Positions 1 to 64,000 of a DNA stretch of 64,000 nucleotides are shown piece after piece. The stretch is from positions 1,114,501-1,178,500 of the forward strand of contig NZ_CP045571.1 in NCBI RefSeq assembly GCF_009662475.1. Reading direction: 5' to 3'. How positions within the stretch are numbered: the stretch's first letter is position 1; each line of letters starts with the position of its first letter. Origin of the DNA: Acidithiobacillus thiooxidans ATCC 19377. GTDB taxonomy: Bacteria > Pseudomonadota > Gammaproteobacteria > Acidithiobacillales > Acidithiobacillaceae. The notes under the pieces are model-generated. The model saw only the letters and a program-made list of their open reading frames with translations, was not told the origin of the DNA and did no database searches. Both the position numbers and the translations under genes were made by a program.

Positions 1-1
1 G

Positions 2-415
2 GGCGTGGCACCTACTGCCATTATTGCCCAGGCTGCCCTGGAAACCGGTTGGGGGAGTCATGTGGCCGGTAACAATCTTTTCGGCATCAAGGGGGGCGGT
101 TCCTGGCTGGGCAGTTCGGTGGATAGTCTGACGCATGAATTCGAAAACGGCGTGAATGAAGTGGAAAATGCTGCTTTCCGCGCTTACCAGTCGGTCGGGG
201 ACAGTGTGCGCAATTACGCCAGCTTGTTGATGAATAATCCCCGTTATCGCGGGGCATTAGGGCAGGGTGACAATATTGCCGGATTTGCCGAAGCCTTGCA
301 GCAGGGCGGTTATGCGACCGATCCGCAATATGCGAACAAGCTGGTGGCAGTGGCAGGCAGCCCGCTCATGCAAGAAGTGATGGGAGACGTGTCGCTGGCT
401 AAGGCCGGTGGCTAA
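2..415 (+). CDS. flgJ: FlgJ, C-terminal peptidoglycan hydrolase domain (partial, 5' end outside window)
   Basis: The reading frame is already open at the window edge, so the gene starts upstream and only the last 137 or so codons are present. They form a glucosaminidase-type muramidase domain: AQAALETGWG contains the likely catalytic Glu, followed by NNLFGIKGG and the late YANKL segment. In FlgJ this domain opens the peptidoglycan so the rod can pass, while the missing N-terminal half caps the rod. The flgN-, flgK- and flgL-like genes follow closely, as in canonical flg operons. The GTG at position 5 is internal to the domain and is not a believable start. Confidence 0.9.
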   Translation, partial: GVAPTAIIAQAALETGWGSHVAGNNLFGIKGGGSWLGSSVDSLTHEFENGVNEVENAAFRAYQSVGDSVRNYASLLMNNPRYRGALGQGDNIAGFAEALQQGGYATDPQYANKLVAVAGSPLMQEVMGDVSLAKAGG

Positions 416-475
416 ACTTTATGCCTTTTTGTGTCGTTACAAGAATATGGAATAGTGCGGGGACCGGGTCAGAAA

Positions 476-832
476 ATGGATAGTCAATCGTTGGGGCAAG
501 AATTGGAAACCGTTATCCAGCTGACGATGGTCTTTGAAGAGCAAAGACAGTGGCTTGTCCGAGGTGACTGGACCCGGCCCATGCCCAAGGCCGATGCCCC
601 CGAACGTTTGGGAAAGCGTCTATTGGCGCTTCGCGCCAGTAATCAAAAGGTTGTGACTTCAGTAGAGCTTAGTGAGGCGGTATTGGCACTTCAGGAAAGT
701 TACAGCGCCTTGGATCATGCTTTGCGGGTTGCCGGTTCAGGTTTAGGGGAGGCTCTGGTTGTGCTGCGTCAACAAGCCGGCATTGTTTATGGTAGCGGGG
801 AATATACGGGTCGTTCATTGGGGAGTGCATAA
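476..832 (+). CDS. flgN: FlgN-like flagellar chaperone
   Basis: A small, mostly helical 118-residue protein lies between flgJ and flgK and ends 2 nt before the flgK start. It has the FlgN look: a heptad-like N-terminal helix with acidic and Gln residues, then a long amphipathic helix (VELSEAVLALQESYSALDHAL). FlgN binds the C-termini of FlgK and FlgL and delivers them to the export gate, which fits this position. The call rests on size, predicted helicity and location more than on strong residue identity. The ATG at 476 is preferred; an in-frame GTG at 431 would add 15 residues. The Shine-Dalgarno signal is weak for both. Confidence 0.6.
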   Translation: MDSQSLGQELETVIQLTMVFEEQRQWLVRGDWTRPMPKADAPERLGKRLLALRASNQKVVTSVELSEAVLALQESYSALDHALRVAGSGLGEALVVLRQQAGIVYGSGEYTGRSLGSA

Positions 833-834
833 TC

Positions 835-2859
835 ATGTCTGGAATCAGTGGGTTGGTGAATAATGCGTTGACCGGTTTGCAGGCTGCCCAATCCGCCTTG
901 CAGGTGGTTGGGGACAATATTGCCAATGTAAATACGCCCGGATACAGTCAACAAAGTGCTTTGCAGTCAACGGCTATCCCTACCGCCATTGGCGGCCTTT
1001 ATTACGGAAACGGCACTCAGATCGATTCCGTGCAACGCAGTTACAGCAGCTTTTTGCAGGGTCAGGTCTGGACGGCCAGTGCCAGCGCCAGCGGGCAGGC
1101 CAGTTTATCCAGTTCCCTCCAGAATATTCTGGGTATGCTCAATAATGGCGGCGTCAGCTCCCAGGTCAGCCAGTTTTTTTCCGGGGTCGCGCAAGTGGCT
1201 GCCAACCCGGATGACATTCCCGCCCGCCAGAGTATGCTCAGTAATGCACAGACCCTCAGCCAGACATTTCAGTCATTGGGTCAGCAGTTGGCCAGTGTTG
1301 GCAGCGGGGTTAATCAGCAGATTACCCAGTCCGTTGACCAGATCAACAGCATCAGCAAGCAGATTGCACAATTGAATGTTCAGATTTCTGCCGCGCAGGG
1401 TAATCCCAACGGGTCACCCAATGATTTGCTGGATCAGCGAGATCATCTGATTACCGAATTAAATGGTCAGGTGGGTGTGCAGGTTCTTAAACAGCAGAAT
1501 TCCCAGCTCAGTGTTTTTCTGAGTAATGGACAGGTGTTGGTGGCGGGTGGTCAATCGTTTGCCCTGCAGACCCAGAGTAGCCCATATAACCAGCAAACTC
1601 TGGATGTAGGTTATGCCAACAACGGCGCGGACATCTCCAAAAGCCTCACTGGTGGAACCCTGGGCGGATTATTGCAATTTCGCAGTCAATCGTTGAACCC
1701 TGCCGAAAATGGCTTGGGACTTTTGGCAGATGGTATTGCCTCTGCCTTGAATGCCCAGCAGGCGCAGGGCTTGAATTTGAACGGTAGCAGCGGTTCAGCC
1801 TTGTTCAGCACAGGTGCGGTGCAGGTATTCGCAAATACACATAACAGTAGTGGCGCTGCTTCGGTGCTGGGCACTATTACCAACGTCGGAAATCTGAGTG
1901 GCAATGATTATATTTTGACCAAAAGCTCAGGTTCCGTATGGACTTTGCAGGACCGTAGTACGGGAGCAACGGTGGCAAGCACTTCTGGTTCTGTATCTTC
2001 GGGTGCGAGTACGACGAGCCTGAATTTTTCCGGGGTAGGATTCCAGTTGCAGGTGTCCGGAACTGCGGCAGCAGGGGACAGCTTTCTGGTAGAGCCGACG
2101 CGTCAGGGTGCCGTAGGTATGCAAACGGTGCTGACTGATCCTGCGGGCATCGCCGCTGCCAGTCCTTTTGTAAGCAGCCCCGGCGTGTTAGTCAGCGGCA
2201 GTCTGCAGAATAATAATCTGGGTAATATGACCCTTTCTGCCGGACAATATGTCAGCGGTGCCGCCGGCGTGGCAGTCTCCCCTAGCGACATATCGTCATT
2301 TCCGACTAATTTGCAGATCACCATGACCAGCGGTGCTAGTCAGGGAGGTTCGGCGACTTTCCAGATTACTTCTGGTTCAGGTACTACGGCCTCGGTGATA
2401 ACTACTGGAACTGTCAGCCTGGGTGGTTCCGGTACGCTCATCGACATCCCGTATCCCAATCCACCAGGAGGATATTGGCAAGTGAATCTCAGTGGCACCC
2501 TGGCGGCTTCCGGCGATGCGTTTACCTTGAGTCCCGGCGGGGCGGGGAGTAACGGCAATGCCCAGGCGATGGCCGCGTTGGCCACCAGCAAGGTTTTGAA
2601 CAATGGAACGGCAACTTTTAATGATAATGCCGCGCAATTACTGACTCAGGTGACCAATCAGGCCGCTCAGGCCCAGAATAATGCTCAGGCCCAGCTCACG
2701 GTTTTGCAGTCGGCCCAAGCCTCGCAGCAAGCGGTTTCCGGGGTGAATCTGGATCAGGAAGCAGCCAGTCTGATTCAGTATCAGCAGGCCTATCAGGCGG
2801 CGGCAAAAGCCATTTCGGTCGGCAGCACTTTGTTTCAGTCATTGATACAGGCTCTATAA
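835..2859 (+). CDS. flgK: FlgK, hook-associated protein 1
   Basis: Hook-filament junction protein of 674 residues. The N-terminus (ISGLVNNALTGLQAAQSAL, then DNIANVNTPGYSQQ) is the conserved flagellar rod/hook domain signature. The C-terminus (GVNLDQEAASLIQYQQAYQAAAK) is the matching D0 helix. The middle is Gly/Ser/Thr-rich and variable, as expected for surface domains, and the protein is about 120 residues longer than the enterobacterial form. It is secreted through the flagellar export gate and forms the first junction zone on the hook. flgL follows after 10 nt and shares its transcript. Confidence 0.96.
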   Translation: MSGISGLVNNALTGLQAAQSALQVVGDNIANVNTPGYSQQSALQSTAIPTAIGGLYYGNGTQIDSVQRSYSSFLQGQVWTASASASGQASLSSSLQNILGMLNNGGVSSQVSQFFSGVAQVAANPDDIPARQSMLSNAQTLSQTFQSLGQQLASVGSGVNQQITQSVDQINSISKQIAQLNVQISAAQGNPNGSPNDLLDQRDHLITELNGQVGVQVLKQQNSQLSVFLSNGQVLVAGGQSFALQTQSSPYNQQTLDVGYANNGADISKSLTGGTLGGLLQFRSQSLNPAENGLGLLADGIASALNAQQAQGLNLNGSSGSALFSTGAVQVFANTHNSSGAASVLGTITNVGNLSGNDYILTKSSGSVWTLQDRSTGATVASTSGSVSSGASTTSLNFSGVGFQLQVSGTAAAGDSFLVEPTRQGAVGMQTVLTDPAGIAAASPFVSSPGVLVSGSLQNNNLGNMTLSAGQYVSGAAGVAVSPSDISSFPTNLQITMTSGASQGGSATFQITSGSGTTASVITTGTVSLGGSGTLIDIPYPNPPGGYWQVNLSGTLAASGDAFTLSPGGAGSNGNAQAMAALATSKVLNNGTATFNDNAAQLLTQVTNQAAQAQNNAQAQLTVLQSAQASQQAVSGVNLDQEAASLIQYQQAYQAAAKAISVGSTLFQSLIQAL

Positions 2860-2869
2860 GGAGAACAGC

Positions 2870-4195
2870 ATGCGCGTCAGTACCCAGGAATTTTACCAAA
2901 GCAGCCTGTATTCCTTGTTGAACCAACAAAGTACGCTGAATAATCTTTCGCAGCAGCTGTCCACCGGCAATGCGCTGATCAACCCTACCAACGATCCTGT
3001 GGGTAATGCTCAGGTTTTGGATCTCAATACCAAAATTGCCAATCTGGGTAGCTATCAACAAAGTAATACTTATGCTCAACAGGGACTCAGTATGAGTTCC
3101 AGTACCTTGCAAAGTGTCGGTACCCTGATGAATCAGGTACAGCAACTGGCGGTGCAGATGAATAATGCCACAGTCAATTCCAATGACCTGCAAAATGCTG
3201 TAACGACCATGCAGGGAAACCTGCAGCAACTGGTGCAACTGGCCAATACGCAGGATGCCAATGGTACTTACATCTATGGTGGGTCCAATGCCCAGACGCC
3301 GCCGTTTCAGCTACAGAGTGATGGCACTGTTCAATACATGGGCGATTCCAGTCAGAAAACCCTGCAAATCGGCCCGGGACTGACAACGCCTGTTTCTCAG
3401 GCGGGTAATGCGATTTTCATGAATGTTCCGGCAGGAAATGGCACTTTTACGGTAACGGCGTCCGGCAGTAATTATTTGATACCGGCAACTTCCGGAGCAA
3501 CGGCCACGGATGTAGGCAATACCACTTTAGGGCCGGGCAGTGTGCTGAATCAGGCGACGGCGGATAGCCAGTTTGTGGCCGATAATGCTCAATACGAAGT
3601 CAGTATCAGTAATACTTCCAGCGGCCTGACATATACGGTCAGCAGTGGCACAGGTGCGGTTGACAGTACAGGATGGTCAGCCAGCTCCGGAACCGTTGTC
3701 AGCGGCACTTATACGCCCGGGCAAAGTATTAACATACCCAGCACCTTGGGCGGCAGCCCCTTTATGACGGTCTCGACCAATGGGCAGCCGGTATCGGGAC
3801 ATACCGCCCAATTTACTCTGGCTGCTGCAAAGCCCCAAAGCATTTTTCAGACGTTCAGTGATCTGATTGCCGCCTTTACCGGCGGTTCTGGATCTCCCGG
3901 CGCTAACACACGTCGTTCGCAAGACATTAGCAATGCTCTGGCAAATCTCAACCAGTTCCAGACCACGCTCCTGAGTACCCAGGCGCAAATTGGTTCGAAC
4001 ATCCAGCAGGCCCAAAGTGTGCAATCGCTGAATGCTAACCTGACCCAGCAATTCCAGACCGACCGGGGTAATATTGCCGATGTGAGTTATCCTCAGGTGA
4101 TTACCCAGTTTCAGGAAAGCTCAACGGCGTTGCAGGCTGCACAGAAGGCCTTTGTGCAGGTGCAGGGGTTGAGTTTGTTTAATTATATTTCGTGA
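2870..4195 (+). CDS. flgL: FlgL, hook-associated protein 3
   Basis: Second hook-filament junction protein, 441 residues, joining FlgK to the flagellin filament. The N-terminus (MRVSTQEFYQSSLYSLLNQQ, LSTGNALINPTNDPVGN) is flagellin-like, and the C-terminal helix (QVITQFQESSTALQAAQKAF) is the paired D0 segment. A ribosome site (AAGGAGAACAGC) precedes the ATG. This is the last gene of the flgJ-N-K-L series; the following 125 nt contain no convincing terminator or sigma-54/sigma-28 promoter. Confidence 0.95.
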   Translation: MRVSTQEFYQSSLYSLLNQQSTLNNLSQQLSTGNALINPTNDPVGNAQVLDLNTKIANLGSYQQSNTYAQQGLSMSSSTLQSVGTLMNQVQQLAVQMNNATVNSNDLQNAVTTMQGNLQQLVQLANTQDANGTYIYGGSNAQTPPFQLQSDGTVQYMGDSSQKTLQIGPGLTTPVSQAGNAIFMNVPAGNGTFTVTASGSNYLIPATSGATATDVGNTTLGPGSVLNQATADSQFVADNAQYEVSISNTSSGLTYTVSSGTGAVDSTGWSASSGTVVSGTYTPGQSINIPSTLGGSPFMTVSTNGQPVSGHTAQFTLAAAKPQSIFQTFSDLIAAFTGGSGSPGANTRRSQDISNALANLNQFQTTLLSTQAQIGSNIQQAQSVQSLNANLTQQFQTDRGNIADVSYPQVITQFQESSTALQAAQKAFVQVQGLSLFNYIS

Positions 4196-4320
4196 GTTTG
4201 AAATAATCATGCTAATAGGGTAGAGAATGATAGAAACCGCTGGTACTGTAAAAAACGGCTTAGGGACTTTAATGACGCTGAGCTTTCTGGCATGAAAACT
4301 GGGAGCGAGGCTAATCCTAT

Positions 4321-7300
4321 ATGACTCGGAATTCTTACGTATGGGAATCCCTTGATACTGTGGATAATGATTCAGAAATAGGAGCTTACCACAGCAATCC
4401 TCGTTCCGATCTGATGGCGTTACTTAGTCGGTCGCCGCGTCGGTTTCTGGATGTGGGCTGCGCATCCGGTGCCCTGGGGGCTTGGATGAAAAGCATATAT
4501 CCGGAAGTTGAATTATGGGGTATCGAATCCAATAAAAAAGTGGCGCAAGTTGCACATGCTGTTTATGAGAATGTTATTGTTGGAGATATACAGGAAGTTG
4601 ATTTTTCCGAATGTGGGCTTAGGAATGAAAGTTTTGATACGCTAGTTTTAGCTGACGTATTAGAACATGTTTTTAATCCATGGCGAACTTTGGTGCGTCT
4701 CAGGTCGTTGTTGACCTCCGATGCTCAGGTGCTTGTGAGTTTGCCAAATGCGCGGAATCTCTGGCTCATTAATGAGCTTTCAGCCGGCCGTTTTACCTAT
4801 GAGTCTTCTGGTATTCTCGATATTACCCATCTCCGATTCTTTACCCAAGAAGAAGGGTTACGTATGCTTGAAGAAACGGGCTATTCGGTTGAAGCCATAG
4901 GCTATGGAGCCGATAGTCGTTTCATTAATACCCCGCATCCAAAGAAATTTCCAGCCAATATCGAGATGGAACATCTTGTATTCAAAAATATCGACTATGA
5001 CAGCTACCAACAACTGATTAGTCTGCAAATCTTCTATCGTGCTACTCCGATTAAGTCAGCCGCTCTGCGGCCTATGGCAGATTCGAAAGTCTCGCCACAA
5101 AGCCCATTTCAGGGACATTTACATCAATCTCTGGTCGGAAAGTCCCTTCTGCACGCAGGTGATCCTCAGCGTACGAGTTACGCCGTCCTTCTGCACTTGT
5201 ATTATCCTGATCTTTGGCCGGAGTTTCGGGAAGCCATCGCCCGTATTCCCAGTTCGTGCGCTCTCTACATATCATTAAGCGAGGGGCGTGAGGATGGGCT
5301 TGCTAAGATACTTCAAGATCGCCCGGACGCGGTAGTGATTCGCCATCCTAACCGGGGCCGCGACATCGCGCCGAGACTGGCGCTGGCCAAGGCAGCAGTA
5401 GCTGCTGGACACGAATTCTTGCTGTTTATTCATAGCAAAAAGTCCCCGCATTTGCAGAAAATGAAGCCGGAGCAGATTCATGTTGACTTCCTGTCCCATG
5501 GAGATGGTGATCGCTGGCGTCGCGAATTGTTGGATAATTTATTGTCACCTTCGGTGGTGGACCACGTTCGCGAACGGTTCAACCGTGCGCAGTGGGTTGG
5601 GATGATCGGGCCATCAGGATTCTGGTTACCCTTGGATATGGGGGTGGATGCGAATCGTCCGCAAGTCGGCCCGCTGTTGGACAGTTTGGGGATTATGATA
5701 GATCCACGTCGCTACGGTTTTTTCGCGGGTAGTATGTTCTGGGCACGTGCACAAGCGCTTGCACCACTGCTGGCCCTGGATCTGAAGCCTGACGATTTTG
5801 AGGAAGAATGCGGCCAGGTTGATGGCACGCTGGCCCATGCCATAGAGAGAATATTCGCGGTGGTTGCGGAGCGTGCTGGTTTTGTGGTGGAAGATACGAC
5901 AGGCCATGAATGTCTCAGGCCGTTGGGTCCGCTGCTGCCGTGGTTGGCCGCACAGCGCTGTTCCCCGCAAGAAAGCTTGTGGGCTCAACAAGCGCTGGTG
6001 AATGGAATTTCGTCTTTGGTTGTTTCTGTGCTAATGATAGAAAATGGTCGGGAGTATTACTTGCAGGCCACGCAAGCCAGCCTGTCGCAGCAATGGTCGC
6101 TGGCGCGAGTAGGGACTGGAATTGCCGGGAATGACCCGGTGATTACTATAAACACTACCTTTGCTGAGATGAATGCAGGTTGGCTCGCCTTCATGGACGC
6201 CGGCGACCAACTAGCCCCCGATGCCATATTCCGCATTCAGATGGCTATCCAGAATCATCCCGAATGGCAACTCATCTATACCGACGAGGACTCTCTCACG
6301 GCCGATGGCCAGCACCTCAATCCTCACTGCAAGCCCGATTTCAACATCGACTACCTGCGAAGCCTCCCCTACATAGGTGGCTTGCTGGTCATCAAAAAAG
6401 AACTTTTTGAGACGCTGGGCGGTTTTGATCTGCAAGCTGATGGTGCAGAAGACTATGATTTCGTCCTGCGAGCCTGGGAAAAAATCGGCGACGCTGGTAT
6501 CGGTCATATTCCTGAAGTGCTTTATCATCGCTTGCAGGGTGGTGGGCACTGCAACAAGTCCGTTGAGGAAATCCTCCAGGTCAGTCAGGCTGCTTTGCAG
6601 AGGCATTTACAGCGCCTGAATATTGCGGCGGAAGTATTGCCCGGACCTTTCCCGCCAGCCACTCGGGTGCGTTATCCCCTGACTGGCACGCCTCTGGTTT
6701 CCATCATTATCCCCACACGCAATCAACTGGGCTATTTGCAGCGCTGCGTGGAATCTCTGATCGAAAAAACCAGGTATGCGCATTATGAAATGCTCATTGT
6801 CGATAATGACAGCGATGATGCCGAGGCGCGCACTTATCTGGATATGCTTGCGGCCCAGGAGGAGCAACTGGGTGGTCGGTTGCGCGTACTCAGGCATCCC
6901 GGTCCATTCAATTTTTCAGCCATGAATAACCGGGCAGTTGAACAGGCGCGGGGCGATTACGTCCTTTTGCTCAATAACGACACGGCTGCACTGCATGACG
7001 ACTGGCTGGATGAAATGGTCAGCCAGATTTTGCGTCCGGAGGTGGGTATAGTTGGCGCAAAGTTGCTCTTTCCCGATGGCAAAATTCAGCATGCCGGCGT
7101 GATTCTGGGAATGCGCGGGCCGGCAGAACATCCCTTCATTGCTCAGCCACCCGAATATCGGGGCTATTTCGGCCGGGCCATGCTGACCCAGAATTTATCG
7201 GCAGTAACAGGAGCCTGTCTGTTGATCGGGAAGTCCCTCTATCAAGAGTTGGGTGGGCTGGATGAAAAACAGTTTCAGGTTTCCTACAACGACATTGATC

Positions 7301-8553
7301 TCTGCCTGAAAGCACGCGAAGCCGGACATAAAATTGTGTTCACCCCTTGGGCGATGCTCCTCCATGAAGGTTCCGCCAGTCAGCGCGGTGAAGTCGAGAA
7401 AAAACCCAGCCCCGAAAAAGAAAAACGCTTTGCCGGCGAAAAAATGGCTTTTTATCAGAAATGGCTGCCGCAACTGGCTTTTGATCCCGCCTATAATCGC
7501 CATTTGAGTCTGGCGAGTACGGATTTCTTGCTTGAAGATCAGGCCGCCCTGACCTGGGACCCGGAATGGCGTCCGCGTCCGCGCATTCTGGTGCATCCGG
7601 CGGACCGGGAGGGTTGTGGAGAGTACCGGATCATCTCCCCTATGCGCGCCCTGCAAAAGGCGGGGAGGGCACAGGGCTGGGAAACCATGCGGATATTTGA
7701 ACCGGCAGAAATGGAACGTTTTTCTCCGGAAAGTATTGTGTTGCAGCGGCAGATGGAATGGCCGCAAATCGATGCCCTGGAACGGCATAAAAAACTGCTG
7801 AAAACCTTCCGGGTATTTGAAATTGATGACTTAATCACCAATTTGCCGGTGAAAAGCCTGCACAAGGCCCAGATACACAAGGATATCGCCAAGCGGTTCC
7901 GCAAGGCAGCGGGTTTGTGTAACCGTCTGGTGGTCGCGACGGAGCCCCTCGCCAAAGCCTATAAAGGATTCGCCGATGAGCTGCGCGTTCAACCCAACTG
8001 TATTGAAGGCGCCATTTGGGGGTCCTTGCAGCCCCGCCGACGTGCTGAGGCCAAGCCCAGAGTAGGCTGGGCCGGTGGTGTAGGGCACACGGGTGATCTG
8101 GAAATGATCGCCGATGTGGTGCGCGATCTGGCCGACGAAGTGGACTGGGTGTTTTTCGGCCTCTGTCCCGATGCCCTGCGTCCTTATGTCCGCGAGTTTC
8201 ATACTGGGGTACCCTTACCCCAGTATCCCAACAAATTGGCTAGTCTGGACCTGGATCTGGCTTTGGCGCCCTTAGAGAATAATTCGTTCAATGAAGCCAA
8301 AAGCCACCTGCGGATTCTGGAATACGGGATTCTCGGCTATCCGGTGATTTGTTCAGACATTTTCCCCTATCAGGGAGATTTCCCCGTCACCCGGGTTGCC
8401 AACCGCTATCGCGACTGGGTACGGGCCATCCGTGAGCAGATTGCCGATCGGCAGGCGCTGGAAGCGGCGGGCGACTGCTTGCGGGAACATGTGCGCGCCC
8501 ACTGGCTACTGGAGGAGCATCTGGACGACTGGCTGGCGGCTTGGCTGCCCTGA
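4321..8553 (+). CDS. Multidomain methyltransferase / RgpF-like / double GT2 glycosyltransferase
   Basis: A 1410-residue protein with several enzymes in one chain. Residues about 35-230 are a class I SAM-dependent methyltransferase (LDVGCASGALG at about 42-53, then ADVLEHV). Residues about 275-510 resemble the rhamnan-synthesis RgpF family (RHPNRGRDIAPRLALAKA, FIHSKKS, FFAGSMFWARA). Residues about 560-780 are a GT2 fold (FMDAGDQLAPDAI, YTDEDSL). Residues about 790-1040 are a second, better conserved GT2 (VSIIIPTRNQ, LLLNNDTAALHDDW). Residues about 1085-1410 look like a GT-B-type glycosyltransferase (LRILEYGILGYPVI). Placement between flgL and two flagellins suggests glycosylation of flagellin or another cell-surface glycan, which is an inference. 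It ends 3 nt from the convergent Uma2 gene. Confidence 0.85.
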   Translation: MTRNSYVWESLDTVDNDSEIGAYHSNPRSDLMALLSRSPRRFLDVGCASGALGAWMKSIYPEVELWGIESNKKVAQVAHAVYENVIVGDIQEVDFSECGLRNESFDTLVLADVLEHVFNPWRTLVRLRSLLTSDAQVLVSLPNARNLWLINELSAGRFTYESSGILDITHLRFFTQEEGLRMLEETGYSVEAIGYGADSRFINTPHPKKFPANIEMEHLVFKNIDYDSYQQLISLQIFYRATPIKSAALRPMADSKVSPQSPFQGHLHQSLVGKSLLHAGDPQRTSYAVLLHLYYPDLWPEFREAIARIPSSCALYISLSEGREDGLAKILQDRPDAVVIRHPNRGRDIAPRLALAKAAVAAGHEFLLFIHSKKSPHLQKMKPEQIHVDFLSHGDGDRWRRELLDNLLSPSVVDHVRERFNRAQWVGMIGPSGFWLPLDMGVDANRPQVGPLLDSLGIMIDPRRYGFFAGSMFWARAQALAPLLALDLKPDDFEEECGQVDGTLAHAIERIFAVVAERAGFVVEDTTGHECLRPLGPLLPWLAAQRCSPQESLWAQQALVNGISSLVVSVLMIENGREYYLQATQASLSQQWSLARVGTGIAGNDPVITINTTFAEMNAGWLAFMDAGDQLAPDAIFRIQMAIQNHPEWQLIYTDEDSLTADGQHLNPHCKPDFNIDYLRSLPYIGGLLVIKKELFETLGGFDLQADGAEDYDFVLRAWEKIGDAGIGHIPEVLYHRLQGGGHCNKSVEEILQVSQAALQRHLQRLNIAAEVLPGPFPPATRVRYPLTGTPLVSIIIPTRNQLGYLQRCVESLIEKTRYAHYEMLIVDNDSDDAEARTYLDMLAAQEEQLGGRLRVLRHPGPFNFSAMNNRAVEQARGDYVLLLNNDTAALHDDWLDEMVSQILRPEVGIVGAKLLFPDGKIQHAGVILGMRGPAEHPFIAQPPEYRGYFGRAMLTQNLSAVTGACLLIGKSLYQELGGLDEKQFQVSYNDIDLCLKAREAGHKIVFTPWAMLLHEGSASQRGEVEKKPSPEKEKRFAGEKMAFYQKWLPQLAFDPAYNRHLSLASTDFLLEDQAALTWDPEWRPRPRILVHPADREGCGEYRIISPMRALQKAGRAQGWETMRIFEPAEMERFSPESIVLQRQMEWPQIDALERHKKLLKTFRVFEIDDLITNLPVKSLHKAQIHKDIAKRFRKAAGLCNRLVVATEPLAKAYKGFADELRVQPNCIEGAIWGSLQPRRRAEAKPRVGWAGGVGHTGDLEMIADVVRDLADEVDWVFFGLCPDALRPYVREFHTGVPLPQYPNKLASLDLDLALAPLENNSFNEAKSHLRILEYGILGYPVICSDIFPYQGDFPVTRVANRYRDWVRAIREQIADRQALEAAGDCLREHVRAHWLLEEHLDDWLAAWLP

Positions 8554-8556
8554 GGC

Positions 8557-9120
8557 TCAAAGCCCGCTATCTTCATAAAGATCATCCAGAGATAGGCTGA
8601 TGGATAACCCTCCACAGTCCAACTGGAGGATATCGCCGGGGTCGAGAATCTGCTCGCCCCAAGTGCTCCCTTCGCGACTGAACAGGCGGGCGTAAACCCG
8701 CTCAGAATCTACCAGAAGATAGTACCGTAAAGCATGGGTATCCCGGTAGGCGAGCCATTTTTCCCGCTGGTCGATGGCGGCGGTAGCCGGAGATAAGACC
8801 TCGGCCAGAAAGCAGGGCGCGCTTTTGTACAAGGGATAATTGTCTTCTGGATCACAGACCAGCATGGCATCAGGATAATAATAGGCCTGATGGGTGGAGA
8901 TGCGCAGCTTCAAGTCCGCCATGAAGGCACGGCATGGGTGACCACGGCTGACTGCGCGTAGATGAAAAAAAATATTACCCGCAATACGGTTGTGTCGCTC
9001 GCTGGCACCGGCCATGGCAAACACTTCGCCAGCCAGATACTCGCTTTTAACATCAGCCAGTGCTTCGGCATCAAGGTACTCTGTTTCGCTCAGGCTTCGA
9101 TGCTCGGTACAGGCGCTCAT
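8557..9120 (-). CDS. Uma2 family (DUF820) putative restriction-endonuclease-fold protein
   Basis: A 187-residue protein of the Uma2/DUF820 family, which has a PD-(D/E)XK nuclease-like fold and no settled function. Visible family features are the N-terminal YLDAEALADVKSEYLAGEVFAM segment (split here by the reader at the D-V), AGASERHNRIAGNIF, the acidic YYPDAMLVCDPED strand, and FLAEVLSPATAAIDQREKW, whose E and K fit the nuclease core. A clear ribosome site (GAGGTAACCC) precedes the ATG. It sits alone on the minus strand in the flagellar cluster and is probably an acquired passenger gene. Confidence 0.85.
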   Translation of the reverse strand: MSACTEHRSLSETEYLDAEALADVKSEYLAGEVFAMAGASERHNRIAGNIFFHLRAVSRGHPCRAFMADLKLRISTHQAYYYPDAMLVCDPEDNYPLYKSAPCFLAEVLSPATAAIDQREKWLAYRDTHALRYYLLVDSERVYARLFSREGSTWGEQILDPGDILQLDCGGLSISLSLDDLYEDSGL

Positions 9121-9331
9121 GGGTTACCTCGGTGATGAAGGGGGCCATTGGCGATGAATGTAGCTTGTAGGGACTGGATCCTCAAGCTCTGGAAATGGCC
9201 GGTTTGCCCGGAAAGAAGAGCGGCAACATATTGCCACTTTTGAGTCGGCTTAATGTCATATCTTGGCGCAACTACCATCAAATATGCCTTGATCAGCTTT
9301 ATCCTGCTGATATTCCGGTATTAAATAAATA

Positions 9332-9347
9332 TGGTACTGATTTTGCT
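9332..9347 (+). promoter_or_regulatory. Probable sigma-54 promoter of flagellin A
   Basis: TGGTACT-GATT-TTGCT matches the sigma-54 consensus TGGCACG-N4-TTGCW with exact -24/-12 spacing and two mismatches in the -24 box. Predicted transcription would start near 9358, giving a leader of about 30 nt before the flagellin A ATG at 9389. The rest of the 268-nt gap (9121-9388) shows no other convincing element. Confidence 0.6.
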
Positions 9348-9388
9348 TCCAGTCTTGAGTGTTGGTGCTGCAAACAGACGGACAGGCA

Positions 9389-11647
9389 ATGGCTATATCA
9401 GGTGTGATCAATACAAATACTTCGACTTTGAACACGCTGGACGCACTCAATGGCACCCAGGGTGGCCTTGATACTTATTTGCAACAGCTATCTACGGGTA
9501 AGCGTATCAATAGCCCGGCTGATAATCCGGCAGACTACGCCATCGCCCAGCGTTTTCAAACCCAAATCAATGGGCTGAACCAGGCGATTGCCAAAGGCAA
9601 TCAAGGCGTTTCCCTGGTACAGACCGCTACTGGAGCCGTCCAGAATCAGATCAATTTATTGCAGCAGATTCGGACCACGGCAGTGCAGGCTGCCAATGCT
9701 TCCAATACCACTTCAGATCGCCAGGCTCTGCAGGGCGTGGTCAGTCAGTTGCTGGCCCAGGTGCAGACCATTGCGACCCAGACCCAGTTCAACGGTCAGA
9801 ACTTGCTGGATGGCACTTTTGCGGGTACTGCCTTTCAGGTGGGTGCCAACTCCAACCAGATAATCAATGCGGCGGTGGGAAATGCGCAGACTTCAGCCAT
9901 GGGCGATCATATACCCGCAGTTTCTCCGTACAGCGATAGCTACGGATGTAATGGCTCCTTTGTGAGCGGCGGTTTTGCGCCCGGAGGTGCCTTTACCATC
10001 ACTCCTGCCCAGACCAGTGCTTACTTTACTTTTAGCGGTGGTTCTTATGATTTCTACATATTTCGCGGTCTGCAGAATGGTGGAGAAATCGGTAGCAAAA
10101 TCAAAGTGACATTGACGGGAAACCCGCCGGATACGCAGGAACTGAATAAAATGGCTGCAGCCATCAGTAGCGCAGGAATCAAAATATCTGGCACAACGCA
10201 ATTGGTTAATGGCACACCTGTACTGAAATTGACCTATCCTGCCAACGACAAGGACATTTCCTTTAGCGGCCCACCCTATGTAACCAGTGGAAGTTATGAT
10301 TATAACAGTCAAACAAATGAAATCACCGTAACATTGCCTGATAGCGCGCCGCATCTGAATTCACTGCTCAGCGCCGTGAACCAAAATGTGGTTTCCGTAA
10401 CTAAAACCGGTTCATCTACACAGCTGACATATCCTGCCAGTGGGCAACGATATGCTTTCATAGAAGATTCTAACATTACCCAGAATCCGCCAATTATAAA
10501 TAGTAGCAGCGGCAGTATAACGTACACCCAGAATAATGGCGGGTCGGCTATGGCTCCAGACTCAACCGGAATGTTTCAGGAGGTTCACATAGAGAATGAT
10601 GCCTTCAGTTCCAGAGGAACGCTGATCACCAGTAATACGCCTGCCTCAGAGGCGATTATCCCCCCCAACACCTATTATGGCTCCTTCAGTTCCGGAACGG
10701 GGAGTAGCGGACTGAGCATCCAAGGTCCATTCGGTAGCGCGCAAGTGGATGTCAACACCGAGACAGAATCAGCAGCAAGCATCACTACGGCGGTCAATGC
10801 CGTATCCCAGCAGACGGGGGTCAAGGCCCGGGCCTATACCAGTGCCTCTTTTCTGGTGGCTACGGGAAGCTATACTTTTACCCTCAGTAATGGGAGTAGT
10901 GGTTTACCCAGAAATGCCGTGAACATCTCTGCCAGTGTGAACAATGCAGCCAACGGCCAGCCCAATTTGAATGCCTTGTTGACGGCCGTCAACCAGCACA
11001 CGGCAGTAACCGGCATTGCTGCCAGTAGCCGGGTAATCAATGGTAAACCCGAGCTGATTCTCACCAATGCCAATGGCGAGAATATCAATATTTCAGCTGG
11101 GTTAGCCAATGGTCAGTTGGCATCCACGGCCCTTGCCGCAGGCTCCACCGGCAGTTTGCAAGCCGTAAGTGGCAGCACTCAGGCCCTTATCGGTTACCCC
11201 ATCAACAGTTGATCTCATGCCGCGTTAATCCAGGGGGCGGTGCAATTTGCTTCGGCCAGCGCCTATCGGATCAATAATGGCGATATGATCGGATTCAGCA
11301 GCCAGGTCAGCAGACTGCAGAGTGGTTCGGCTCTGGCCGATATTGATGTGAGCACCCAAGAGGGGGCGCAACGGACCATTACCATTGTGGATCAAGCCTT
11401 GAACTATTTGAACCAGCAAGCCAGTGAGCTGGGTGCCACCCAAACCCGGATTCAGGTTTCAGTAGTCAATGACCAGAGCTCGGCCACCAATATGCAGTCG
11501 GCCCAATCGACTGTCCAGGATGCCAGTATTGCCCAGGCAACCTCACAGTTGACCAAATACCAGATTTTACAACAGGCAGGCATCTCGACCCTGGCTCAGG
11601 AAAACGCACTTCAGCAGGCCTATCTCAAGCTTCTGCCATCAGGCTGA
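9389..11647 (+). pseudogene. flaA: Flagellin A, interrupted by an in-frame TGA
   Basis: Flagellin gene whose frame is conserved from ATG 9389 to TAG/TGA near 11647 except for a single TGA at 11210-11212 (codon 608). Before it lie the N-terminal D0/D1 domains (INTNTSTLNTLDALNGTQGG, LQQLSTGKRINSPADNPADY) and a long variable centre. After it, still in the same frame, lies an intact C-terminal D1/D0 domain (ALIQGAVQFASASAYRINNG to LTKYQILQQAGISTLAQENA). The TGA replaces a codon that is Gly in the neighbouring flagellin, which suggests a single base change. The centre is about 235 residues longer than in flagellin B. Without readthrough the 607-residue product lacks the helix needed for export and polymerisation. 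The start at 9389 matches flagellin B. Confidence 0.85.
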
Positions 11648-11695
11648 GATGTTCAAAGCGATAAACATCATCGCTTCCCCACTAACTGAGTCGAT

Positions 11696-11723
11696 TCAAG
11701 TTTTTTCGCTGGAGTGTCGTTAT
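11696..11723 (+). promoter_or_regulatory. Probable FliA (sigma-28) promoter of flagellin B
   Basis: TCAAGTTT-N12-GTCGTTAT resembles the flagellar sigma-28 consensus TAAAGTTT-N11-GCCGATAA. The same 12-nt spacer and GTTAT-type -10 recur upstream of the second fliS (42572) and, in part, at 50210, which supports a local FliA consensus. It lies about 67 nt upstream of the flagellin B ATG. Confidence 0.6.
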
Positions 11724-11790
11724 AAGGAATGTACGAAGTAAGTACAGCTTGGCAAGGATGCCATTTCAACCCTAAGAAAGGAGCACGATC

Positions 11791-13374
11791 ATGGCAATTT
11801 CAGGAATTATCAATACCAATACCTCAGCATTGAGTACGCTGAATGCATTAAATGGTACGCAAGGAAGTCTCAATACATACCTTCAGCAGTTGTCCACGGG
11901 CAAGAGTATCAATGGCCCGGCGGATAACCCTGCGGGTTACGCCATCGCCCAGCGTTTTCAGACCCAGATCAACGGGTTGAATCAGGCGGTTTCCAACGGT
12001 AACCAGGGCGTTTCTCTGGTGCAGACTGCTACAGGTGCCATTCAGAACCAGACCAGCCTTTTGCAGCAGATTCGGACTACAGCGGTCCAGGCAGCTAACG
12101 CTTCCAACACCACATCAGACCGCCAGGCTCTGCAGGGTGTGGTCAGCCAATTGTTGGCGCAGGTACAAACCATTGCCACCCAGACCCAGTTCAATGGTCA
12201 AAACCTGCTGGATGGCACTTTTGCGGGTGCGTCGTTTCAGGTAGGTGCCAACTCTAACCAAATCATTAACGTTGCGGTTGGCGATACCAAAACGAATGCG
12301 ATGGGAAATTATTCAGCGACTGCTTCTGGGAGTACATATACGAGCAGTGGATCTTTTCAGAATGGTGGTTATACCCCTGGTGGATCATTTACGATCAGTG
12401 CCAGTGGCACGGGTAATTTTAATGCCGGTTCAGGGGCAAGTGGTTTGATCATCCAGGGGAGCGTCGGTAACGCTTCAGTGAGTGTGAATTCTTCGACTGA
12501 GTCCGCAGCCAATCTTGCCGCTGCGGTGAACGGTGTTTCTGCTCAGACAGGGGTTACGGCTAAGGCTTATACCAGTGTGGCTTTCACAGCTACAACAGGT
12601 ACGTACACCTTTACTCTTAGTAACGGTAGCAGTGGTGCTGCGACTAATGCAGTTAATGTATCTGCCGATGTCACTGAGGGTTCCAATGGTCAGGCTAATA
12701 TTAGTTCGCTGGTCACGGCCATCAATAATCAAGCGGCTGTTACTGGGGTATCGGCAAGTACTCAGACCGTCAATGGTTCAACGGAATTAGTGCTGACCAA
12801 TGCGAACGGTAATAACATCAACATTTCGGCTGGTATTACATCTGGCGGGGCTTTGATTGGATCCGGACTTGCTTCTGGGTCAACAGGTTCATTAACCGCT
12901 GTTAGCGGAAGTACACCATCTACTGTCGGTTCAGCCATTACTTCTGGTTCTGCAAACGCCCTGATTCAGGGGGCGGTGCAATTTGAGTCTGCTAGCTCCT
13001 ACGCCATTGGCAATGGGGGTAATATTGGGTTTAGCGCTCAGGCAACCAGCTTGAGTGGATCAGAGGTGTCAAACATCAATGTTACCACCGCCGCCGGTGC
13101 CCAGCAGGCCATCGGTATTGTTGATCAGGCCATCAACTATCTGAACCAGCAAAACGGTAGTCTTGGTGCTATCCAGAACCGGATTCAGGCTTCGGTTTCC
13201 AATGATCAGACTACGGCTACCAACCTGCAGTCTGCGCAATCGGTGGTTCAGGATGCGAATATCGCGCAGGCGACTTCGCAGTTGACCAAGTATCAGATTC
13301 TGCAGCAGGCAGGTATTTCTACCCTGGCGCAGGAAAACTCCTTGCAGCAGAGCTACCTCAAGCTTCTGCCCTAA
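11791..13374 (+). CDS. flaB: Flagellin B (major filament protein candidate)
   Basis: Complete 527-residue flagellin. Conserved D0/D1 helices occur at both ends (AISGIINTNTSALSTLNALN, LSTGKSINGPADNPAGYAIA; and SQLTKYQILQQAGISTLAQE). A Ser/Gly/Ala/Thr-rich central domain of about 200 residues offers many possible O-glycosylation sites. A strong ribosome site (AAGAAAGGAGCACG) precedes the ATG. It is a tandem paralogue of the broken flagellin A, almost identical in the first 170 residues and the last 100. A FliA-like promoter upstream and a hairpin terminator downstream indicate an independent transcript. With flagellin A disrupted, this is the only intact flagellin in the window. Confidence 0.96.
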   Translation: MAISGIINTNTSALSTLNALNGTQGSLNTYLQQLSTGKSINGPADNPAGYAIAQRFQTQINGLNQAVSNGNQGVSLVQTATGAIQNQTSLLQQIRTTAVQAANASNTTSDRQALQGVVSQLLAQVQTIATQTQFNGQNLLDGTFAGASFQVGANSNQIINVAVGDTKTNAMGNYSATASGSTYTSSGSFQNGGYTPGGSFTISASGTGNFNAGSGASGLIIQGSVGNASVSVNSSTESAANLAAAVNGVSAQTGVTAKAYTSVAFTATTGTYTFTLSNGSSGAATNAVNVSADVTEGSNGQANISSLVTAINNQAAVTGVSASTQTVNGSTELVLTNANGNNINISAGITSGGALIGSGLASGSTGSLTAVSGSTPSTVGSAITSGSANALIQGAVQFESASSYAIGNGGNIGFSAQATSLSGSEVSNINVTTAAGAQQAIGIVDQAINYLNQQNGSLGAIQNRIQASVSNDQTTATNLQSAQSVVQDANIAQATSQLTKYQILQQAGISTLAQENSLQQSYLKLLP

Positions 13375-13399
13375 GGTAATGATGCTTTAATCAGTTTCT

Positions 13400-13430
13400 C
13401 TCCCACTTCTGCAGGGTGGGAGGGTTTTAT
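13400..13430 (+). terminator. Rho-independent terminator after flagellin B
   Basis: A perfect 7-bp stem CTCCCAC / GTGGGAG (13400-13406 with 13416-13422) with a 9-nt loop is followed by GGTTTTAT. It lies 25 nt after the flagellin B stop and ahead of flaG, and it overlaps the GTG at 13416, so the flaG start at 13446 is preferred. Confidence 0.75.
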
Positions 13431-13445
13431 CAGCGGAGAATCAAT

Positions 13446-13853
13446 ATGGATGCTCTCTCTATGGCAACGAGTTCGTTATCTATACCCGGAAGTGCAGCGT
13501 CTGATACGCAGCAAGGGAGTGAGGCGAATGTTCCTCCAACCCGGCCGCCAACAGCGCAGCCAAATACTTTAGAAAGCACTTCAACAACACCCAAAAACAA
13601 AACATTGCATCCTGAAAAAGTGCAACAGGCTATTCAGAAATTACAAAATAATTTACCAGCAAGTGCTTCTGTTACCTTACAAGCTGGTCTGGACCCGGAC
13701 GGAACGCATCCCGGACAGGTTCTGGTGAAACTCAGTGATAAAGTCACCAAACAAACATTTTTTGAATATTACGTCCCGGCCGAACAGGTCGTGAAAAGTG
13801 CTGAAACCGGAGACGCATTGCAACCCGGCAGCCTGATGAATACCAAGGCCTGA
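13446..13853 (+). CDS. flaG: FlaG family protein
   Basis: A 135-residue FlaG-like protein located between flagellin and fliD, the usual place for flaG in polar flagellar clusters. The N-terminal half is low-complexity and Ser/Thr/Pro-rich. The C-terminal half carries the family core: a helix (HPEKVQQAIQKLQNNL), a strand with LQAGLDPD, then VLVKLSDKVTKQTFFEYYVP and a final acidic segment. FlaG is linked to filament length control in Pseudomonas, Vibrio and Campylobacter, but its mechanism is unclear. The ATG at 13446 is chosen because the longer GTG start at 13416 falls inside the terminator hairpin; a GCGGAG site precedes the ATG. Confidence 0.8.
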   Translation: MDALSMATSSLSIPGSAASDTQQGSEANVPPTRPPTAQPNTLESTSTTPKNKTLHPEKVQQAIQKLQNNLPASASVTLQAGLDPDGTHPGQVLVKLSDKVTKQTFFEYYVPAEQVVKSAETGDALQPGSLMNTKA

Positions 13854-13886
13854 ATTTTTTAAATTTATTATGCAGGAGTAAAGATT

Positions 13887-15842
13887 ATGACCGCTTCACT
13901 ATCTGGTTTGGTCAGTGGCATTGATGTCCAGTCACTTATTACGAATTTAAGTGCGGCTTATCAGGCCCCTATTACTATCCTGCAAAATCAGCAACAATCT
14001 TATCAAACGACTTTAAGTGCCTGGGGTACCCTGCAGAGTAGTCTATCCGGTTTGCAGTCGGCCATGAGCAGTTTGCAGAATCTGGGTAATACCAATAATC
14101 GCAGCGTGACTCTTTCCAATGATAATGCGGCCTCGGCTACGGCTTCTGCCAATGCGCCGCAGGGAAGTTACAGTCTGAGTAATATGGTTCTGGCGCAGTC
14201 CCAGAGTATTTATTCCAGCAATTTTACCAGCGCCACCAATAATTCAGTGGGTACCGGTACCCTGCAAATTCAGGTGGGTAGTGGTGCTGTCCAGAATGTG
14301 GCTATCAATGCTTCCAATGACAGTCTGGATGGCATTGCCAGTGCCATTAATCAGGCCAACACCGGAGTGAATGCCGCCGTTGTCTATGATGGCACCGGCT
14401 ATCGCCTGACTTTGACCGGAAAGGGTACAGGGGTGAATAGTGCTTTCTCGGTCAGTACCAGTGGTGCAACGGGCAGCTTATCTTCGCTCAGCTACAGTAA
14501 TGGTAATGGCGCATCTGGTTCCATGACCTTGAGCCAACAGGCTCAAAATGCCGGTGTCAGCATTAACGGTTTGCCGGTTACCAGTACGACCAATACGATT
14601 TCCGGAGCTATTCCCGGAGTAACGCTCAATTTGCTGCAGGCCAGCGGTAGTGCAACCTTGCAGGTTTCCAGCAGCAATAGCGGTTTTGTGACGGGTGTGC
14701 AGAGCTTTGTGAGTGCTTTCAATAAGACCATGGGCACTATCAACCAGTTGACCGCTTATAATGCTCAGGCTGGTTCCGGTGGTCCTCTGTTGGGTGATGC
14801 TTCGGTGCAGGGTTTGCGGACCCAGTTGCTGGATATGATTTCCGGACAGGGCATCGGGATCTCTTCGGGTAGTTCGTATAACTCCCTGGGCAGTGTGGGT
14901 TTGGGACTCACCAGCAGTGGTACGATCAGTTTGAATACCGGCACTTTGACTACGGCGCTCTCTGCTGATTTCAATACGGTAGCGGGCCTCTTCGGGCAGG
15001 CGGGTAGTACCAGCAACGCCAATGTTCAGTATCTGAACGCGACCAGCGCAACGCAGGCAGGGACTTATGCCATTAATGTGAGTCAGGCCGCGACCCAGGC
15101 CAGCACTTCGGGGAGTGCCGCCATTCCTTCCGGTGGCATTCTTCAGAGCGAAAGCCTGACTTTTGGGTCGGGGGCCAGTTCGGTGGTGGTGTCCTTGAGT
15201 TCGGGCAGCACCCTCAATGATATTGTGAGTACTATTAATGATACCTTGCAGCAGTCGGGTATGACGGGGATTACCGCCAGCGCCAATAATGGTTATCTCG
15301 AATTGCAGTCCAATGCTTACGGGAGCGCCCAGTCTTTCACCGTAAAATCCAACGTGGCGGCAGGTTCCGGCGGTACCGGAATTGGTACGAGCTTGTTGAC
15401 AGCTACCGGAACCGATGTAGCGGGGACGATTAATGGCCAAAGTACCAGCGGTTCCGGTCAAACCATGACCGTCACCGGACCGGGGAATGCTTCGGGTTTG
15501 CAGGTCAGCATTACCGGAAACAGCACCGGCAATCTTGGTTCGGTAACCCTCAGTCAGGGTTTGTATCAACAGATGAGTGCGCTTCTGAGCTCGGCGCTGA
15601 ACACCCAAAGTGGTTTTGTGAGCGCCGCCCAGAACGGTATCACTTCTTCCATCAATGGCTTGGGGGCGCAGATTACAACATTGCAGCAGTCAGCCTCCAA
15701 TCAGACCGCGTTGCTTACCCAGCAGTTTGCTGCCATGCAGTCACAACTGTCTTCTCTGCAGTCTACCAGTCAGTATCTGAATGCATTTTATTCTTCCAAT
15801 AGTTCCAGCTCGTCCAGTTCCAGTTCGAGCTCCAGTAGTTAA
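13887..15842 (+). CDS. fliD: FliD, filament cap (hook-associated protein 2)
   Basis: A 651-residue filament cap protein that helps flagellin subunits fold at the growing tip. The N-terminus (LSGLVSGIDVQSLITNLSAA) is the FliD signature. The centre has repeated Ser/Gly-rich strands, and the C-terminal coiled coil (ITTLQQSASNQTALLTQQFA, then MQSQLSSLQSTSQYLNAFYS) is conserved. The last 15 or so residues are almost all serine, an unusual extension past the normal FliD end. A GCAGGAG site precedes the ATG. fliS follows after 15 nt and encodes the flagellin chaperone. Confidence 0.95.
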   Translation: MTASLSGLVSGIDVQSLITNLSAAYQAPITILQNQQQSYQTTLSAWGTLQSSLSGLQSAMSSLQNLGNTNNRSVTLSNDNAASATASANAPQGSYSLSNMVLAQSQSIYSSNFTSATNNSVGTGTLQIQVGSGAVQNVAINASNDSLDGIASAINQANTGVNAAVVYDGTGYRLTLTGKGTGVNSAFSVSTSGATGSLSSLSYSNGNGASGSMTLSQQAQNAGVSINGLPVTSTTNTISGAIPGVTLNLLQASGSATLQVSSSNSGFVTGVQSFVSAFNKTMGTINQLTAYNAQAGSGGPLLGDASVQGLRTQLLDMISGQGIGISSGSSYNSLGSVGLGLTSSGTISLNTGTLTTALSADFNTVAGLFGQAGSTSNANVQYLNATSATQAGTYAINVSQAATQASTSGSAAIPSGGILQSESLTFGSGASSVVVSLSSGSTLNDIVSTINDTLQQSGMTGITASANNGYLELQSNAYGSAQSFTVKSNVAAGSGGTGIGTSLLTATGTDVAGTINGQSTSGSGQTMTVTGPGNASGLQVSITGNSTGNLGSVTLSQGLYQQMSALLSSALNTQSGFVSAAQNGITSSINGLGAQITTLQQSASNQTALLTQQFAAMQSQLSSLQSTSQYLNAFYSSNSSSSSSSSSSSSS

Positions 15843-15857
15843 GGGAGGTTTTAAGCT

Positions 15858-16238
15858 ATGAGTGTAGCGACAGCGGCGGCCATGCAGGCTTATAAGCAGG
15901 TCGGCAATCAGGGGATTTCCAGTGATCGTCTGGTGTTGCTGGGGCTGGAAGGAATTCTGGAATATATCCGGCGTGCCCGTCTGGCGATTCAGACTAAGGA
16001 CCTGAGCGTCAAGGCGGATTCCATGGACAAAGCCTACCAGCTGACCGCCCACCTTTTGGCCAGTGTGAACTTCGAGCAGGGCGGTGAAATTGCCAAAAAT
16101 CTCGACAGTCTTTATCGTTTCCTGTTAAATCAGTTGGCACAAGCCAATATTTTTGATGATTTGCAGGCGCTGGATGCCTGCCAGCCGGTGCTGGTGGATC
16201 TGCGCGACGCGTGGAGGGGACTGCTGGGTCATTCCTGA
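15858..16238 (+). CDS. fliS: FliS, flagellin export chaperone
   Basis: A 126-residue four-helix FliS. The N-terminal AMQAYKQVGNQ matches the Y-x-x-V segment typical of FliS, followed by LGLEGILEYIRRARLAI, KADSMDKAYQLTAHLL and LDSLYRFLLNQLAQANIFDD. FliS binds the C-terminal D0 helix of flagellin in the cytoplasm and prevents early polymerisation. It follows fliD directly, as in most flagellar clusters. A diverged paralogue lies at 42631. Confidence 0.92.
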   Translation: MSVATAAAMQAYKQVGNQGISSDRLVLLGLEGILEYIRRARLAIQTKDLSVKADSMDKAYQLTAHLLASVNFEQGGEIAKNLDSLYRFLLNQLAQANIFDDLQALDACQPVLVDLRDAWRGLLGHS

Positions 16239-16270
16239 GGCATAACTTTCCGCATCTGAAGGAGTGACTG

Positions 16271-16831
16271 ATGCTGGAGCAGCATGCCGTGGTACTGGAA
16301 GATGTGCTTCCCCTGAGCCTGGAGAAGGGTCAAGTAGATCCTGCGCGACGCGGTCGTCTGATGTTGGATAATTTGGCGCTTCTCAAGGCATTGCTGGTGA
16401 TGGATGATCACTTGCTGATGGAGGATGACAACCGGGAAGCCATCAGCAGCCTGGAAACCAAAATTGATTTGCTGCTGCTGTTGGTAGGTAAGGGCATACA
16501 AGGGCTGGAACCTTTGCCAACATCTTATTCCTGCGCGCTGGGTGCAGAAGATCTGTATTGGGAGACTACATCTTCGGCAGAGTTTCCCCATGAGCATGGC
16601 CCGGTCTGCGTGGCCCTTTTTTTGCGCCCCAGGATTGCCATGCCGCTGTTTCTTCCGGGTACCCTCCAGATGTCAGTGACTCAGCCGGAGGGTAGCGCAG
16701 AAACGCTATCTCGTTATCATTTGCACTTTCAGCTAGACGCGCGCGTGCAAGAATCACTGGATCGACTAATATTCCGTCACCATCGGCGTTCCATAGCGCG
16801 GCAAAAGGATCATCATTTGTCCGCAGAATGA
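16271..16831 (+). CDS. Probable atypical PilZ (c-di-GMP-binding) domain protein
   Basis: A 186-residue protein between fliS and the sigma-54 activator. The N-terminal half is strongly helical and Leu-rich (MLDNLALLKALLVMDDHLL, then IDLLLLLVGKGIQGL), suggesting oligomerisation. The C-terminal half is strand-rich and ends with VQESLDRLIFRHHRRSIARQ, which resembles the end of atypical (tetrameric) PilZ proteins found between fliS and flagellar regulators in xanthomonads. The classical RxxxR and D/NxSxxG ligand motifs are not obvious, so c-di-GMP binding is inferred. It is separated from the activator gene by 12 nt and may act with it. Confidence 0.55.
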   Translation: MLEQHAVVLEDVLPLSLEKGQVDPARRGRLMLDNLALLKALLVMDDHLLMEDDNREAISSLETKIDLLLLLVGKGIQGLEPLPTSYSCALGAEDLYWETTSSAEFPHEHGPVCVALFLRPRIAMPLFLPGTLQMSVTQPEGSAETLSRYHLHFQLDARVQESLDRLIFRHHRRSIARQKDHHLSAE

Positions 16832-16843
16832 CAGGCGTTTGTT

Positions 16844-17914
16844 ATGTACACTGAAGTAAGCACGGAAAACGGATCAACTCTGGAGAGGCGCAGCCTGTCG
16901 CGCGAAAGTTGCGGACTGGTTGGAAACAGTGTGCCTATTCAGCGCATGACGGCGATGCTGGCCAAGGTGGCGAAAACGGACAGTACCGTCTTGATTCTGG
17001 GTGAATCGGGTACGGGCAAGGAAGTGATAGCCCGCTGTCTGCATCAGCACTCCTTACGTAGTCAGGGACCTTTTGTGGCAGTTAATTGTGGAGCTATTCC
17101 AGAAGAATTGATGGAAAGCGAGCTTTTCGGGCATGAGAAAGGGGCTTTTACGGGTGCTTTGGCCGCGCGTAAAGGCCGTTTTGAGCTGGCCGAGGGCGGC
17201 ACCCTTTTTCTGGATGAAATTGCCGAAATGAGTCCGCAAATGCAGGTGAAACTGCTGCGTGTGCTTCAGGAAAAACAATTTGAACGGGTGGGCGGTGCGC
17301 GGGTGATGGAGAGCCATGTGCGGATACTGGCCGCTACGCATCGTAATCTGGAGGAACGGATTCAGGAAGGCAGCTTCAGAGAGGACCTGTATTATCGTCT
17401 GAATGTTTTTCCGGTGCACGTGCCCCCCCTGCGCGATCGCCCGGGCGATATTCATTTGTTGTTTGCTTATTTTATGGATAAGTTGATCACGGAAGGTCAT
17501 TTAGCCGTTAAGCTTGAGGGGGATTCCCTGCGGGCCATGGATGCCTACCACTGGCCCGGGAATGTCCGGGAACTCCGCAATCTGGCAGAAAGGCTGGTAA
17601 TTTTGCATGGTGGTGAGACACTTTCCTGTGCAGACCTGCCCGCCCGCATGCGCAGTGTGGAAAATTTGGAGTTGCAGGATGAACGGCAAAGTCTTGCCGC
17701 CGTGTGGGCAGAGCCTTCGGTGAGATTGCCGGAGCCGCCCTTTGATCTCAAATTGCATCTGGAAGAAATAGAAAAGGAATTCCTGCTGCAAGCGCTGGCT
17801 AAGTGCGATCAGGTGGTTGCCCGTGCTGCAGAACGTTTGGGACTGCGCCGGACGACCATGGTCGAGAAACTGAAAAAATACGGACTGAGCACGATCAGGG
17901 ACATGGATCATTAA
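16844..17914 (+). CDS. fleQ: Sigma-54-dependent flagellar regulator (FleQ/FlrA-like, no N-terminal domain)
   Basis: A 356-residue bacterial enhancer-binding protein. The AAA+ domain carries Walker A (GESGTGKE, about residue 52), the sigma-54 contact loop GAFTGA (about 100), Walker B ([12 protein letters not shown]) and the arginine-finger region (FREDLYYRL). A Fis-type helix-turn-helix ends the protein ([20 protein letters not shown]). Only about 30 residues precede the AAA+ module, so the FleQ-type receiver-like domain of about 130 residues is absent. Position upstream of fleS/fleR-like genes supports a FleQ/FlrA role as master flagellar regulator, but the domain loss means ortholog status is inferred. 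It overlaps the next gene by 1 nt (TAATG). Confidence 0.75.
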
Positions 17915-19119
17915 TGTCTGATGCAGGCTCTCCGCCCTTGCCTGATGCTTCGAGTCTTATCGAAGCGTTCAAACTCTTCAACCAAACTTCACAAGAACTG
18001 ACGGAAGCCTACGGAGCCCTGCAGCAGGAAGTCCAACGCCTTTCCGCAGAACTGGCAGAGGCGAACGTGCGTCTTCGCGCCGAACTGCAAGCCAAGGAAC
18101 AAATGCGCGAACGCCTTGCCCTCCTTCTGGAAATACTCCCCGGCGCGGTATTGGTGGTGGATCATGCGGCGCTGATTGTGGAAATGAATCCGGAAGCAAT
18201 TCGTTTGCTGGGAGCGGATTTGCGAGGTTCGGACTGGCAGGCCTTGCAACCCAGACCCATGTCAGGTTCCGGGAATGAATGGTTGTTGCTGCGCGGGCCT
18301 TCCAGGGATCAGTCCGTACAGGTGACACTTGCTGTCAATGCGTTGCCGGGCGAGGGTGGACAGGTGATTTTATTGCAGGATGTGACAGCGGCGCGCGCTC
18401 GTGAGGAGGCTGCCCAGCGACGGGAACGTCTGGCTGCCATGGGAGAAACGATGGCAGGACTGGCGCATCAATTGCGTACCCCTTTGGCCACGGCGCTGCT
18501 CTCTGTTTCACACCTGCAATTTGAACGTGGTCCCGAACATTTTGCTCGGCAACAGCAGCGCGCGCTGGAAAGATTGCATCATCTGGATGCGACCATTGAT
18601 GCCATGCTGCGTTTTTTGCGCGGTGCGGAGCAGGAAAGTGGCTCTGTGGCATTGATCGAAATTCTTCAAGCCTTGCAGCGGGAATGGGAAGCACAATTTC
18701 GTCAAAAAAATGTCACTCTGGAAATTGGCGATGCACGGGATGACTGGTTTTTGACGGGAACCCTGGCTGCCTGGGTCAGCGTCTTGGCCAATGTCCTGCA
18801 TAATGCGCTGCTTTTCAGCAACGCTGGACAGTCAGTCAGCATCAGGCTTGAAGAAGTTACTCAAGGCACCCTGCGCTTGAGCATTCGGGATTTTGGCCCG
18901 GGTATTGCTGAAGCGGATCAGGAAAAGATTTTCATCCCATTTTATACCACTCGCCGGGATGGCACCGGATTGGGTTTGGCTATTACCCGTAATTTTGTGG
19001 TAGCCATGGGGGGGAGTATGGAGCTGGAAAAGGTATCTCCTGGTACCTGCTTGGTGCTGCTTCTGCCGTTATGGCAGGTTGCTCAGCCATTGCCCAGCGG
19101 TTCAATGAGTCAGGAGTAG
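17914..19119 (+). CDS. fleS: FleS/FlrB-like sensor histidine kinase
   Basis: A 401-residue cytoplasmic histidine kinase. It starts with a helical/coiled-coil segment, followed by a PAS-like domain (LEILPGAVLVVDHAALIVEM), the dimerisation domain with H-box GLAHQLRTPLATA (His near residue 184), and an ATPase domain (N-box VLANVLHNALLFS; G-boxes DFGPGIAEADQEK and GTGLGLAIT). No membrane span is seen, which fits FleS/FlrB. The ATG at 17914 overlaps the stop of the preceding gene, indicating coupling. Its partner is the response regulator encoded 5 nt downstream. Confidence 0.88.
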   Translation: MSDAGSPPLPDASSLIEAFKLFNQTSQELTEAYGALQQEVQRLSAELAEANVRLRAELQAKEQMRERLALLLEILPGAVLVVDHAALIVEMNPEAIRLLGADLRGSDWQALQPRPMSGSGNEWLLLRGPSRDQSVQVTLAVNALPGEGGQVILLQDVTAARAREEAAQRRERLAAMGETMAGLAHQLRTPLATALLSVSHLQFERGPEHFARQQQRALERLHHLDATIDAMLRFLRGAEQESGSVALIEILQALQREWEAQFRQKNVTLEIGDARDDWFLTGTLAAWVSVLANVLHNALLFSNAGQSVSIRLEEVTQGTLRLSIRDFGPGIAEADQEKIFIPFYTTRRDGTGLGLAITRNFVVAMGGSMELEKVSPGTCLVLLLPLWQVAQPLPSGSMSQE

Positions 19120-19124
19120 GAAGC

Positions 19125-20489
19125 ATGGAGCAATACCAGGCCCGTATTTTACTGGTCGAAGATGATGAATATCTGGCTGAAGCCTTGCAGGAGGCGCTGG
19201 AGGATCAGGGCTATCGCGTGCAATGGGCCGAAGATGGAACGGCGGCATTACGCCTGTTGGCGGCTAAGTCTTTTGATCTGGTGGTCAGTGATGTGCAGAT
19301 GCGTCCTATGGATGGTTATACCCTTTTGAAAACCTTGAGCGTACAACATGACGCACCGCCGGTATTGATGATGACCGCCTGGGGTACGATTTCCGAGGCG
19401 GTGCAGGCTTTGCAAAATGGTGCGGTAGATTATGTGGTGAAACCTTTTACGGTGGATGTTCTGCTGGAAAAGTTGCGCAAGTTCGCGCTTCCACATTTGC
19501 CAGCCGATAGCCAAGGACCTGTAGCGCAGTCTCCGGCCATGTTGGCGATGCTGGAAATGGCCAAAAAGGTAGCTTCCACGGATGCCACCGTATTGCTGAT
19601 GGGCGAAAGTGGTGTGGGGAAAGAAGTGTTGGCACGTTATATCCACCAGCAAAGCCGCCGTCAGGCGGGGCCATTTATTGCTGTTAATTGTGCGGCCATT
19701 CCTGAAACCCTTCTCGAAGCCACTTTGTTTGGGCATGAAAAAGGGGCATTTACGGGTGCGGCGCAAAGTAGTGCTGGAAAGTTCGAGCAGGCTCAAGGCG
19801 GTACGCTGCTGCTGGATGAAGTGACAGAAATGCCTGTTCAATTACAGGCCAAGTTACTGCGGGTGCTGCAGGAACGTGAGCTGGAGCGGGTCGGCGGCAA
19901 GCAGACCATTACCCTCGATATTCGGCTGATTGCCACCAGTAATCGGGATTTGCGTCAGGCCGTAGCGGAAGGAGTTCTGCGGGAAGATCTGTATTATCGT
20001 TTACAGGTTTTTCCTATACAGATTCCGCCATTGCGCGAACGCCAGGCGGATATTTTGCCGCTTTCCGAGCACTTGTTGAGGCGGCACTGTCAGCAGATGG
20101 GGCTTTCCGTAAAAGGGCTCAGTATGGCAGCAAAACAGCAGCTCTACTTTTATGAATGGCCCGGCAACGTGCGCGAACTGGAAAATGCCCTGCAACGTGC
20201 GCTCATTCTCTCGGTAGAAAATGACATTCAGGTAGATGATCTGGGTTTACAGGGATCGTCTGCAAGCATACCTTTACCTGGGGTGAGTCCTACATTGGCG
20301 GTAGAAACTGCAGACCCCGTTGTGGCCCTGGATGATCTGCGTGCCCACCATGAACGTGAAGCCATCGCCTTGGCCTTGAGCCAAAGTCGCGGTTCAAGGG
20401 CTCAGGCCGCAGAGCGTTTGGGCATTAGTCCCAGGACTTTGCGTCACAAAATCCAGCGCTTTCGGGAAGCCGGTTATGAGTTGGGATAA
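19125..20489 (+). CDS. fleR: FleR/FlrC-like sigma-54 response regulator
   Basis: A 454-residue NtrC-family response regulator. The receiver domain has the acidic pair (LLVEDDEY) and the phosphoacceptor Asp in VVSDVQM (about residue 54). The AAA+ domain has GESGVGKE (about 160) and an intact GAFTGA loop (about 207). A Fis-type HTH ends the protein (RAQAAERLGISPRTLRHKIQ). By analogy with FleR/FlrC it should activate sigma-54 promoters of the basal body and hook genes. One sigma-54 site lies only 4 nt after its stop, before fliE. The ATG at 19125 is chosen, 5 nt after the kinase stop. Confidence 0.9.
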   Translation: MEQYQARILLVEDDEYLAEALQEALEDQGYRVQWAEDGTAALRLLAAKSFDLVVSDVQMRPMDGYTLLKTLSVQHDAPPVLMMTAWGTISEAVQALQNGAVDYVVKPFTVDVLLEKLRKFALPHLPADSQGPVAQSPAMLAMLEMAKKVASTDATVLLMGESGVGKEVLARYIHQQSRRQAGPFIAVNCAAIPETLLEATLFGHEKGAFTGAAQSSAGKFEQAQGGTLLLDEVTEMPVQLQAKLLRVLQERELERVGGKQTITLDIRLIATSNRDLRQAVAEGVLREDLYYRLQVFPIQIPPLRERQADILPLSEHLLRRHCQQMGLSVKGLSMAAKQQLYFYEWPGNVRELENALQRALILSVENDIQVDDLGLQGSSASIPLPGVSPTLAVETADPVVALDDLRAHHEREAIALALSQSRGSRAQAAERLGISPRTLRHKIQRFREAGYELG

Positions 20490-20492
20490 AAC

Positions 20493-20508
20493 TGGCTCGG
20501 ATATTGCT
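20493..20508 (+). promoter_or_regulatory. Sigma-54 promoter upstream of fliE
   Basis: TGGCTCG-GATA-TTGCT differs from the consensus TGGCACG-N4-TTGCW at only one position and has perfect spacing. Transcription would begin near 20518, about 26 nt before the fliE ATG at 20545. It is the best sigma-54 match I found in the window. Confidence 0.82.
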
Positions 20509-20544
20509 TGTAAGTTTCAGGAAAAATAAACGATAGGTGCGACC

Positions 20545-20868
20545 ATGAGTAGTGTAGATTCCCTGGATTCCTTGATGACGCAGTTGCGCGCTCTGGCCGA
20601 TCAGGCACAGGGTGTCAAAGTGCCGGATAAATCCACTACCGGTCCCGACGACTTTGCCAACACCCTGAAAAGCATGGTTGGGTCGGTCAATCATCAACAA
20701 AGTCAGGCGAATGCACTGCAGTCGGATTTTTCCAGTGGCGACAAGTCGGTCAGTCTCAGTCAGGTGATGGTTGCTTCGCAAAAAGCGGATCTTTCCTTTC
20801 AGACCATGCTTCAGGTGCGCAACAAGCTGGTTTCTGCGTATCAGGACATCATGAACATCCAGGCATGA
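20545..20868 (+). CDS. fliE: FliE, MS ring-rod adapter
   Basis: A 107-residue basal-body protein joining the MS ring to the proximal rod, and an early export substrate. The C-terminal half has the family core: DFANTLKSMVGSVNHQQSQA, SLSQVMVASQKADLSFQTML and QVRNKLVSAYQDIMNI. It is the first gene of the fliE-F-G-H-I-J series, directly downstream of the sigma-54 promoter. The length is normal for the family. Confidence 0.93.
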   Translation: MSSVDSLDSLMTQLRALADQAQGVKVPDKSTTGPDDFANTLKSMVGSVNHQQSQANALQSDFSSGDKSVSLSQVMVASQKADLSFQTMLQVRNKLVSAYQDIMNIQA

Positions 20869-20904
20869 TTCCTTGCGTTTCGGGCACTTGCGTAGATTCT
20901 GCTG

Positions 20905-22611
20905 ATGGCGACTGAAGCCGCGACGAATCTCAACCTGGCGGGCGGAGCTGCACAAGTGCAGCGACGCTGGCAGGAGCTGCCGCCGAATCGCCGTCTGGGC
21001 GTATTGGTGGCTCTGGCTGCCGTGCTTGCCGTTCTGATTGCCGTGATTTTCATGAACGGAAGTCCTTCCTACAAGGTTTTGTACACCAATCTTTCGGATC
21101 GTGATGGTGGGCAGGTTATTGCCGAGTTACAGAAGCTGAATGTGCCCTACCAAATCGGTGATGGCGGTGCAGTGATTTCCGTACCCGCCAATCAGGTTTA
21201 TGCGACCCGCATGAAATTGGCCGCAGACGGGTTACCCAAAGGTGCCGGTGTGGGTTTTGCCATTCTTGACCATGAACCCATGGGGACCAGTGATTTTGTG
21301 GAGCACGTGAATTACCAGCGTGCTTTGGAAGGTTCTCTGGAGAGAACCATCGCCTCCCTTAGTTCTGTGGAGGGAGCCAAAGTACATCTGGCCATGCCCA
21401 AGCCCTCGGTATTCCTGAGCGAGCAGGAAAAACCCACGGCTTCGGTGATGCTGAACCTGTATCCCGGTCGCGAACTCAGCGGTGCCCAGGTGGCAGGCAT
21501 TGTTCATCTGGTTGCTGCCAGCGTGCCGGGGCTGATGGACAAAAATGTTACGGTAGTGGATCAGCATGGCAATATACTGAGCACCCGTGGCAATGCGGAT
21601 AATGGATTACAACCTTCCCAGCTGGCTTACCAGCGTAGCGTGGACCAGCAATACGAAAAACGTATTCAGGCTATTCTGACCCCTATTGTCGGTGCCAAAG
21701 GCGTGCGCGTAGCCGTATCGGCAGATATTGATTTCGCCAAAAGTGAAAGCAGTTCGGTGAGTTATGGTAAAGGTCAGATTCTCAGCCAGCAGACCCATAG
21801 CACTTCTGGAACCGGTGGTTCCGGGCCTTACGGGGTTCCTGGAGCACTCTCCAACACGCCTCCCGGAGTGGCGGTAGCTCCCCTGGTTGCGCCGGTGGCT
21901 TCCGATTTGTCACCTGGAGCGCTTATTGCTCTGGCCCCCACGCTGAAAATGCTGGCGCCTACTGAAAGCAGTGCGGATTCAACCACCAACTACGATGTGG
22001 ACAAGACCATTGTGCACACGGTTCAGCCGGTAGGAACCGTCAAGCGCCTGTCAGTGGCCGTGCTCGTCGATGACCAGGTTTCCGAAAGTTCTCTGGGTGC
22101 CGTCAAGGCAAAACCTTTATCGACGGCGCAATTGGCGCAAATCCAGCAGCTGGTGGAAGATGCCATTGGCTATAATGCCAAGCGGGGCGATACGGTCAAG
22201 GTCGTCAATATGCCTTTCACTACCCAGTCAGCAGCAAGCGCATTGCCCTGGTGGCAGCAGTCCTGGTTCCTGAATCTCCTGAACAGCGGGCTGCGTTATC
22301 TGGTCATTCTTTTTGTGGCTTTGCTCCTCTATTTTGGTGTTGTCCGCCCGCTTTTAAAACGTCGTGCGCGCCAGGAACCCGGCATGGAGAGTGCGGATAT
22401 AGAATCTGGAGAAAAATCCGTGAATGAGGCGCGGGCTGCCTCTCCAGAATCAGCAGCAGCAATGGCTAATGCTGAAGCCATTCGCGAGCAGGTCAACATT
22501 CCCGGTAATCCCCTGGAAACCGATTTGTATGTCTCCCGGCAGCTGGTCATGCAAGACCCGGCCAGAGCAGCCCAGGTTGTCAAAGAATGGTTGTCTAATG
22601 AGCACGAGTGA
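20905..22611 (+). CDS. fliF: FliF, MS-ring protein
   Basis: A 568-residue inner-membrane ring protein that houses the export gate and anchors the rotor. A first membrane span lies near residues 32-51 (VLVALAAVLAVLIAVIF) and a second near 460-480 (YLVILFVALLLYFGVV). Between them are the ring-building motifs (YKVLYTNLSDRDGGQVI, LPKGAGVGFAILD, YQRALEGSLERTI). The cytoplasmic tail ends in the FliG-binding segment. It overlaps fliG by 14 nt, which suggests translational coupling. Confidence 0.96.
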   Translation: MATEAATNLNLAGGAAQVQRRWQELPPNRRLGVLVALAAVLAVLIAVIFMNGSPSYKVLYTNLSDRDGGQVIAELQKLNVPYQIGDGGAVISVPANQVYATRMKLAADGLPKGAGVGFAILDHEPMGTSDFVEHVNYQRALEGSLERTIASLSSVEGAKVHLAMPKPSVFLSEQEKPTASVMLNLYPGRELSGAQVAGIVHLVAASVPGLMDKNVTVVDQHGNILSTRGNADNGLQPSQLAYQRSVDQQYEKRIQAILTPIVGAKGVRVAVSADIDFAKSESSSVSYGKGQILSQQTHSTSGTGGSGPYGVPGALSNTPPGVAVAPLVAPVASDLSPGALIALAPTLKMLAPTESSADSTTNYDVDKTIVHTVQPVGTVKRLSVAVLVDDQVSESSLGAVKAKPLSTAQLAQIQQLVEDAIGYNAKRGDTVKVVNMPFTTQSAASALPWWQQSWFLNLLNSGLRYLVILFVALLLYFGVVRPLLKRRARQEPGMESADIESGEKSVNEARAASPESAAAMANAEAIREQVNIPGNPLETDLYVSRQLVMQDPARAAQVVKEWLSNEHE

Positions 22612-23608
22612 AGATCTCAGTGGCATGGATCGTAGTGCCATTCTTTTGTTGAGTCTCGGTGAGGATGAAGCTGCTGAAGTCATGCGCCACCTGGGACCGC
22701 GAGAAGTGCAGAAGCTTGGTGCGGCAATGGCCCGGATGTCGCATATCTCCACGGACCAGGTACAGGTGGTTCTTTCGGATTTTCGCTCCCGACTGGAGCG
22801 CCAGACTTCTCTGGGCGTGGGCAGCGACCAGTATATTCGGGCCATGTTGACCAAGGCTCTGGGCGCGGATAAAGCGGGTAATCTGATTGATCGGATTCTT
22901 CATGGTGGTGATGCCAGTGGTCTGGAGAATCTGAAATGGATGGACGCCCGTTCCATAGCCGACTTGATCAAACTGGAGCATCCCCAGGTGGTTGCCATGA
23001 TTTTTGCCTATATGGAGCCGGAGCAGGCGGGAGAGGTCATTCATCATCTTCCTGATCGCCTGGTCAGTGAAGCCATGATGCGTCTGGCCAGCCTGGAAAC
23101 GGTGCAGCCTGCGGCCATTCGCGAGTTGAATGAAATTCTGGAGGAACAAATTTCCGGTGAAGCGCAAAGCCTGCAGGTTGCCAGCCTGGGCGGACCAAAA
23201 GCCGCCGCTGATGTTCTGAACCGCCTGGAAACCAGTCTTTCATCCAGCATTCTCGACAACATGCGTGAGACCGACGATGAGTTGGCCGACAAGGTTCAGG
23301 AAAAAATGTTTGTCTTTGACGACCTGATCAAGCTGGATGACCGCAGCATGCAGGTGTTACTGCGTGAAATACCCTCGGATGGTTTTGTGACGGCGCTGAA
23401 GGGTGCCAATGCCGCACTGCGCGAAAAATTCTTTGCCAACATGTCCAAACGTGCGGCAGAAATGATGCGCGATGATCTTGAGGCCAAAGGTCCGGTACGG
23501 GTCAGTGAGGTGGAAAGCAGTCAGAAGGCGATTTTGCAGATAGCTACGCGACTGGATGCCGCCGGTCAGCTCAGTCTGGGTGGTGGCAGCAGCGAGGCCA
23601 TGTTGTGA
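22598..23608 (+). CDS. fliG: FliG, rotor switch protein
   Basis: A 336-residue switch-complex protein that transmits stator torque to the rotor. The N-terminus (LSGMDRSAILLLSLGEDEAA) binds FliF, the middle has the EHPQ motif (LEHPQVVAMIFAYM), and the C-terminal domain carries the charged torque helix (DDRSMQVLLREI). The ATG at 22598 lies inside the fliF tail; upstream in-frame ATGs would add residues that do not resemble FliG. The length matches E. coli FliG closely. Confidence 0.96.
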   Translation: MSTSEDLSGMDRSAILLLSLGEDEAAEVMRHLGPREVQKLGAAMARMSHISTDQVQVVLSDFRSRLERQTSLGVGSDQYIRAMLTKALGADKAGNLIDRILHGGDASGLENLKWMDARSIADLIKLEHPQVVAMIFAYMEPEQAGEVIHHLPDRLVSEAMMRLASLETVQPAAIRELNEILEEQISGEAQSLQVASLGGPKAAADVLNRLETSLSSSILDNMRETDDELADKVQEKMFVFDDLIKLDDRSMQVLLREIPSDGFVTALKGANAALREKFFANMSKRAAEMMRDDLEAKGPVRVSEVESSQKAILQIATRLDAAGQLSLGGGSSEAML

Positions 23609-23621
23609 TTGGGCAGCCCCT

Positions 23622-24374
23622 GTGAACAAGGGTGCGGAGATCATCTCCAGAGACAGCAGTGCTCAGGTACAGCGCTGGCAATTGCCGGAGGTCAAAAATT
23701 TTTCACCTGATTCCCAAGGTGCCACGGGCTCGTCACTGGAAGAGGGCGAAACCCTTTCTGCTGCCGCCGTCGCTTTACCAACCGCTGAACAACTCCAGGC
23801 CATTTATGCGGAAAGTGAGCAGAAAGGGCATGAGCAGGGTTATCAGCAAGGTTTTAAAGAAGGGCAGGCCGAAGGCTATCAAGAGGGGCTGGCCCGCGCA
23901 GAAGCTGAAAGACGTTCTTTGCAGGATATTCTTTCCGGTCTTTTTTCGCCCTTACAAGCCCTGGATGCCAGTGTTGAGCAATCTTTGCTGGCGCTGTCTC
24001 TGGAAATCGCCCGCCAGGTTATTCGTCACGAATTGCGGCTCCGCCCGCAAGTCTTGCTGCCCTTGTTGAAGGAAGCATTGCGCGCGGTACCTCTGCGGAG
24101 TGTGAACCCGGTTATTCGTTTGCATCCTGATGATGTGGATATGCTGCAGCGTCTTATGCCTGAGCTTGCCGACCAGGGAGTGGATTTGCTTGCTGATCCC
24201 CAAATCGAACGGGGAGGCGTCCTGGTTTCTGCGGGTCTGGATGATAATGCGGCCAGACCCGACCGCCGTTGGCAGGATCGGGATATTGATCATGCGGCCA
24301 CTCAGCTTGATTTGCGCCTGGAAAATCGCTGGCGTGCCGTTCTCGAACGCTTGTTTGGTGAGCTTTCGGTATGA
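23622..24374 (+). CDS. fliH: FliH, export ATPase regulator
   Basis: A 250-residue FliH, the negative regulator and targeting partner of the FliI ATPase. The central helix contains the family's GxxxG-like repeats (GHEQGYQQGFKEGQAEGYQE), followed by a C-terminal FliH/V-ATPase E domain (ALSLEIARQVIRHELRL, then VIRLHPDDVDML). A GTG at 23622, 13 nt after the fliG stop, is the most likely start because no in-frame ATG lies outside the fliG gene. It overlaps fliI by 4 nt (ATGA). Confidence 0.88.
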   Translation: MNKGAEIISRDSSAQVQRWQLPEVKNFSPDSQGATGSSLEEGETLSAAAVALPTAEQLQAIYAESEQKGHEQGYQQGFKEGQAEGYQEGLARAEAERRSLQDILSGLFSPLQALDASVEQSLLALSLEIARQVIRHELRLRPQVLLPLLKEALRAVPLRSVNPVIRLHPDDVDMLQRLMPELADQGVDLLADPQIERGGVLVSAGLDDNAARPDRRWQDRDIDHAATQLDLRLENRWRAVLERLFGELSV

Positions 24375-25738
24375 TGTTGCGCTTTGCTGATCGGCAAAAA
24401 TTGTGGGGAGATACCCTGAATCATTATACGCAAAGATTACCTGAAACATTCCCCGCCTTGCTGCCCAGCGGCCGCCTGGTGCGCATGGTGGGGTTGGTTC
24501 TGGAAGCCGAAGGGTTTGATGTGAGTGTCGGCACCCGCTGCCGGGTGGAAGCCGGCAATCAACGCGGTATTGATGCCGAAGTGGTCGGTTTTCACAACGA
24601 AAAACTGCAGTTGATGGCTGCCGGTGATTTGCACGGAGTCAGGCCCGGTGCCCGGGTACAGCCCTTGTCCGGGGAAGCACAGGCGAGTGTCAGCGAACGT
24701 CTTCTGGGTCGCGTAATGGATGGACAGGGTCAGTTTCTGGATGGTCTTGGCCCGGTGTCAGGACTCATCCGCGTGCCTCTGTTGGGTGTCAACATCAATC
24801 CCATGCAGCGTGCCCCGGTTAAGCGCCCCCTGGATGTTGGGGTGCGCGCCATCAATGCCTTGTTTACCATTGGTCGCGGCGCGCGCATGGGGCTTTTTGC
24901 CGGGAGTGGCGTCGGCAAAAGTGTTTTATTGGGTATGATGGCGCGAAACACCGATGCTGACGTGATTGTGGTGGGGCTGATTGGTGAACGTGGTCGTGAA
25001 GTCAAGGAATTTATAGAAGATATTCTTGGTGCGCAGGGGCTGCGTCGCGCTGTCGTAGTCGCAGCCCCTGCTGACGTTCCGGCTTTGACCCGGATTCGTG
25101 GGGCCCATCTGGCCACAGCCATCGCCGAATATTATCGTAGCCAGGGTAAGCATGTTTTGCTGCTCATGGATTCACTCACCCGCTATGCCATGGCCCAAAG
25201 AGAAATCGCCCTGGCCGTGGGCGAACCACCTGCTGTTCGGGGTTATCCACCTTCGGTTTTTGCGCGGCTGCCAGCGCTGGTGGAACGGGCGGGCAACGGT
25301 CCGGTGGGCGGCGGGAGTATTACGGCTTTTTATACCGTTTTGATGGAAGGGGATGATCAACAAGACCCTATTGCTGATAATGCCCGGGCAGTTCTTGACG
25401 GGCATCTGGTTTTGTCACGCAGTCTGGCGGAGCAGGGCCATTATCCGGCCATTGATCTGGAAGCATCCATCAGTCGGGTCATGCCCAACATCGTGTCTTC
25501 TGCTCAGATCAATCAGTTGCACCGTCTAAAACGTCTCTATAGCCGTTATCGGGAACATCAGGATCTGATTGCGGTGGGTGCGTATACGCCGGGCATGGAT
25601 CCATTGCTGGATCAGGCAGTACGTGCTTATCCGGCCATTCTGGGATTTCTCCGCCAGAATCAGCAGCAGTCCGTGTCTTTGCAGAGCAGTCAGGAGCAAT
25701 TGGCGCAGATCATGGCAACATATCTGGAAGAGGGTTAG
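24371..25738 (+). CDS. fliI: FliI, flagellar export ATPase
   Basis: A 455-residue ATPase of the flagellar type III export apparatus, related to the F1 beta subunit. Walker A is GLFAGSGVGKS (about residue 176), Walker B is VLLLMDSLTRYAMAQ, and GRGAR and VGLIGERGREVKEF are conserved. It unfolds or delivers substrates to the FlhA/FlhB gate with FliH and FliJ. The start overlaps the fliH stop and fliJ follows after 6 nt. Confidence 0.97.
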   Translation: MMLRFADRQKLWGDTLNHYTQRLPETFPALLPSGRLVRMVGLVLEAEGFDVSVGTRCRVEAGNQRGIDAEVVGFHNEKLQLMAAGDLHGVRPGARVQPLSGEAQASVSERLLGRVMDGQGQFLDGLGPVSGLIRVPLLGVNINPMQRAPVKRPLDVGVRAINALFTIGRGARMGLFAGSGVGKSVLLGMMARNTDADVIVVGLIGERGREVKEFIEDILGAQGLRRAVVVAAPADVPALTRIRGAHLATAIAEYYRSQGKHVLLLMDSLTRYAMAQREIALAVGEPPAVRGYPPSVFARLPALVERAGNGPVGGGSITAFYTVLMEGDDQQDPIADNARAVLDGHLVLSRSLAEQGHYPAIDLEASISRVMPNIVSSAQINQLHRLKRLYSRYREHQDLIAVGAYTPGMDPLLDQAVRAYPAILGFLRQNQQQSVSLQSSQEQLAQIMATYLEEG

Positions 25739-25744
25739 TTATAG

Positions 25745-26185
25745 ATGATGAGTCGCCAGAACGTCTTGTTATTTTTGCGGGAGGATGCTGATAAAAGACA
25801 GAAAGAAATAGCTGTTCGTCTAGGAAAGCAGCGAAGTTTACTGAGTGAAGTGCAGCAGAAGTTGCAACTCCTGGAAAATTATCTGCAGCAGTATCGAAAT
25901 CAGGCGATTGCAGCTGAGACTTCAGGAATCCTCGGTGCGCAGGCTCTGGATACCCGCAATTTTATTCATCAACTGGAGCAGGTCCTGCAGATTCAGAAGG
26001 AAAATGCTCTACGTCAACAGCAAAGCGTGGCGCAAATCCAGTCTGAATGGGCTTCTGCCCGTGTCCAGGAAAAAGGCTTTGCCGCTTTGGCACGCCGTAT
26101 CGAGATTGAACAACATGAGCTGGAATTACGCACAATTCAGAAAGAACTGGATGAGTGGGCGAATCGTCGCCCTGGCTGTCAATGA
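25745..26185 (+). CDS. fliJ: FliJ, export coiled-coil protein
   Basis: A 146-residue, almost entirely coiled-coil protein rich in Gln, Glu, Arg and Leu (RLGKQRSLLSEVQQKLQLLE). FliJ sits in the FliI hexamer and activates FlhA for proton-driven export. Identification rests on size, coiled-coil character and its invariant position after fliI. Two adjacent ATGs (25745 and 25748) can start it. Confidence 0.88.
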   Translation: MMSRQNVLLFLREDADKRQKEIAVRLGKQRSLLSEVQQKLQLLENYLQQYRNQAIAAETSGILGAQALDTRNFIHQLEQVLQIQKENALRQQQSVAQIQSEWASARVQEKGFAALARRIEIEQHELELRTIQKELDEWANRRPGCQ

Positions 26186-26187
26186 GC

Positions 26188-26203
26188 TGGTGTGAAATTT
26201 GCT
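26188..26203 (+). promoter_or_regulatory. Possible sigma-54 promoter of fliK
   Basis: TGGTGTG-AAAT-TTGCT has the invariant TGG and TTGCT elements at exact spacing, with three mismatches in the -24 box. It begins 3 nt after the fliJ stop. Transcription would begin near 26213, about 30 nt before the fliK ATG. Confidence 0.55.
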
Positions 26204-26243
26204 TGGGTACTGTCTGATAATTTTAAGCTGAGGATTTATCCGG

Positions 26244-27557
26244 ATGGCAGCCGTAAGCATCGTCAACCTCGTGTCTTCATCAAGTCTTGCCTCAAACCCC
26301 GTGGGTAAGGGCAGCGCGCCAGCAGGCAAGGAAAAGTCTGACAGTACAAAATTTGCTGCGGTCATGGCAAAACAGCAATCACGGGAAACGCCGCCGCCGC
26401 AAAAGTCAACAGAGCACCCTCAGCACGATATCGGTGCGAACCCGAGTGGACATTCTCAATCCTCTGCTGAAACAACACAGGCGGACGCGGCAAATTCACT
26501 GCAACCTGTAAGCGGCAAAAGTTTGCCGCAGCCACAGTCAAATATTAGAGCTCAAAATGGGACGGTTAGCAAAGACAGTGACCCTAAAAAATCGAAAGAT
26601 CAACCAGCCAATTCATCTATTGTAATGACAGAAAATTTGCCAAGCGGGTTGCTGCCATTACCTGTCGTCATACCGCCGGATTCCAGTCAGACGCTTTCGT
26701 CTGTTGACTTTTCTGGAGAGGATAACGCTGCCACCCATATGGGTGGTAGCGGGAATCAGTCAGCACAAGTATCAGAAAAGTCTGTCTTGCCCCGGTCTTC
26801 GCAACCGGGTCTTTTACAGGTGGCAGATGCTGATCACCCGGTTACGGACGGAAAATTGACTGCTTCAGTAGCGCGTTCGGCCATCCAAGATGGGTCAGCA
26901 TCACAAATTGTCGGACATTTTCTGCAGAATCTCGCCCAGGCATTCGCTGCGAGTTCCACTACCGGCCCACAATCTATCGCATCAAGTGCTTTCAGCAATT
27001 CCTGGGTCGATCCTTCCACGCAATTATTGAAGACCGTTTCTGATTCGGGAGTCGGTCTTGTGGGTAATAGCGCAGCGCCGTTACTTGCCAGCACGATTAT
27101 GTTACCACCCGCTGCATCTACGCCTACTGCGCAGGTTGTGGCCGCCCCGGTCGGTGCGAATCCGCAGTGGGGCGAAGCTCTGGGGCAGCAGGTTCAGTTC
27201 CTGTTGGGGCAGGGGATTCAGCAGGCAACATTACAACTCAATCCGCCGCATTTAGGTCCTCTGGAAGTGCATTTGGATATTCAGGCCAATGGACAGGCAA
27301 ATGCGACTTTTATATCGCCCCATCCGGAGGTTCTGCAGGCCATTAGTACGGCCATCCCGCAGTTACAACAAAGCTTTGCCGCTGCGGGGATGAGTCTTGG
27401 TCAAGCCAATGTAGGTGCAGATAGCGGTGGACGGTTTTTTTCTAAAAACAGATCAACCCCGGCGGACACTGTCAAATCCATGACAGAGCCGCTGGAGAGT
27501 ACGACGCCTTCCACTGTTCTTAAAGTGCATTTGGGTCTGATCAATGCTTTTGCATGA
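26244..27557 (+). CDS. fliK: FliK, hook-length control protein
   Basis: A 437-residue protein with a long, low-complexity Ser/Pro/Gln-rich N-terminal part (the export and ruler region) and a folded C-terminal Flg_hook domain (about residues 310-400: GEALGQQVQFLLGQGIQQAT, LQLNPPHLGPLEVHLDIQAN). FliK measures hook length and switches FlhB to filament substrates. It probably has its own sigma-54 promoter. A second Flg_hook protein is encoded at 54399. Confidence 0.92.
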   Translation: MAAVSIVNLVSSSSLASNPVGKGSAPAGKEKSDSTKFAAVMAKQQSRETPPPQKSTEHPQHDIGANPSGHSQSSAETTQADAANSLQPVSGKSLPQPQSNIRAQNGTVSKDSDPKKSKDQPANSSIVMTENLPSGLLPLPVVIPPDSSQTLSSVDFSGEDNAATHMGGSGNQSAQVSEKSVLPRSSQPGLLQVADADHPVTDGKLTASVARSAIQDGSASQIVGHFLQNLAQAFAASSTTGPQSIASSAFSNSWVDPSTQLLKTVSDSGVGLVGNSAAPLLASTIMLPPAASTPTAQVVAAPVGANPQWGEALGQQVQFLLGQGIQQATLQLNPPHLGPLEVHLDIQANGQANATFISPHPEVLQAISTAIPQLQQSFAAAGMSLGQANVGADSGGRFFSKNRSTPADTVKSMTEPLESTTPSTVLKVHLGLINAFA

Positions 27558-27595
27558 ATCTTGCAATGTCCTGACACTCCATATACGGTGACGCC

Positions 27596-28609
27596 ATGGT
27601 ACAGGATATTCTTTCTCAGGATGAAGTGGATGCCCTATTTAAGGGCATGTCAGATGGTGATGTCGAAATACACGCTGAACCTGAGCCTGATCCGGGCGGT
27701 ATCCGTCCCTATGATCTGGCGAATCAGGATCGGATTGTGCGTGGCCGCATGCCCACTTTGGAGGTGGTCAACGAACGCTTTGCACGACTATGGCGGGTCA
27801 GTCTGTTTAATTTTCTCCGCCGTACCGCTGAAATTTCTGTGGGTCCGGTGCGCTTAATTAAATACAGTGAATTTATACGCAGACTGGTCGTTCCCAGTAA
27901 TATCAATATTGTGCAAATCAAACCCTTGCGGGGTTCGGCATTGTTTGTTTTTGATCCGCGCCTGATTTTCGCCGTGGTAGATAATTATTTCGGCGGTGAT
28001 GGACGTTTTCATGCGCGTATTGAAGGCCGTGAATTCACGCCTCTGGAACAAAGAATCATTAAACGGTTGCTGGATCTGGCATTTAAGGACTTTAAAAATG
28101 CCTGGACTCCGGTGACTGAACTGAATCCGGAACTAACCCGTTCCGAGGTGAACCCGCAATTTGTCAGCATTGCCACACCCACGGAAGTAGTGATTGTCAG
28201 TACGTTCAATGTTGAGCTGGAGTCGGGGAGTGGTACGTTTGAGATCTGTCTGCCTTATGGCATGGTAGAACCCGTCCGCGATCAGTTGACCGCCGGAACG
28301 ACGGCCGACCGCTCGGAAATTGACCGACGCTGGGTACAATCCATGCAGGACGAAATGCAGGAGGCCTCTCTGGAACTGGAAGTACACTTTCTGCAAACGC
28401 AACTGACTCTTCGGCAATTATTGGCGCTCCGTGATGGAGACATTATTCCTGTAGAAATGCCCGAGGAGGTTTTTGCTCAGGTGGATGGAATCCCGATTTT
28501 TTCCGGGCGTTATGGGGTTTCTAACGGAAAAATTGCTGTGCAGTTGGAAAAACATTTATGTCCGGAAATGATTGCCGGGCAGGCAGCTATGGCCGCTATG
28601 GAGAACTAA
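27596..28609 (+). CDS. fliM: FliM, rotor switch protein
   Basis: A 337-residue C-ring protein. The N-terminal ILSQDEVDALFKGM is the CheY-P docking peptide, so the switch still appears built to receive a chemotaxis signal. The middle domain (FARLWRVSLFNFLRRTAEIS, DNYFGGDGRFH) contacts FliG, and the C-terminus is a SpoA-type domain like FliN. fliN starts 3 nt after its stop. Confidence 0.96.
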   Translation: MVQDILSQDEVDALFKGMSDGDVEIHAEPEPDPGGIRPYDLANQDRIVRGRMPTLEVVNERFARLWRVSLFNFLRRTAEISVGPVRLIKYSEFIRRLVVPSNINIVQIKPLRGSALFVFDPRLIFAVVDNYFGGDGRFHARIEGREFTPLEQRIIKRLLDLAFKDFKNAWTPVTELNPELTRSEVNPQFVSIATPTEVVIVSTFNVELESGSGTFEICLPYGMVEPVRDQLTAGTTADRSEIDRRWVQSMQDEMQEASLELEVHFLQTQLTLRQLLALRDGDIIPVEMPEEVFAQVDGIPIFSGRYGVSNGKIAVQLEKHLCPEMIAGQAAMAAMEN

Positions 28610-28612
28610 AAG

Positions 28613-29137
28613 ATGGCTGAAGAACAGAATACCCCGGCGGCGTCTGCAACAGAGTCTGCTGACAATGCTCAGGCTGACGATATTATGGCTGATTGGGCGG
28701 CAGCAATGAGCGAACAGGAGGCTGCAGAAACAACTGCTGAGAATCCTTCCAGATCTGTTTCCGGAGAGGCAGGGGCCACTGCAGAGCAGAGTGTTCCTTC
28801 TTCTGCCGCATCTGCAAAAACAGCAACACCCGTGCCCATGCCGGAATTACAAGCTTCCCGATCGACCGGAACCCAGGCACAAAATCTCGATATGATACTG
28901 GATATTCCAGTAACCCTTTCGGTGGAATTGGGGAAAACCAAAATTCAGATTCGTAATTTGTTGCAGCTTGCCCAAGGTTCTGTGGTCGAGTTGGAGCGGC
29001 TTGCCGGTGAACCCATGGATGTGTTGGTCAACGGTTATCTGATCGCCCAGGGCGAGGTTGTGCTGGTGAATGACAAATTTGGTATCCGCTTGACCGATAT
29101 TGTCAGCCCGGCAGAGCGCGCCAAAAAATTGCGATGA
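28613..29137 (+). CDS. fliN: FliN, rotor switch protein
   Basis: A 174-residue C-ring protein. The conserved SpoA domain occupies residues about 95-172 (MILDIPVTLSVELGKTKI, LLQLAQGSVVELERLAGEPM, VNDKFGIRLTDIVSP). The first 90 or so residues are an Ala/Ser/Glu-rich, probably disordered extension, longer than usual. FliN docks FliH-FliI to the C-ring. The stop overlaps the fliO start (ATGA). Confidence 0.95.
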   Translation: MAEEQNTPAASATESADNAQADDIMADWAAAMSEQEAAETTAENPSRSVSGEAGATAEQSVPSSAASAKTATPVPMPELQASRSTGTQAQNLDMILDIPVTLSVELGKTKIQIRNLLQLAQGSVVELERLAGEPMDVLVNGYLIAQGEVVLVNDKFGIRLTDIVSPAERAKKLR

Positions 29138-29661
29138 AACGTCTTTTTGAAGCGCCAAAATTTTGGCTGATCTTCTGGGTATTGTCCGGGTTCAGTCCCT
29201 TGGCCCAAGCCAGTACTCCCGCCGTGATGGACACGGGTAGTCCCTTTTCCTGGATGTCCATATTGCAGTTGTTTGCCGCTTTGTTGTTTGTATTGGCTGT
29301 ATTTTTTGTGGTGATCTGGATGCTCAAACATTTCCAGCCGGGCGCAATGAATAACCCGGTTGCCGGGCTCAAAGTAGTGACATCCCTGCCTTTGGGTACG
29401 CGGGAACGTCTTTTGCTAGTACAGGTCGGAGAGCAGCAATTGCTACTTGGGGTAACACCAACAGGCATTCATCTGTTGCATACCCTGGAGACAGCGCTGC
29501 CCGATACGACCAGTAATTCAGCAACGGCTTTTGCCAGCTGGTTACGTACTGCGATGGAGAGGCGTAAGCAAGGAACATGGAGCCCAAACACCCCAGTCCC
29601 CAAGGGAAATATAAAAACCGGCGATCAACATCCGCCTTCAGGAGATTCTTCACCGGACTGA
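29134..29661 (+). CDS. fliO: FliO, export gate assembly protein
   Basis: A 175-residue protein with an N-terminal signal-like segment (to about residue 24), a single membrane span near residues 45-66 ([20 protein letters not shown]) and a cytoplasmic domain with [27 protein letters not shown] (given here in family order; only the [11 protein letters not shown] core is diagnostic). FliO assists FliP oligomerisation. Its 3' end overlaps the fliP start by 85 nt if the longer FliP start is used. Confidence 0.88.
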
Positions 29662-30371
29662 TGGTTTTTTTCCTGCCGGGGATTGCGCTGGCAGGAGGAC
29701 TCCCGGCCCTGACCGCAACGCCACAGGCTGGAGGTGCTACCGAGTACAGCCTCAGCATCCAAACCCTGATTTTCATGACCGTGCTGGTTTTCCTGCCAGC
29801 CATGTTACTGATGATGACCGCATTTACCCGCATCATCATTGTGTTATCCCTGCTCAAACAAGCTCTTGGTTCTACCCAGATGCCTCCGAGTCAAATTATT
29901 GTCGGACTTTCCCTGTTTTTGACGTTTTTTGTGATGGCTCCAGTTTTTCAGCAGCTCAATACTCAGGCCCTGCAGCCATTAACCAAAAACCAGATCAACC
30001 TCACTGAGGCCATGTCTCGTGCCGAAGGGCCCCTGCGAACATTTATGCTTTCCCAGACCAGACCGGATGACCTGGCGCTTTTTGTCAAATTATCCGGACA
30101 TAAGCAGTTGCAGGCCCCTGCCGATACGCCCATGACTTTGCTTGTTCCAGCTTTTGTGACTTCCGAACTGAAAACCGGGTTTCAGATCGGTTTTCTGATA
30201 TTTATTCCTTTTGTCATCATTGATCTGGTCGTGGCAGCGGTGCTGATGTCCATGGGCATGATGATGTTGTCACCCGTCACCATCTCTTTTCCTTTCAAGC
30301 TGATGCTTTTTGTGCTGGTCAATGGCTGGGATCTGGTGATTGGTTCGCTGGTACAAAGTTTCGTGCATTGA
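29577..30371 (+). CDS. fliP: FliP, export gate core subunit
   Basis: A 264-residue inner-membrane protein of the FliPQR export gate. The ATG at 29577 is preferred over the ATG at 29661: it follows AAGGAAC and supplies a basic n-region (RRFF) before the hydrophobic core [13 protein letters not shown], as expected for FliP's cleaved signal peptide. Later segments are strongly conserved ([56 protein letters not shown]). It precedes fliQ by 12 nt. Confidence 0.95.
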
Positions 30372-30383
30372 GGAGAAACTATT

Positions 30384-30656
30384 ATGACTCCTGTAAGTGT
30401 TATTGATGTGGGGCAACAGGCCATCTGGACGACGCTTCTGCTTTCTGCTCCGCTCTTGGGTATTGCTCTGGTGGTCGGGGTGCTGGTCAGCATTTTCCAG
30501 GCGGCTACACAAATAAACGAAATGACCCTGAGTTTTGTGCCCAAGGTGATCGCCATGGGCTTGGTCATGGTTATTCTCGGACCCTGGATGTTGCATTTGA
30601 TGATGGATTATACCATCCAGCTTTTTCATAATATTCCTCATCTTATTGATCAATGA
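30384..30656 (+). CDS. fliQ: FliQ, export gate subunit
   Basis: A 90-residue protein with two membrane-embedded helices (near residues 18-40 and 50-75). Conserved FliQ features are the central VSIFQAATQINEMTLSFVPK segment and the glycine/proline-rich turn GPWM. It joins FliP and FliR in the export gate. A GAGGAGAAAC ribosome site precedes the ATG, and the stop overlaps the fliR start (ATGA). Confidence 0.95.
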   Translation: MTPVSVIDVGQQAIWTTLLLSAPLLGIALVVGVLVSIFQAATQINEMTLSFVPKVIAMGLVMVILGPWMLHLMMDYTIQLFHNIPHLIDQ

Positions 30657-31228
30657 TTCACTTTACCAGTCTGCAATTAGAGCACTGGATCGGTCTGGTC
30701 TTCTGGCCTTTCGTACGGGTATTGGCGTTACTTTCCACTGCCCCGGTATTCAGTGCGACGCAAGTGCCTGTCCAGGTTCGGGTAGGCCTGGCTCTACTTA
30801 TCAGCGTGGCAATTGCCCCGGCATTGCCCGCCATGCCTGCCGTGCATTTCCTGAGTGGCGAAGGGGTGGTTCTCCTGATTCAGCAATTGTTGATTGGTTT
30901 TGGACTGGGTTTTGCCATTACCCTGATTTTCAGTGTGATCCAGTTTTCGGGCTCGGTGATCAGTTTGCAGATGGGGCTAGGGTTCAGCAGCTTTTTTGAC
31001 CCTACTACCGGTGTGCAAGTCCCGACCTTGTCCAATTTTCTGAATTTGCTGGTGCTACTGCTTTTCATGGGGATGAATGGACAATTGCTGGTGCTCGCGA
31101 CCTTGATGCGCAGCTTTACCTTGTTGCCGGTCAGCGCCAGTCTCAGCCTCAACCCCTCAACCTGGCATTTGCTGGTCAGCGAAGGTGCCGTGATATTTTC
31201 CCTGGGTCTGGCCATTTCCACGCCGGTA

Positions 31229-31236
31229 TTGGGTAC
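31229..31236 (+). repeat. Target-site duplication, left copy (fliR)
   Basis: TTGGGTAC directly precedes the left end of the IS4-like element and is repeated exactly at 32782-32789. Confidence 0.93.
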
Positions 31237-31255
31237 CTCTAGTTTAGACATTCAG

Positions 31256-31275
31256 CCCGGCTCCGCCGGGTTTTT
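31256..31275 (+). terminator. Terminator-like hairpin inside the IS left end
   Basis: CCCGGC-TCC-GCCGGG followed by TTTTT forms a 6-bp all-GC stem with a T-run. It faces transcription entering from fliR and could shield the transposase and make the insertion polar on flhB and later genes. Confidence 0.65.
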
Positions 31276-31324
31276 ATTTTCTATTTTTGCTACGAAAGTG
31301 CTTGACACGGAGATAGTGCCGTGC

Positions 31325-31353
31325 GGCCGACCCTTTGGAAAAAAGGGTCGGCC
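31325..31353 (+). promoter_or_regulatory. Perfect 12-bp hairpin upstream of the transposase start
   Basis: GGCCGACCCTTT and AAAGGGTCGGCC pair perfectly around the loop GGAAA, 36 nt before the transposase ATG at 31390. Such hairpins in IS leaders can limit translation from readthrough transcripts; that role is inferred here. Confidence 0.6.
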
Positions 31354-31389
31354 AATGAGAAGCGTTTTAGGCTTCTCGGAATCACTGCC

Positions 31390-32703
31390 ATGTCCTTTCA
31401 GCGTCTCGTTACCCTCCGCCTTTCAGAGTGGATTTCCTACTTTCTCGCCGCCGTGCCGCCGCGCTCGCGGCGCAGCTTCATCGAACTGCTGTGCGGGTGC
31501 CTGATCTCTCCTGATGGCTGGGTCACCCGTGCCCTCAGCCATATTTCGCTGCGCTGCCATTGGACCACTTATTACAAACTCCTGGAGCGTGAATCCTTGC
31601 GGACCCAGGTTCTGGCCATTGCCCAAGTCCGATGGCTCCTATCCATTTTGCCGCCGCTGCCGATCGTCGAGTTGATCATCGACGATACGCTGGTCCTGCG
31701 ACACTCTACCAAGGCCCCAGGCGCGACCATCCACTTCGATCACAGCCATAAACACAACCGCCCCCGTTATGTCCTCGCCCAGAACTGGGTAGGGCTGGCG
31801 TTGACCCTGCGGAGCCGCTCCGGCAAAGCCCTTTCCTTTCCCATTCGCTTGCGCCTCGTGCCCCGCACCGGTAATACCCACAAGCTGAAAATCGCCGGGG
31901 CATTACTGCGGGCCTTTATACCCCACATCCCCGTACCCGTCCGCTTGCTCACCGATGCCTGGTTCATGCGTCGCCGCCTGCTCTTGCCCCTGCTGCGTCA
32001 GCGTGGCCAGTTCATCGGCCAGGTGCGCCAGGATACCGCACTGTATCGGCAGCCCCCGCCCAAACCCGCCAAAGCGCAACGGGGTCGGCCCCGGAAATAT
32101 GGGGACAAACTGACCCCGGAAGCCCTGACCTCACTCCCCACAGAGATCCTCACCCTGTTTGTCTATGGGAAATGGCAGAAGGTCCGTCTTCAATCCATCG
32201 TCGCCCAGGCACGCTTCCTCAACGGCCATCCCGTCCGGGCAGTCTGGAGCGCTATCTACGATGCAAAACACCATCGATGGTCGCCCACACGCCTTTATCT
32301 CGCTTCCGAAACCGATCTGACCGCCTCTGAAATCGTCACCCTCTATGGCAACCGTTGGCAGATCGAACCCCTCTTCCATAACCTGAAACGCTGGTGGGGC
32401 ATTAATAACCTCTGGCAGCAAAGGCGCGCGGTTCTCGAACGCTGGATGCAAATTCGTTGCATTGCCTGGTCCATGGTGCAGCTCCTCGCGGAAACAGTCA
32501 CCGAGGACTTTCCCATGACCGCCGTAGCGCCTTGGCGTATCGCTACACCCGTCACTGCAGGACTCATGGCTCAATGGCTCCATCTGCATTTTCTGCGGGT
32601 TCCTTTCTGGAGGGGCTATGACCCAAAGTCCGGGAAATTCCAGTGCCCCAATTCCGACTTTTGGGCCGATACCGATGACCCACCCCGCAAAAAGGCTGCC
32701 TGA
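31390..32703 (+). CDS. IS4-superfamily transposase
   Basis: A 437-residue DDE transposase. The first catalytic Asp is probably in ELIIDDTLVLRH and the second in RLLTDAWFMRR. The third region is YGNRWQIEPLFHNLK, a perfect Y-(2)-R-(3)-E-(6)-K signature of the IS4 superfamily. The reading frame is intact across the element. The ATG at 31390 starts a typical N-terminus; an upstream GTG at 31321 lies inside the hairpin region and is less likely. Confidence 0.9.
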   Translation: MSFQRLVTLRLSEWISYFLAAVPPRSRRSFIELLCGCLISPDGWVTRALSHISLRCHWTTYYKLLERESLRTQVLAIAQVRWLLSILPPLPIVELIIDDTLVLRHSTKAPGATIHFDHSHKHNRPRYVLAQNWVGLALTLRSRSGKALSFPIRLRLVPRTGNTHKLKIAGALLRAFIPHIPVPVRLLTDAWFMRRRLLLPLLRQRGQFIGQVRQDTALYRQPPPKPAKAQRGRPRKYGDKLTPEALTSLPTEILTLFVYGKWQKVRLQSIVAQARFLNGHPVRAVWSAIYDAKHHRWSPTRLYLASETDLTASEIVTLYGNRWQIEPLFHNLKRWWGINNLWQQRRAVLERWMQIRCIAWSMVQLLAETVTEDFPMTAVAPWRIATPVTAGLMAQWLHLHFLRVPFWRGYDPKSGKFQCPNSDFWADTDDPPRKKAA

Positions 32704-32781
32704 CACGCTTCTACCCCAAATTTACTGCATCATATCGCCACCCACTGGGACAGGCGAGGAAGCGGAATGTCTAAACTTCAG

Positions 32782-32789
32782 TTGGGTAC
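32782..32789 (+). repeat. Target-site duplication, right copy (fliR)
   Basis: Second exact copy of TTGGGTAC, immediately after the right inverted repeat. The fliR coding sequence resumes here. Confidence 0.93.
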
Positions 32790-33031
32790 GTTAATACTGG
32801 TCAATATTGCCTTGGGGATATTGGGAAAGCTGGCACCTCAACTGAACATCTTCGTGATTGGCTTTCCGCTATTGTTGGGACTTGGGCTGCTGGCCATTTA
32901 TATATTCATGCCCGCCATGCAGATGCTGGTTGAACATTTGCTGAGCATGTCCATGAGCTTTGCCGGTAAAACCATGTTGACGGCGGCACAGCCATGACTA
33001 TTCAGCCACACCTCATTGGAGAGGCCTTCTG

Positions 33032-34159
33032 ATGGCGGAAGAAAACGCGCAGGAACGCACTGAAGCTGCAACGCCGAAACGTCAGGAGGACGCCCGCAAA
33101 AAAGGGCAGGTGGCGCGCTCCCGGGAGCTGTCTACCAGTGCTCTGTTACTGGTTTCTGCCAGCCTGTTTTATGTGTTTGCGGACCACATTTATCAGAGTC
33201 TTGCGGCTTTTTTGTATGCCGGTCTGCATTTGTCTACTCCCGAAATGACGGATTCTGGTGATTTGCTCAGACATTTTGCACGTATGTTAATGATGGCTAC
33301 CTGGATGACCTTGCCTTACTTCCTGATTTTGCTGGTGGCAGTTATTGCGTCGGGACTGATGGTCGGCGGTTGGGTTTTCAGTACCCAATCCTTAATACCG
33401 GATTTTACCAAGCTGGACCCAATCAGTGGTGCCCAGAAAATCATCTCGAAACATGGTGCTCTGGAACTGGTGAAAGCAGTTTTGAAAACCCTGGTGATCG
33501 GTGGCTTCGGCGTGACCTTGCTTTGGGCGCAGCGTCACGCACTGTTCGGCCTGGTAGCGCAAACCCCCGATCATGCTCTTTTACATCTGATGCGAATGAG
33601 CGGACTGGTTTTTTTGATCCTCTCCGCCACCACACTGTTGATCGTGCTTTTTGACGTACCTTTCCAGATCTGGACCCTGAATCAGAAGTTGAAAATGTCC
33701 CGTCAGGAAATCAAGGATGAAATGAAAGAGTCGGATGGTAATCCTGAAATCAAATCCAAAGTGCGCGCCATGCAGCGGGAAATGGCGCGCCGGCGGATGA
33801 TGGCAGCCATTCCTAAAGCCGATGTCATTGTGACCAACCCAACCCACTATGCCGTTGCCCTGCGTTATAAAGAAGGGGAACAACGTGCCCCCATGTTACT
33901 CGCCAAAGGTGCCGATCTGGTGGCTGCTAAGATTCGTGAAATTGCCGCCGAACACCACATTCCTATTGTCGAAGCACCACCATTGGCGCGCGCCTTGTTT
34001 CATCATGTCGAACTGGAGCAGGAAATTCCTGTGAGCTTGTATCGGGCAGTGGCAGAACTTCTCGCCTATTTATATCAATTACGGGTGGCTGCTCCGCAGC
34101 AGTATCCGCCATTGCCGGAGACCTGGTCTGTTCCGGCAGAACTGGACAAACGGGATTAA
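33032..34159 (+). CDS. flhB: FlhB, export switch protein
   Basis: A 375-residue inner-membrane protein that controls substrate switching from hook to filament. Four membrane segments are followed by a cytoplasmic domain with the self-cleavage motif NPTH (VTNPTHYAVAL, about residues 267-277). The N-terminus (NAQERTEAATPKRQEDARKK) is the family signature. It lies 34 nt after the fliR fragment, so IS-borne termination could reduce its expression. A separate FlhB C-terminal-domain protein is encoded at 55540. Confidence 0.97.
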   Translation: MAEENAQERTEAATPKRQEDARKKGQVARSRELSTSALLLVSASLFYVFADHIYQSLAAFLYAGLHLSTPEMTDSGDLLRHFARMLMMATWMTLPYFLILLVAVIASGLMVGGWVFSTQSLIPDFTKLDPISGAQKIISKHGALELVKAVLKTLVIGGFGVTLLWAQRHALFGLVAQTPDHALLHLMRMSGLVFLILSATTLLIVLFDVPFQIWTLNQKLKMSRQEIKDEMKESDGNPEIKSKVRAMQREMARRRMMAAIPKADVIVTNPTHYAVALRYKEGEQRAPMLLAKGADLVAAKIREIAAEHHIPIVEAPPLARALFHHVELEQEIPVSLYRAVAELLAYLYQLRVAAPQQYPPLPETWSVPAELDKRD

Positions 34160-34162
34160 GCG

Positions 34163-36217
34163 ATGAATTTTATCAGCCGTCTCTTGCAAAAACTCAACTG
34201 GCATACCCTGGCCGCGCCCATACTGGTGATTATGGTGCTGGCCATGCTGATTATCCCGCTACCCACTTTTCTGCTGGATATTTTGTTTACGTTCAATATT
34301 ACCCTGGGGTTGATTATTCTGTTGGTCAGCCTTTACATGAAGCGGCCCCTCGAATTTGCCGCCTTTCCTACGGCCTTGTTGCTGACGACTCTGCTGCGCT
34401 TGTCTCTGAACGTGGCTGCTGCGCGAATTATTCTCCTGCATGGACAGAATGGTCCGGGCGCCGCAGGGCAGGTGATTGAATCTTTCGGTCAGTTTGTGGT
34501 GGGTGGAGATTACGTCGTTGGCATTATTGTTTTCGCCATTCTGGTGATCATCAATTTTGTGGTGATTACCAAAGGGGCTGGTCGAATTGCCGAAGTCAGT
34601 GCCCGTTTTACCCTGGATGCCATGCCCGGCAAACAAATGGCCATTGATGCCGATTTAAATGCAGGAATTATCGATCAGGAAGAGGCTCATCGGCGGCGCA
34701 GCGAAATTGCTCAGGAAGCCGACTTTTTCGGATCGATGGATGGTGCCAGCAAATTTGTACGCGGTGATGCGGTAGCGGCCATTTTGATTCTGTTTATCAA
34801 CCTGATTGGTGGTCTGATTATTGGCATTTGGCAGCATGGTCTGAGTTTGAGTACAGCCGTCCACGATTATACCTTGTTGAGTATTGGTGATGCCCTGGTT
34901 GCACAGATTCCGGCTTTGGTCATTTCCATAGCGGCCGGTATTGTGGTCAGCACCGTCAATACCGGTCAGGATTTGGGCAAGCAGCTGATCGGCCAGGTAT
35001 TTCAAAATAGAGAAGTGATGACTATTGTGGCTGTTATTTTGGCCATTCTGGGTCTGATTCCAGGGATGCCTCATTTGCCATTCCTAGGGGCGGCGGCCTT
35101 GCTGGGCGCAATCGTCTGGTATGGCAAACAAGTTAAAGCGCCGGAAAAAGTTGTTGAACCTCCTGTTGGTGCTACAGAGCCGGAGGAGGTGACCTGGGCG
35201 AGTGTGGAGCCGTTGGATCCTTTGGGACTGGAGGTCGGGTACCGTTTGATTCCGCTGGTGGACAAAGGTCAGGGTGGTGAATTGCTGGCACGTATTCGCG
35301 GCGTTCGCAAAAAATTTGCCCAGGATTTTGGATTTCTGGTACCGGCAGTCCATGTTCGGGACAATCTGGAATTGAGGCCGACGGCCTACCGTATTAACGT
35401 CAAAGGCGTGGAGGTGGGGGGTGGGGAGGTGTTTCCGGATTTGCTGCTGGCGATTGATCCCGGAAATGTTCTCGGAAAAATCGCGGGCACCCCGACCACT
35501 GATCCCTCTTTTGGATTGCCCGCTGTTTGGATTGATAAGGATGAACGCGATAAAAGCGTGGCTTTGGGTTATACCGTAGTGGACCCGGCCACCGTCATTG
35601 CCACCCAGTTGCACCAGATTCTCCAAAGCCATGGTGCGGACTTGCTGGGTCGGGAAGAAGTGGAAGGCTTGCTTTCTCATTTGGCCAGCCGTTCTCCCAA
35701 ACTGGTAGAAGATGTCATTCCCAAAATGCTTTCCCCGGACAAGCTGAAAAAGGTCTTGCAGAACCTCCTGAATGAGGGCGTCCCGATTCGCGATATGCGC
35801 ACTATCGTCGAAATTTTGGCGGAGCATGCACCCCAAAGCCAGGATGTTGACGAATTGACGGCAGCCGTGCGCACAGCTCTGGGTCCCTACATTGTTCAGG
35901 GGCTGTTTCCCGGGCAGTCCGAACTACCTGTTGCCGTGCTGGACGGGCAGTTGGAACACTTATTGCAAGAGAGTCTGCGCAATAGTAACGGCGAAGCTTT
36001 GGAGCCGGGTTTGGCTCAACGCGTACTGGAAAAGGCAGGGGACTTGATGCAGCAAATGGAGGCAGGGGGGATGCAGCCGGTATTGTTGGCCATGGCCCCC
36101 ATGCGCACGTTTTTGGCGCGTTTTCTGGCGCGCAGTGCGCCCCGGATGCGGGTTCTTTCTTATGCGGAAATACCCGAAAGTAAAAAAATCAGGGTGGTGG
36201 CTACCCTGGGTGCCTGA
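34163..36217 (+). CDS. flhA: FlhA, export gate protein
   Basis: A 684-residue protein with about eight N-terminal membrane helices and a large cytoplasmic domain that docks chaperone-substrate complexes. The FHIPEP-family segment is visible (RLSLNVAAARIILLHG, then GRIAEVSARFTLDAMPGKQM), followed by the cytoplasmic loop with DPLGLEVGYRLIPLVD. It starts 3 nt after flhB. The length is normal. Confidence 0.97.
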   Translation: MNFISRLLQKLNWHTLAAPILVIMVLAMLIIPLPTFLLDILFTFNITLGLIILLVSLYMKRPLEFAAFPTALLLTTLLRLSLNVAAARIILLHGQNGPGAAGQVIESFGQFVVGGDYVVGIIVFAILVIINFVVITKGAGRIAEVSARFTLDAMPGKQMAIDADLNAGIIDQEEAHRRRSEIAQEADFFGSMDGASKFVRGDAVAAILILFINLIGGLIIGIWQHGLSLSTAVHDYTLLSIGDALVAQIPALVISIAAGIVVSTVNTGQDLGKQLIGQVFQNREVMTIVAVILAILGLIPGMPHLPFLGAAALLGAIVWYGKQVKAPEKVVEPPVGATEPEEVTWASVEPLDPLGLEVGYRLIPLVDKGQGGELLARIRGVRKKFAQDFGFLVPAVHVRDNLELRPTAYRINVKGVEVGGGEVFPDLLLAIDPGNVLGKIAGTPTTDPSFGLPAVWIDKDERDKSVALGYTVVDPATVIATQLHQILQSHGADLLGREEVEGLLSHLASRSPKLVEDVIPKMLSPDKLKKVLQNLLNEGVPIRDMRTIVEILAEHAPQSQDVDELTAAVRTALGPYIVQGLFPGQSELPVAVLDGQLEHLLQESLRNSNGEALEPGLAQRVLEKAGDLMQQMEAGGMQPVLLAMAPMRTFLARFLARSAPRMRVLSYAEIPESKKIRVVATLGA

Positions 36218-36260
36218 TTTTTCAGGATGGTGCCTGAACGTCTAACAGGAGTCAGTTTTT

Positions 36261-37448
36261 ATGAAAATCAAACGATTTAGTGGTGCCAACACCCGAGAAG
36301 TTCTCCAGCAGATTCGGGGCACTTTGGGTCCTGAAGCCGTAATACTCTCCAATCGCGAGTCTGACGGAGCGGTAGAAATAGTTGCCGCCATTGATTTTGA
36401 TGAAAAACAATGGAATGAAACCCAATCCATCCCGGCCTGGCCGGAGCCTTTGCGTACCCATCCGGAAAAAACGGAAGCATTCCAGCCAGCACAGCTACCG
36501 GCGCAAGGGGCTACAATAGCACCGTCACAATCTTCGACAAATCCCTCGCCACGTGACATGTCTCAGCCACTGGCATCCGCACCATTGCGAGATGAACTGC
36601 AAGCCCTCAAACAGCTGGTGGAAAGACGTTGGGGGCCGCAACCCGTGCAGCAATCTGCTCAGGAAGCCTTGAGGGAGATGGGCTTTTCGGAGGAATGGAT
36701 TTCGGAGTTTCTGGAGCAGGGCGAATGCCGGGAGTGGGAGCTGAAATTGCTCAACACTCTCCAGGAAAAAGTCGGGATTAGCCAGACATCTCTGGAAAAA
36801 CCAGGCTTGTTTGTTTTGTTGGGACCAACGGGCTCGGGTAAAACCACCAGCATCGCCAAGTTGGCTGCTGCTCAGGTTCTCCGTCATGGTCCGCATTCGG
36901 TAGCCCTTCTGACTACCGATACTTACCGGATTGCCGGTGTTGAACAGCTCGAAATCTATGCGCGGATTCTCGGTGTTCCCCTTGATGTGATCAAAGGTCC
37001 CGAGGATCTGTTGAAATCCCTGGAAAAGCATCGTGACCGCTCATGGATATTCATTGATACCATCGGCATGGGACCCAGGGATCCCCGCCTGAATGAACAA
37101 CTCCAGTGGTTTGCGGCGCTGGGCGCTGATGCGCAAAGATTTTTACTGATTCCTGCCAGTCTCAGTGGGCGAAATCTGGCTACTGTCCTGCAACCTTATA
37201 CGGATATTCCTCTCAGTGGAGCCATCATTTCCAAGATCGATGAAACTCCAGCCTTTGCGGCAGTGCTGGAATGGCTTGCCGCACAGCATTTGCCCGTTGC
37301 CTGGTATAGCGACGGCCAGAAAGTCCCGGAAGATATGCATGAGGCGCCGTGGGAGCAAATAATGAACTTGCTCAAAATGAATAGCGCGCTACATAAGGAG
37401 AGACTGGCAGATGATCCGGGGAGCCGTTACCATGGCACCCAGTTATGA
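36261..37448 (+). CDS. flhF: FlhF, polar flagellar SRP-type GTPase
   Basis: A 395-residue SRP-family GTPase that sets flagellar position at the cell pole. The N-terminal basic region (MKIKRFSGANTREVLQQIR) and a Pro/Gln-rich linker precede the NG domain: P-loop GPTGSGKTTSIAK (about residue 187), TDTYRIAGVEQLEIYARIL and the DTIGMG G3-like motif. Its presence with FlhG indicates a polar flagellum. The stop overlaps flhG (ATGA). Confidence 0.96.
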   Translation: MKIKRFSGANTREVLQQIRGTLGPEAVILSNRESDGAVEIVAAIDFDEKQWNETQSIPAWPEPLRTHPEKTEAFQPAQLPAQGATIAPSQSSTNPSPRDMSQPLASAPLRDELQALKQLVERRWGPQPVQQSAQEALREMGFSEEWISEFLEQGECREWELKLLNTLQEKVGISQTSLEKPGLFVLLGPTGSGKTTSIAKLAAAQVLRHGPHSVALLTTDTYRIAGVEQLEIYARILGVPLDVIKGPEDLLKSLEKHRDRSWIFIDTIGMGPRDPRLNEQLQWFAALGADAQRFLLIPASLSGRNLATVLQPYTDIPLSGAIISKIDETPAFAAVLEWLAAQHLPVAWYSDGQKVPEDMHEAPWEQIMNLLKMNSALHKERLADDPGSRYHGTQL

Positions 37449-38347
37449 ATGAATCCGGATTAAATCCAATGGTTCAGGACGAATACAGAATAGATCAGGC
37501 AGAAGGCTTGCGCCGAATGCGGGCAAGAAAACCAATCAAGGTGATCGCCATTGCCAGTGGCAAGGGCGGGGTGGGCAAAACCAATATCGCCGTTAATCTG
37601 GCGGTGGCTTTGGCGCAGCAGGGGGCCAAGCCCCTGCTTTTTGATGCGGACCTTGGTCTCGGCAATGTCGATGTGCTGTTGGGGCTCAGTCCACGCTATA
37701 ACCTGTCGCATGTCATTTCCGGCGAAAAAAGCATGGAAGAAGTGCTCATTACCGGCCCCTGGAATATCCGCATCCTGCCCGCTGCCAGTGGAGTGGCACA
37801 GATGGCCAATCTGGATACACAGTCTCAGGCCAATTTGATTCAGGGTATTGGTGATCTGAGTCTGGATATGGATTATCTGTTGATAGACCTGCCAGCCGGT
37901 ATCGCCGGTGATGTGCTGACATTCAGTCAGGCAGCACAGGAGGTTCTGGTAGTGCTGTCCAATGAGCCTGCTTCCATTACAGATGCCTATGCGTTGATCA
38001 AGGTGCTTAGCCGTAATCACGGAGTGCGTCGTTTCAAGGTGTTGCCCAACATGGTCAGGGATCGAAGAGAAGGGGATGCCTTGTTCCAGCGTATTGCCAA
38101 AGTAGCCGACGGATTTCTGGATGTGACCTTGGAACAGATTGGCAGTGTTCCGCTGGATCCTGCCCTACGCGCGGCGGTTCGTTCCCAGAAAGCGGTGGTG
38201 GAAATGTATCCGGATGCCCCGGTTTCGCGCGCACTGCAGGATTTGGCTATGGCGGTTGAACGTTGGCCACACGCCTATAATGCTTCAGGACATATGGCTT
38301 TTTTCATGGAGCGTCTACTGATGAAACATCCTGAGATATCCATCTGA
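37445..38347 (+). CDS. flhG: FlhG/FleN, MinD-like flagellar number regulator
   Basis: A 300-residue MinD/ParA-type ATPase with the deviant Walker A KGGVGKTNIAVNLAVAL, the FDADLGLGNVDVLLG switch and LLIDLPAGIAGDVLTF. FlhG/FleN limits flagella to one per pole by opposing FlhF and inhibiting the FleQ-type regulator. The FleQ-like protein here lacks its usual N-terminal domain but keeps the AAA+ domain that FleN contacts. The stop overlaps the fliA start (TGATG). Confidence 0.94.
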   Translation: MNESGLNPMVQDEYRIDQAEGLRRMRARKPIKVIAIASGKGGVGKTNIAVNLAVALAQQGAKPLLFDADLGLGNVDVLLGLSPRYNLSHVISGEKSMEEVLITGPWNIRILPAASGVAQMANLDTQSQANLIQGIGDLSLDMDYLLIDLPAGIAGDVLTFSQAAQEVLVVLSNEPASITDAYALIKVLSRNHGVRRFKVLPNMVRDRREGDALFQRIAKVADGFLDVTLEQIGSVPLDPALRAAVRSQKAVVEMYPDAPVSRALQDLAMAVERWPHAYNASGHMAFFMERLLMKHPEISI

Positions 38348-39072
38348 TGAGCGCTCGGCGGGCCGTGGAACCATCCGTTGCAATGAGTGCAGAGGTGGCG
38401 CGTTTCACGCCACTGGTGCAGCGCATTGCCCAGCGGGTGTGGGCCCGATTGCCGGCCAATATTGAATTGGCGGATCTGGTTCAGGCGGGATTGATTGGTT
38501 TGATGGATGCGCTTTCCAGTCAGGAAAATAGTACAGGTGAAGCTTTTGTAGCTTATGCGAGCTTGCGTATTCGTGGCAGTATCATGGATGAGCTGCGTAA
38601 TCAGGATTGGCTTCCCCGGCGTGCGCGGGCCAAGGAGCAATCTATACGCAAAGCCATTACGCGCCTTGAACAGCAACTGGGGCGCGCGCCTGAAGAAGAA
38701 GAAATTGCCGCTGCGTTGGGGTGGAATCTCAAAACCTATCAATCGGCTTTGCAGGATACGGGTGGACAAATTGTTTATCTGGAAGATTTAAGCGCGGATC
38801 AGGATGTTTTTGCGGGACGTTATTTGCGCGACAAAACCCCTGACATGACCACCATATTGGGTTCTGCGGAATTTTCTCGAGATCTTCAAGGTAGCATAAA
38901 ATGCCTCCCCGAGCGGGAGCAGCAGGTATTAGCCCTGTACTATCAGGAAGAGTTGACCCTGAAAGAAATCGGCATCGTGCTTGAAGTCACGGAGTCCCGG
39001 GTTAGCCAGATTATGCGTCAGGCGATTTTGCGTTTGCGCAGTAATCTTGGTGATTGGAATGATGCTCCGTAA
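38347..39072 (+). CDS. fliA: FliA, flagellar sigma-28
   Basis: A 241-residue sigma factor for late flagellar genes. Region 2 is VQRIAQRVWARLPANIELAD followed by LVQAGLIGLMDAL, with RGSIMDELRNQDWLPRRAR. Region 4 contains ERERQ-like LPEREQQVLALYYQEELTLK and the HTH EVTESRVSQIMRQAI. FliA-like promoters with a 12-nt spacer occur at 11696, 42572 and 50210. No flgM is visible in this window. Confidence 0.96.
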   Translation: MSARRAVEPSVAMSAEVARFTPLVQRIAQRVWARLPANIELADLVQAGLIGLMDALSSQENSTGEAFVAYASLRIRGSIMDELRNQDWLPRRARAKEQSIRKAITRLEQQLGRAPEEEEIAAALGWNLKTYQSALQDTGGQIVYLEDLSADQDVFAGRYLRDKTPDMTTILGSAEFSRDLQGSIKCLPEREQQVLALYYQEELTLKEIGIVLEVTESRVSQIMRQAILRLRSNLGDWNDAP

Positions 39073-39084
39073 AATGGGTGCTAC

Positions 39085-39828
39085 ATGGATTTTTTGACAA
39101 TAATAGGGCTGGTGGTGGCCTTTGGCGGGATATTTTTAGGGCAATTGCTGGAGGGCGGTAAGCTGAGTTCTGTTTTGCAGCTTACGGCTTTTATCATAGT
39201 CATTGGCGGCACTATGGGTGCCGTGATGGTGCAGTATCGGCTCCCGGTTTTTGTACGTTCTTTGAAAATGGTGCCGTGGATTATTTTGCCCCCCAAAACA
39301 GATCCTCAACCGATTATTCAAGAGCTTCTGGAATGGAGTAATACAGCGCGCAAAAATGGCCTGCTGGCTTTGGAAGGATTATTAGAGAGCGTCACCGATC
39401 CATTTATGCGTAAAGGGCTGCAGATGCTGGTAGATGGTTCAGAGCCTGCCAAAATCCGTGCCACCCTCGAAGTGGATATGGATTCCCGCTCGGAAATTGA
39501 ACGTCAGGCGGCGCGGGTGTTTGAGTCAGCGGGCGGATACTCACCGACCATAGGTATCCTCGGTGCGGTTCTGGGTTTGATACACGTGATGGAAAACCTT
39601 GCCGATCCGGCTAAGTTGGGAGCGGGTATCGCCACAGCCTTCGTTGCCACGATATATGGGGTGGGCTCTGCCAATTTGCTGTTTCTGCCCATTTCCAACA
39701 AGCTTAAGGGTATTGTTCACCAGCAGAATTATTTGCGGGAGATGATCATTGAAGGTCTGGTCGGCATTGCGGAAGGAGAAAATCCGAAACTTATTGAAGG
39801 ACGACTTCAAAGCTTTTATGCGGAATAA
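39085..39828 (+). CDS. motC: MotC-type stator subunit (MotA family)
   Basis: A 247-residue MotA/TolQ-family stator protein most like MotC/PomA. Four membrane segments are visible: residues about 5-22, 32-50, 150-170 (GYSPTIGILGAVLGLIHVM) and 182-205. The cytoplasmic loop contains GLLALEGLLESVTDPFMRKG. MotC normally pairs with MotD, encoded next to it; here only a 51-codon ORF follows, then a GGDEF gene on the other strand. It must pair with a distant B subunit or with the MotB at 44495. Confidence 0.92.
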   Translation: MDFLTIIGLVVAFGGIFLGQLLEGGKLSSVLQLTAFIIVIGGTMGAVMVQYRLPVFVRSLKMVPWIILPPKTDPQPIIQELLEWSNTARKNGLLALEGLLESVTDPFMRKGLQMLVDGSEPAKIRATLEVDMDSRSEIERQAARVFESAGGYSPTIGILGAVLGLIHVMENLADPAKLGAGIATAFVATIYGVGSANLLFLPISNKLKGIVHQQNYLREMIIEGLVGIAEGENPKLIEGRLQSFYAE

Positions 39829-39839
39829 GGAGCACCCAA

Positions 39840-39995
39840 ATGGCTGATATTCCTTTTCGTCCAGTAGAAACCGGCACTCAACCCGTCCAACCTTTGCGTC
39901 CTGTCAGTCAGGATCAAAAGCAAAATCCAAAGTCGCCCGAAAGTCCGAAGCGCAAGAAGGGCGAGCCTGGGCATCAAGTGGATGAGTTTGCCTGA
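39840..39995 (+). CDS. Small Pro/Lys-rich hypothetical protein
   Basis: A 51-codon ORF with a strong ribosome site (AAGGAGCACCCAA) lies 11 nt after motC in the position where motD would be expected. The product is hydrophilic and probably disordered, beginning MADIPFRPVETG, with a basic stretch SPKRKKG. It has no membrane helix or OmpA-like domain, so it is not MotD. Its end overlaps the convergent GGDEF gene by 22 nt. I do not recognise it. Confidence 0.55.
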   Translation: MADIPFRPVETGTQPVQPLRPVSQDQKQNPKSPESPKRKKGEPGHQVDEFA

Positions 39996-41536
39996 TCAGC
40001 CAGGTAAATACGCTTGCGCCCATCTTTTTTAGCGCGATACATGGCCTTGTCAGCGGCAGCTATACTTTGTTCCTGACTACAGGAATTTTGCCAGACACTG
40101 ATTCCTCCGCTGAAACTGATTTTCAGTGGTTGGTCTTGAGCTTGAAATAACTGCCGCCCCAGTTGGAGTTGCACACGCTCCAGAATATCCAATGCATTTT
40201 CCGGCGTTGTATCGGGCATCAAAATGACAAATTCTTCACCTCCGTAACGGGTGATGACGTCATTGGCGCGCAAGGTGTCCTGTAAAACCTTGGCCATTCC
40301 CCGTAACACCTGATCACCCAGATCGTGTCCATACTGATCATTGACTTTTTTGAAGTGATCAATATCGACAATGGCGACGGTCAGTGGCTGATTGAGACGT
40401 TGGGCTCGAGCGGATTCCCGCAAGAAGGCCGCATTCAGCCCCCTTCGATTCATTGTTCCCGTCAAGGGATCCACGTGGACGAGCTGGCTGATGGATTCCA
40501 TTTCTTCTTCCAACTTGCGAATTTTTTCCTGGGCAGCGCTCAGACGATTTTTTGCCTGGATCAAGGTGTTTCTTGCTTCAATGGATTGTTTGGTGATGTT
40601 CTTGCTGGTATCCAAGACCTTACTGACAATTTTTCGTATTTGCTGCCAATCTGTCGTGCTGTCCAGTTCATTGACCAGGCTCTCCAGTTGCTGGTGATTG
40701 CGTCCGTTTTCACCGGCCATGCTTTCGACAGACATCAGCACCAGATTCACGAGATCACGAATGGCCTCGCGGGCTTCTCTGACTTCAGATTTGAGTTTTC
40801 CTTGCTGAAAAATGACTTCTTTTACCCGATGGATTGCCAAATCCAGCTCTTCATGATTATCAGCCAATTGCACGGCCTGGCGCACCACATCCATTTGCCC
40901 GGACAAAAATGCATCATTATCAAGTAGGTCGGCAACGTTTCTCAGCAGTAATTGCAAAAGTTCCTGTAATCCTTTGCGTATTTTTATTTCTTTTTCATCC
41001 AGCTCCTGCTGGTGTTGTAAAATATCTCTGGCTAAAGGAAACAGAGCATCCGCTTGGATTTCTTTTTCGTTGAGAAGCCCATCCAGTTGCTCCAGAAGAA
41101 GTGCGCCAGGCGGGTCTTGGTCCCGTATAGAATGGCGGATAACCGTTTTGAATAATTTCTGCCAGCCTTCACAATTCACCTCTTCAGAAGCACCATGATT
41201 GGTTTCTTCGAGACTGGTTTTTACCTGACGTGTGGGAAGTTTTTCCCATTTTTGGAGAAGTTGTTCCATTTTTATGGCTAAAGTGCCGGTATTTTTTTCG
41301 TCCAGAAGCTGATTTTTAGCTAATATTTTTTGAAGATGCGATAAACCCGCTTGCGATCTTTCCCATTCCGTACAGAAGCGGCGCATAAGATGTTGCCAAT
41401 TTATTTCGGGGGTGCTGTGTGCTCCAGAAATTTCATGATAGTACTGCGTATAATTTTCGGGGATCGGTGATAAACCAAGCTCCATAAGGCGTTTAAGGGC
41501 TTCCCGGGCAATTTCTGTGGGAGTTTTGTGGGTCAT
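39974..41536 (-). CDS. GGDEF diguanylate cyclase with long helical N-terminus
   Basis: A 520-residue cytoplasmic protein. Residues about 1-345 are helical with long coiled-coil predictions, starting TPTEIAREALKRLMELGLSP. Residues about 355-515 are a GGDEF domain with the active site RYGGEEF (about 432) and an inhibitory I-site RAND five residues upstream. It is probably an active cyclase making c-di-GMP under product feedback. It lies downstream of, and in the same direction as, the next GGDEF gene, 69 nt apart. Confidence 0.9.
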   Translation of the reverse strand: MTHKTPTEIAREALKRLMELGLSPIPENYTQYYHEISGAHSTPEINWQHLMRRFCTEWERSQAGLSHLQKILAKNQLLDEKNTGTLAIKMEQLLQKWEKLPTRQVKTSLEETNHGASEEVNCEGWQKLFKTVIRHSIRDQDPPGALLLEQLDGLLNEKEIQADALFPLARDILQHQQELDEKEIKIRKGLQELLQLLLRNVADLLDNDAFLSGQMDVVRQAVQLADNHEELDLAIHRVKEVIFQQGKLKSEVREAREAIRDLVNLVLMSVESMAGENGRNHQQLESLVNELDSTTDWQQIRKIVSKVLDTSKNITKQSIEARNTLIQAKNRLSAAQEKIRKLEEEMESISQLVHVDPLTGTMNRRGLNAAFLRESARAQRLNQPLTVAIVDIDHFKKVNDQYGHDLGDQVLRGMAKVLQDTLRANDVITRYGGEEFVILMPDTTPENALDILERVQLQLGRQLFQAQDQPLKISFSGGISVWQNSCSQEQSIAAADKAMYRAKKDGRKRIYLADQANSST

Positions 41537-41605
41537 GCTGATAGTGCCTTTGATGCTTGCTACGCTCGCCGAATATCGTAATGACTTAACAGAAAAAAGG
41601 AAAGA

Positions 41606-42487
41606 TCAAGGCAGCAGGCGCGCCTGGTTTCGCCCTTCATGTTTGGCCTGATACAGTGCGGCATCGGCAATGGCAATCCGTTCATGGGATGGCACATTAG
41701 GCAGCAAGGAGGTTATCCCGATGGAAATGGTTACCTGAACAGGGGCGTGTTGTTCCAGCGGAAAGGGAGCGGAGGCGATTTTTTGACACAATCTCTGCGC
41801 AGTTAGTAGGGCGCAGCTTTTATGCATTTGCGGAAATATAGTCAAAAACTCTTCGCCACCGTAGCGATACAATCCATCGTAAGGGCGCAGAGCAGAGTAC
41901 AAACGGCGGGAAAGCTCCTTCAGAACAAGGTCGCCATTCACATGCCCAAAGCGATCATTGAATGTCTTGAAATGATCCACATCCAGCATGGCAATAAATG
42001 CAGAAGCACCACGGTCAACCAAAGCCTGTTCGCGACAGAGGTCTTCCTCCATACGACGACGATTAAGCAGGCCAGTGAGTGGATCCACTTCCCCCAGGTT
42101 TCTACTAAAAGCCACGATTTCGTCAAAACATTGGCGCTCAAGGACCTCTGCAGCATTCATCACCGCAAATAAATCACTGGCAGGTTCCTCATTTAAATTG
42201 AGATCTTGCAGTTTTTGCAGAATGTTGTGGTAGATTTTCTGGAGGTCCTGCCAAAACACTCGACGTCCTTCCGGGATCCGCGATTCCGGTGTATGTAAGG
42301 ATTGCAGTACGTCCTGCTCAGCTTGTCGAGGTAATGGGCGTCCTTGCAGGTGCTCGCGTAGCCAAAGCTGCCAGAATGATTTCCATGCTTCATAAAAATT
42401 AACGAGGTCAGCCAAATAGGGGCTGGTGTCAACTTGAGAAGCATCATTTTGATGCGCGTATGTTTCAGTTTGTGATTGTGCTGTCAT
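41606..42487 (-). CDS. GGDEF diguanylate cyclase, 293 residues
   Basis: A shorter cyclase: an N-terminal helical region of about 130 residues, then a GGDEF domain with RYGGEEF (about residue 209) and an I-site RPYD. A very strong ribosome site (GGAGGTGAGTC) precedes the ATG, and a sigma-54 promoter match lies just upstream, predicting a 15-nt leader. This ties c-di-GMP production to the flagellar regulatory cascade. It is transcribed away from the second fliS. Confidence 0.9.
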   Translation of the reverse strand: MTAQSQTETYAHQNDASQVDTSPYLADLVNFYEAWKSFWQLWLREHLQGRPLPRQAEQDVLQSLHTPESRIPEGRRVFWQDLQKIYHNILQKLQDLNLNEEPASDLFAVMNAAEVLERQCFDEIVAFSRNLGEVDPLTGLLNRRRMEEDLCREQALVDRGASAFIAMLDVDHFKTFNDRFGHVNGDLVLKELSRRLYSALRPYDGLYRYGGEEFLTIFPQMHKSCALLTAQRLCQKIASAPFPLEQHAPVQVTISIGITSLLPNVPSHERIAIADAALYQAKHEGRNQARLLP

Positions 42488-42512
42488 GACTCACCTCCGT
42501 TGGAGATTTAAA

Positions 42513-42528
42513 CGCAAAAGCCATGCCA
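42513..42528 (-). promoter_or_regulatory. Sigma-54 promoter of the divergent GGDEF gene
   Basis: On the minus strand, TGGCATG-GCTT-TTGCG matches the sigma-54 consensus closely with exact spacing. Predicted start near 42502, 15 nt before the GGDEF ATG at 42487, just enough for the GGAGG ribosome site. Confidence 0.65.
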
Positions 42529-42571
42529 CTTTTCGACTTTTCCAGTTCTGGTCTTTGTGGAAGAGGCATCC

Positions 42572-42599
42572 TTAAGTTTTCCCCGCGATGTGCCGTTAT
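42572..42599 (+). promoter_or_regulatory. FliA (sigma-28) promoter of the fliS2-fliL-motAB operon
   Basis: TTAAGTTT-N12-GCCGTTAT is close to the sigma-28 consensus and has the same spacer as the flagellin B site. It lies 31 nt before the ATG at 42631 and downstream of an in-frame ATG at 42523, so it decides the start of the second fliS. Confidence 0.7.
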
Positions 42600-42630
42600 C
42601 CTGTTTATTACGGGGGTGGGGAGATCCATT

Positions 42631-43065
42631 ATGCACCATACATCAAAGCGATCTGCGCGTGACCAGCGTCTGGATTCCATTGAGCAAACCGATTTTTCAC
42701 TGGTGCAGCTCGGTCTGGAAGGCGTTGTAGCCTATTTATTGCGCATCCAGAACGCCCTCGAGCACCGTGATTATACGGCCAAACGTGTGGCAGTAGAACG
42801 CGCCGAGCAACTCGTACAACATCTGCTTCTGCATTTAGGAGAAGAAACCCAAAAAGCAGTGATTCTGCGCCTGGACCGCTTGTATCGTTACCTGCTGCTC
42901 AAATTGGCCCACTGTAATATGTTCAATGATCTGGAGGCACTTTACGGTTGTGAGCCGATCATTGCGGATTTGCGACTGGAGTGGTCTATTGTGCACGGTG
43001 ATCAGAGAGATGAAAATGTCCGGTTTTCCAGATTAATAGACTTTGATGATATGCTTGCTGGGTAA
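42631..43065 (+). CDS. Second FliS-like protein, first gene of the stator operon
   Basis: A 144-residue paralogue of FliS. It shares with the fliS product at 15858 the pattern LGLEG...Y...R, LDRLYRYLLLKLAHCNMFND (LDSLYRFLLNQLAQANIFDD in FliS), the late ALYGCEPIIADLR and the closing Trp. It lacks the usual N-terminal AMQAYKQV segment, which contacts flagellin in FliS, and has a basic N-terminus and a 25-residue acidic tail instead. The client could be flagellin A, another secreted protein or a regulatory partner. The start at 42631 follows a GGGGAGA site and the FliA-like promoter. fliL follows after 39 nt. Confidence 0.8.
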   Translation: MHHTSKRSARDQRLDSIEQTDFSLVQLGLEGVVAYLLRIQNALEHRDYTAKRVAVERAEQLVQHLLLHLGEETQKAVILRLDRLYRYLLLKLAHCNMFNDLEALYGCEPIIADLRLEWSIVHGDQRDENVRFSRLIDFDDMLAG

Positions 43066-43104
43066 ATTTACATTCTTGAAATAATACGTATAGGCAAGGA
43101 CGCC

Positions 43105-43614
43105 ATGGCAGAAAAAGCAGGAAAAAGTAAACTGATTATTATCTTGATTGCAGTCATTGTATTTCTGGTGATTGTTGGTGGTGCTGCTGTCTGGTGGTTT
43201 ATGATGCGATCCACTGTCGCTCCGACCCCTGCACAAATCGCCCAACAACAGGCTAAACAAAAACTCCAGAACACCAAGTTCATTGATCTTGGCTCCCTGG
43301 TAACCAATTTGCAGAGTACCGATGGCAATACCCACTACATACAGGTTCAGATTCAGCTGAAAACTTATGACCCTTCGGTGGAAGCCTCAGTCAAATCGTA
43401 TATGCCGGAAATTCGCAATGGCATTTTGCTATTATTGAGTGCCCAGAATGCCGATACGGTCAGCCAGCCAACAGTGCGTGATCAGCTCCTGCAAAAAATC
43501 AAAGAGTTGGTTAACAAGGTGCTGGAAACAGATGGCGGCGCCCTGGCTAAACCGACACCAGAGAAAAGCCCGCCTATAGCGGCCGTGTATTTTGCCAGTT
43601 TTGTTGTACAATAG
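43105..43614 (+). CDS. fliL: FliL, stator-associated protein
   Basis: A 169-residue inner-membrane protein with one N-terminal span (about residues 10-33, LIIILIAVIVFLVIVGGAAV) and a periplasmic SPFH-like domain (FIDLGSLVTNLQSTDGNTHY, VRDQLLQKIKELVNKVL). FliL rings surround the stator and support its activity. Its usual place is before fliM; here it sits with motA and motB. Confidence 0.9.
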   Translation: MAEKAGKSKLIIILIAVIVFLVIVGGAAVWWFMMRSTVAPTPAQIAQQQAKQKLQNTKFIDLGSLVTNLQSTDGNTHYIQVQIQLKTYDPSVEASVKSYMPEIRNGILLLLSAQNADTVSQPTVRDQLLQKIKELVNKVLETDGGALAKPTPEKSPPIAAVYFASFVVQ

Positions 43615-43627
43615 TGGGATTTAGCAC

Positions 43628-44488
43628 ATGTTTCTGATCATCGGCTATGTGGTTGCACTGGGTGCCATTTTTGGTGGTTTCATGCTGGAAGGTGGTGCCA
43701 TCACTGCACTGATCCAACCCTATGAACTGCTCATGATTGGCGGCGGTGCTTTCGGTGCTTTTTTTGCTGCGACATTTCCCCGAACCTTCAAGGCCGTCAT
43801 TAAAGCCCTTCCACTCGCCTTCAAAGGGTCAAAGTACAACAAAGCCGTTTATATGGAACTACTCAGTTTGCTTAATGAGCTTTTTATTAAGATTCGCCAG
43901 GGTGGGCTCATGTCTATCGAGGGCGATGTTGATGATCCAACGGCTAGTGAATTATTTAAAAAATATCCACGTATTGTTGCGGATCATCATGTGATGGAGT
44001 TCTTGACCGACTACTTACGCCTGATGATTGGCGGAAATCTTGGCGCATTCGAAATGGAAAATCTCATGGATGTGGATATTGATACCCATCATCGGGAGAT
44101 GGAAATTCCCATTCATGCCTTGGTTCGTACCGCCGACGGAATGCCTGCCTTCGGTATTGTTGCTGCGGTAATGGGCGTGGTAAATACCATGGGTTCCGTA
44201 GATAAGCCGCCTTCCGTGCTGGGTGAGTTGATTGCTGCAGCCTTGGTAGGGACTTTTCTGGGTATTCTTCTGGGTTATGCCGTTTTGTCGCCCTTGGCTT
44301 CGCGAATGGAAGATCGGGCAGCAGAAGGAAGTAAAATTTTTGAATGTATCAAAGTGGCGTTACTGGCGACTATGAATGCTTATCCGCCCCAGGTGGCTGT
44401 GGAATTTGGCCGTAAGGTTTTATATTCGACAGAACGTCCAAGCTTTCAAGAGTTGGACAATCATTTGCGGGAGCTCAAGGGGAAATGA
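43628..44488 (+). CDS. motA: MotA, proton-driven stator subunit
   Basis: A 286-residue stator protein of the E. coli MotA type. Four membrane spans are visible, with the cytoplasmic loop containing the torque region (RQGGLMSIEGDVDDP, then LRLMIGGNLGAFEMENLMD). The transmembrane GMPAFGIVAAVMGVVNTMG carries the conserved Pro. It differs clearly from the motC product, so two stator types may be available. motB starts 6 nt downstream. Confidence 0.95.
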   Translation: MFLIIGYVVALGAIFGGFMLEGGAITALIQPYELLMIGGGAFGAFFAATFPRTFKAVIKALPLAFKGSKYNKAVYMELLSLLNELFIKIRQGGLMSIEGDVDDPTASELFKKYPRIVADHHVMEFLTDYLRLMIGGNLGAFEMENLMDVDIDTHHREMEIPIHALVRTADGMPAFGIVAAVMGVVNTMGSVDKPPSVLGELIAAALVGTFLGILLGYAVLSPLASRMEDRAAEGSKIFECIKVALLATMNAYPPQVAVEFGRKVLYSTERPSFQELDNHLRELKGK

Positions 44489-44494
44489 CAGATC

Positions 44495-45508
44495 ATGGCT
44501 GAAGAGGGAAAAAATAAGCCTATTGTCATAAAACGCATCAAAAAAGGAGGCGGCGGAGGCCACGGTGGTGCCTGGAAAATCGCTTATGCGGATTTCATCA
44601 CCGCCATGATGGCCTTCTTTTTGTTGATGTGGTTACTGGGGTCCACTACCAAAGCACAATTACAAGGGATTGCCCAGTGGTTTAAAAATCCTGAGAGGGT
44701 TTCATTGATGGGGGGACCCGGTAGTGGATCTTCCAATTCCATTTTGCCCGGCGGTGGCAAGAATCTGACGAAAACTGTTGGCGAAATTCAGCGCGGCGAA
44801 AAGCGGCAAAATCTTGCCAGTAATCCGACCCTCACTGCGGCTGTAGAAGCAGTGGATCGTAAGAATCTGGACCATTTGAAAAAAGCCCTGGAAGCACAAA
44901 TTGCCAGCAACCCTGCGCTGGCGGCTTTTCGTCACCAGTTATTGATCAATATTACTCCGGAAGGATTGCGAATCCAGGTGGTGGATAGCGCCAAACGTTC
45001 CATGTTCCCGAATGGCAGCACTGTTCTGGAGCCTTATGCTCAGACGATTTTCAAGGCTATTGCACCAACCTTGAATCAATTACCCAATCAGATCAGTATT
45101 ACCGGGCATACGGATGCCGTACGTTATGCGAATGGCGGCAAAGGCTACAGTAATTTCAATCTGTCGGCGGGACGTGCCAACGCTGTTCGCCAGGTGCTGG
45201 TTCAGAATGGTCTGGATGAAAGTAAAATACTGAGAGTAGTCGGCATGGGATCGGCGGTGTTGTACGTGCCTAAAGAGCCGGACTCTCCCTTGAATAGACG
45301 GGTAAGCATCGTAGTATTAAGTCAAAAAGCGGCATTGCGGATTGTTAATAATCAGAAAATGGAAAAAAGTGTGGATAATAGCAGTGCTGCTCAACAAATC
45401 ATCGGTGGGGCCGCCGCCGAAAAGCCAACTATTGCCGGGAGTATGCCCGCAGCCACTCCAGGAGTGCTTCCATTGCCATTGGCCGCGCCCGCTAAAAGCC
45501 CTGGGTGA
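44495..45508 (+). CDS. motB: MotB, peptidoglycan-anchored stator subunit
   Basis: A 337-residue stator protein. The N-terminus has HGGAWKIAYADFITAMMAFF, where the Asp of ADF is the proton-binding residue. The OmpA-like peptidoglycan-binding domain follows at about residues 170-280 (ISITGHTDAVRYANGG, NLSAGRANAVRQVLVQNGLD). The last 50 residues are Ala/Pro-rich. It pairs with MotA and may also serve the orphan MotC. It converges with the HDOD-REC-GGDEF gene; the 99-nt gap holds no clear terminator. Confidence 0.95.
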   Translation: MAEEGKNKPIVIKRIKKGGGGGHGGAWKIAYADFITAMMAFFLLMWLLGSTTKAQLQGIAQWFKNPERVSLMGGPGSGSSNSILPGGGKNLTKTVGEIQRGEKRQNLASNPTLTAAVEAVDRKNLDHLKKALEAQIASNPALAAFRHQLLINITPEGLRIQVVDSAKRSMFPNGSTVLEPYAQTIFKAIAPTLNQLPNQISITGHTDAVRYANGGKGYSNFNLSAGRANAVRQVLVQNGLDESKILRVVGMGSAVLYVPKEPDSPLNRRVSIVVLSQKAALRIVNNQKMEKSVDNSSAAQQIIGGAAAEKPTIAGSMPAATPGVLPLPLAAPAKSPG

Positions 45509-45607
45509 AAACCACCTAATTGCCAATGATCCGCAACTTGAAGACCTGCCAATAGGGCTATGGTCCCTCGACCCTCTGCAAAACCAGTTTTTGAATCAGG
45601 CCGATCA

Positions 45608-47410
45608 TTATGCAGCACTCCCAGTAGCTTTGGGCGCACAAATCACCTGATTTCGACCATTTCGCTTGGCTTCAAGCAAAGCCTGATCCGCAGCACGCAT
45701 TAATGTCTCGCTGTCAGTTATGTCTTCAGTTAATTCGGCAACACCGGCACTAATGGTAATGGGCGGCAGCTTGTCAGACAGACTCATGGCTTTGCGACGG
45801 ATACGTTCGGCCAAGGCGGCTGCGTCTGTCAATTGGCATTGGAGGCAGACAATCATGAATTCTTCTCCTCCCACCCGTGCCGTAAGATCACCCACTCGTG
45901 ACGTTTCCAGAAGTAGTTTTCCCATGGCTTCCAGTACCAGGTCTCCTTGATCATGGCCATGTTGATCATTGATTTGTTTGAAATAATCAATATCTATCAT
46001 GATACAGCTTAAAATGCTTTGACTGCGCAGGGCATTCGACCAGTGCTGCTTCAGAAACTCATCCGCTCCGCGACGATTGGCAAGACCGGTTAATGCATCT
46101 TTCATAGCCATGGATTGTAACGAGTTATTTTGATGAATGAGTTTTTCGCAGTTACTTTCAAGTGAAGAAATGAATTCTACTATCTGTTGGGCTACAGCAA
46201 GTTTAGCTAATAGAACACTCCGGGATATAGTCTTGCTCAAATAATCGTTGGCACCGGCTTGCAAAGCTTCCACGGCATAGCTCTGATCGTAATGAGCCGT
46301 CAAAATAATAATGTACAGTCGGGGGCCAAACTCGCGGCGCAGCCGACGACATAAATCCAGACCGTCGATTTCGGGCATCACCCAATCCAACAGAATAATC
46401 CGAGGAGAATTTTTATAAATAATGGTGAAGGCTTCGTCTGCAGTGGAAGCCTGAAGGGTTTGATAACCGGCAGGCTCGAGAGTGCGCTGTAACAATGCCC
46501 GGTCTCCGGCCTGGTCATCTACTAGAAGTAGTGGTTTGTTGCGAATATCTTGGTGATCCTCTCGTAAACGCATCAACGTATTACGTATGGACTCCAGGTT
46601 TTCAAGTCCCGGGGGAGAATGCGGCAATTCAAAAATTTCGGCGATATCTCTCCACTCAGCGAGTATATGGTGAATCATGGTTACGAAGTGCGGCGTATTC
46701 ATCCACCAGCTTTGGATGTTTTCCTGCAGGACTTCCAGGCTGCGATCAGACGCTGGAGACATGGCCCATTCAGTGATACTACGTCCGGCACCGAGAATGC
46801 GAATAAGGGTTTGCAGTCGATCTGGCGCGCTATTGGATGCGTGCTCAAGTTCGAAATCAGTGCCGGAACTGCAGTTTTCAATAGCCATAACCATGGTTTC
46901 CGGGAGTCGCCACTGCCGCATCAGAGCGGCAGTCAAATCATGACGACTAAATCCGAATTCATTTTTTTCCAGAATTTTCTGCTCAGCAAAACTTAGGCCT
47001 TTATTGTTAAATATGATGCTTTTTTCTGGAGCAGTACAGACCATCATCAAACTGCCGATTTCACTTAATAAGCCAAAAATAAAAATCTCACCGGCGGGCC
47101 AGTTCCCGATTTCTTTTGCCAGGGCCTGCATAGCAATCGCCCGTAACAAGCTGGCTGACCAGAAACGATTCAAATCAAAATCAGGAGCGTCAGGAAGTTT
47201 TTCAGTGATCAGGGTAAGGCCCAGCGCCATGCGAACTACCACCTGCAGACCGATTCGCATCAAAGCTTCATCTAAAGATACAATCGGGCGCGAAGGACGA
47301 TATATGGGGGAATTGGCGAGCTTGATGGTTTTGGCTACCAAAATCGGATCAAGCCGAATGAGCCGCGCAGCTTCGTCCAGGCTTGCATCTTCTTTTTGCA
47401 GCAAGTCCAT
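45608..47410 (-). CDS. HDOD-REC-GGDEF protein, 5' end removed by ISL3 insertion
   Basis: A 600-residue remaining ORF. The HDOD domain (about residues 1-215) begins abruptly at LLQKEDASLDEAARLIRLDP. A receiver domain follows at about 290-405 (LLLVDDQAGDRALLQRTL, with the phosphoacceptor in ILLDWVMPEIDG). A GGDEF domain ends the protein, with RVGGEEF (about 515) and an I-site RVGD. The native gene began at 48795: excising the ISL3 element and one 8-bp duplication joins 43 nt to 1835 nt, exactly 626 codons, giving a 625-residue protein whose first residues (MLIEAFLPQLEKGN) complete the HDOD start. In the current state only the ATG at 47410 is usable and it has a weak ribosome site. Confidence 0.9.
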   Translation of the reverse strand: MDLLQKEDASLDEAARLIRLDPILVAKTIKLANSPIYRPSRPIVSLDEALMRIGLQVVVRMALGLTLITEKLPDAPDFDLNRFWSASLLRAIAMQALAKEIGNWPAGEIFIFGLLSEIGSLMMVCTAPEKSIIFNNKGLSFAEQKILEKNEFGFSRHDLTAALMRQWRLPETMVMAIENCSSGTDFELEHASNSAPDRLQTLIRILGAGRSITEWAMSPASDRSLEVLQENIQSWWMNTPHFVTMIHHILAEWRDIAEIFELPHSPPGLENLESIRNTLMRLREDHQDIRNKPLLLVDDQAGDRALLQRTLEPAGYQTLQASTADEAFTIIYKNSPRIILLDWVMPEIDGLDLCRRLRREFGPRLYIIILTAHYDQSYAVEALQAGANDYLSKTISRSVLLAKLAVAQQIVEFISSLESNCEKLIHQNNSLQSMAMKDALTGLANRRGADEFLKQHWSNALRSQSILSCIMIDIDYFKQINDQHGHDQGDLVLEAMGKLLLETSRVGDLTARVGGEEFMIVCLQCQLTDAAALAERIRRKAMSLSDKLPPITISAGVAELTEDITDSETLMRAADQALLEAKRNGRNQVICAPKATGSAA

Positions 47411-47442
47411 GAGCGCTAACGTGCTTTGCGAAGGAGAAGGAC

Positions 47443-47450
47443 AATTACCT
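47443..47450 (+). repeat. Target-site duplication, left copy (ISL3 element)
   Basis: AATTACCT directly precedes the ISL3-type element and is repeated exactly at 48753-48760. Confidence 0.93.
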
Positions 47451-48752
47451 GGCTCTTCGTCAGATCGAGTGGGTAGGGTTTACAATGCAGCGGAGCAGTT
47501 GTGTCCCGAATAGGAGTTAGCTGATGGTCCCAGAAGAGCTGTTTTCTCTCGCGTTAGGGTTGGTACCGCCGTGGTTGGTGGACGATGTGACCTTCCAAGT
47601 GGAGGAGAAGCGCCTGGATCTGCACATCAACTTTCCCAAGGGCAGTCGCTTTGCTTGCCCCGTCTGTGGTGAGGAGTGTCCGGTACATGACACCCGTGAA
47701 CATACTTGGCGGCACATGGATTTCTTTCAGCATGAAGCCTATCTCCACGCCCGCGTACCCCGTGTGATGTGCCCGGAACATGGGGTGCATCAGATCCCTG
47801 TTCCCTGGGCGCGGGAAGGCTCGCGTTTCACCCTGCTCTTTGAAGCGCTGATCATGACCCTGGTGCGGGAGATGCCGGTATTGACAGTAGCCCGCCTGAT
47901 CGGCGAGACCGACACGCTCCTGTGGCGGGTGATTGACCACTATGTGCCCGAAGCCCGTACCAGAGTGGATATGGCCCATGTCCATGCCGTCGGCGTCGAT
48001 GAAACCAGCAGTCGGCGCGGCCATGACTACATCACGCTCTTCGTAGATCTGGAAGCTAGGCGACTGCTGTTTGCCACCCCCGGTAAGGACGTCTCCACTT
48101 TTGCGCGATTTGCCACAGACCTTGAAGCCCATGGGGGCAGCGCAGAAGCTGTCACGGACGTCAGCATGGACTTGTCTCCCGCCTTCCAGAAAGGGGCTAA
48201 AGAGCATCTTCCCAACGCCCAGGTGACCTTTGATCGTTTCCACCTCATGAAGCTCGTCAACGAGGCCGTGGACGCGGTACGCAGGAGCGAAGCATTTACC
48301 CAGCCAGACCTCAAAAAGACCCGCTGGCTCTGGCTCAAGAATGAACGGAAACTCAAGGTGAAGCAGAAAGAAAAGCTGCAGGCATTACTCAAAGACCAGA
48401 ACCTCAAGACGGCGCAGGCCTACCAATTCCGCCTGACCTTTCAGGACATCTTCACGATCAAGAATCGCCATCAGGGTGCTACCCTCTTGAAAGCCTGGTT
48501 GGAAAACGCCAAGACCAGCGATCTGCCGCCTATCGTCAAGGTTGCCTACACCATCATGAATCATTGGGATGGTGTGCTCCACTGGTTTGAGAGCCAGATC
48601 ACCAATGGAATTCTGGAAGGTTTTAACAGCCTCATTCAATCCGCCAAGGCGAAAGCTCGGGGTTACCGTACCCACAAGAACTTTATCAATATGGCCTACC
48701 TGATCTTGGGTAAGCTGGATCTCAGGCTACCCACTTGAAATGACGAGGAACC
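47451..48752 (+). mobile_element. ISL3-family insertion sequence, 1302 bp
   Basis: Complete element with imperfect terminal inverted repeats of 26 bp (21 matches), beginning GGCTCTTCGTCA at the left and, on the opposite strand, GGTTCCTCGTCA at the right; both share AGTGGGTAG. An exact 8-bp duplication flanks it, the usual ISL3 target size. It holds one transposase gene oriented opposite to the disrupted HDOD-REC-GGDEF gene. Confidence 0.94.
47524..48738 (+). CDS. ISL3-family transposase
   Basis: A 404-residue transposase of the ISL3/IS1167 type. The N-terminal zinc ribbon shows CPVCGEECPVH and a second Cys-His pair (VMCPEHGVHQ). The catalytic domain includes HAVGVDETSSRRGHDY, the VTDVSMDLSPAFQKG strand and a late Glu in ITNGILEGFNSLIQSAKAKA. 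The frame is intact. An AGGAG site precedes the ATG. Confidence 0.94.
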   Translation: MVPEELFSLALGLVPPWLVDDVTFQVEEKRLDLHINFPKGSRFACPVCGEECPVHDTREHTWRHMDFFQHEAYLHARVPRVMCPEHGVHQIPVPWAREGSRFTLLFEALIMTLVREMPVLTVARLIGETDTLLWRVIDHYVPEARTRVDMAHVHAVGVDETSSRRGHDYITLFVDLEARRLLFATPGKDVSTFARFATDLEAHGGSAEAVTDVSMDLSPAFQKGAKEHLPNAQVTFDRFHLMKLVNEAVDAVRRSEAFTQPDLKKTRWLWLKNERKLKVKQKEKLQALLKDQNLKTAQAYQFRLTFQDIFTIKNRHQGATLLKAWLENAKTSDLPPIVKVAYTIMNHWDGVLHWFESQITNGILEGFNSLIQSAKAKARGYRTHKNFINMAYLILGKLDLRLPT

Positions 48753-48795
48753 AATTACCTTTTTCTAGCTGCGGCAAAAAAGCTTCAATAAGCAT
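48753..48795 (-). pseudogene. Displaced 5' end of the HDOD-REC-GGDEF gene
   Basis: Native start and first 14 codons of the gene whose remainder lies at 45608-47442. The minus-strand ATG at 48795 follows AAAGGGA and opens MLIEAFLPQLEKGN, which continues in frame across the IS junction. It lies 33 nt downstream of the EAL-HDOD stop, so the two genes were probably one operon. Confidence 0.85.
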
Positions 48796-48828
48796 TATGA
48801 TGCGTCCCTTTCCATGGTCTAAATTGGC

Positions 48829-50085
48829 TTATTTTAAACTGGATGCCCAGTTCATTGCATCCAGTGAAGCGGTCGTGATTTCTGCAAGTGGAAGTCCCAG
48901 TTTTTTTCCCATTTCTTTAACAGTGTCAAGATCTCCATGCTCTGCTGCTTCAATAAGTCCAAGTACGGCACCGTCTTCGCCCTCATGATAAATAAGCGCC
49001 TTGCGCATTTCATCGGAAATTTTTAATTCATTCAACAGATCTGGCAGTGGCTGCTTTAGATAGACATCCAGCAGCGACAACATACCCGCGAGAAAGCTGC
49101 GATGGATAGTGGCTGGCTGATCATCGAGGACTGGAGATTTTTCTCTGAGAATTTCAGCAAATTTGGCGCGGGTTGCGGCCATAGTGAGAATGGATGATTT
49201 TTGTGTACCCCGACTGGCAAACAGCAGCAAAGTCAGCCAGCGTTGCAGGGGGTGACGTCCAAGCAAAATAAGGGCCTGGCGAATGCTTTCTATTTCTTGA
49301 CCACGTGTCATTCCAGCAGAGTTCAAATAGCGTAAAAGTTGATAAGAAAGGCCGGGATCACGACGGAAAGCTTCTTCTATGTCACTGACGGGGTTTTCTT
49401 CGAGGAGCAGATTGAGCAAATTGAAAATGGTATGTTGATTGGAGGTCAGGGTTTTCCCTTTAACGATTTCCGGCTCCATGTAGTAGAAGCCCTGACTGTA
49501 ATCGACGCCTGCCTCAAAGCAGCGTCGAGCCAAAACGGCCGTTTCCACGCGCGTGGCAACTATTGCAGGATGTCGAGGGAGCTTGGAGTTTTTGATTTGC
49601 CTGATCCAAGCTTCCCATTGTTCCGGCGTGTTGTTCAAACAGTCGATTTTGATGAAGTCCACAATTTTGAGTAATGCCAGATGCCAAGGGGAGCCTTCGA
49701 AACGATCCAGGGCCAGGCGAAAACCCAGTTTTTGTAACTGCAGCAGGTGGCTGAGGAACTCACGGCTGGGTGCTTCGGTAATGGTGAACTCGGGTATGAC
49801 TTGTCGGGCGGGAAACAATTCCAGGCTTTTCTCGTCAAAATTGCTGTTGGTGAAATTGATGAAGGCCGGCTTTCCGCCGAGCAGGCTTTCAAGATTGTAA
49901 ACGCTGAAAGTTTTGATCAGAACTCGGGCAGAGCAAAGAAAGGGATCTTCCATTGGGCCGCTACTTTCATTGCGCGCAAAAAGCTCATAGCCGATGATTT
50001 CATCTTGGCGTCCGAGGATGGCTTGCCGGGCCACCAGTTCTTGACTTTCTTCAGGGGAAATTGAGTTTTGGGAGTTTAGGCTCAT
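48829..50085 (-). CDS. EAL-HDOD (YuxH-type) protein with degenerate EAL domain
   Basis: A 418-residue protein: an EAL-like domain (about residues 15-210) then a HDOD domain (about 215-405). The EAL active site is degraded: YELFAR replaces the EAL motif, the LExTE position reads FTITE, and the DDFG motif reads LDRFEG. It is therefore probably not a phosphodiesterase and may sense c-di-GMP or act as a scaffold. HDOD features include FRRDPGLSYQLLRYLNSAGM. Related proteins regulate motility. It starts 33 nt upstream of the displaced HDOD-REC-GGDEF start. Confidence 0.88.
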   Translation of the reverse strand: MSLNSQNSISPEESQELVARQAILGRQDEIIGYELFARNESSGPMEDPFLCSARVLIKTFSVYNLESLLGGKPAFINFTNSNFDEKSLELFPARQVIPEFTITEAPSREFLSHLLQLQKLGFRLALDRFEGSPWHLALLKIVDFIKIDCLNNTPEQWEAWIRQIKNSKLPRHPAIVATRVETAVLARRCFEAGVDYSQGFYYMEPEIVKGKTLTSNQHTIFNLLNLLLEENPVSDIEEAFRRDPGLSYQLLRYLNSAGMTRGQEIESIRQALILLGRHPLQRWLTLLLFASRGTQKSSILTMAATRAKFAEILREKSPVLDDQPATIHRSFLAGMLSLLDVYLKQPLPDLLNELKISDEMRKALIYHEGEDGAVLGLIEAAEHGDLDTVKEMGKKLGLPLAEITTASLDAMNWASSLK

Positions 50086-50209
50086 TTTGTTAACACATCC
50101 TCGACACTTTAATGTTACGGCAATTAGGCAATTTTCTGGAATCTAGCAACCCTGTGGATAATCATTATGGCGCAATACCGATAGCTGCACGAGCAGAATC
50201 AAGAAGTCC

Positions 50210-50237
50210 TAAAGTTTTATCTACTTCGTGCCGTAAG
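50210..50237 (+). promoter_or_regulatory. FliA-like promoter upstream of the cheB remnant
   Basis: TAAAGTTT-N12-GCCGTAAG has a perfect -35 element and the same 12-nt spacer as the other two FliA sites here; the -10 differs at its last three bases. Located in the 263-nt gap 50086-50348, it could drive the downstream 21-codon ORF, the cheB fragment and the GGDEF-EAL gene. Confidence 0.6.
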
Positions 50238-50286
50238 AACTTTGACTGCTTTAAATTTGATACAACGCTCCAGGATGGATAAATAA

Positions 50287-50698
<412 letters not shown>

Positions 50699-50699
<1 letters not shown>

Positions 50700-53506
50700 T
50701 GATAACAACTTCTCAGGGCTTGGCTGATGAAAATTCCGTCATGCCGGAACCGTTGAAAAAGCTCATACTGATGTCGCGGCGCATTCAAAAACGGCAGCAT
50801 ATTTTTATCCTGTCAATTTTGCTGGTTTTTTCGAGTCTGGTTGGCCTGACGGTTTTCAGCATAGAGAGCTGGCAACAGCACTTGCTGGATCGTTCCCGGC
50901 TGCGCACTCAGGAAGCAGCCATGCGCCTGGCCGAAAGCTTTTCCAGCAATCTCGCTGCCATGATTCAGATGCATATGCGTGACTTACAGTTTATGACGAG
51001 TTTGCCGACCGGGGAGCTAAGCCCCGATCTGCTGCGTCGTTTTAACAATATGCACCCCTGGCTTTCGGGAGTGGCCTGCCGTTCGGCTGATGCTTCGCAT
51101 AAATCCCCGCTGGCGGTAGATTATCCGCTGGATTTCAATATGTTGCTATCAGATGGCGTCAATACCTGGAAAGGCGGAGTAGACCGCTCCTTTGTGGACA
51201 AGAAGGGGCTGCTGCATATTCCTCTGCGTATTTTTGCGTTATCTGCCCAGCCAACCGGCAAGCATTTTTATAGAATTTGTCAGGCGGACTTGTTTTTTGG
51301 CAACCAGCATGCCAGTGCCAGCCCGGAGCATGCGTACATGCTGCTGCTTCTGGACGGTCAACACCATGTCCTCGCTCAATGGATGAATGGACACTGGCAA
51401 CAGGCAGGCGATATTCCTGAGGCCTGGGCCACCCATCTGGAGATCCCGGTTCGCAGTACACCGTGGACGATGCAGGTGCGCTGGGATTCTCAACCACTCC
51501 CTGATCTTCAGCATTTACTGGATCGTCTGGATATCTGGACAGTATTGCTACTAGCTGCTGAATCTGGACTGGCTTTGGTCGCCTTGATCTGGATGTATCG
51601 GCGTTTTGTGGAAAGCCGTTATCAGCGGGCGCATCAAGCCTTACATGAAATGGTAAATGAGGCGCAAGATGTTGATGAAATCTATCAGGGCCTGGTGCAG
51701 CTTAGTGTGTTAGGTACAGGGGCGTTAGCGGCCTATGTGGCTGTGCCTGATGAAAAACAGGGCATTTTATCCGTGGTGGCGGCTTCGGCCCGTAAACCAG
51801 GGCTTGCTGGGACGCTCCGGCATCTTCCCCTGAGTCTCGATCCGGAGAATTTACCTTGGGGGCAACTCCTGCCCTCTCTGGCGTATCGTCTACAATGCCG
51901 GGTGACTCCGCGAACCCCTCATATTTCCGGCATGATGACCAAGGCGATGGTTGCTTATCCACAATTGCGGGGTTTTCGGGAGGTTATCGCCTGGCCGGTC
52001 ATGGCGGCAAGATCGCCTTTTCCAGTAGCCATTTTTGTGCTGGAAATAACCCGTCTGACCCGCTGGCTTTTTGGCCGAAGTTTAATTGTGCATTGGGAAT
52101 CCTTGTTGCACGATCTCGAAAGCTATAAGGAAAAAATACAAGCGATAAAAGAGAAGGAGCGCCTGCTGCAGACGGATGCATTAACCGGATTACCGAACCG
52201 GTCCCATTTTACCACGCTCGTTACAAATAGTCTGAACACTGTCAGTGAAGCTCAGTCATTATTTGGTTTGGCCTTGCTGGATATGGATATGTTTAATGAG
52301 ATCAATACTTCTTTCAGTTCACTGGAAGCGGATCAATGTTTACAGGAAATTGCCTGTCAATTACAGGGAGTGCTGCCCCAAACTGATGATATCCTGGCGC
52401 GTGTCGGTGGTGATGAGTTCGGGCTTTTCATTAAATTAAACGATGCAGATCACGCTATTTCAATCGGAGAAGAGATTCTGAAAGCTGTTCAGAATTCGGC
52501 ACGCAAAATATTGGACTCGACTTTATCTACGTCTATTGGCTGGGCGATGTTTCCGGCAGATGGACAAGATGTTTATACGCTGATAGCCCAGGCCGATGAA
52601 GCGCTGGCCGAAGCCAAGCGCCAGGGCGGAAATGCTTTTAAGTTTTTTGCAGGAGAAGTCTCTCGCCGTGCGAAGCAAAGACTGTGGGTACGACGGGATT
52701 TTCCATGTGCTTTGCAGAAGGGGGATGTACATTTTTTCCTGCAGCCCAAAGCCGATATGCTGAAAGGCTGTTTGACCGGCGTGGAAATGCTGGCGCGCTG
52801 GTGTCCAGCACATGCTCACTGGATTGGACCCGGCAAATTTATGCCTTATGTCGAAGAAAATGCCCACCTGGTTAGAATGTTAGGCTGTTGGGCCCTGGAA
52901 GAAGCCGCGCGCTTAGGCAAGCGCATGCGCTCAGAAGGTCTGGAGTTGCAGATTTCGCTGAATATAGGGGCCAAACATTTTCTTGATCCCGCATTTATGC
53001 AGGATATTGAACAGTTGTGTCCTGATGGTAAGGGTTTTACCTTGGAAATTACCGAAACAGCTTCTGTTATCGGGCGTAAATCTGCGCGTCCAGTTATGGA
53101 ATGGTGCCAAATGCGCGGATTCAAGTTATCCATGGATGATTTTGGGACCGGATACTCTTCACTGCTTTCTGTTGCCCGTTTACGCTTCGATGAGTTGAAG
53201 CTGGATCAGAGTTTTATTCGGGCATTCCGTGAGGATATCGCCAGTTTTGGTGTGGCGGGAGCCAGTCACCTGCTCAGCCAGCTGACGGACTGCGATTTGG
53301 TTGCAGAGGGTATATCCACTCCAGATGAGCTTCATTTGTGGCTACAACTTGGTGGTCGCTATATTCAGGGATACCTTCTTTCTCCTCCGCTGCCGGAAAA
53401 TGCCTTTTTTACCTGGCGAGATTGCCTGATTCCGCCGGTGCTCCGTTCGGTACGAACGGTAGGTCTTCAGGATATGGCTGGTCTCTGGCAGGAAATTCAT
53501 GCATAG
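50699..53506 (+). CDS. Membrane GGDEF-EAL protein
   Basis: A 935-residue protein. A first membrane span (about residues 36-54) and a second (about 276-300) bracket a periplasmic sensor region of about 220 residues. A GAF-like region follows (about 310-455). GGDEF shows RVGGDEF (about 569) but the I-site Arg is replaced (QTDD). The EAL domain (about 690-915) reads EML for EAL but keeps the metal and catalytic residues in SLNIG, LEITET, DDFGTGYSSL, LKLDQSF and VAEGIS. It could therefore degrade c-di-GMP. Its ATG overlaps the cheB remnant stop. Confidence 0.92.
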
Positions 53507-53575
53507 CTCAGAACTGACGACAGCTATCATGGGTGCTGATAAGATAATGCATATTCTGGATCAGAGCGGGTTTTT

Positions 53576-54370
53576 ATGACGGAACAAATTCATGACATGC
53601 GTCGCCATCTGTTTTCCGAACGTTTTCGTGTTACCGCCTCGGTAAAAGCGTCAGGTATCCTGGAAAATGTATGGCGGGAACATATTTTCTGTACCTTGTG
53701 GCTGGATGACCAGTCTCAGAGTTATAACACACTGTTGCTGAACATAAAGTCGGAAAGTGAATTACACATTGATGTGCCTTTGAATTTTCCGAAACAGATT
53801 GAAGCTGGCTTGCAAGTCACGGTACTTTCCCGGGTAGATGGGGTGATCAGTGGTTTTCGGAGCCAAATATTGCGTCAAGAAGAATCTGACATTGTTCTGC
53901 ATTATCCCGATGCGATTTATCAGTTACAGCGTCGTCAGCTTTTTCGGGTACCTCCCACCGTACAGGATCCCGATGAGGTGGAAATTTATCGTCAGGGTGC
54001 CTTGATGGTTTCTGGACGTATGCAGGATATCAGTGCCGGAGGAATCCGGATTATGAGTCGCTGTCCCAAGGATCTGCCTTTTCAGCCCAGCGAAATTTTA
54101 TCTCAGTTGGTATTTAAAATTCGCGATAGTGATCCTTTGCACATGCCGGCAGTTATTCGTTTCGTGGACAATCATGTTGCGGGTGCTACCGGCGTCATTC
54201 TGGGTGTGGAGTTTCAAAATCCACCAGCCGCTGATCAGGAAAAAGTGGCCCAATATGTGCAAACCCGTGATCGGGAAATATTGAGGATGCTGGGTATTGG
54301 ACTGCGCAGTTCAGGAAAACAGCAACCTTCTTCTTGGGGCGGTAAAATAAAAAGCTGGTGGAAAAGCTGA
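53576..54370 (+). CDS. ycgR: YcgR-type PilZ flagellar brake protein
   Basis: A 264-residue c-di-GMP receptor. The N-terminal YcgR domain (about 10-115) precedes a PilZ domain (about 117-245) with the ligand motifs RRQLFRVPP (R-x3-R) and DISAGGIRI (D-x-S-x2-G). When bound to c-di-GMP, YcgR contacts MotA or FliG and slows the motor. Its presence after five c-di-GMP enzyme genes supports a local motility brake. A weak GCTGATAA element lies upstream without a good -35. Confidence 0.88.
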   Translation: MTEQIHDMRRHLFSERFRVTASVKASGILENVWREHIFCTLWLDDQSQSYNTLLLNIKSESELHIDVPLNFPKQIEAGLQVTVLSRVDGVISGFRSQILRQEESDIVLHYPDAIYQLQRRQLFRVPPTVQDPDEVEIYRQGALMVSGRMQDISAGGIRIMSRCPKDLPFQPSEILSQLVFKIRDSDPLHMPAVIRFVDNHVAGATGVILGVEFQNPPAADQEKVAQYVQTRDREILRMLGIGLRSSGKQQPSSWGGKIKSWWKS

Positions 54371-54398
54371 CGGTTGAGATGCCTGAAGAAATGCGCGC

Positions 54399-55547
54399 AT
54401 GAATTCCACGACTCTGGAAACGGCATACACGATCAGAGTGGTGGAAACAGCTCTGAATCATGCCACGGCAATATCGCTATCTCATAGCCTGCTGCCGGGA
54501 AATACGCTGAGTGCAAAAGTCTTACAATCGGGCGATCAGCAAACCATGCTTGCGGTAGCCGGAAAGACGCTGGCCTTTGAATTGCCGGGCCACTGGTCAG
54601 CAGGGCAGGAAGTACAGTTGACCTACCTGGGTGGCAGTAATAATCCCAAGTTTTTGCTGATGAGTCATTTGGCAGCAGTGCGTAGTGACCAGGTGGCTTT
54701 ATCGGATACTGCGCAGTCCTTACGCGATCTGGTCCAGACCGGGAAACCGGCTGCGCAAATCGTTCATACTGCGGCTATGTTGGCGCCGAATGAGACGTCT
54801 CCGGCCAATATTGCGAATTTTTTACAGAGCAGCTTGCAGCAGAGTGGTATTTTTTACGAAAGCCATCTGGCCGCGTGGAATCAGGGTCAATGGACTACAC
54901 AAAACTTGTTGGCCGAACCACAAAATGCGGGCAGACCCATGACTGACACCGCAGCCCATTCCATCCATAATCCTGTCCTGACTTCCACTCAAAAGGGCGC
55001 AACCGAATTAGCACCAGCGAATGAAAATGCGTCGCGAGCCACATTGTCATCTCTTCCTTTTTCTGCAGGTGACACCAGCAAGGCCCCAAATCAAGGGGCT
55101 GCAACTTATGCACAAATTGCCGACTTGAATAAATCGGGCGCGTTATTTTTATCCAGCAACGCAAATGCCGCTTCCATGCAGATTTTGGGTCAACAAATCC
55201 AGGTGTTGAATCAGCAGCAATTTGTCTGGGCGGGGCCTCTTTGGCCGGGTCAGAACGTGAGCTGGTTGGTGAGGCGTCGTGATGGAGATGGTGAAGAGCC
55301 TTCTCAAGCGGGTGAAGATGTTCCCTCCCGGCGCTGGGATAGTACCCTGATTCTGGATCTGCCCAAGCTTGGGCACGTGGAAGCCCGTCTGCAACTAGAC
55401 AAATCTACCTTGCATCTAGTTCTCACTGCAGATCAGGCCGCTTTACTACGGGCGCACGGAGGCGAGCTGACCCAATCCTTGCAGAATTTGGGTCTACAGG
55501 TTTCGACGCAGCAGATTCGTCAGGTGGATGATTCCGTACATGGATAA
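54399..55547 (+). CDS. Second FliK-like (Flg_hook domain) protein
   Basis: A 382-residue protein. The N-terminal part has an OB-like segment (GNTLSAKVLQSGDQQTMLAV), the middle is low-complexity, and the C-terminus is a Flg_hook-like domain (LILDLPKLGHVEARLQLDKS, then QSLQNLGLQVSTQQIRQV). It is clearly distinct from FliK at 26244. It overlaps the FlhX-type gene by 8 nt. Such FliK-like/FlhX pairs occur in other proteobacteria; their role is not well defined. Confidence 0.75.
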   Translation: MNSTTLETAYTIRVVETALNHATAISLSHSLLPGNTLSAKVLQSGDQQTMLAVAGKTLAFELPGHWSAGQEVQLTYLGGSNNPKFLLMSHLAAVRSDQVALSDTAQSLRDLVQTGKPAAQIVHTAAMLAPNETSPANIANFLQSSLQQSGIFYESHLAAWNQGQWTTQNLLAEPQNAGRPMTDTAAHSIHNPVLTSTQKGATELAPANENASRATLSSLPFSAGDTSKAPNQGAATYAQIADLNKSGALFLSSNANAASMQILGQQIQVLNQQQFVWAGPLWPGQNVSWLVRRRDGDGEEPSQAGEDVPSRRWDSTLILDLPKLGHVEARLQLDKSTLHLVLTADQAALLRAHGGELTQSLQNLGLQVSTQQIRQVDDSVHG

Positions 55548-55797
55548 ACCTAAAAGTGCAGTGGCTCTGCGTTATCAGGCAGAAGATGCAGCACCTACTC
55601 TGATTGCCAAGGGGCAGGGTCTGGTAGCTGAGCAAATTATTGCCAGAGCGCGAGAGGCCGGTATATTTGTCCATGAGTCCAAGGAGCTGGTTAGTCTGCT
55701 CATGCAGCTGGACCTGGATCAACAAATACCACCTCAGCTCTATCAGGCTGTAGCCGAGGTGTTGGCCTGGGTTTATAAAATTGAGCGTGGCATGTAA
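55540..55797 (+). CDS. FlhX/FhlB, FlhB C-terminal domain homologue
   Basis: An 85-residue protein equivalent to the part of FlhB after the NPTH cleavage site. It opens with KSAVALRYQAEDAAPTLIAK, matching HYAVALRYKEGEQRAPMLLAK in the FlhB encoded at 33032, and continues GQGLVAEQIIARAREAGIFV. In other bacteria such proteins can partly replace the cleaved FlhB C-terminal domain. The ATG at 55540 is used; another in-frame ATG lies at 55528. Confidence 0.85.
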   Translation: MDKPKSAVALRYQAEDAAPTLIAKGQGLVAEQIIARAREAGIFVHESKELVSLLMQLDLDQQIPPQLYQAVAEVLAWVYKIERGM

Positions 55798-55850
55798 TTC
55801 GTTTTATTGTTAAAGTCGTCCAGCAAAAAATAAAGACATCAAGGATAGTC

Positions 55851-56651
55851 ATGTCGCATCAGGTGTTTCGCAACCTTTCCAGTCGTTTTACGGGAGTAAA
55901 ACCTATCCGTCTGGCGCGCTTCAGCTTGATGATCGGGGTCTGTCTGGGCCTCGCGGCCTGCATGGATGAAAACACTTCCTATGCGGTGAAGCCCATCCAC
56001 GAGACTCTGCCTGCCCCCGTTGTGGCGCGTAAGGCACCCGCCCCGCAGAAATCCGAACGTTATCTGGATCAGATGGCGATTATTGATGCGCATAAGGACT
56101 TTTCCGAATCACCCGATCCGGGCTATGTATTGGATGCTCGTTCGGTGCTGCGTTTTCCTAAAACTTATCCAGTCGGCGTCATTATCATTGGTGACAGTAT
56201 TTTGACCGGCTGGTCGGGATATTTTGCGCATGTGTTTCCCAATGCGCTTATCAGTGGGCGGGTGGGTAGACAGTTTTCCAGCGCGCTGCCCATCTGGAAG
56301 ACCATGCAACAAACCGGGATGACCCAAGGGGTTGGTGATGTCGTCATCGAATTGGGTACGAATGGTGAAGTGTATCCTGAGGACATGCAGCAACTACTCA
56401 AAATGCTTGGCCACCGCCAGGTATTTCTGGTGATGCCGGAAATGCCCCGATCTTGGGAACATGAAGTACAACAGCTTTATCTGCAAACCGCCGCCACACA
56501 CCCGAATGTGCATCTGGTACGTTGGGATCTGCTCAGCAAAAATCATCCGCAATATTTCTGGACGGACCTGGTTCATCCCAATTGGCAGGGAATTCAGGTC
56601 ATGGTACATGCCATTGCTCGTGATATTAAAAAAACTGAAGACAAAAACTAA
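55851..56651 (+). CDS. SGNH-hydrolase-like lipoprotein
   Basis: A 266-residue protein with a lipoprotein signal: hydrophobic core LMIGVCLGLAAC with the lipobox Cys at about residue 37. The rest is an SGNH/GDSL-like fold: block I GDSILTGWSG (about 117), ELGTNGEV (block III) and the late D-x2-H in WTDLVHPNW. It is homologous to the C-terminal domain of the next gene product (both contain VGRQFS). It probably acts on acyl groups of an exported glycan, in the periplasm or outer membrane. This is inferred. Confidence 0.8.
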   Translation: MSHQVFRNLSSRFTGVKPIRLARFSLMIGVCLGLAACMDENTSYAVKPIHETLPAPVVARKAPAPQKSERYLDQMAIIDAHKDFSESPDPGYVLDARSVLRFPKTYPVGVIIIGDSILTGWSGYFAHVFPNALISGRVGRQFSSALPIWKTMQQTGMTQGVGDVVIELGTNGEVYPEDMQQLLKMLGHRQVFLVMPEMPRSWEHEVQQLYLQTAATHPNVHLVRWDLLSKNHPQYFWTDLVHPNWQGIQVMVHAIARDIKKTEDKN

Positions 56652-56677
56652 TCCATAAAATTTTGCGGGATGACGGT

Positions 56678-58807
56678 ATGCTCTATCTGGATTATCTGAA
56701 ATTTCTCGCCATGGTCGGCGTCATTGGGTTTCATGTGCATGAAACCATTACTTTTGGCAGCGCATGGTTTTCTGGTGGTTATCTGGGTGTTGATGTATTT
56801 CTCTTTGTTTCCGGATACTTAATAGAGAGATCCATGCGCCATGCGCCGGATGCTGGCTTTCTGAACAGTGTGCGCACTTTCTTCAGAAGACGCCTTTCTC
56901 GTATTGTCATTCCCATGCTGGTGGTAACCTGGGTAGTTACTCTGTTTGGTTATTACTTTCATCTGACCAGTTGGCAACCAGCTGTTTATTCATCGCTTTT
57001 TGTCTATAACTTTTATCTGATATTTCATCATATACCTTATTTTCAGACCTTTGCGATGCCGCACCCCTTTATTGGAATGTGGTTTATTTCATTATTGGTG
57101 CAGTTGTATGTTTTGCATTTTTTGCTGCGTAAAATAATTCGCAACCAGTATTTTTATTTTGTGCTGATGTTGCTATTGCTGATGGTTACGGCCGGGGGAG
57201 CATGCTGGTTGGGTGTACATCATCAGCTTAATGCTGCTTATGTTTTACCTTGGCATGGTTTTTCCTATATTGCCGGGATTCTGGGTTTCATGGTTCTGAG
57301 TGGTCGTGAGGCTAAAAAAATTCCCGTCGTTTTTGATCTGCTGGTGGTCATGGCAGTGCTGGGTATTATTGTCCTGTTACTGCTGGCTCCTTATCAGAAT
57401 TATGTCATATATTCTTTACCAGTATTATTGCTTACTGCAATTTATATTTATGCTGCGGAACGATCTACTGTCTTTGCACAGATGAAATGGCAGTTGGGTG
57501 GGGCTTTGGGAGAGATGTCATACTCCTTGTATTTATGGAATGTTCCAGTTATTTCTTTCCTCTATTATTTTTATCATGGCGCGACTGATTACGTTTTAGT
57601 GATACTTTCTGTGTTGATTATCCTGTTGTTGTCGGTGCTTACCTATGCCTTGGTTGAAGTCAGTATACAGAATGCTTTTGGCAAGAAAGCGCGGCATCAT
57701 TTTTCCCTGCAAACAGCTTTTACTGTGGCTTTGATTCTGGGTTTGGGCATTGCCGGTTGGTACGATTCGGTGGTGGTTAATCAGCAATTTATTCATGAAC
57801 GCGAAAAAAATCTCCATCTGCTGTTATACAAGCATTACCAGGCGCTCAAAATTGCCCAGTTGCAGAAGCAGTTACTGGCAATCCGTCAATCAGGTAATGC
57901 GGTCCTGGCGGAACCGGCGGGAAATGCCCTCAGTGCCAGAGGCGCAACGTCTGCGCCGGCGGCTGGCTCCATGACCTGGCAGCCCAATCCACAACCGGGG
58001 TATCTCTATAACGGACAGGAAATCCGCCAAAATCGTGCCTATCCAGACAAACAGGTATTGGTTGTTACGGATTCCATTCTTCTGGGATGGTCAGGCTTTG
58101 TGATTCATCAGGTTCCCAATGCCATACTGGACGGTAAAGTGGGTCGACAGTTTTCGCGGGCCCCATCCGTCCTGCAGGCAGAGTTGACGCAACCTCAAAA
58201 TGCAGATATTCGTTATATTGTCCTGGAGCTGGGCAGTAATGGCGATGTCTTTACCCAGGATCTGGATCGGGTCATGCGCGAAGCCGGAAATCGCAAAGTC
58301 ATGCTGATTATTCCCAATGTTCCCAGAGTCTGGGAAAACGAAGTTAAAGCACAGTATCTCCGCGCCAAGGCACAATATCCCAATGTTTATTTGTTGCATT
58401 GGAATCGTATCAGCCATGATCAATATAATTACTTTGATCCTGATCAGGTCCACTTGACCTGGGACGGTGCCCAGGCCCTGGTGAATGCAATGCTTGGAAA
58501 GTTGTACACCATGGGTTATCAACAACCTCAGCCGGTTGCTCATGCGCAGTCTGTTCAATCAGGTCAAGCGCATCTGGTTGCCACCAAGCCACTTAAATTC
58601 AGTACAGCAAGTACGCAGTCGGCGACGGCTCCCGCGCGCTCAGTCTCAGTTCAACCTCAGACCCAATCTCCGCTACCTACCACCCGCATCAAATCCTTTA
58701 CCATCGCGCCGCTGAGCACCGCGTCTACGGCATCTGTCTTTAGCAATGCGGTGCCGGTACAAAGGCAAAACACTGATGCTTCGGGCCTTGACGGTTTCCA
58801 AAATTAA
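56678..58807 (+). CDS. Acyltransferase-3 / SGNH fusion protein
   Basis: A 709-residue membrane protein. Residues about 1-350 are an acyltransferase-3 (OafA-type) domain with about ten membrane helices; the first includes the conserved motif FLAMVGVIGFHVHET, followed by YLGVDVFLFVSGYLIERS. After a linker, residues about 440-620 are an SGNH domain (VTDSILLGWSG, ELGSNGDV, DPDQVHLTW). The tail is Ser/Thr/Pro/Gln-rich. OafA-type fusions move acyl groups onto surface polysaccharides. The ATG at 56678 is used; a TTG at 56663 is an alternative. It follows the SGNH lipoprotein gene closely, suggesting one pathway. Confidence 0.88.
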   Translation: MLYLDYLKFLAMVGVIGFHVHETITFGSAWFSGGYLGVDVFLFVSGYLIERSMRHAPDAGFLNSVRTFFRRRLSRIVIPMLVVTWVVTLFGYYFHLTSWQPAVYSSLFVYNFYLIFHHIPYFQTFAMPHPFIGMWFISLLVQLYVLHFLLRKIIRNQYFYFVLMLLLLMVTAGGACWLGVHHQLNAAYVLPWHGFSYIAGILGFMVLSGREAKKIPVVFDLLVVMAVLGIIVLLLLAPYQNYVIYSLPVLLLTAIYIYAAERSTVFAQMKWQLGGALGEMSYSLYLWNVPVISFLYYFYHGATDYVLVILSVLIILLLSVLTYALVEVSIQNAFGKKARHHFSLQTAFTVALILGLGIAGWYDSVVVNQQFIHEREKNLHLLLYKHYQALKIAQLQKQLLAIRQSGNAVLAEPAGNALSARGATSAPAAGSMTWQPNPQPGYLYNGQEIRQNRAYPDKQVLVVTDSILLGWSGFVIHQVPNAILDGKVGRQFSRAPSVLQAELTQPQNADIRYIVLELGSNGDVFTQDLDRVMREAGNRKVMLIIPNVPRVWENEVKAQYLRAKAQYPNVYLLHWNRISHDQYNYFDPDQVHLTWDGAQALVNAMLGKLYTMGYQQPQPVAHAQSVQSGQAHLVATKPLKFSTASTQSATAPARSVSVQPQTQSPLPTTRIKSFTIAPLSTASTASVFSNAVPVQRQNTDASGLDGFQN

Positions 58808-58818
58808 TTCGGCCATTT

Positions 58819-59478
58819 TCAGCATGAATTGTTCGTAGAAAGCAACTCTTCCGCTTCCTGACAAATGCCCCGACGTTCGAGCAGGCTTCCGGGAATGTGA
58901 CCACCGGCCTGCCGCCAGAGTACGGCAGCGCGAATACCGCTGAGCAGGAGCGTGCGGATACGGGCGGCATCGTCAGCGTCACTTAAATAGCGGCTGTCAC
59001 CGCTGACGATAATACGCGGGCGCAAGGTGCCGATAGCTTCCGTGTAGGTTTGCGCCAGACCGGCAATGACGCTGCTCTGCAGTGGGTCACCAAAATGCTG
59101 GATTTGCCGCTGGGCCTGCTGAATACCTTCATGCACGCGCTGGGTAGCGCTTTGATTTTTTAACAGGCGTTTACTCAGGCTGCTCATCGCCATGGCGTAG
59201 CGCAGCAGTTCGGCTTCCTGGGCATTGGCGGGGCCGCGTTGCAGGAGCGGGCAGAGCAGGGCCAGTGCCTGTCGTAAACTCTGGATGTCTCCCAATGCCT
59301 GACGGGTGCTGGCACTGTCCAGGGACAGAATACTGTGAATACAGGTGGCCAATAGTGGCCCCGGTTGTTCACCATTGCGGGCAATGTTCTGTACCAGCAG
59401 GGCGCTACGGATAATACCGGCCAACGCCAAAGTACGATCACGGCGGCGGTCTGCTTTGGGAATCAGAAAACCCCACAT
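58819..59478 (-). CDS. hflD: HflD homologue
   Basis: A 219-residue helical protein of the HflD (YcfC) family. The C-terminal RIIVSGDSRYLSDADDAARI and RTLLLSGIRAAVLWRQAGG stretch is the most conserved part. In E. coli HflD opposes phage lambda CII and is a peripheral membrane protein; its general function is unclear. It lies 32 nt downstream of glnD on the minus strand. It converges with the acyltransferase gene 11 nt away. Confidence 0.9.
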   Translation of the reverse strand: MWGFLIPKADRRRDRTLALAGIIRSALLVQNIARNGEQPGPLLATCIHSILSLDSASTRQALGDIQSLRQALALLCPLLQRGPANAQEAELLRYAMAMSSLSKRLLKNQSATQRVHEGIQQAQRQIQHFGDPLQSSVIAGLAQTYTEAIGTLRPRIIVSGDSRYLSDADDAARIRTLLLSGIRAAVLWRQAGGHIPGSLLERRGICQEAEELLSTNNSC

Positions 59479-59510
59479 GTAAATCTGCCTTTATTATTTG
59501 AAAAAATCAT

Positions 59511-62108
59511 TTATTGTGATTGCCCGTTGAGCATTTCATCCAGCGTGCCAGTAAGTTTTTTGCTTTGGGTTTCCGTTAATTGTCTACCCCTTTCATTGAG
59601 AATAAAAAAGGTATCTTCAACCCGCTCACCAAATGTAGACACCTTGGCGCCATGAATATTCAGCTGTAAGGTGCGTAATACCTCACCCACCCGATAAAGC
59701 AGTCCAAGATGATCGGCCGCACGCACTTCAAGCAGGGTATAGCGGGAGAGGGCGTGGTTATCCACACGGATTTCTGCGGGACGCTGGGCGAAAAAGCGAT
59801 GGCGTGGGTCGCGGTGGCGCAGACCAAAATGTGGTTTGCTTTCGGTTTCTCCTTCGATAATGCCGCGCAGCCGCGCTGCCAGATCCTGGTCGGCCTGCTC
59901 GGTTCGCGCAAAGGCGTGACTGTTGTCAATGACCAGGAAGGTGTCAATGGCTCGACCATCTTCACTGGTATCAATGCGCGCGTCGATGATGTTGAGGGCC
60001 TGGCGATCCAGGGCGCCGGTAATTTGCTGAAACAGACCGGGGCGGTCAGGACCATAAATCAGGATTTCGCTGCCCTCAGGCTGGTGGGCGCGCACAGCTA
60101 CCAGGGTTTTACGACTTTTATGAGCGAGAATCTGTTGAATGTGCCACAGCAGTTCATTTTCGCTGTAACGTGAAAAATAGGCTCCCGATAAATGCTGCCA
60201 GAATACCCTGGCGCGGATTTGCTCTTCCTGCGTCAGGCATTGCAACGCGTTTTCCTGACGATCCCGGACAATGTGCGGCAGGTCTTGACGGCTGCGATCT
60301 TCCTGCTGCAATTCGGTAGCCGTAGCGCGATACAAGGTGCTGAGCAACAAGCCTTTCCAGTCGTTCCAGAGGTCCGGGTTGGTGGCACGCATGTCTGCTA
60401 CGGTCAGTAACAGCAAGTAGGCCAGATGCCGTTCATCGCCGACCATTCTGGCAAAATCCTGGATGACCTGAGGATCTTCCAGGTCACGGCGTTGGGAGAC
60501 CGTACTCATCTGCAGGTGCTGCTCCACCAGCCAGATCATCAGTTCCGTGTCTCTGGCGGACAGCTGCAGGCGTCGGGCAAAACGCCGTACTTCCTGTGCA
60601 CCAATTTGGGAATGATCGCCGCCCCGGCCCTTGCCGATATCATGAAATAACCCGGCCAGAACCAGCAGTTCCGGCTTATCCACTTGTGCCCAGGCCTGTT
60701 TGAGTACGGACATCCGGGTTTCTTCCTGCTTATGAAGCAGTCCAATATTCCGCAGCAGAAACAGAGTGTGCTGATCGACGGTATAGACGTGAAACAGATC
60801 ATGCTGAATACGGCCGGTAATGCGTTCAAAAGCGGGAATCAGCCGCCCGAGGATGCCACATTGGTGCATGATTTTCAGGCTGTCATAAGCGCCATCTGCT
60901 TGCGCCAGCAGCGCCAGGAATTCATTTCTGGCGATGGGATCCTGTTCAAGATTGCGGGGCTGGATTTTACTGCGCAACTTATAAAGCGCGCGTTGGGTCA
61001 ATGCGTCCAGAGAAATGCTCTGCGGGTTTTCGGCCAGCTCGCGAAACAGGCGTAATATTTTCTGCAATAATTGCGGATTGTCTGCCTGGGGAAGGGGCAC
61101 TGTGTTCCGCACAGGTTGTGCTGAATCTTCGCCCAGGCTGCCCTGATCAGCCAGGTATAGGGCAATATTTTCCTGAGCAATGGCAGCAATGCGCATAATG
61201 TCGGCAAAAGCGCGATAAAGCTTTTGCATGAGCTGTTCAACCGGACTGCGGCCGGGACGCTCCTGGTAACCCAGTACCTCGGCGAGTTGGCGTTGCTGCT
61301 CCAGACGCAAGCGGTCTTCATGGCGGCCGCTGGCATAGTGCAGGGTGATGCGCAGGCGCGTCAGAAAAGACTGAGCCCGGAGAAGTTGCCGATATTCTTC
61401 CGGGGTGACCAGGTTTTTCTGGCGCAGGCACAGCAGGCTGCTGTCTCCGAAAATGCTACCAGTCAGCCATTGCAGCTGATGAATATCGCGAAGCCCGCCG
61501 GGACCCTCTTTCAGGTTGGGTTCCAGATGAAAAGCCGTATCGCTACAGCGGGCGTGGCGGTTTTCCTGTTCGGCGAGTTTGGCAGCAAAAAAAACTTCCG
61601 GTTTCCAGGGCGGATTGGCGCGGAGGGTTTCTTTCAGTTGCGCCAATAATTCCCGCGATCCGTAAAGATAACGGGCTTCCAGAAACGTGCTGGCAATGCT
61701 GAGATCTTCTCGCGCCTTTTCCAGACATTCCTGAACCGACCGCACACTGGAGCCTACTTCCATTTGCAAATTCCACAGCGCCGTCAGAAAAAAATGAATG
61801 AATTGCTCTTCGTCTTCCGAAAGTGCGGGTGGAGTGAGAATCAGCAGGTCAAGGTCCGAGCCGGGAAACAGGGCCCCGCGCCCATAACCTCCTACGGCAA
61901 TCAGGCTGAGTCTGGTTACGCTCTGTTCATGCTCTGCTGCAGTCTGACGCCAGATTTTGCGCAAGGATTTGTCCAGTAGAGCACAGTGCTGGCGCAAGAG
62001 CGAGCGACTACTCTGCCGTGGAGAGAAACGGCTCCGTAAAACAGACCGTTCCTGACGCAGGGTTTCCGGTACGCCTGACAGGTTCTCGCCTGCCATCAAT
62101 TCGGGCAT
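59511..62108 (-). CDS. glnD: GlnD, bifunctional uridylyltransferase/uridylyl-removing enzyme
   Basis: An 865-residue nitrogen sensor that modifies the PII protein. The nucleotidyltransferase motif is VGGYGRGALFPGSDLDLLIL, the HD domain contains LAGLFHDIGKGRGGDHSQIG, and two ACT domains end the protein (GPDRPGLFQQITGALDRQAL and LGLLYRVGEVLRTLQLNIHG). The ATG at 62108 is chosen, 2 nt after the map stop; a longer ORF to 62183 would run into map. Confidence 0.96.
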   Translation of the reverse strand: MPELMAGENLSGVPETLRQERSVLRSRFSPRQSSRSLLRQHCALLDKSLRKIWRQTAAEHEQSVTRLSLIAVGGYGRGALFPGSDLDLLILTPPALSEDEEQFIHFFLTALWNLQMEVGSSVRSVQECLEKAREDLSIASTFLEARYLYGSRELLAQLKETLRANPPWKPEVFFAAKLAEQENRHARCSDTAFHLEPNLKEGPGGLRDIHQLQWLTGSIFGDSSLLCLRQKNLVTPEEYRQLLRAQSFLTRLRITLHYASGRHEDRLRLEQQRQLAEVLGYQERPGRSPVEQLMQKLYRAFADIMRIAAIAQENIALYLADQGSLGEDSAQPVRNTVPLPQADNPQLLQKILRLFRELAENPQSISLDALTQRALYKLRSKIQPRNLEQDPIARNEFLALLAQADGAYDSLKIMHQCGILGRLIPAFERITGRIQHDLFHVYTVDQHTLFLLRNIGLLHKQEETRMSVLKQAWAQVDKPELLVLAGLFHDIGKGRGGDHSQIGAQEVRRFARRLQLSARDTELMIWLVEQHLQMSTVSQRRDLEDPQVIQDFARMVGDERHLAYLLLLTVADMRATNPDLWNDWKGLLLSTLYRATATELQQEDRSRQDLPHIVRDRQENALQCLTQEEQIRARVFWQHLSGAYFSRYSENELLWHIQQILAHKSRKTLVAVRAHQPEGSEILIYGPDRPGLFQQITGALDRQALNIIDARIDTSEDGRAIDTFLVIDNSHAFARTEQADQDLAARLRGIIEGETESKPHFGLRHRDPRHRFFAQRPAEIRVDNHALSRYTLLEVRAADHLGLLYRVGEVLRTLQLNIHGAKVSTFGERVEDTFFILNERGRQLTETQSKKLTGTLDEMLNGQSQ

Positions 62109-62110
62109 GT

Positions 62111-62920
62111 TCAGATGGGATCGCCGGGGAGTTGGGTCAATACCTCGTAGCTGTCGTCGGTGACCAGAATGGTATGTTCCCATTGCGCCGAGGCACTGTG
62201 ATCCTTGGTGACAATGGTCCAGCCGTCGGGTAAAGCCTTGATGTGACGTTTGCCGGCATTGATCATGGGTTCAATGGTAAACGTCATCCCTGCCACCAAC
62301 TCCACGCCTTCGCCGGGGTTGCCGTAATGCAGCACCTGTGGTTCATCGTGAAATACCCGGCCGATGCCATGCCCGCAGAATTCCCGCACCACCGAGCAGT
62401 GCTGGGCTTCAGCATAGATCTGAATTGCATGGCCGACATCGCCCAGGGTGGCGCCCGGTCGGACTTGCTCAATGCCCCGCACCATGGCCTCGTGGGCAAC
62501 TTCCATTACTCTTCTGGAACGCAAGGGCACTTCGCCAACCGTAAACATTTTACTGCTATCGCCGTGGTAGCCATCCTTGATGACCGTCACATCAATGTTC
62601 AGCATATCTCCATCTTTTAAAACCCGGTCGCCAGGAATACCGTGGCAGATGACGTGGTTGAGGGAAATACAGACCGATTTGGGGAAGGGTGGATATTCCG
62701 GACTGGGCTGATAATTCAGCGGGGCAGGAATTCCCTGTAAATCGTTGACAATATAATCGTGACAAATCCGGTCCAATTCTCCGGTAGTGATTCCGGCTTT
62801 GACATGAGGCCGAATCATGTTGAGCACCATGGCGGTCAAATGCCCGGCAGTACGCATTTTTACGACTTCTTCAGGGGTTTTGATGTTGCCCTGAGGGGGA
62901 TTTTTTCGACGTTGTAACAT
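62111..62920 (-). CDS. map: Type I methionine aminopeptidase
   Basis: A 269-residue metalloprotease that removes the initiator Met. The metal ligands lie in NIDVTVIKDGYHGDSSKMF (two Asp), EFCGHGIGRVFHDEPQVLHY (His), TIEPM (Glu) and SAQWEHTILV (Glu). The ATG at 62920 follows a CAGGAGAATCTC ribosome site; the longer start at 62977 would overlap sfsA. It lies between sfsA and glnD on the minus strand. Confidence 0.96.
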   Translation of the reverse strand: MLQRRKNPPQGNIKTPEEVVKMRTAGHLTAMVLNMIRPHVKAGITTGELDRICHDYIVNDLQGIPAPLNYQPSPEYPPFPKSVCISLNHVICHGIPGDRVLKDGDMLNIDVTVIKDGYHGDSSKMFTVGEVPLRSRRVMEVAHEAMVRGIEQVRPGATLGDVGHAIQIYAEAQHCSVVREFCGHGIGRVFHDEPQVLHYGNPGEGVELVAGMTFTIEPMINAGKRHIKALPDGWTIVTKDHSASAQWEHTILVTDDSYEVLTQLPGDPI

Positions 62921-62948
62921 GAGATTCTCCTGGGGCGACTCAAAGCGG

Positions 62949-63647
62949 CTAAAAAAGTAGCTGCTCTGCCGCATCAATGACTATTTTATCAGGACTGACC
63001 CGGGTTCGGTAGGCCAGTACTTCCACACCCGCCCTGCGCGCTTCCCGGAGCGCCTGTCCATAAGCCGGGTCCACTTGGTCGGCCGGGGCAAAACCCTGAC
63101 CATCTTCGCGGCCAATCAAAAAAAACATGACGGCGCGTCCACCGTTGGCTACGACCTCGCGGAGTGCATGCAGGTGGCGCAGGGCGCGGGTGCTGACCGC
63201 ATCGGGAAAACGGATGACGCCATCAGGATCGAGCAGGGTGCAGGATTTGACTTCGACATAGCAGGGTGGACGCTGGGGATTCTGCAAGAGGATATCTACC
63301 CGTTCATGGCTGCCATAGGGCACTTCGCGCCGCAGTTCGTCATAATTCTGCAGGGCGGGAATCTGCCCGTTGACAATGGCTTCGGCCACAATGTGATTGG
63401 GGCGCTGGGTATTGATGCATACCCAGCTGCTGCCACTCCAGTAAAGCTCCCAGGTCCAGGTCAGTTTGCGTTTGATGTTGTCACTGTGGGAAATGAGAAT
63501 GGCTTGCCCGGGTTCTGCGCAACTGCGCATGCTTCCCGAGTTGGGGCAATGTATGGTGATTTGCTCGCCGGTTTCGAGTTCGCAGTCCGCCAGGAAACGT
63601 TTGTAGCGACGAATCAGGGTGGCGGGGACCAGTTCCGGTAAATTCAT
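62949..63647 (-). CDS. sfsA: SfsA, sugar fermentation stimulation protein homologue
   Basis: A 232-residue SfsA-family protein, close to the usual 234. Conserved pieces are LIRRYKRFLADCELETGE, PNSGSMRSCAEPG, HERVDILL, VEVKSCTLLDPDGVIRFPD and the DAVSTRALRHLHAL segment. The fold is nuclease-like and DNA binding has been reported in E. coli; the biological role is uncertain. The ATG at 63647 overlaps the stop of a 27-codon ORF. Confidence 0.93.
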   Translation of the reverse strand: MNLPELVPATLIRRYKRFLADCELETGEQITIHCPNSGSMRSCAEPGQAILISHSDNIKRKLTWTWELYWSGSSWVCINTQRPNHIVAEAIVNGQIPALQNYDELRREVPYGSHERVDILLQNPQRPPCYVEVKSCTLLDPDGVIRFPDAVSTRALRHLHALREVVANGGRAVMFFLIGREDGQGFAPADQVDPAYGQALREARRAGVEVLAYRTRVSPDKIVIDAAEQLLF

Positions 63648-63727
63648 CGTTGTGCCGACAGCCGTCCTGACGGCGCAGGCCAAAGTCGCAGAAAAGCCTC
63701 CAGAACAACTATCGGGTCAATATTCAT
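63644..63727 (-). CDS. 27-codon ORF overlapping gluQ and sfsA
   Basis: A small ORF (MNIDPIVVLEAFLRLWPAP, then SGRLSAQR) whose ATG overlaps the gluQ stop by 4 nt and whose stop overlaps the sfsA start by 4 nt (both ATGA junctions). This tight packing suggests it may be translated as a coupling peptide. No homologue is recognised, and chance cannot be excluded. Confidence 0.35.
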   Translation of the reverse strand: MNIDPIVVLEAFLRLWPAPSGRLSAQR

Positions 63728-63999
63728 AGGGGCAGCGTAACGCTTGTAGCCGGTGGATGCCAGAATGGTGTCTTGCCCCGTGCCTCCGCCAGCGCCCAGT
63801 TGCGCCACTGTTCAGCGGATGCGCCGTGGAGTTCGGCGGGGGTGTCCCAACCCAGCAGGCCCAGGGTTGTTTCCCAGCCTTGTCCGGGGCTTCCTGTCCA
63901 GGCCGGGCTCTGACTGCTTTTGGAAAGCTTGCTGCCATCGGCATTGCAGAGGAGTGGCAGGTGCCCATATTCTGTCCGGGGCAGGTGCAGGAGGCTTTG
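63724..63999 (-). CDS. gluQ: GluQ, glutamyl-Q tRNA(Asp) synthetase (partial, 5' end outside window)
   Basis: The last 91 codons of a GluRS-like enzyme that charges the queuosine base of tRNA(Asp). Visible are RTEYGHLPLLCNADGSKLSK, with SKLSKS matching the KMSKS signature, and the closing LGLLGWDTPAEL helix. The gene runs off the window. An overlapping ORF in another frame (63717-63968) is only a shadow. Confidence 0.88.
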   Translation of the reverse strand, partial: QSLLHLPRTEYGHLPLLCNADGSKLSKSSQSPAWTGSPGQGWETTLGLLGWDTPAELHGASAEQWRNWALAEARGKTPFWHPPATSVTLPL

Positions 64000-64000
64000 C

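Follow-up and report, generated by a model that had tools for sequence, protein, structure and literature searches.

FliS is mainly known as the escort that brings flagellin to the flagellar export gate, and also as a binder of FlgM. In Salmonella, Tyr-10 of FliS is critical for FlhA, and FliS bound to FlgM suppresses FlgM secretion (PMC8527033). In Bacillus subtilis, a fliS lacking residues 2-18, or carrying Y7A,Y10A, gives the phenotype of a fliS deletion, and Tyr7 and Tyr10 lie outside the flagellin interface (PMC6070490). The usual place of the gene is next to fliD or flagellin. Genomes with a second FliS, as in the case presented here, have been described for Pseudomonas aeruginosa (FliS2, PMC12221181) and for the magnetotactic strains MO-1 and MC-1 (PMC7175107), but those duplicates lie beside fliS or cluster with fliC and fliD, whereas the FliS2 studied here is encoded with the stators.

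Within the genus, a gene called fliS2 is one of nine flagellar genes reported to carry non-synonymous differences between Acidithiobacillus albertensis and A. thiooxidans (PMC5731081). Sharing genus and name, it is likely the gene analysed here, although the stator operon, the promoter and the domain changes are not described in the text consulted. The neighbourhood has a counterpart in A. caldus, where the cyclase ACAty_c1319, encoded beside fliL-motA-motB, accounts for 85-93% of the c-di-GMP and cells that have lost it are more motile; a cyclase adjoins the stator genes there as here, but the available text of that report mentions no FliS-like gene (PMC4331095). Both the name fliS2 and the cyclase-stator neighbourhood are thus already in print. 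A search of the text of open-licence papers found no FliS in a stator operon and no account of the FliS2 domain changes.

Gene order and its conservation in the family

The window, that is the whole stretch of DNA analysed, covers 64,000 nt of the 3.4-Mb, single-contig genome of A. thiooxidans ATCC 19377. The ordinary FliS (FliS1; 15858..16238, + strand) follows fliD. A diverged paralogue of 144 aa, FliS2 (42631..43065, + strand), is the first gene of an operon in which ORFs and profile matches place fliL (43105..43614, +; Pfam FliL, 78 bits), motA of the MotA1 type (43628..44488, +; TIGR03818, 382 bits against a cut-off of 303.8) and motB (44495..45508, +; NF006548, 361.6 bits, cut-off 277). 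A reading made from the sequence only had proposed a second FliS of 144 residues opening fliL-motA-motB, and the ORF, its neighbours and a Pfam FliS match of 53 bits bear it out. An in-frame ATG at 42523 would give a protein of 180 aa; we prefer the Met at 42631, because the upstream ATG precedes the conserved FliA-type site described below and the orthologues align from the Met at 42631. No third FliS was detected in the genome: the Pfam search gave two FliS only, as did a combined profile (A4), although a Pfam genome search alone would miss copies as diverged as those of the genera g3 and g4.

On the minus strand, across a gap of 143 nt (42488-42630) that agrees with the sequence-only reading, lies a diguanylate cyclase gene divergent from fliS2 (41606..42487; 293 aa, with GGEEF and an RxxD I-site; Pfam GGDEF, 136 bits). 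A second diguanylate cyclase is encoded on the same strand at 39974..41536 (520 aa, GGEEF; Pfam GGDEF, 150 bits). After the stator operon there are an HDOD-receiver-GGDEF gene (45608-47410) and an EAL-HDOD gene (48829-50085, its EAL match being just under the Pfam cut-off), with a transposase-like ORF between them. Given these genes downstream of motB, the stator genes sit in a c-di-GMP neighbourhood. A second MotA-type gene (motC, 39085-39828) stands after fliA with no B partner adjoining, and the genome's other MotB-type gene is located some 10 kb ahead of the window. A gene for a tPilZ protein (atypical PilZ, c-di-GMP receptor; 16271-16831) immediately follows the ordinary fliS and is itself followed by an NtrC-type regulator.

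The family is represented by 29 genomes, and 19 of them have FliS2: 12 of the 17 genus (g1) genomes, one of g3 (G021) and six of g4 (G019, G022, G023, G024, G026 and G027). In every one of these 19 genomes the gene lies directly before fliL, with motA after; motB comes next in 17 (G024 and G027 are outside this count), and a cyclase is divergent from fliS2 in 18, none having been found in G006. The genome G015, where fliS2 appears on one contig together with the cyclase and on another together with the stators, was counted once. The sequence-only reading had proposed that the same gene order be sought in relatives, and had named its absence from all of them as what would speak against the claim; the linkage is in fact found in all 19 genomes with the gene. 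Outside the family, none of 45 FliS loci (about 3.3 kb each, three genomes being represented twice) has stator genes beside FliS, and fliD is within about 1.5 kb in 40 of them.

Among the ten family genomes where FliS2 was not found, five show no flagellin (G011, G014, G018, G025 and G028), G012 and G013 have a different flagellar cluster, and G009 is not scorable, its contig ending inside fliL. The remaining two, G017 and G020 (g2), have a stator operon without FliS2, in the order fliL, YcgR-type PilZ gene, motA-motB (L147:4887-5747 and L152:3132-3896). We considered YcgR as a replacement for FliS2 and rejected it, as a PF07317 search gave no clean exclusion: several FliS2 genomes carry YcgR-type genes at other sites. 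G012, G013 and G021 (L071, L072 and L073) have a further flagellar cluster that includes separate copies of fliC, fliD and fliM and a weak FliS, and motA of G021 (L150:4382-5238) is matched by BLAST in two parts, which looks like a frameshift in the assembly.

The seven copies of g3 and g4 give no Pfam FliS match and were first found by position. A profile-profile alignment (hhalign, A1 versus A3) joins them to the genus copies with 98.5% probability (E 3e-15). The combined profile A4, itself built with the g3 and g4 copies included, recovers them by sequence among 31 genomes of the order; its matches in G023, G024 and G026 extend past the stop upstream of the frame used. FliS2-profile matches fall in 12 named loci, nine from Acidithiobacillus and three from metagenome-assembled genomes named only Proteobacteria. 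In the class, profile A1 matched 32 of 369 genomes, the window's own included, in a search not sensitive enough for copies with the divergence seen in g3 and g4. For the other 31 genomes, the 29 loci inspected had no stator genes, while G355 and G368 gave no locus.

Promoter sites between fliS2 and the cyclase gene

The gap holds a FliA (sigma-28)-type site facing fliS2-fliL-motA-motB (42573..42599, + strand), with the sequence TAAG-N15-GCCGTTAT, and a sigma-54-type site facing the cyclase gene (42513..42528, - strand, one mismatch). The first is the sole zero-mismatch match to the pattern used in the 64 kb, where matches with up to two mismatches number 36 against 19.7 expected; for the sigma-54-type pattern, the window has eight matches at one mismatch against 4.5 expected, which is not significant alone. 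Conservation in place is better evidence for both promoter sites than the pattern matches.

In all 12 genus genomes with FliS2, a FliA-type site precedes the gene by 28-32 nt, with 0-3 mismatches. When compared with shuffled gaps, which preserve base counts and not dinucleotides, it was rarer than expected in 11 of the 12 (p up to 0.04), with p 0.19 in G008. The genome G006, having no adjoining cyclase, was included for this site only. The sigma-54 site is free of mismatches in ten of the 11 genus gaps and has one in the window genome, and its distance to the cyclase start is 26-30 nt in ten; in G016 it is 29 nt from an in-frame ATG, or 81 nt if measured from the partial cyclase match. Among the g3 and g4 gaps, the best sigma-54 site has 1-2 mismatches in 5/5 (p 0.004-0.06 versus shuffled gaps) and in each the cyclase has an in-frame ATG at a distance of 30-35 nt from it. 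In three of these five gaps the FliA-type site is found 32-33 nt before fliS2 (2-3 mismatches, p 0.05-0.28), and in G023, given the start codon chosen, 6 nt before it; the G021 gap has no convincing one (four mismatches).

We assigned genes to the FliA regulon by a promoter of the type TAAA-N15-GCCGATAA at a conserved place, and fliS2 has one. As the sequence-only reading had said, sites of both kinds are there, and they are conserved in place; its further statement that they drive the two genes is best kept conditional, and we infer that the FliA-type site would drive fliS2 and the sigma-54-type site the cyclase gene. Data from A. caldus are consistent with the first assignment. In an rpoF (FliA) knockout, fliL (A5904_1536) shows a significant decrease, and the gene with the neighbouring tag, A5904_1537, annotated as a conserved hypothetical protein, is extremely low and was called RpoF-dependent (PMC6543871). 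From the tag number and the conserved gene order, A5904_1537 would be the FliS2 gene; it is FliA-dependent, as the site described here predicts, and is not named FliS there. If this assignment is right, FliA control of fliS2 has already been measured without the gene being recognised.

Divergence of FliS2 from the ordinary FliS

FliS2 matches Pfam PF02561 with 53 bits (cut-off 26.7) over profile positions 16-112, whereas FliS1 scores 100 bits over positions 1-113; hence FliS2 is without the N-terminal 15 positions of the FliS profile. With TIGR00208, the fliS equivalog (cut-off 53.75 bits), FliS1 passes at 84.1 bits and FliS2 fails at 41.4.

We aligned 13 FliS2 rows with 31 FliS1 rows (12 from the genus, 3 from the family, 2 from the order and 14 from the class). 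At the alignment column of the FlhA-docking Tyr, 31/31 FliS1 rows and 2/13 FliS2 rows have Tyr, and the window's FliS2 has Asp. The claim that FliS2 lacks the Tyr-containing N-terminal segment is therefore right for this genome and does not extend to the whole genus, since two of the 12 FliS2 genus genomes (G008 and G016) keep Tyr at that column and the loss of docking is not universal. The GGxIA loop is present in all FliS1 rows and in no FliS2 row (0/13), but this loss alone is not telling, because FliS of B. subtilis is also without it.

A further feature, which had escaped the sequence-only reading, is a C-terminal tail (43033..43062, + strand, codons of residues 135-144) with the motif (V/I)D(F/L)xx(M/F)L, found in 13/13 FliS2 rows and 0/31 FliS1 rows. 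In G006, Leu takes the place of the otherwise conserved aromatic residue (Phe) of the motif. VDFERLW ends the single g3 copy (C-terminus VDFERLWSGQ), and the motif is not clear in the six g4 genomes. Looking by eye for a protein that the tail might mimic gave nothing firm, and neither the FlgN nor the FliT profile is among the Pfam matches of FliS2 up to E = 1. The positions that contact the flagellin C-terminus, named for Helicobacter pylori FliS (PMC7248283) and placed by hand on our alignment, are partly kept in FliS2 (Tyr84 as Tyr85, Leu64 as Leu65, Arg56 as Arg57) and partly lost (Asp69 as Gly70, Gly73 as Gln74).

The AlphaFold2 model of FliS2 has pLDDT 79.7 and pTM 0.74. The tail is weakly predicted, with pLDDT averages of 49-65 in the last three blocks and a short helix at 138-141. 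The best eight Foldseek matches of the model are FliS chains (TM to target 0.57-0.89). In a VIA comparison, the model and H. pylori FliS gave Z 14.2 with rmsd 1.8 over 101 aligned residues, but unrelated helical bundles also reach Z 11-13, and the fold assignment therefore draws on the sequence profile too. That profile finds the FliS proteins of Salmonella, B. subtilis, H. pylori and Aquifex, and the best solved matches are those of the first three. By these comparisons, the predicted structure of FliS2 keeps the FliS four-helix bundle.

In the phylogenetic tree, 19 FliS2 rows are split from the 31 FliS1 rows with support 100/100, in a midpoint-rooted tree with long branches in g3 and g4 and a bootstrap that had not settled. 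GLEG and DLRxxW features are common to FliS2 and the FliS1 of the family, which suggests that fliS2 arose by duplication in this lineage. The gene is under purifying selection, with dN/dS of 0.08-0.30 in 7/7 pairs; the values are above those of fliL in six of the seven pairs and above those of motA in all seven.

To summarise the comparison with the FliS export chaperone, FliS2 shares its sequence core and predicted helical bundle and differs by equivalog failure, a docking Tyr absent in 11/13 rows, the missing GGxIA and the added C-terminal motif. The label "chaperone" given to FliS2 by the sequence-only reading is not supported: the fliS equivalog fails, the FlhA-docking residue is lost in most rows and a tail has been gained. 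A FliS reshaped in this way, at the head of a stator operon, suggests that a chaperone fold has been recruited for another role.

Possible roles of FliS2

A simple account would make FliS2 the chaperone of a second flagellin. We rejected it, since FliS2 occurs where one flagellin gene was found, as in G019, G023 and G026. Flagellins were counted here as Flagellin_N matches above 95 bits, those of 49-67 bits being taken as flgL-like by score and place; draft genomes may hide flagellin copies, and G002 has no match above 95 bits. FlgM was found in 17/19 FliS2 genomes, with none detected in G019 and G023. In the window, the first flagellin gene (9359-11212 and 11240-11647) is broken by an in-frame stop, so that its product would lack the C-terminal part bound by FliS; the stop may be a genuine nonsense mutation or result from a sequencing error. 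The second flagellin gene (11791-13374) is whole.

The reading that we prefer, with a probability of roughly 0.4, is that FliS2 is a subfunctionalised, lineage-specific duplicate, no longer part of the export pathway, which serves in the cytosol as a non-exporting binder of a FliS-type client and is made together with the stators. A FliS without the Tyr segment should keep its client from the gate, which favours a non-exporting binder. FliA would make FliS2 at the same late stage as the stators; the protein would remain in the cytosol, and its helical bundle would bind a FliS-type client but not pass it on to the gate. The likeliest clients would be the flagellin C-terminus or the anti-sigma factor FlgM, with the tail as a second contact, and FliS2 could in this way tune flagellin or FliA output to stator production. 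The stators themselves would not be chaperoned, since they are membrane proteins that are not exported through the flagellar gate. We hold more tentatively, as a possible extension, that this non-exporting FliS has been built into the stator operon as a regulator which, through the new C-terminal contact, ties filament or FliA status to stator and c-di-GMP motor control.

It is rather doubtful that FliS2 is instead a true stator factor, binding FliL or the cytoplasmic parts of MotA or MotB, perhaps within c-di-GMP motor control. The strict operon linkage with fliL-motA argues for such a role, as do the two divergent cyclases, the HDOD-receiver-GGDEF and EAL-HDOD genes after motB, the YcgR-type PilZ gene that separates fliL from motA in both g2 genomes lacking FliS2, and the lowered motility associated with the A. 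caldus cyclase, which makes 85-93% of c-di-GMP beside fliL-motA-motB (PMC4331095). However, linkage may come from nothing more than shared timing, the rate at which FliS2 evolves is far above that of MotA and not what a tight MotA partner would show, and the YcgR-type genes elsewhere in several FliS2 genomes mean that there is no clean replacement. To our knowledge, moreover, no FliS binds stators. We consider it unlikely that FliS2 is still an export chaperone, serving flagellin or another late substrate and docking on FlhA through its C-terminal D-F-x-x-M-L in the manner of FlgN and FliT, for which C-terminal aromatic residues make the contact. Tyr-122 of FlgN and Tyr-106 of FliT are near the C-termini of these proteins. 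Those are the residues used by the two chaperones (PMC8527033), and FliS2 retains the FliS fold and has a tail kept in 13/13 rows with a predicted short helix at 138-141; but the conserved aromatic of the tail is Phe rather than Tyr, and even Leu in G006, the tail is not clear in g4, its pLDDT averages 49-65 in the last three blocks, and FliS2 co-occurs with one flagellin gene and a full FliS1. Least probable is a decaying duplicate held only as operon leader, for the promoter and translation start of the stator genes. It would fit the faster evolution of fliS2 with respect to fliL and motA and the seven g3 and g4 copies without a Pfam FliS match, yet dN/dS is well below 1 in all seven pairs, the frame is open in 19 genomes across three genera, and the tail is newly conserved.

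Read as a non-exporting binder, a conserved paralogue mostly without the docking residue and encoded with the stators would represent a natural separation of the functions of FliS. FliS2 could show whether filament assembly is linked to motor deployment, in a genus used in bioleaching and beside cyclases of the kind that sets motility and attachment in A. caldus.
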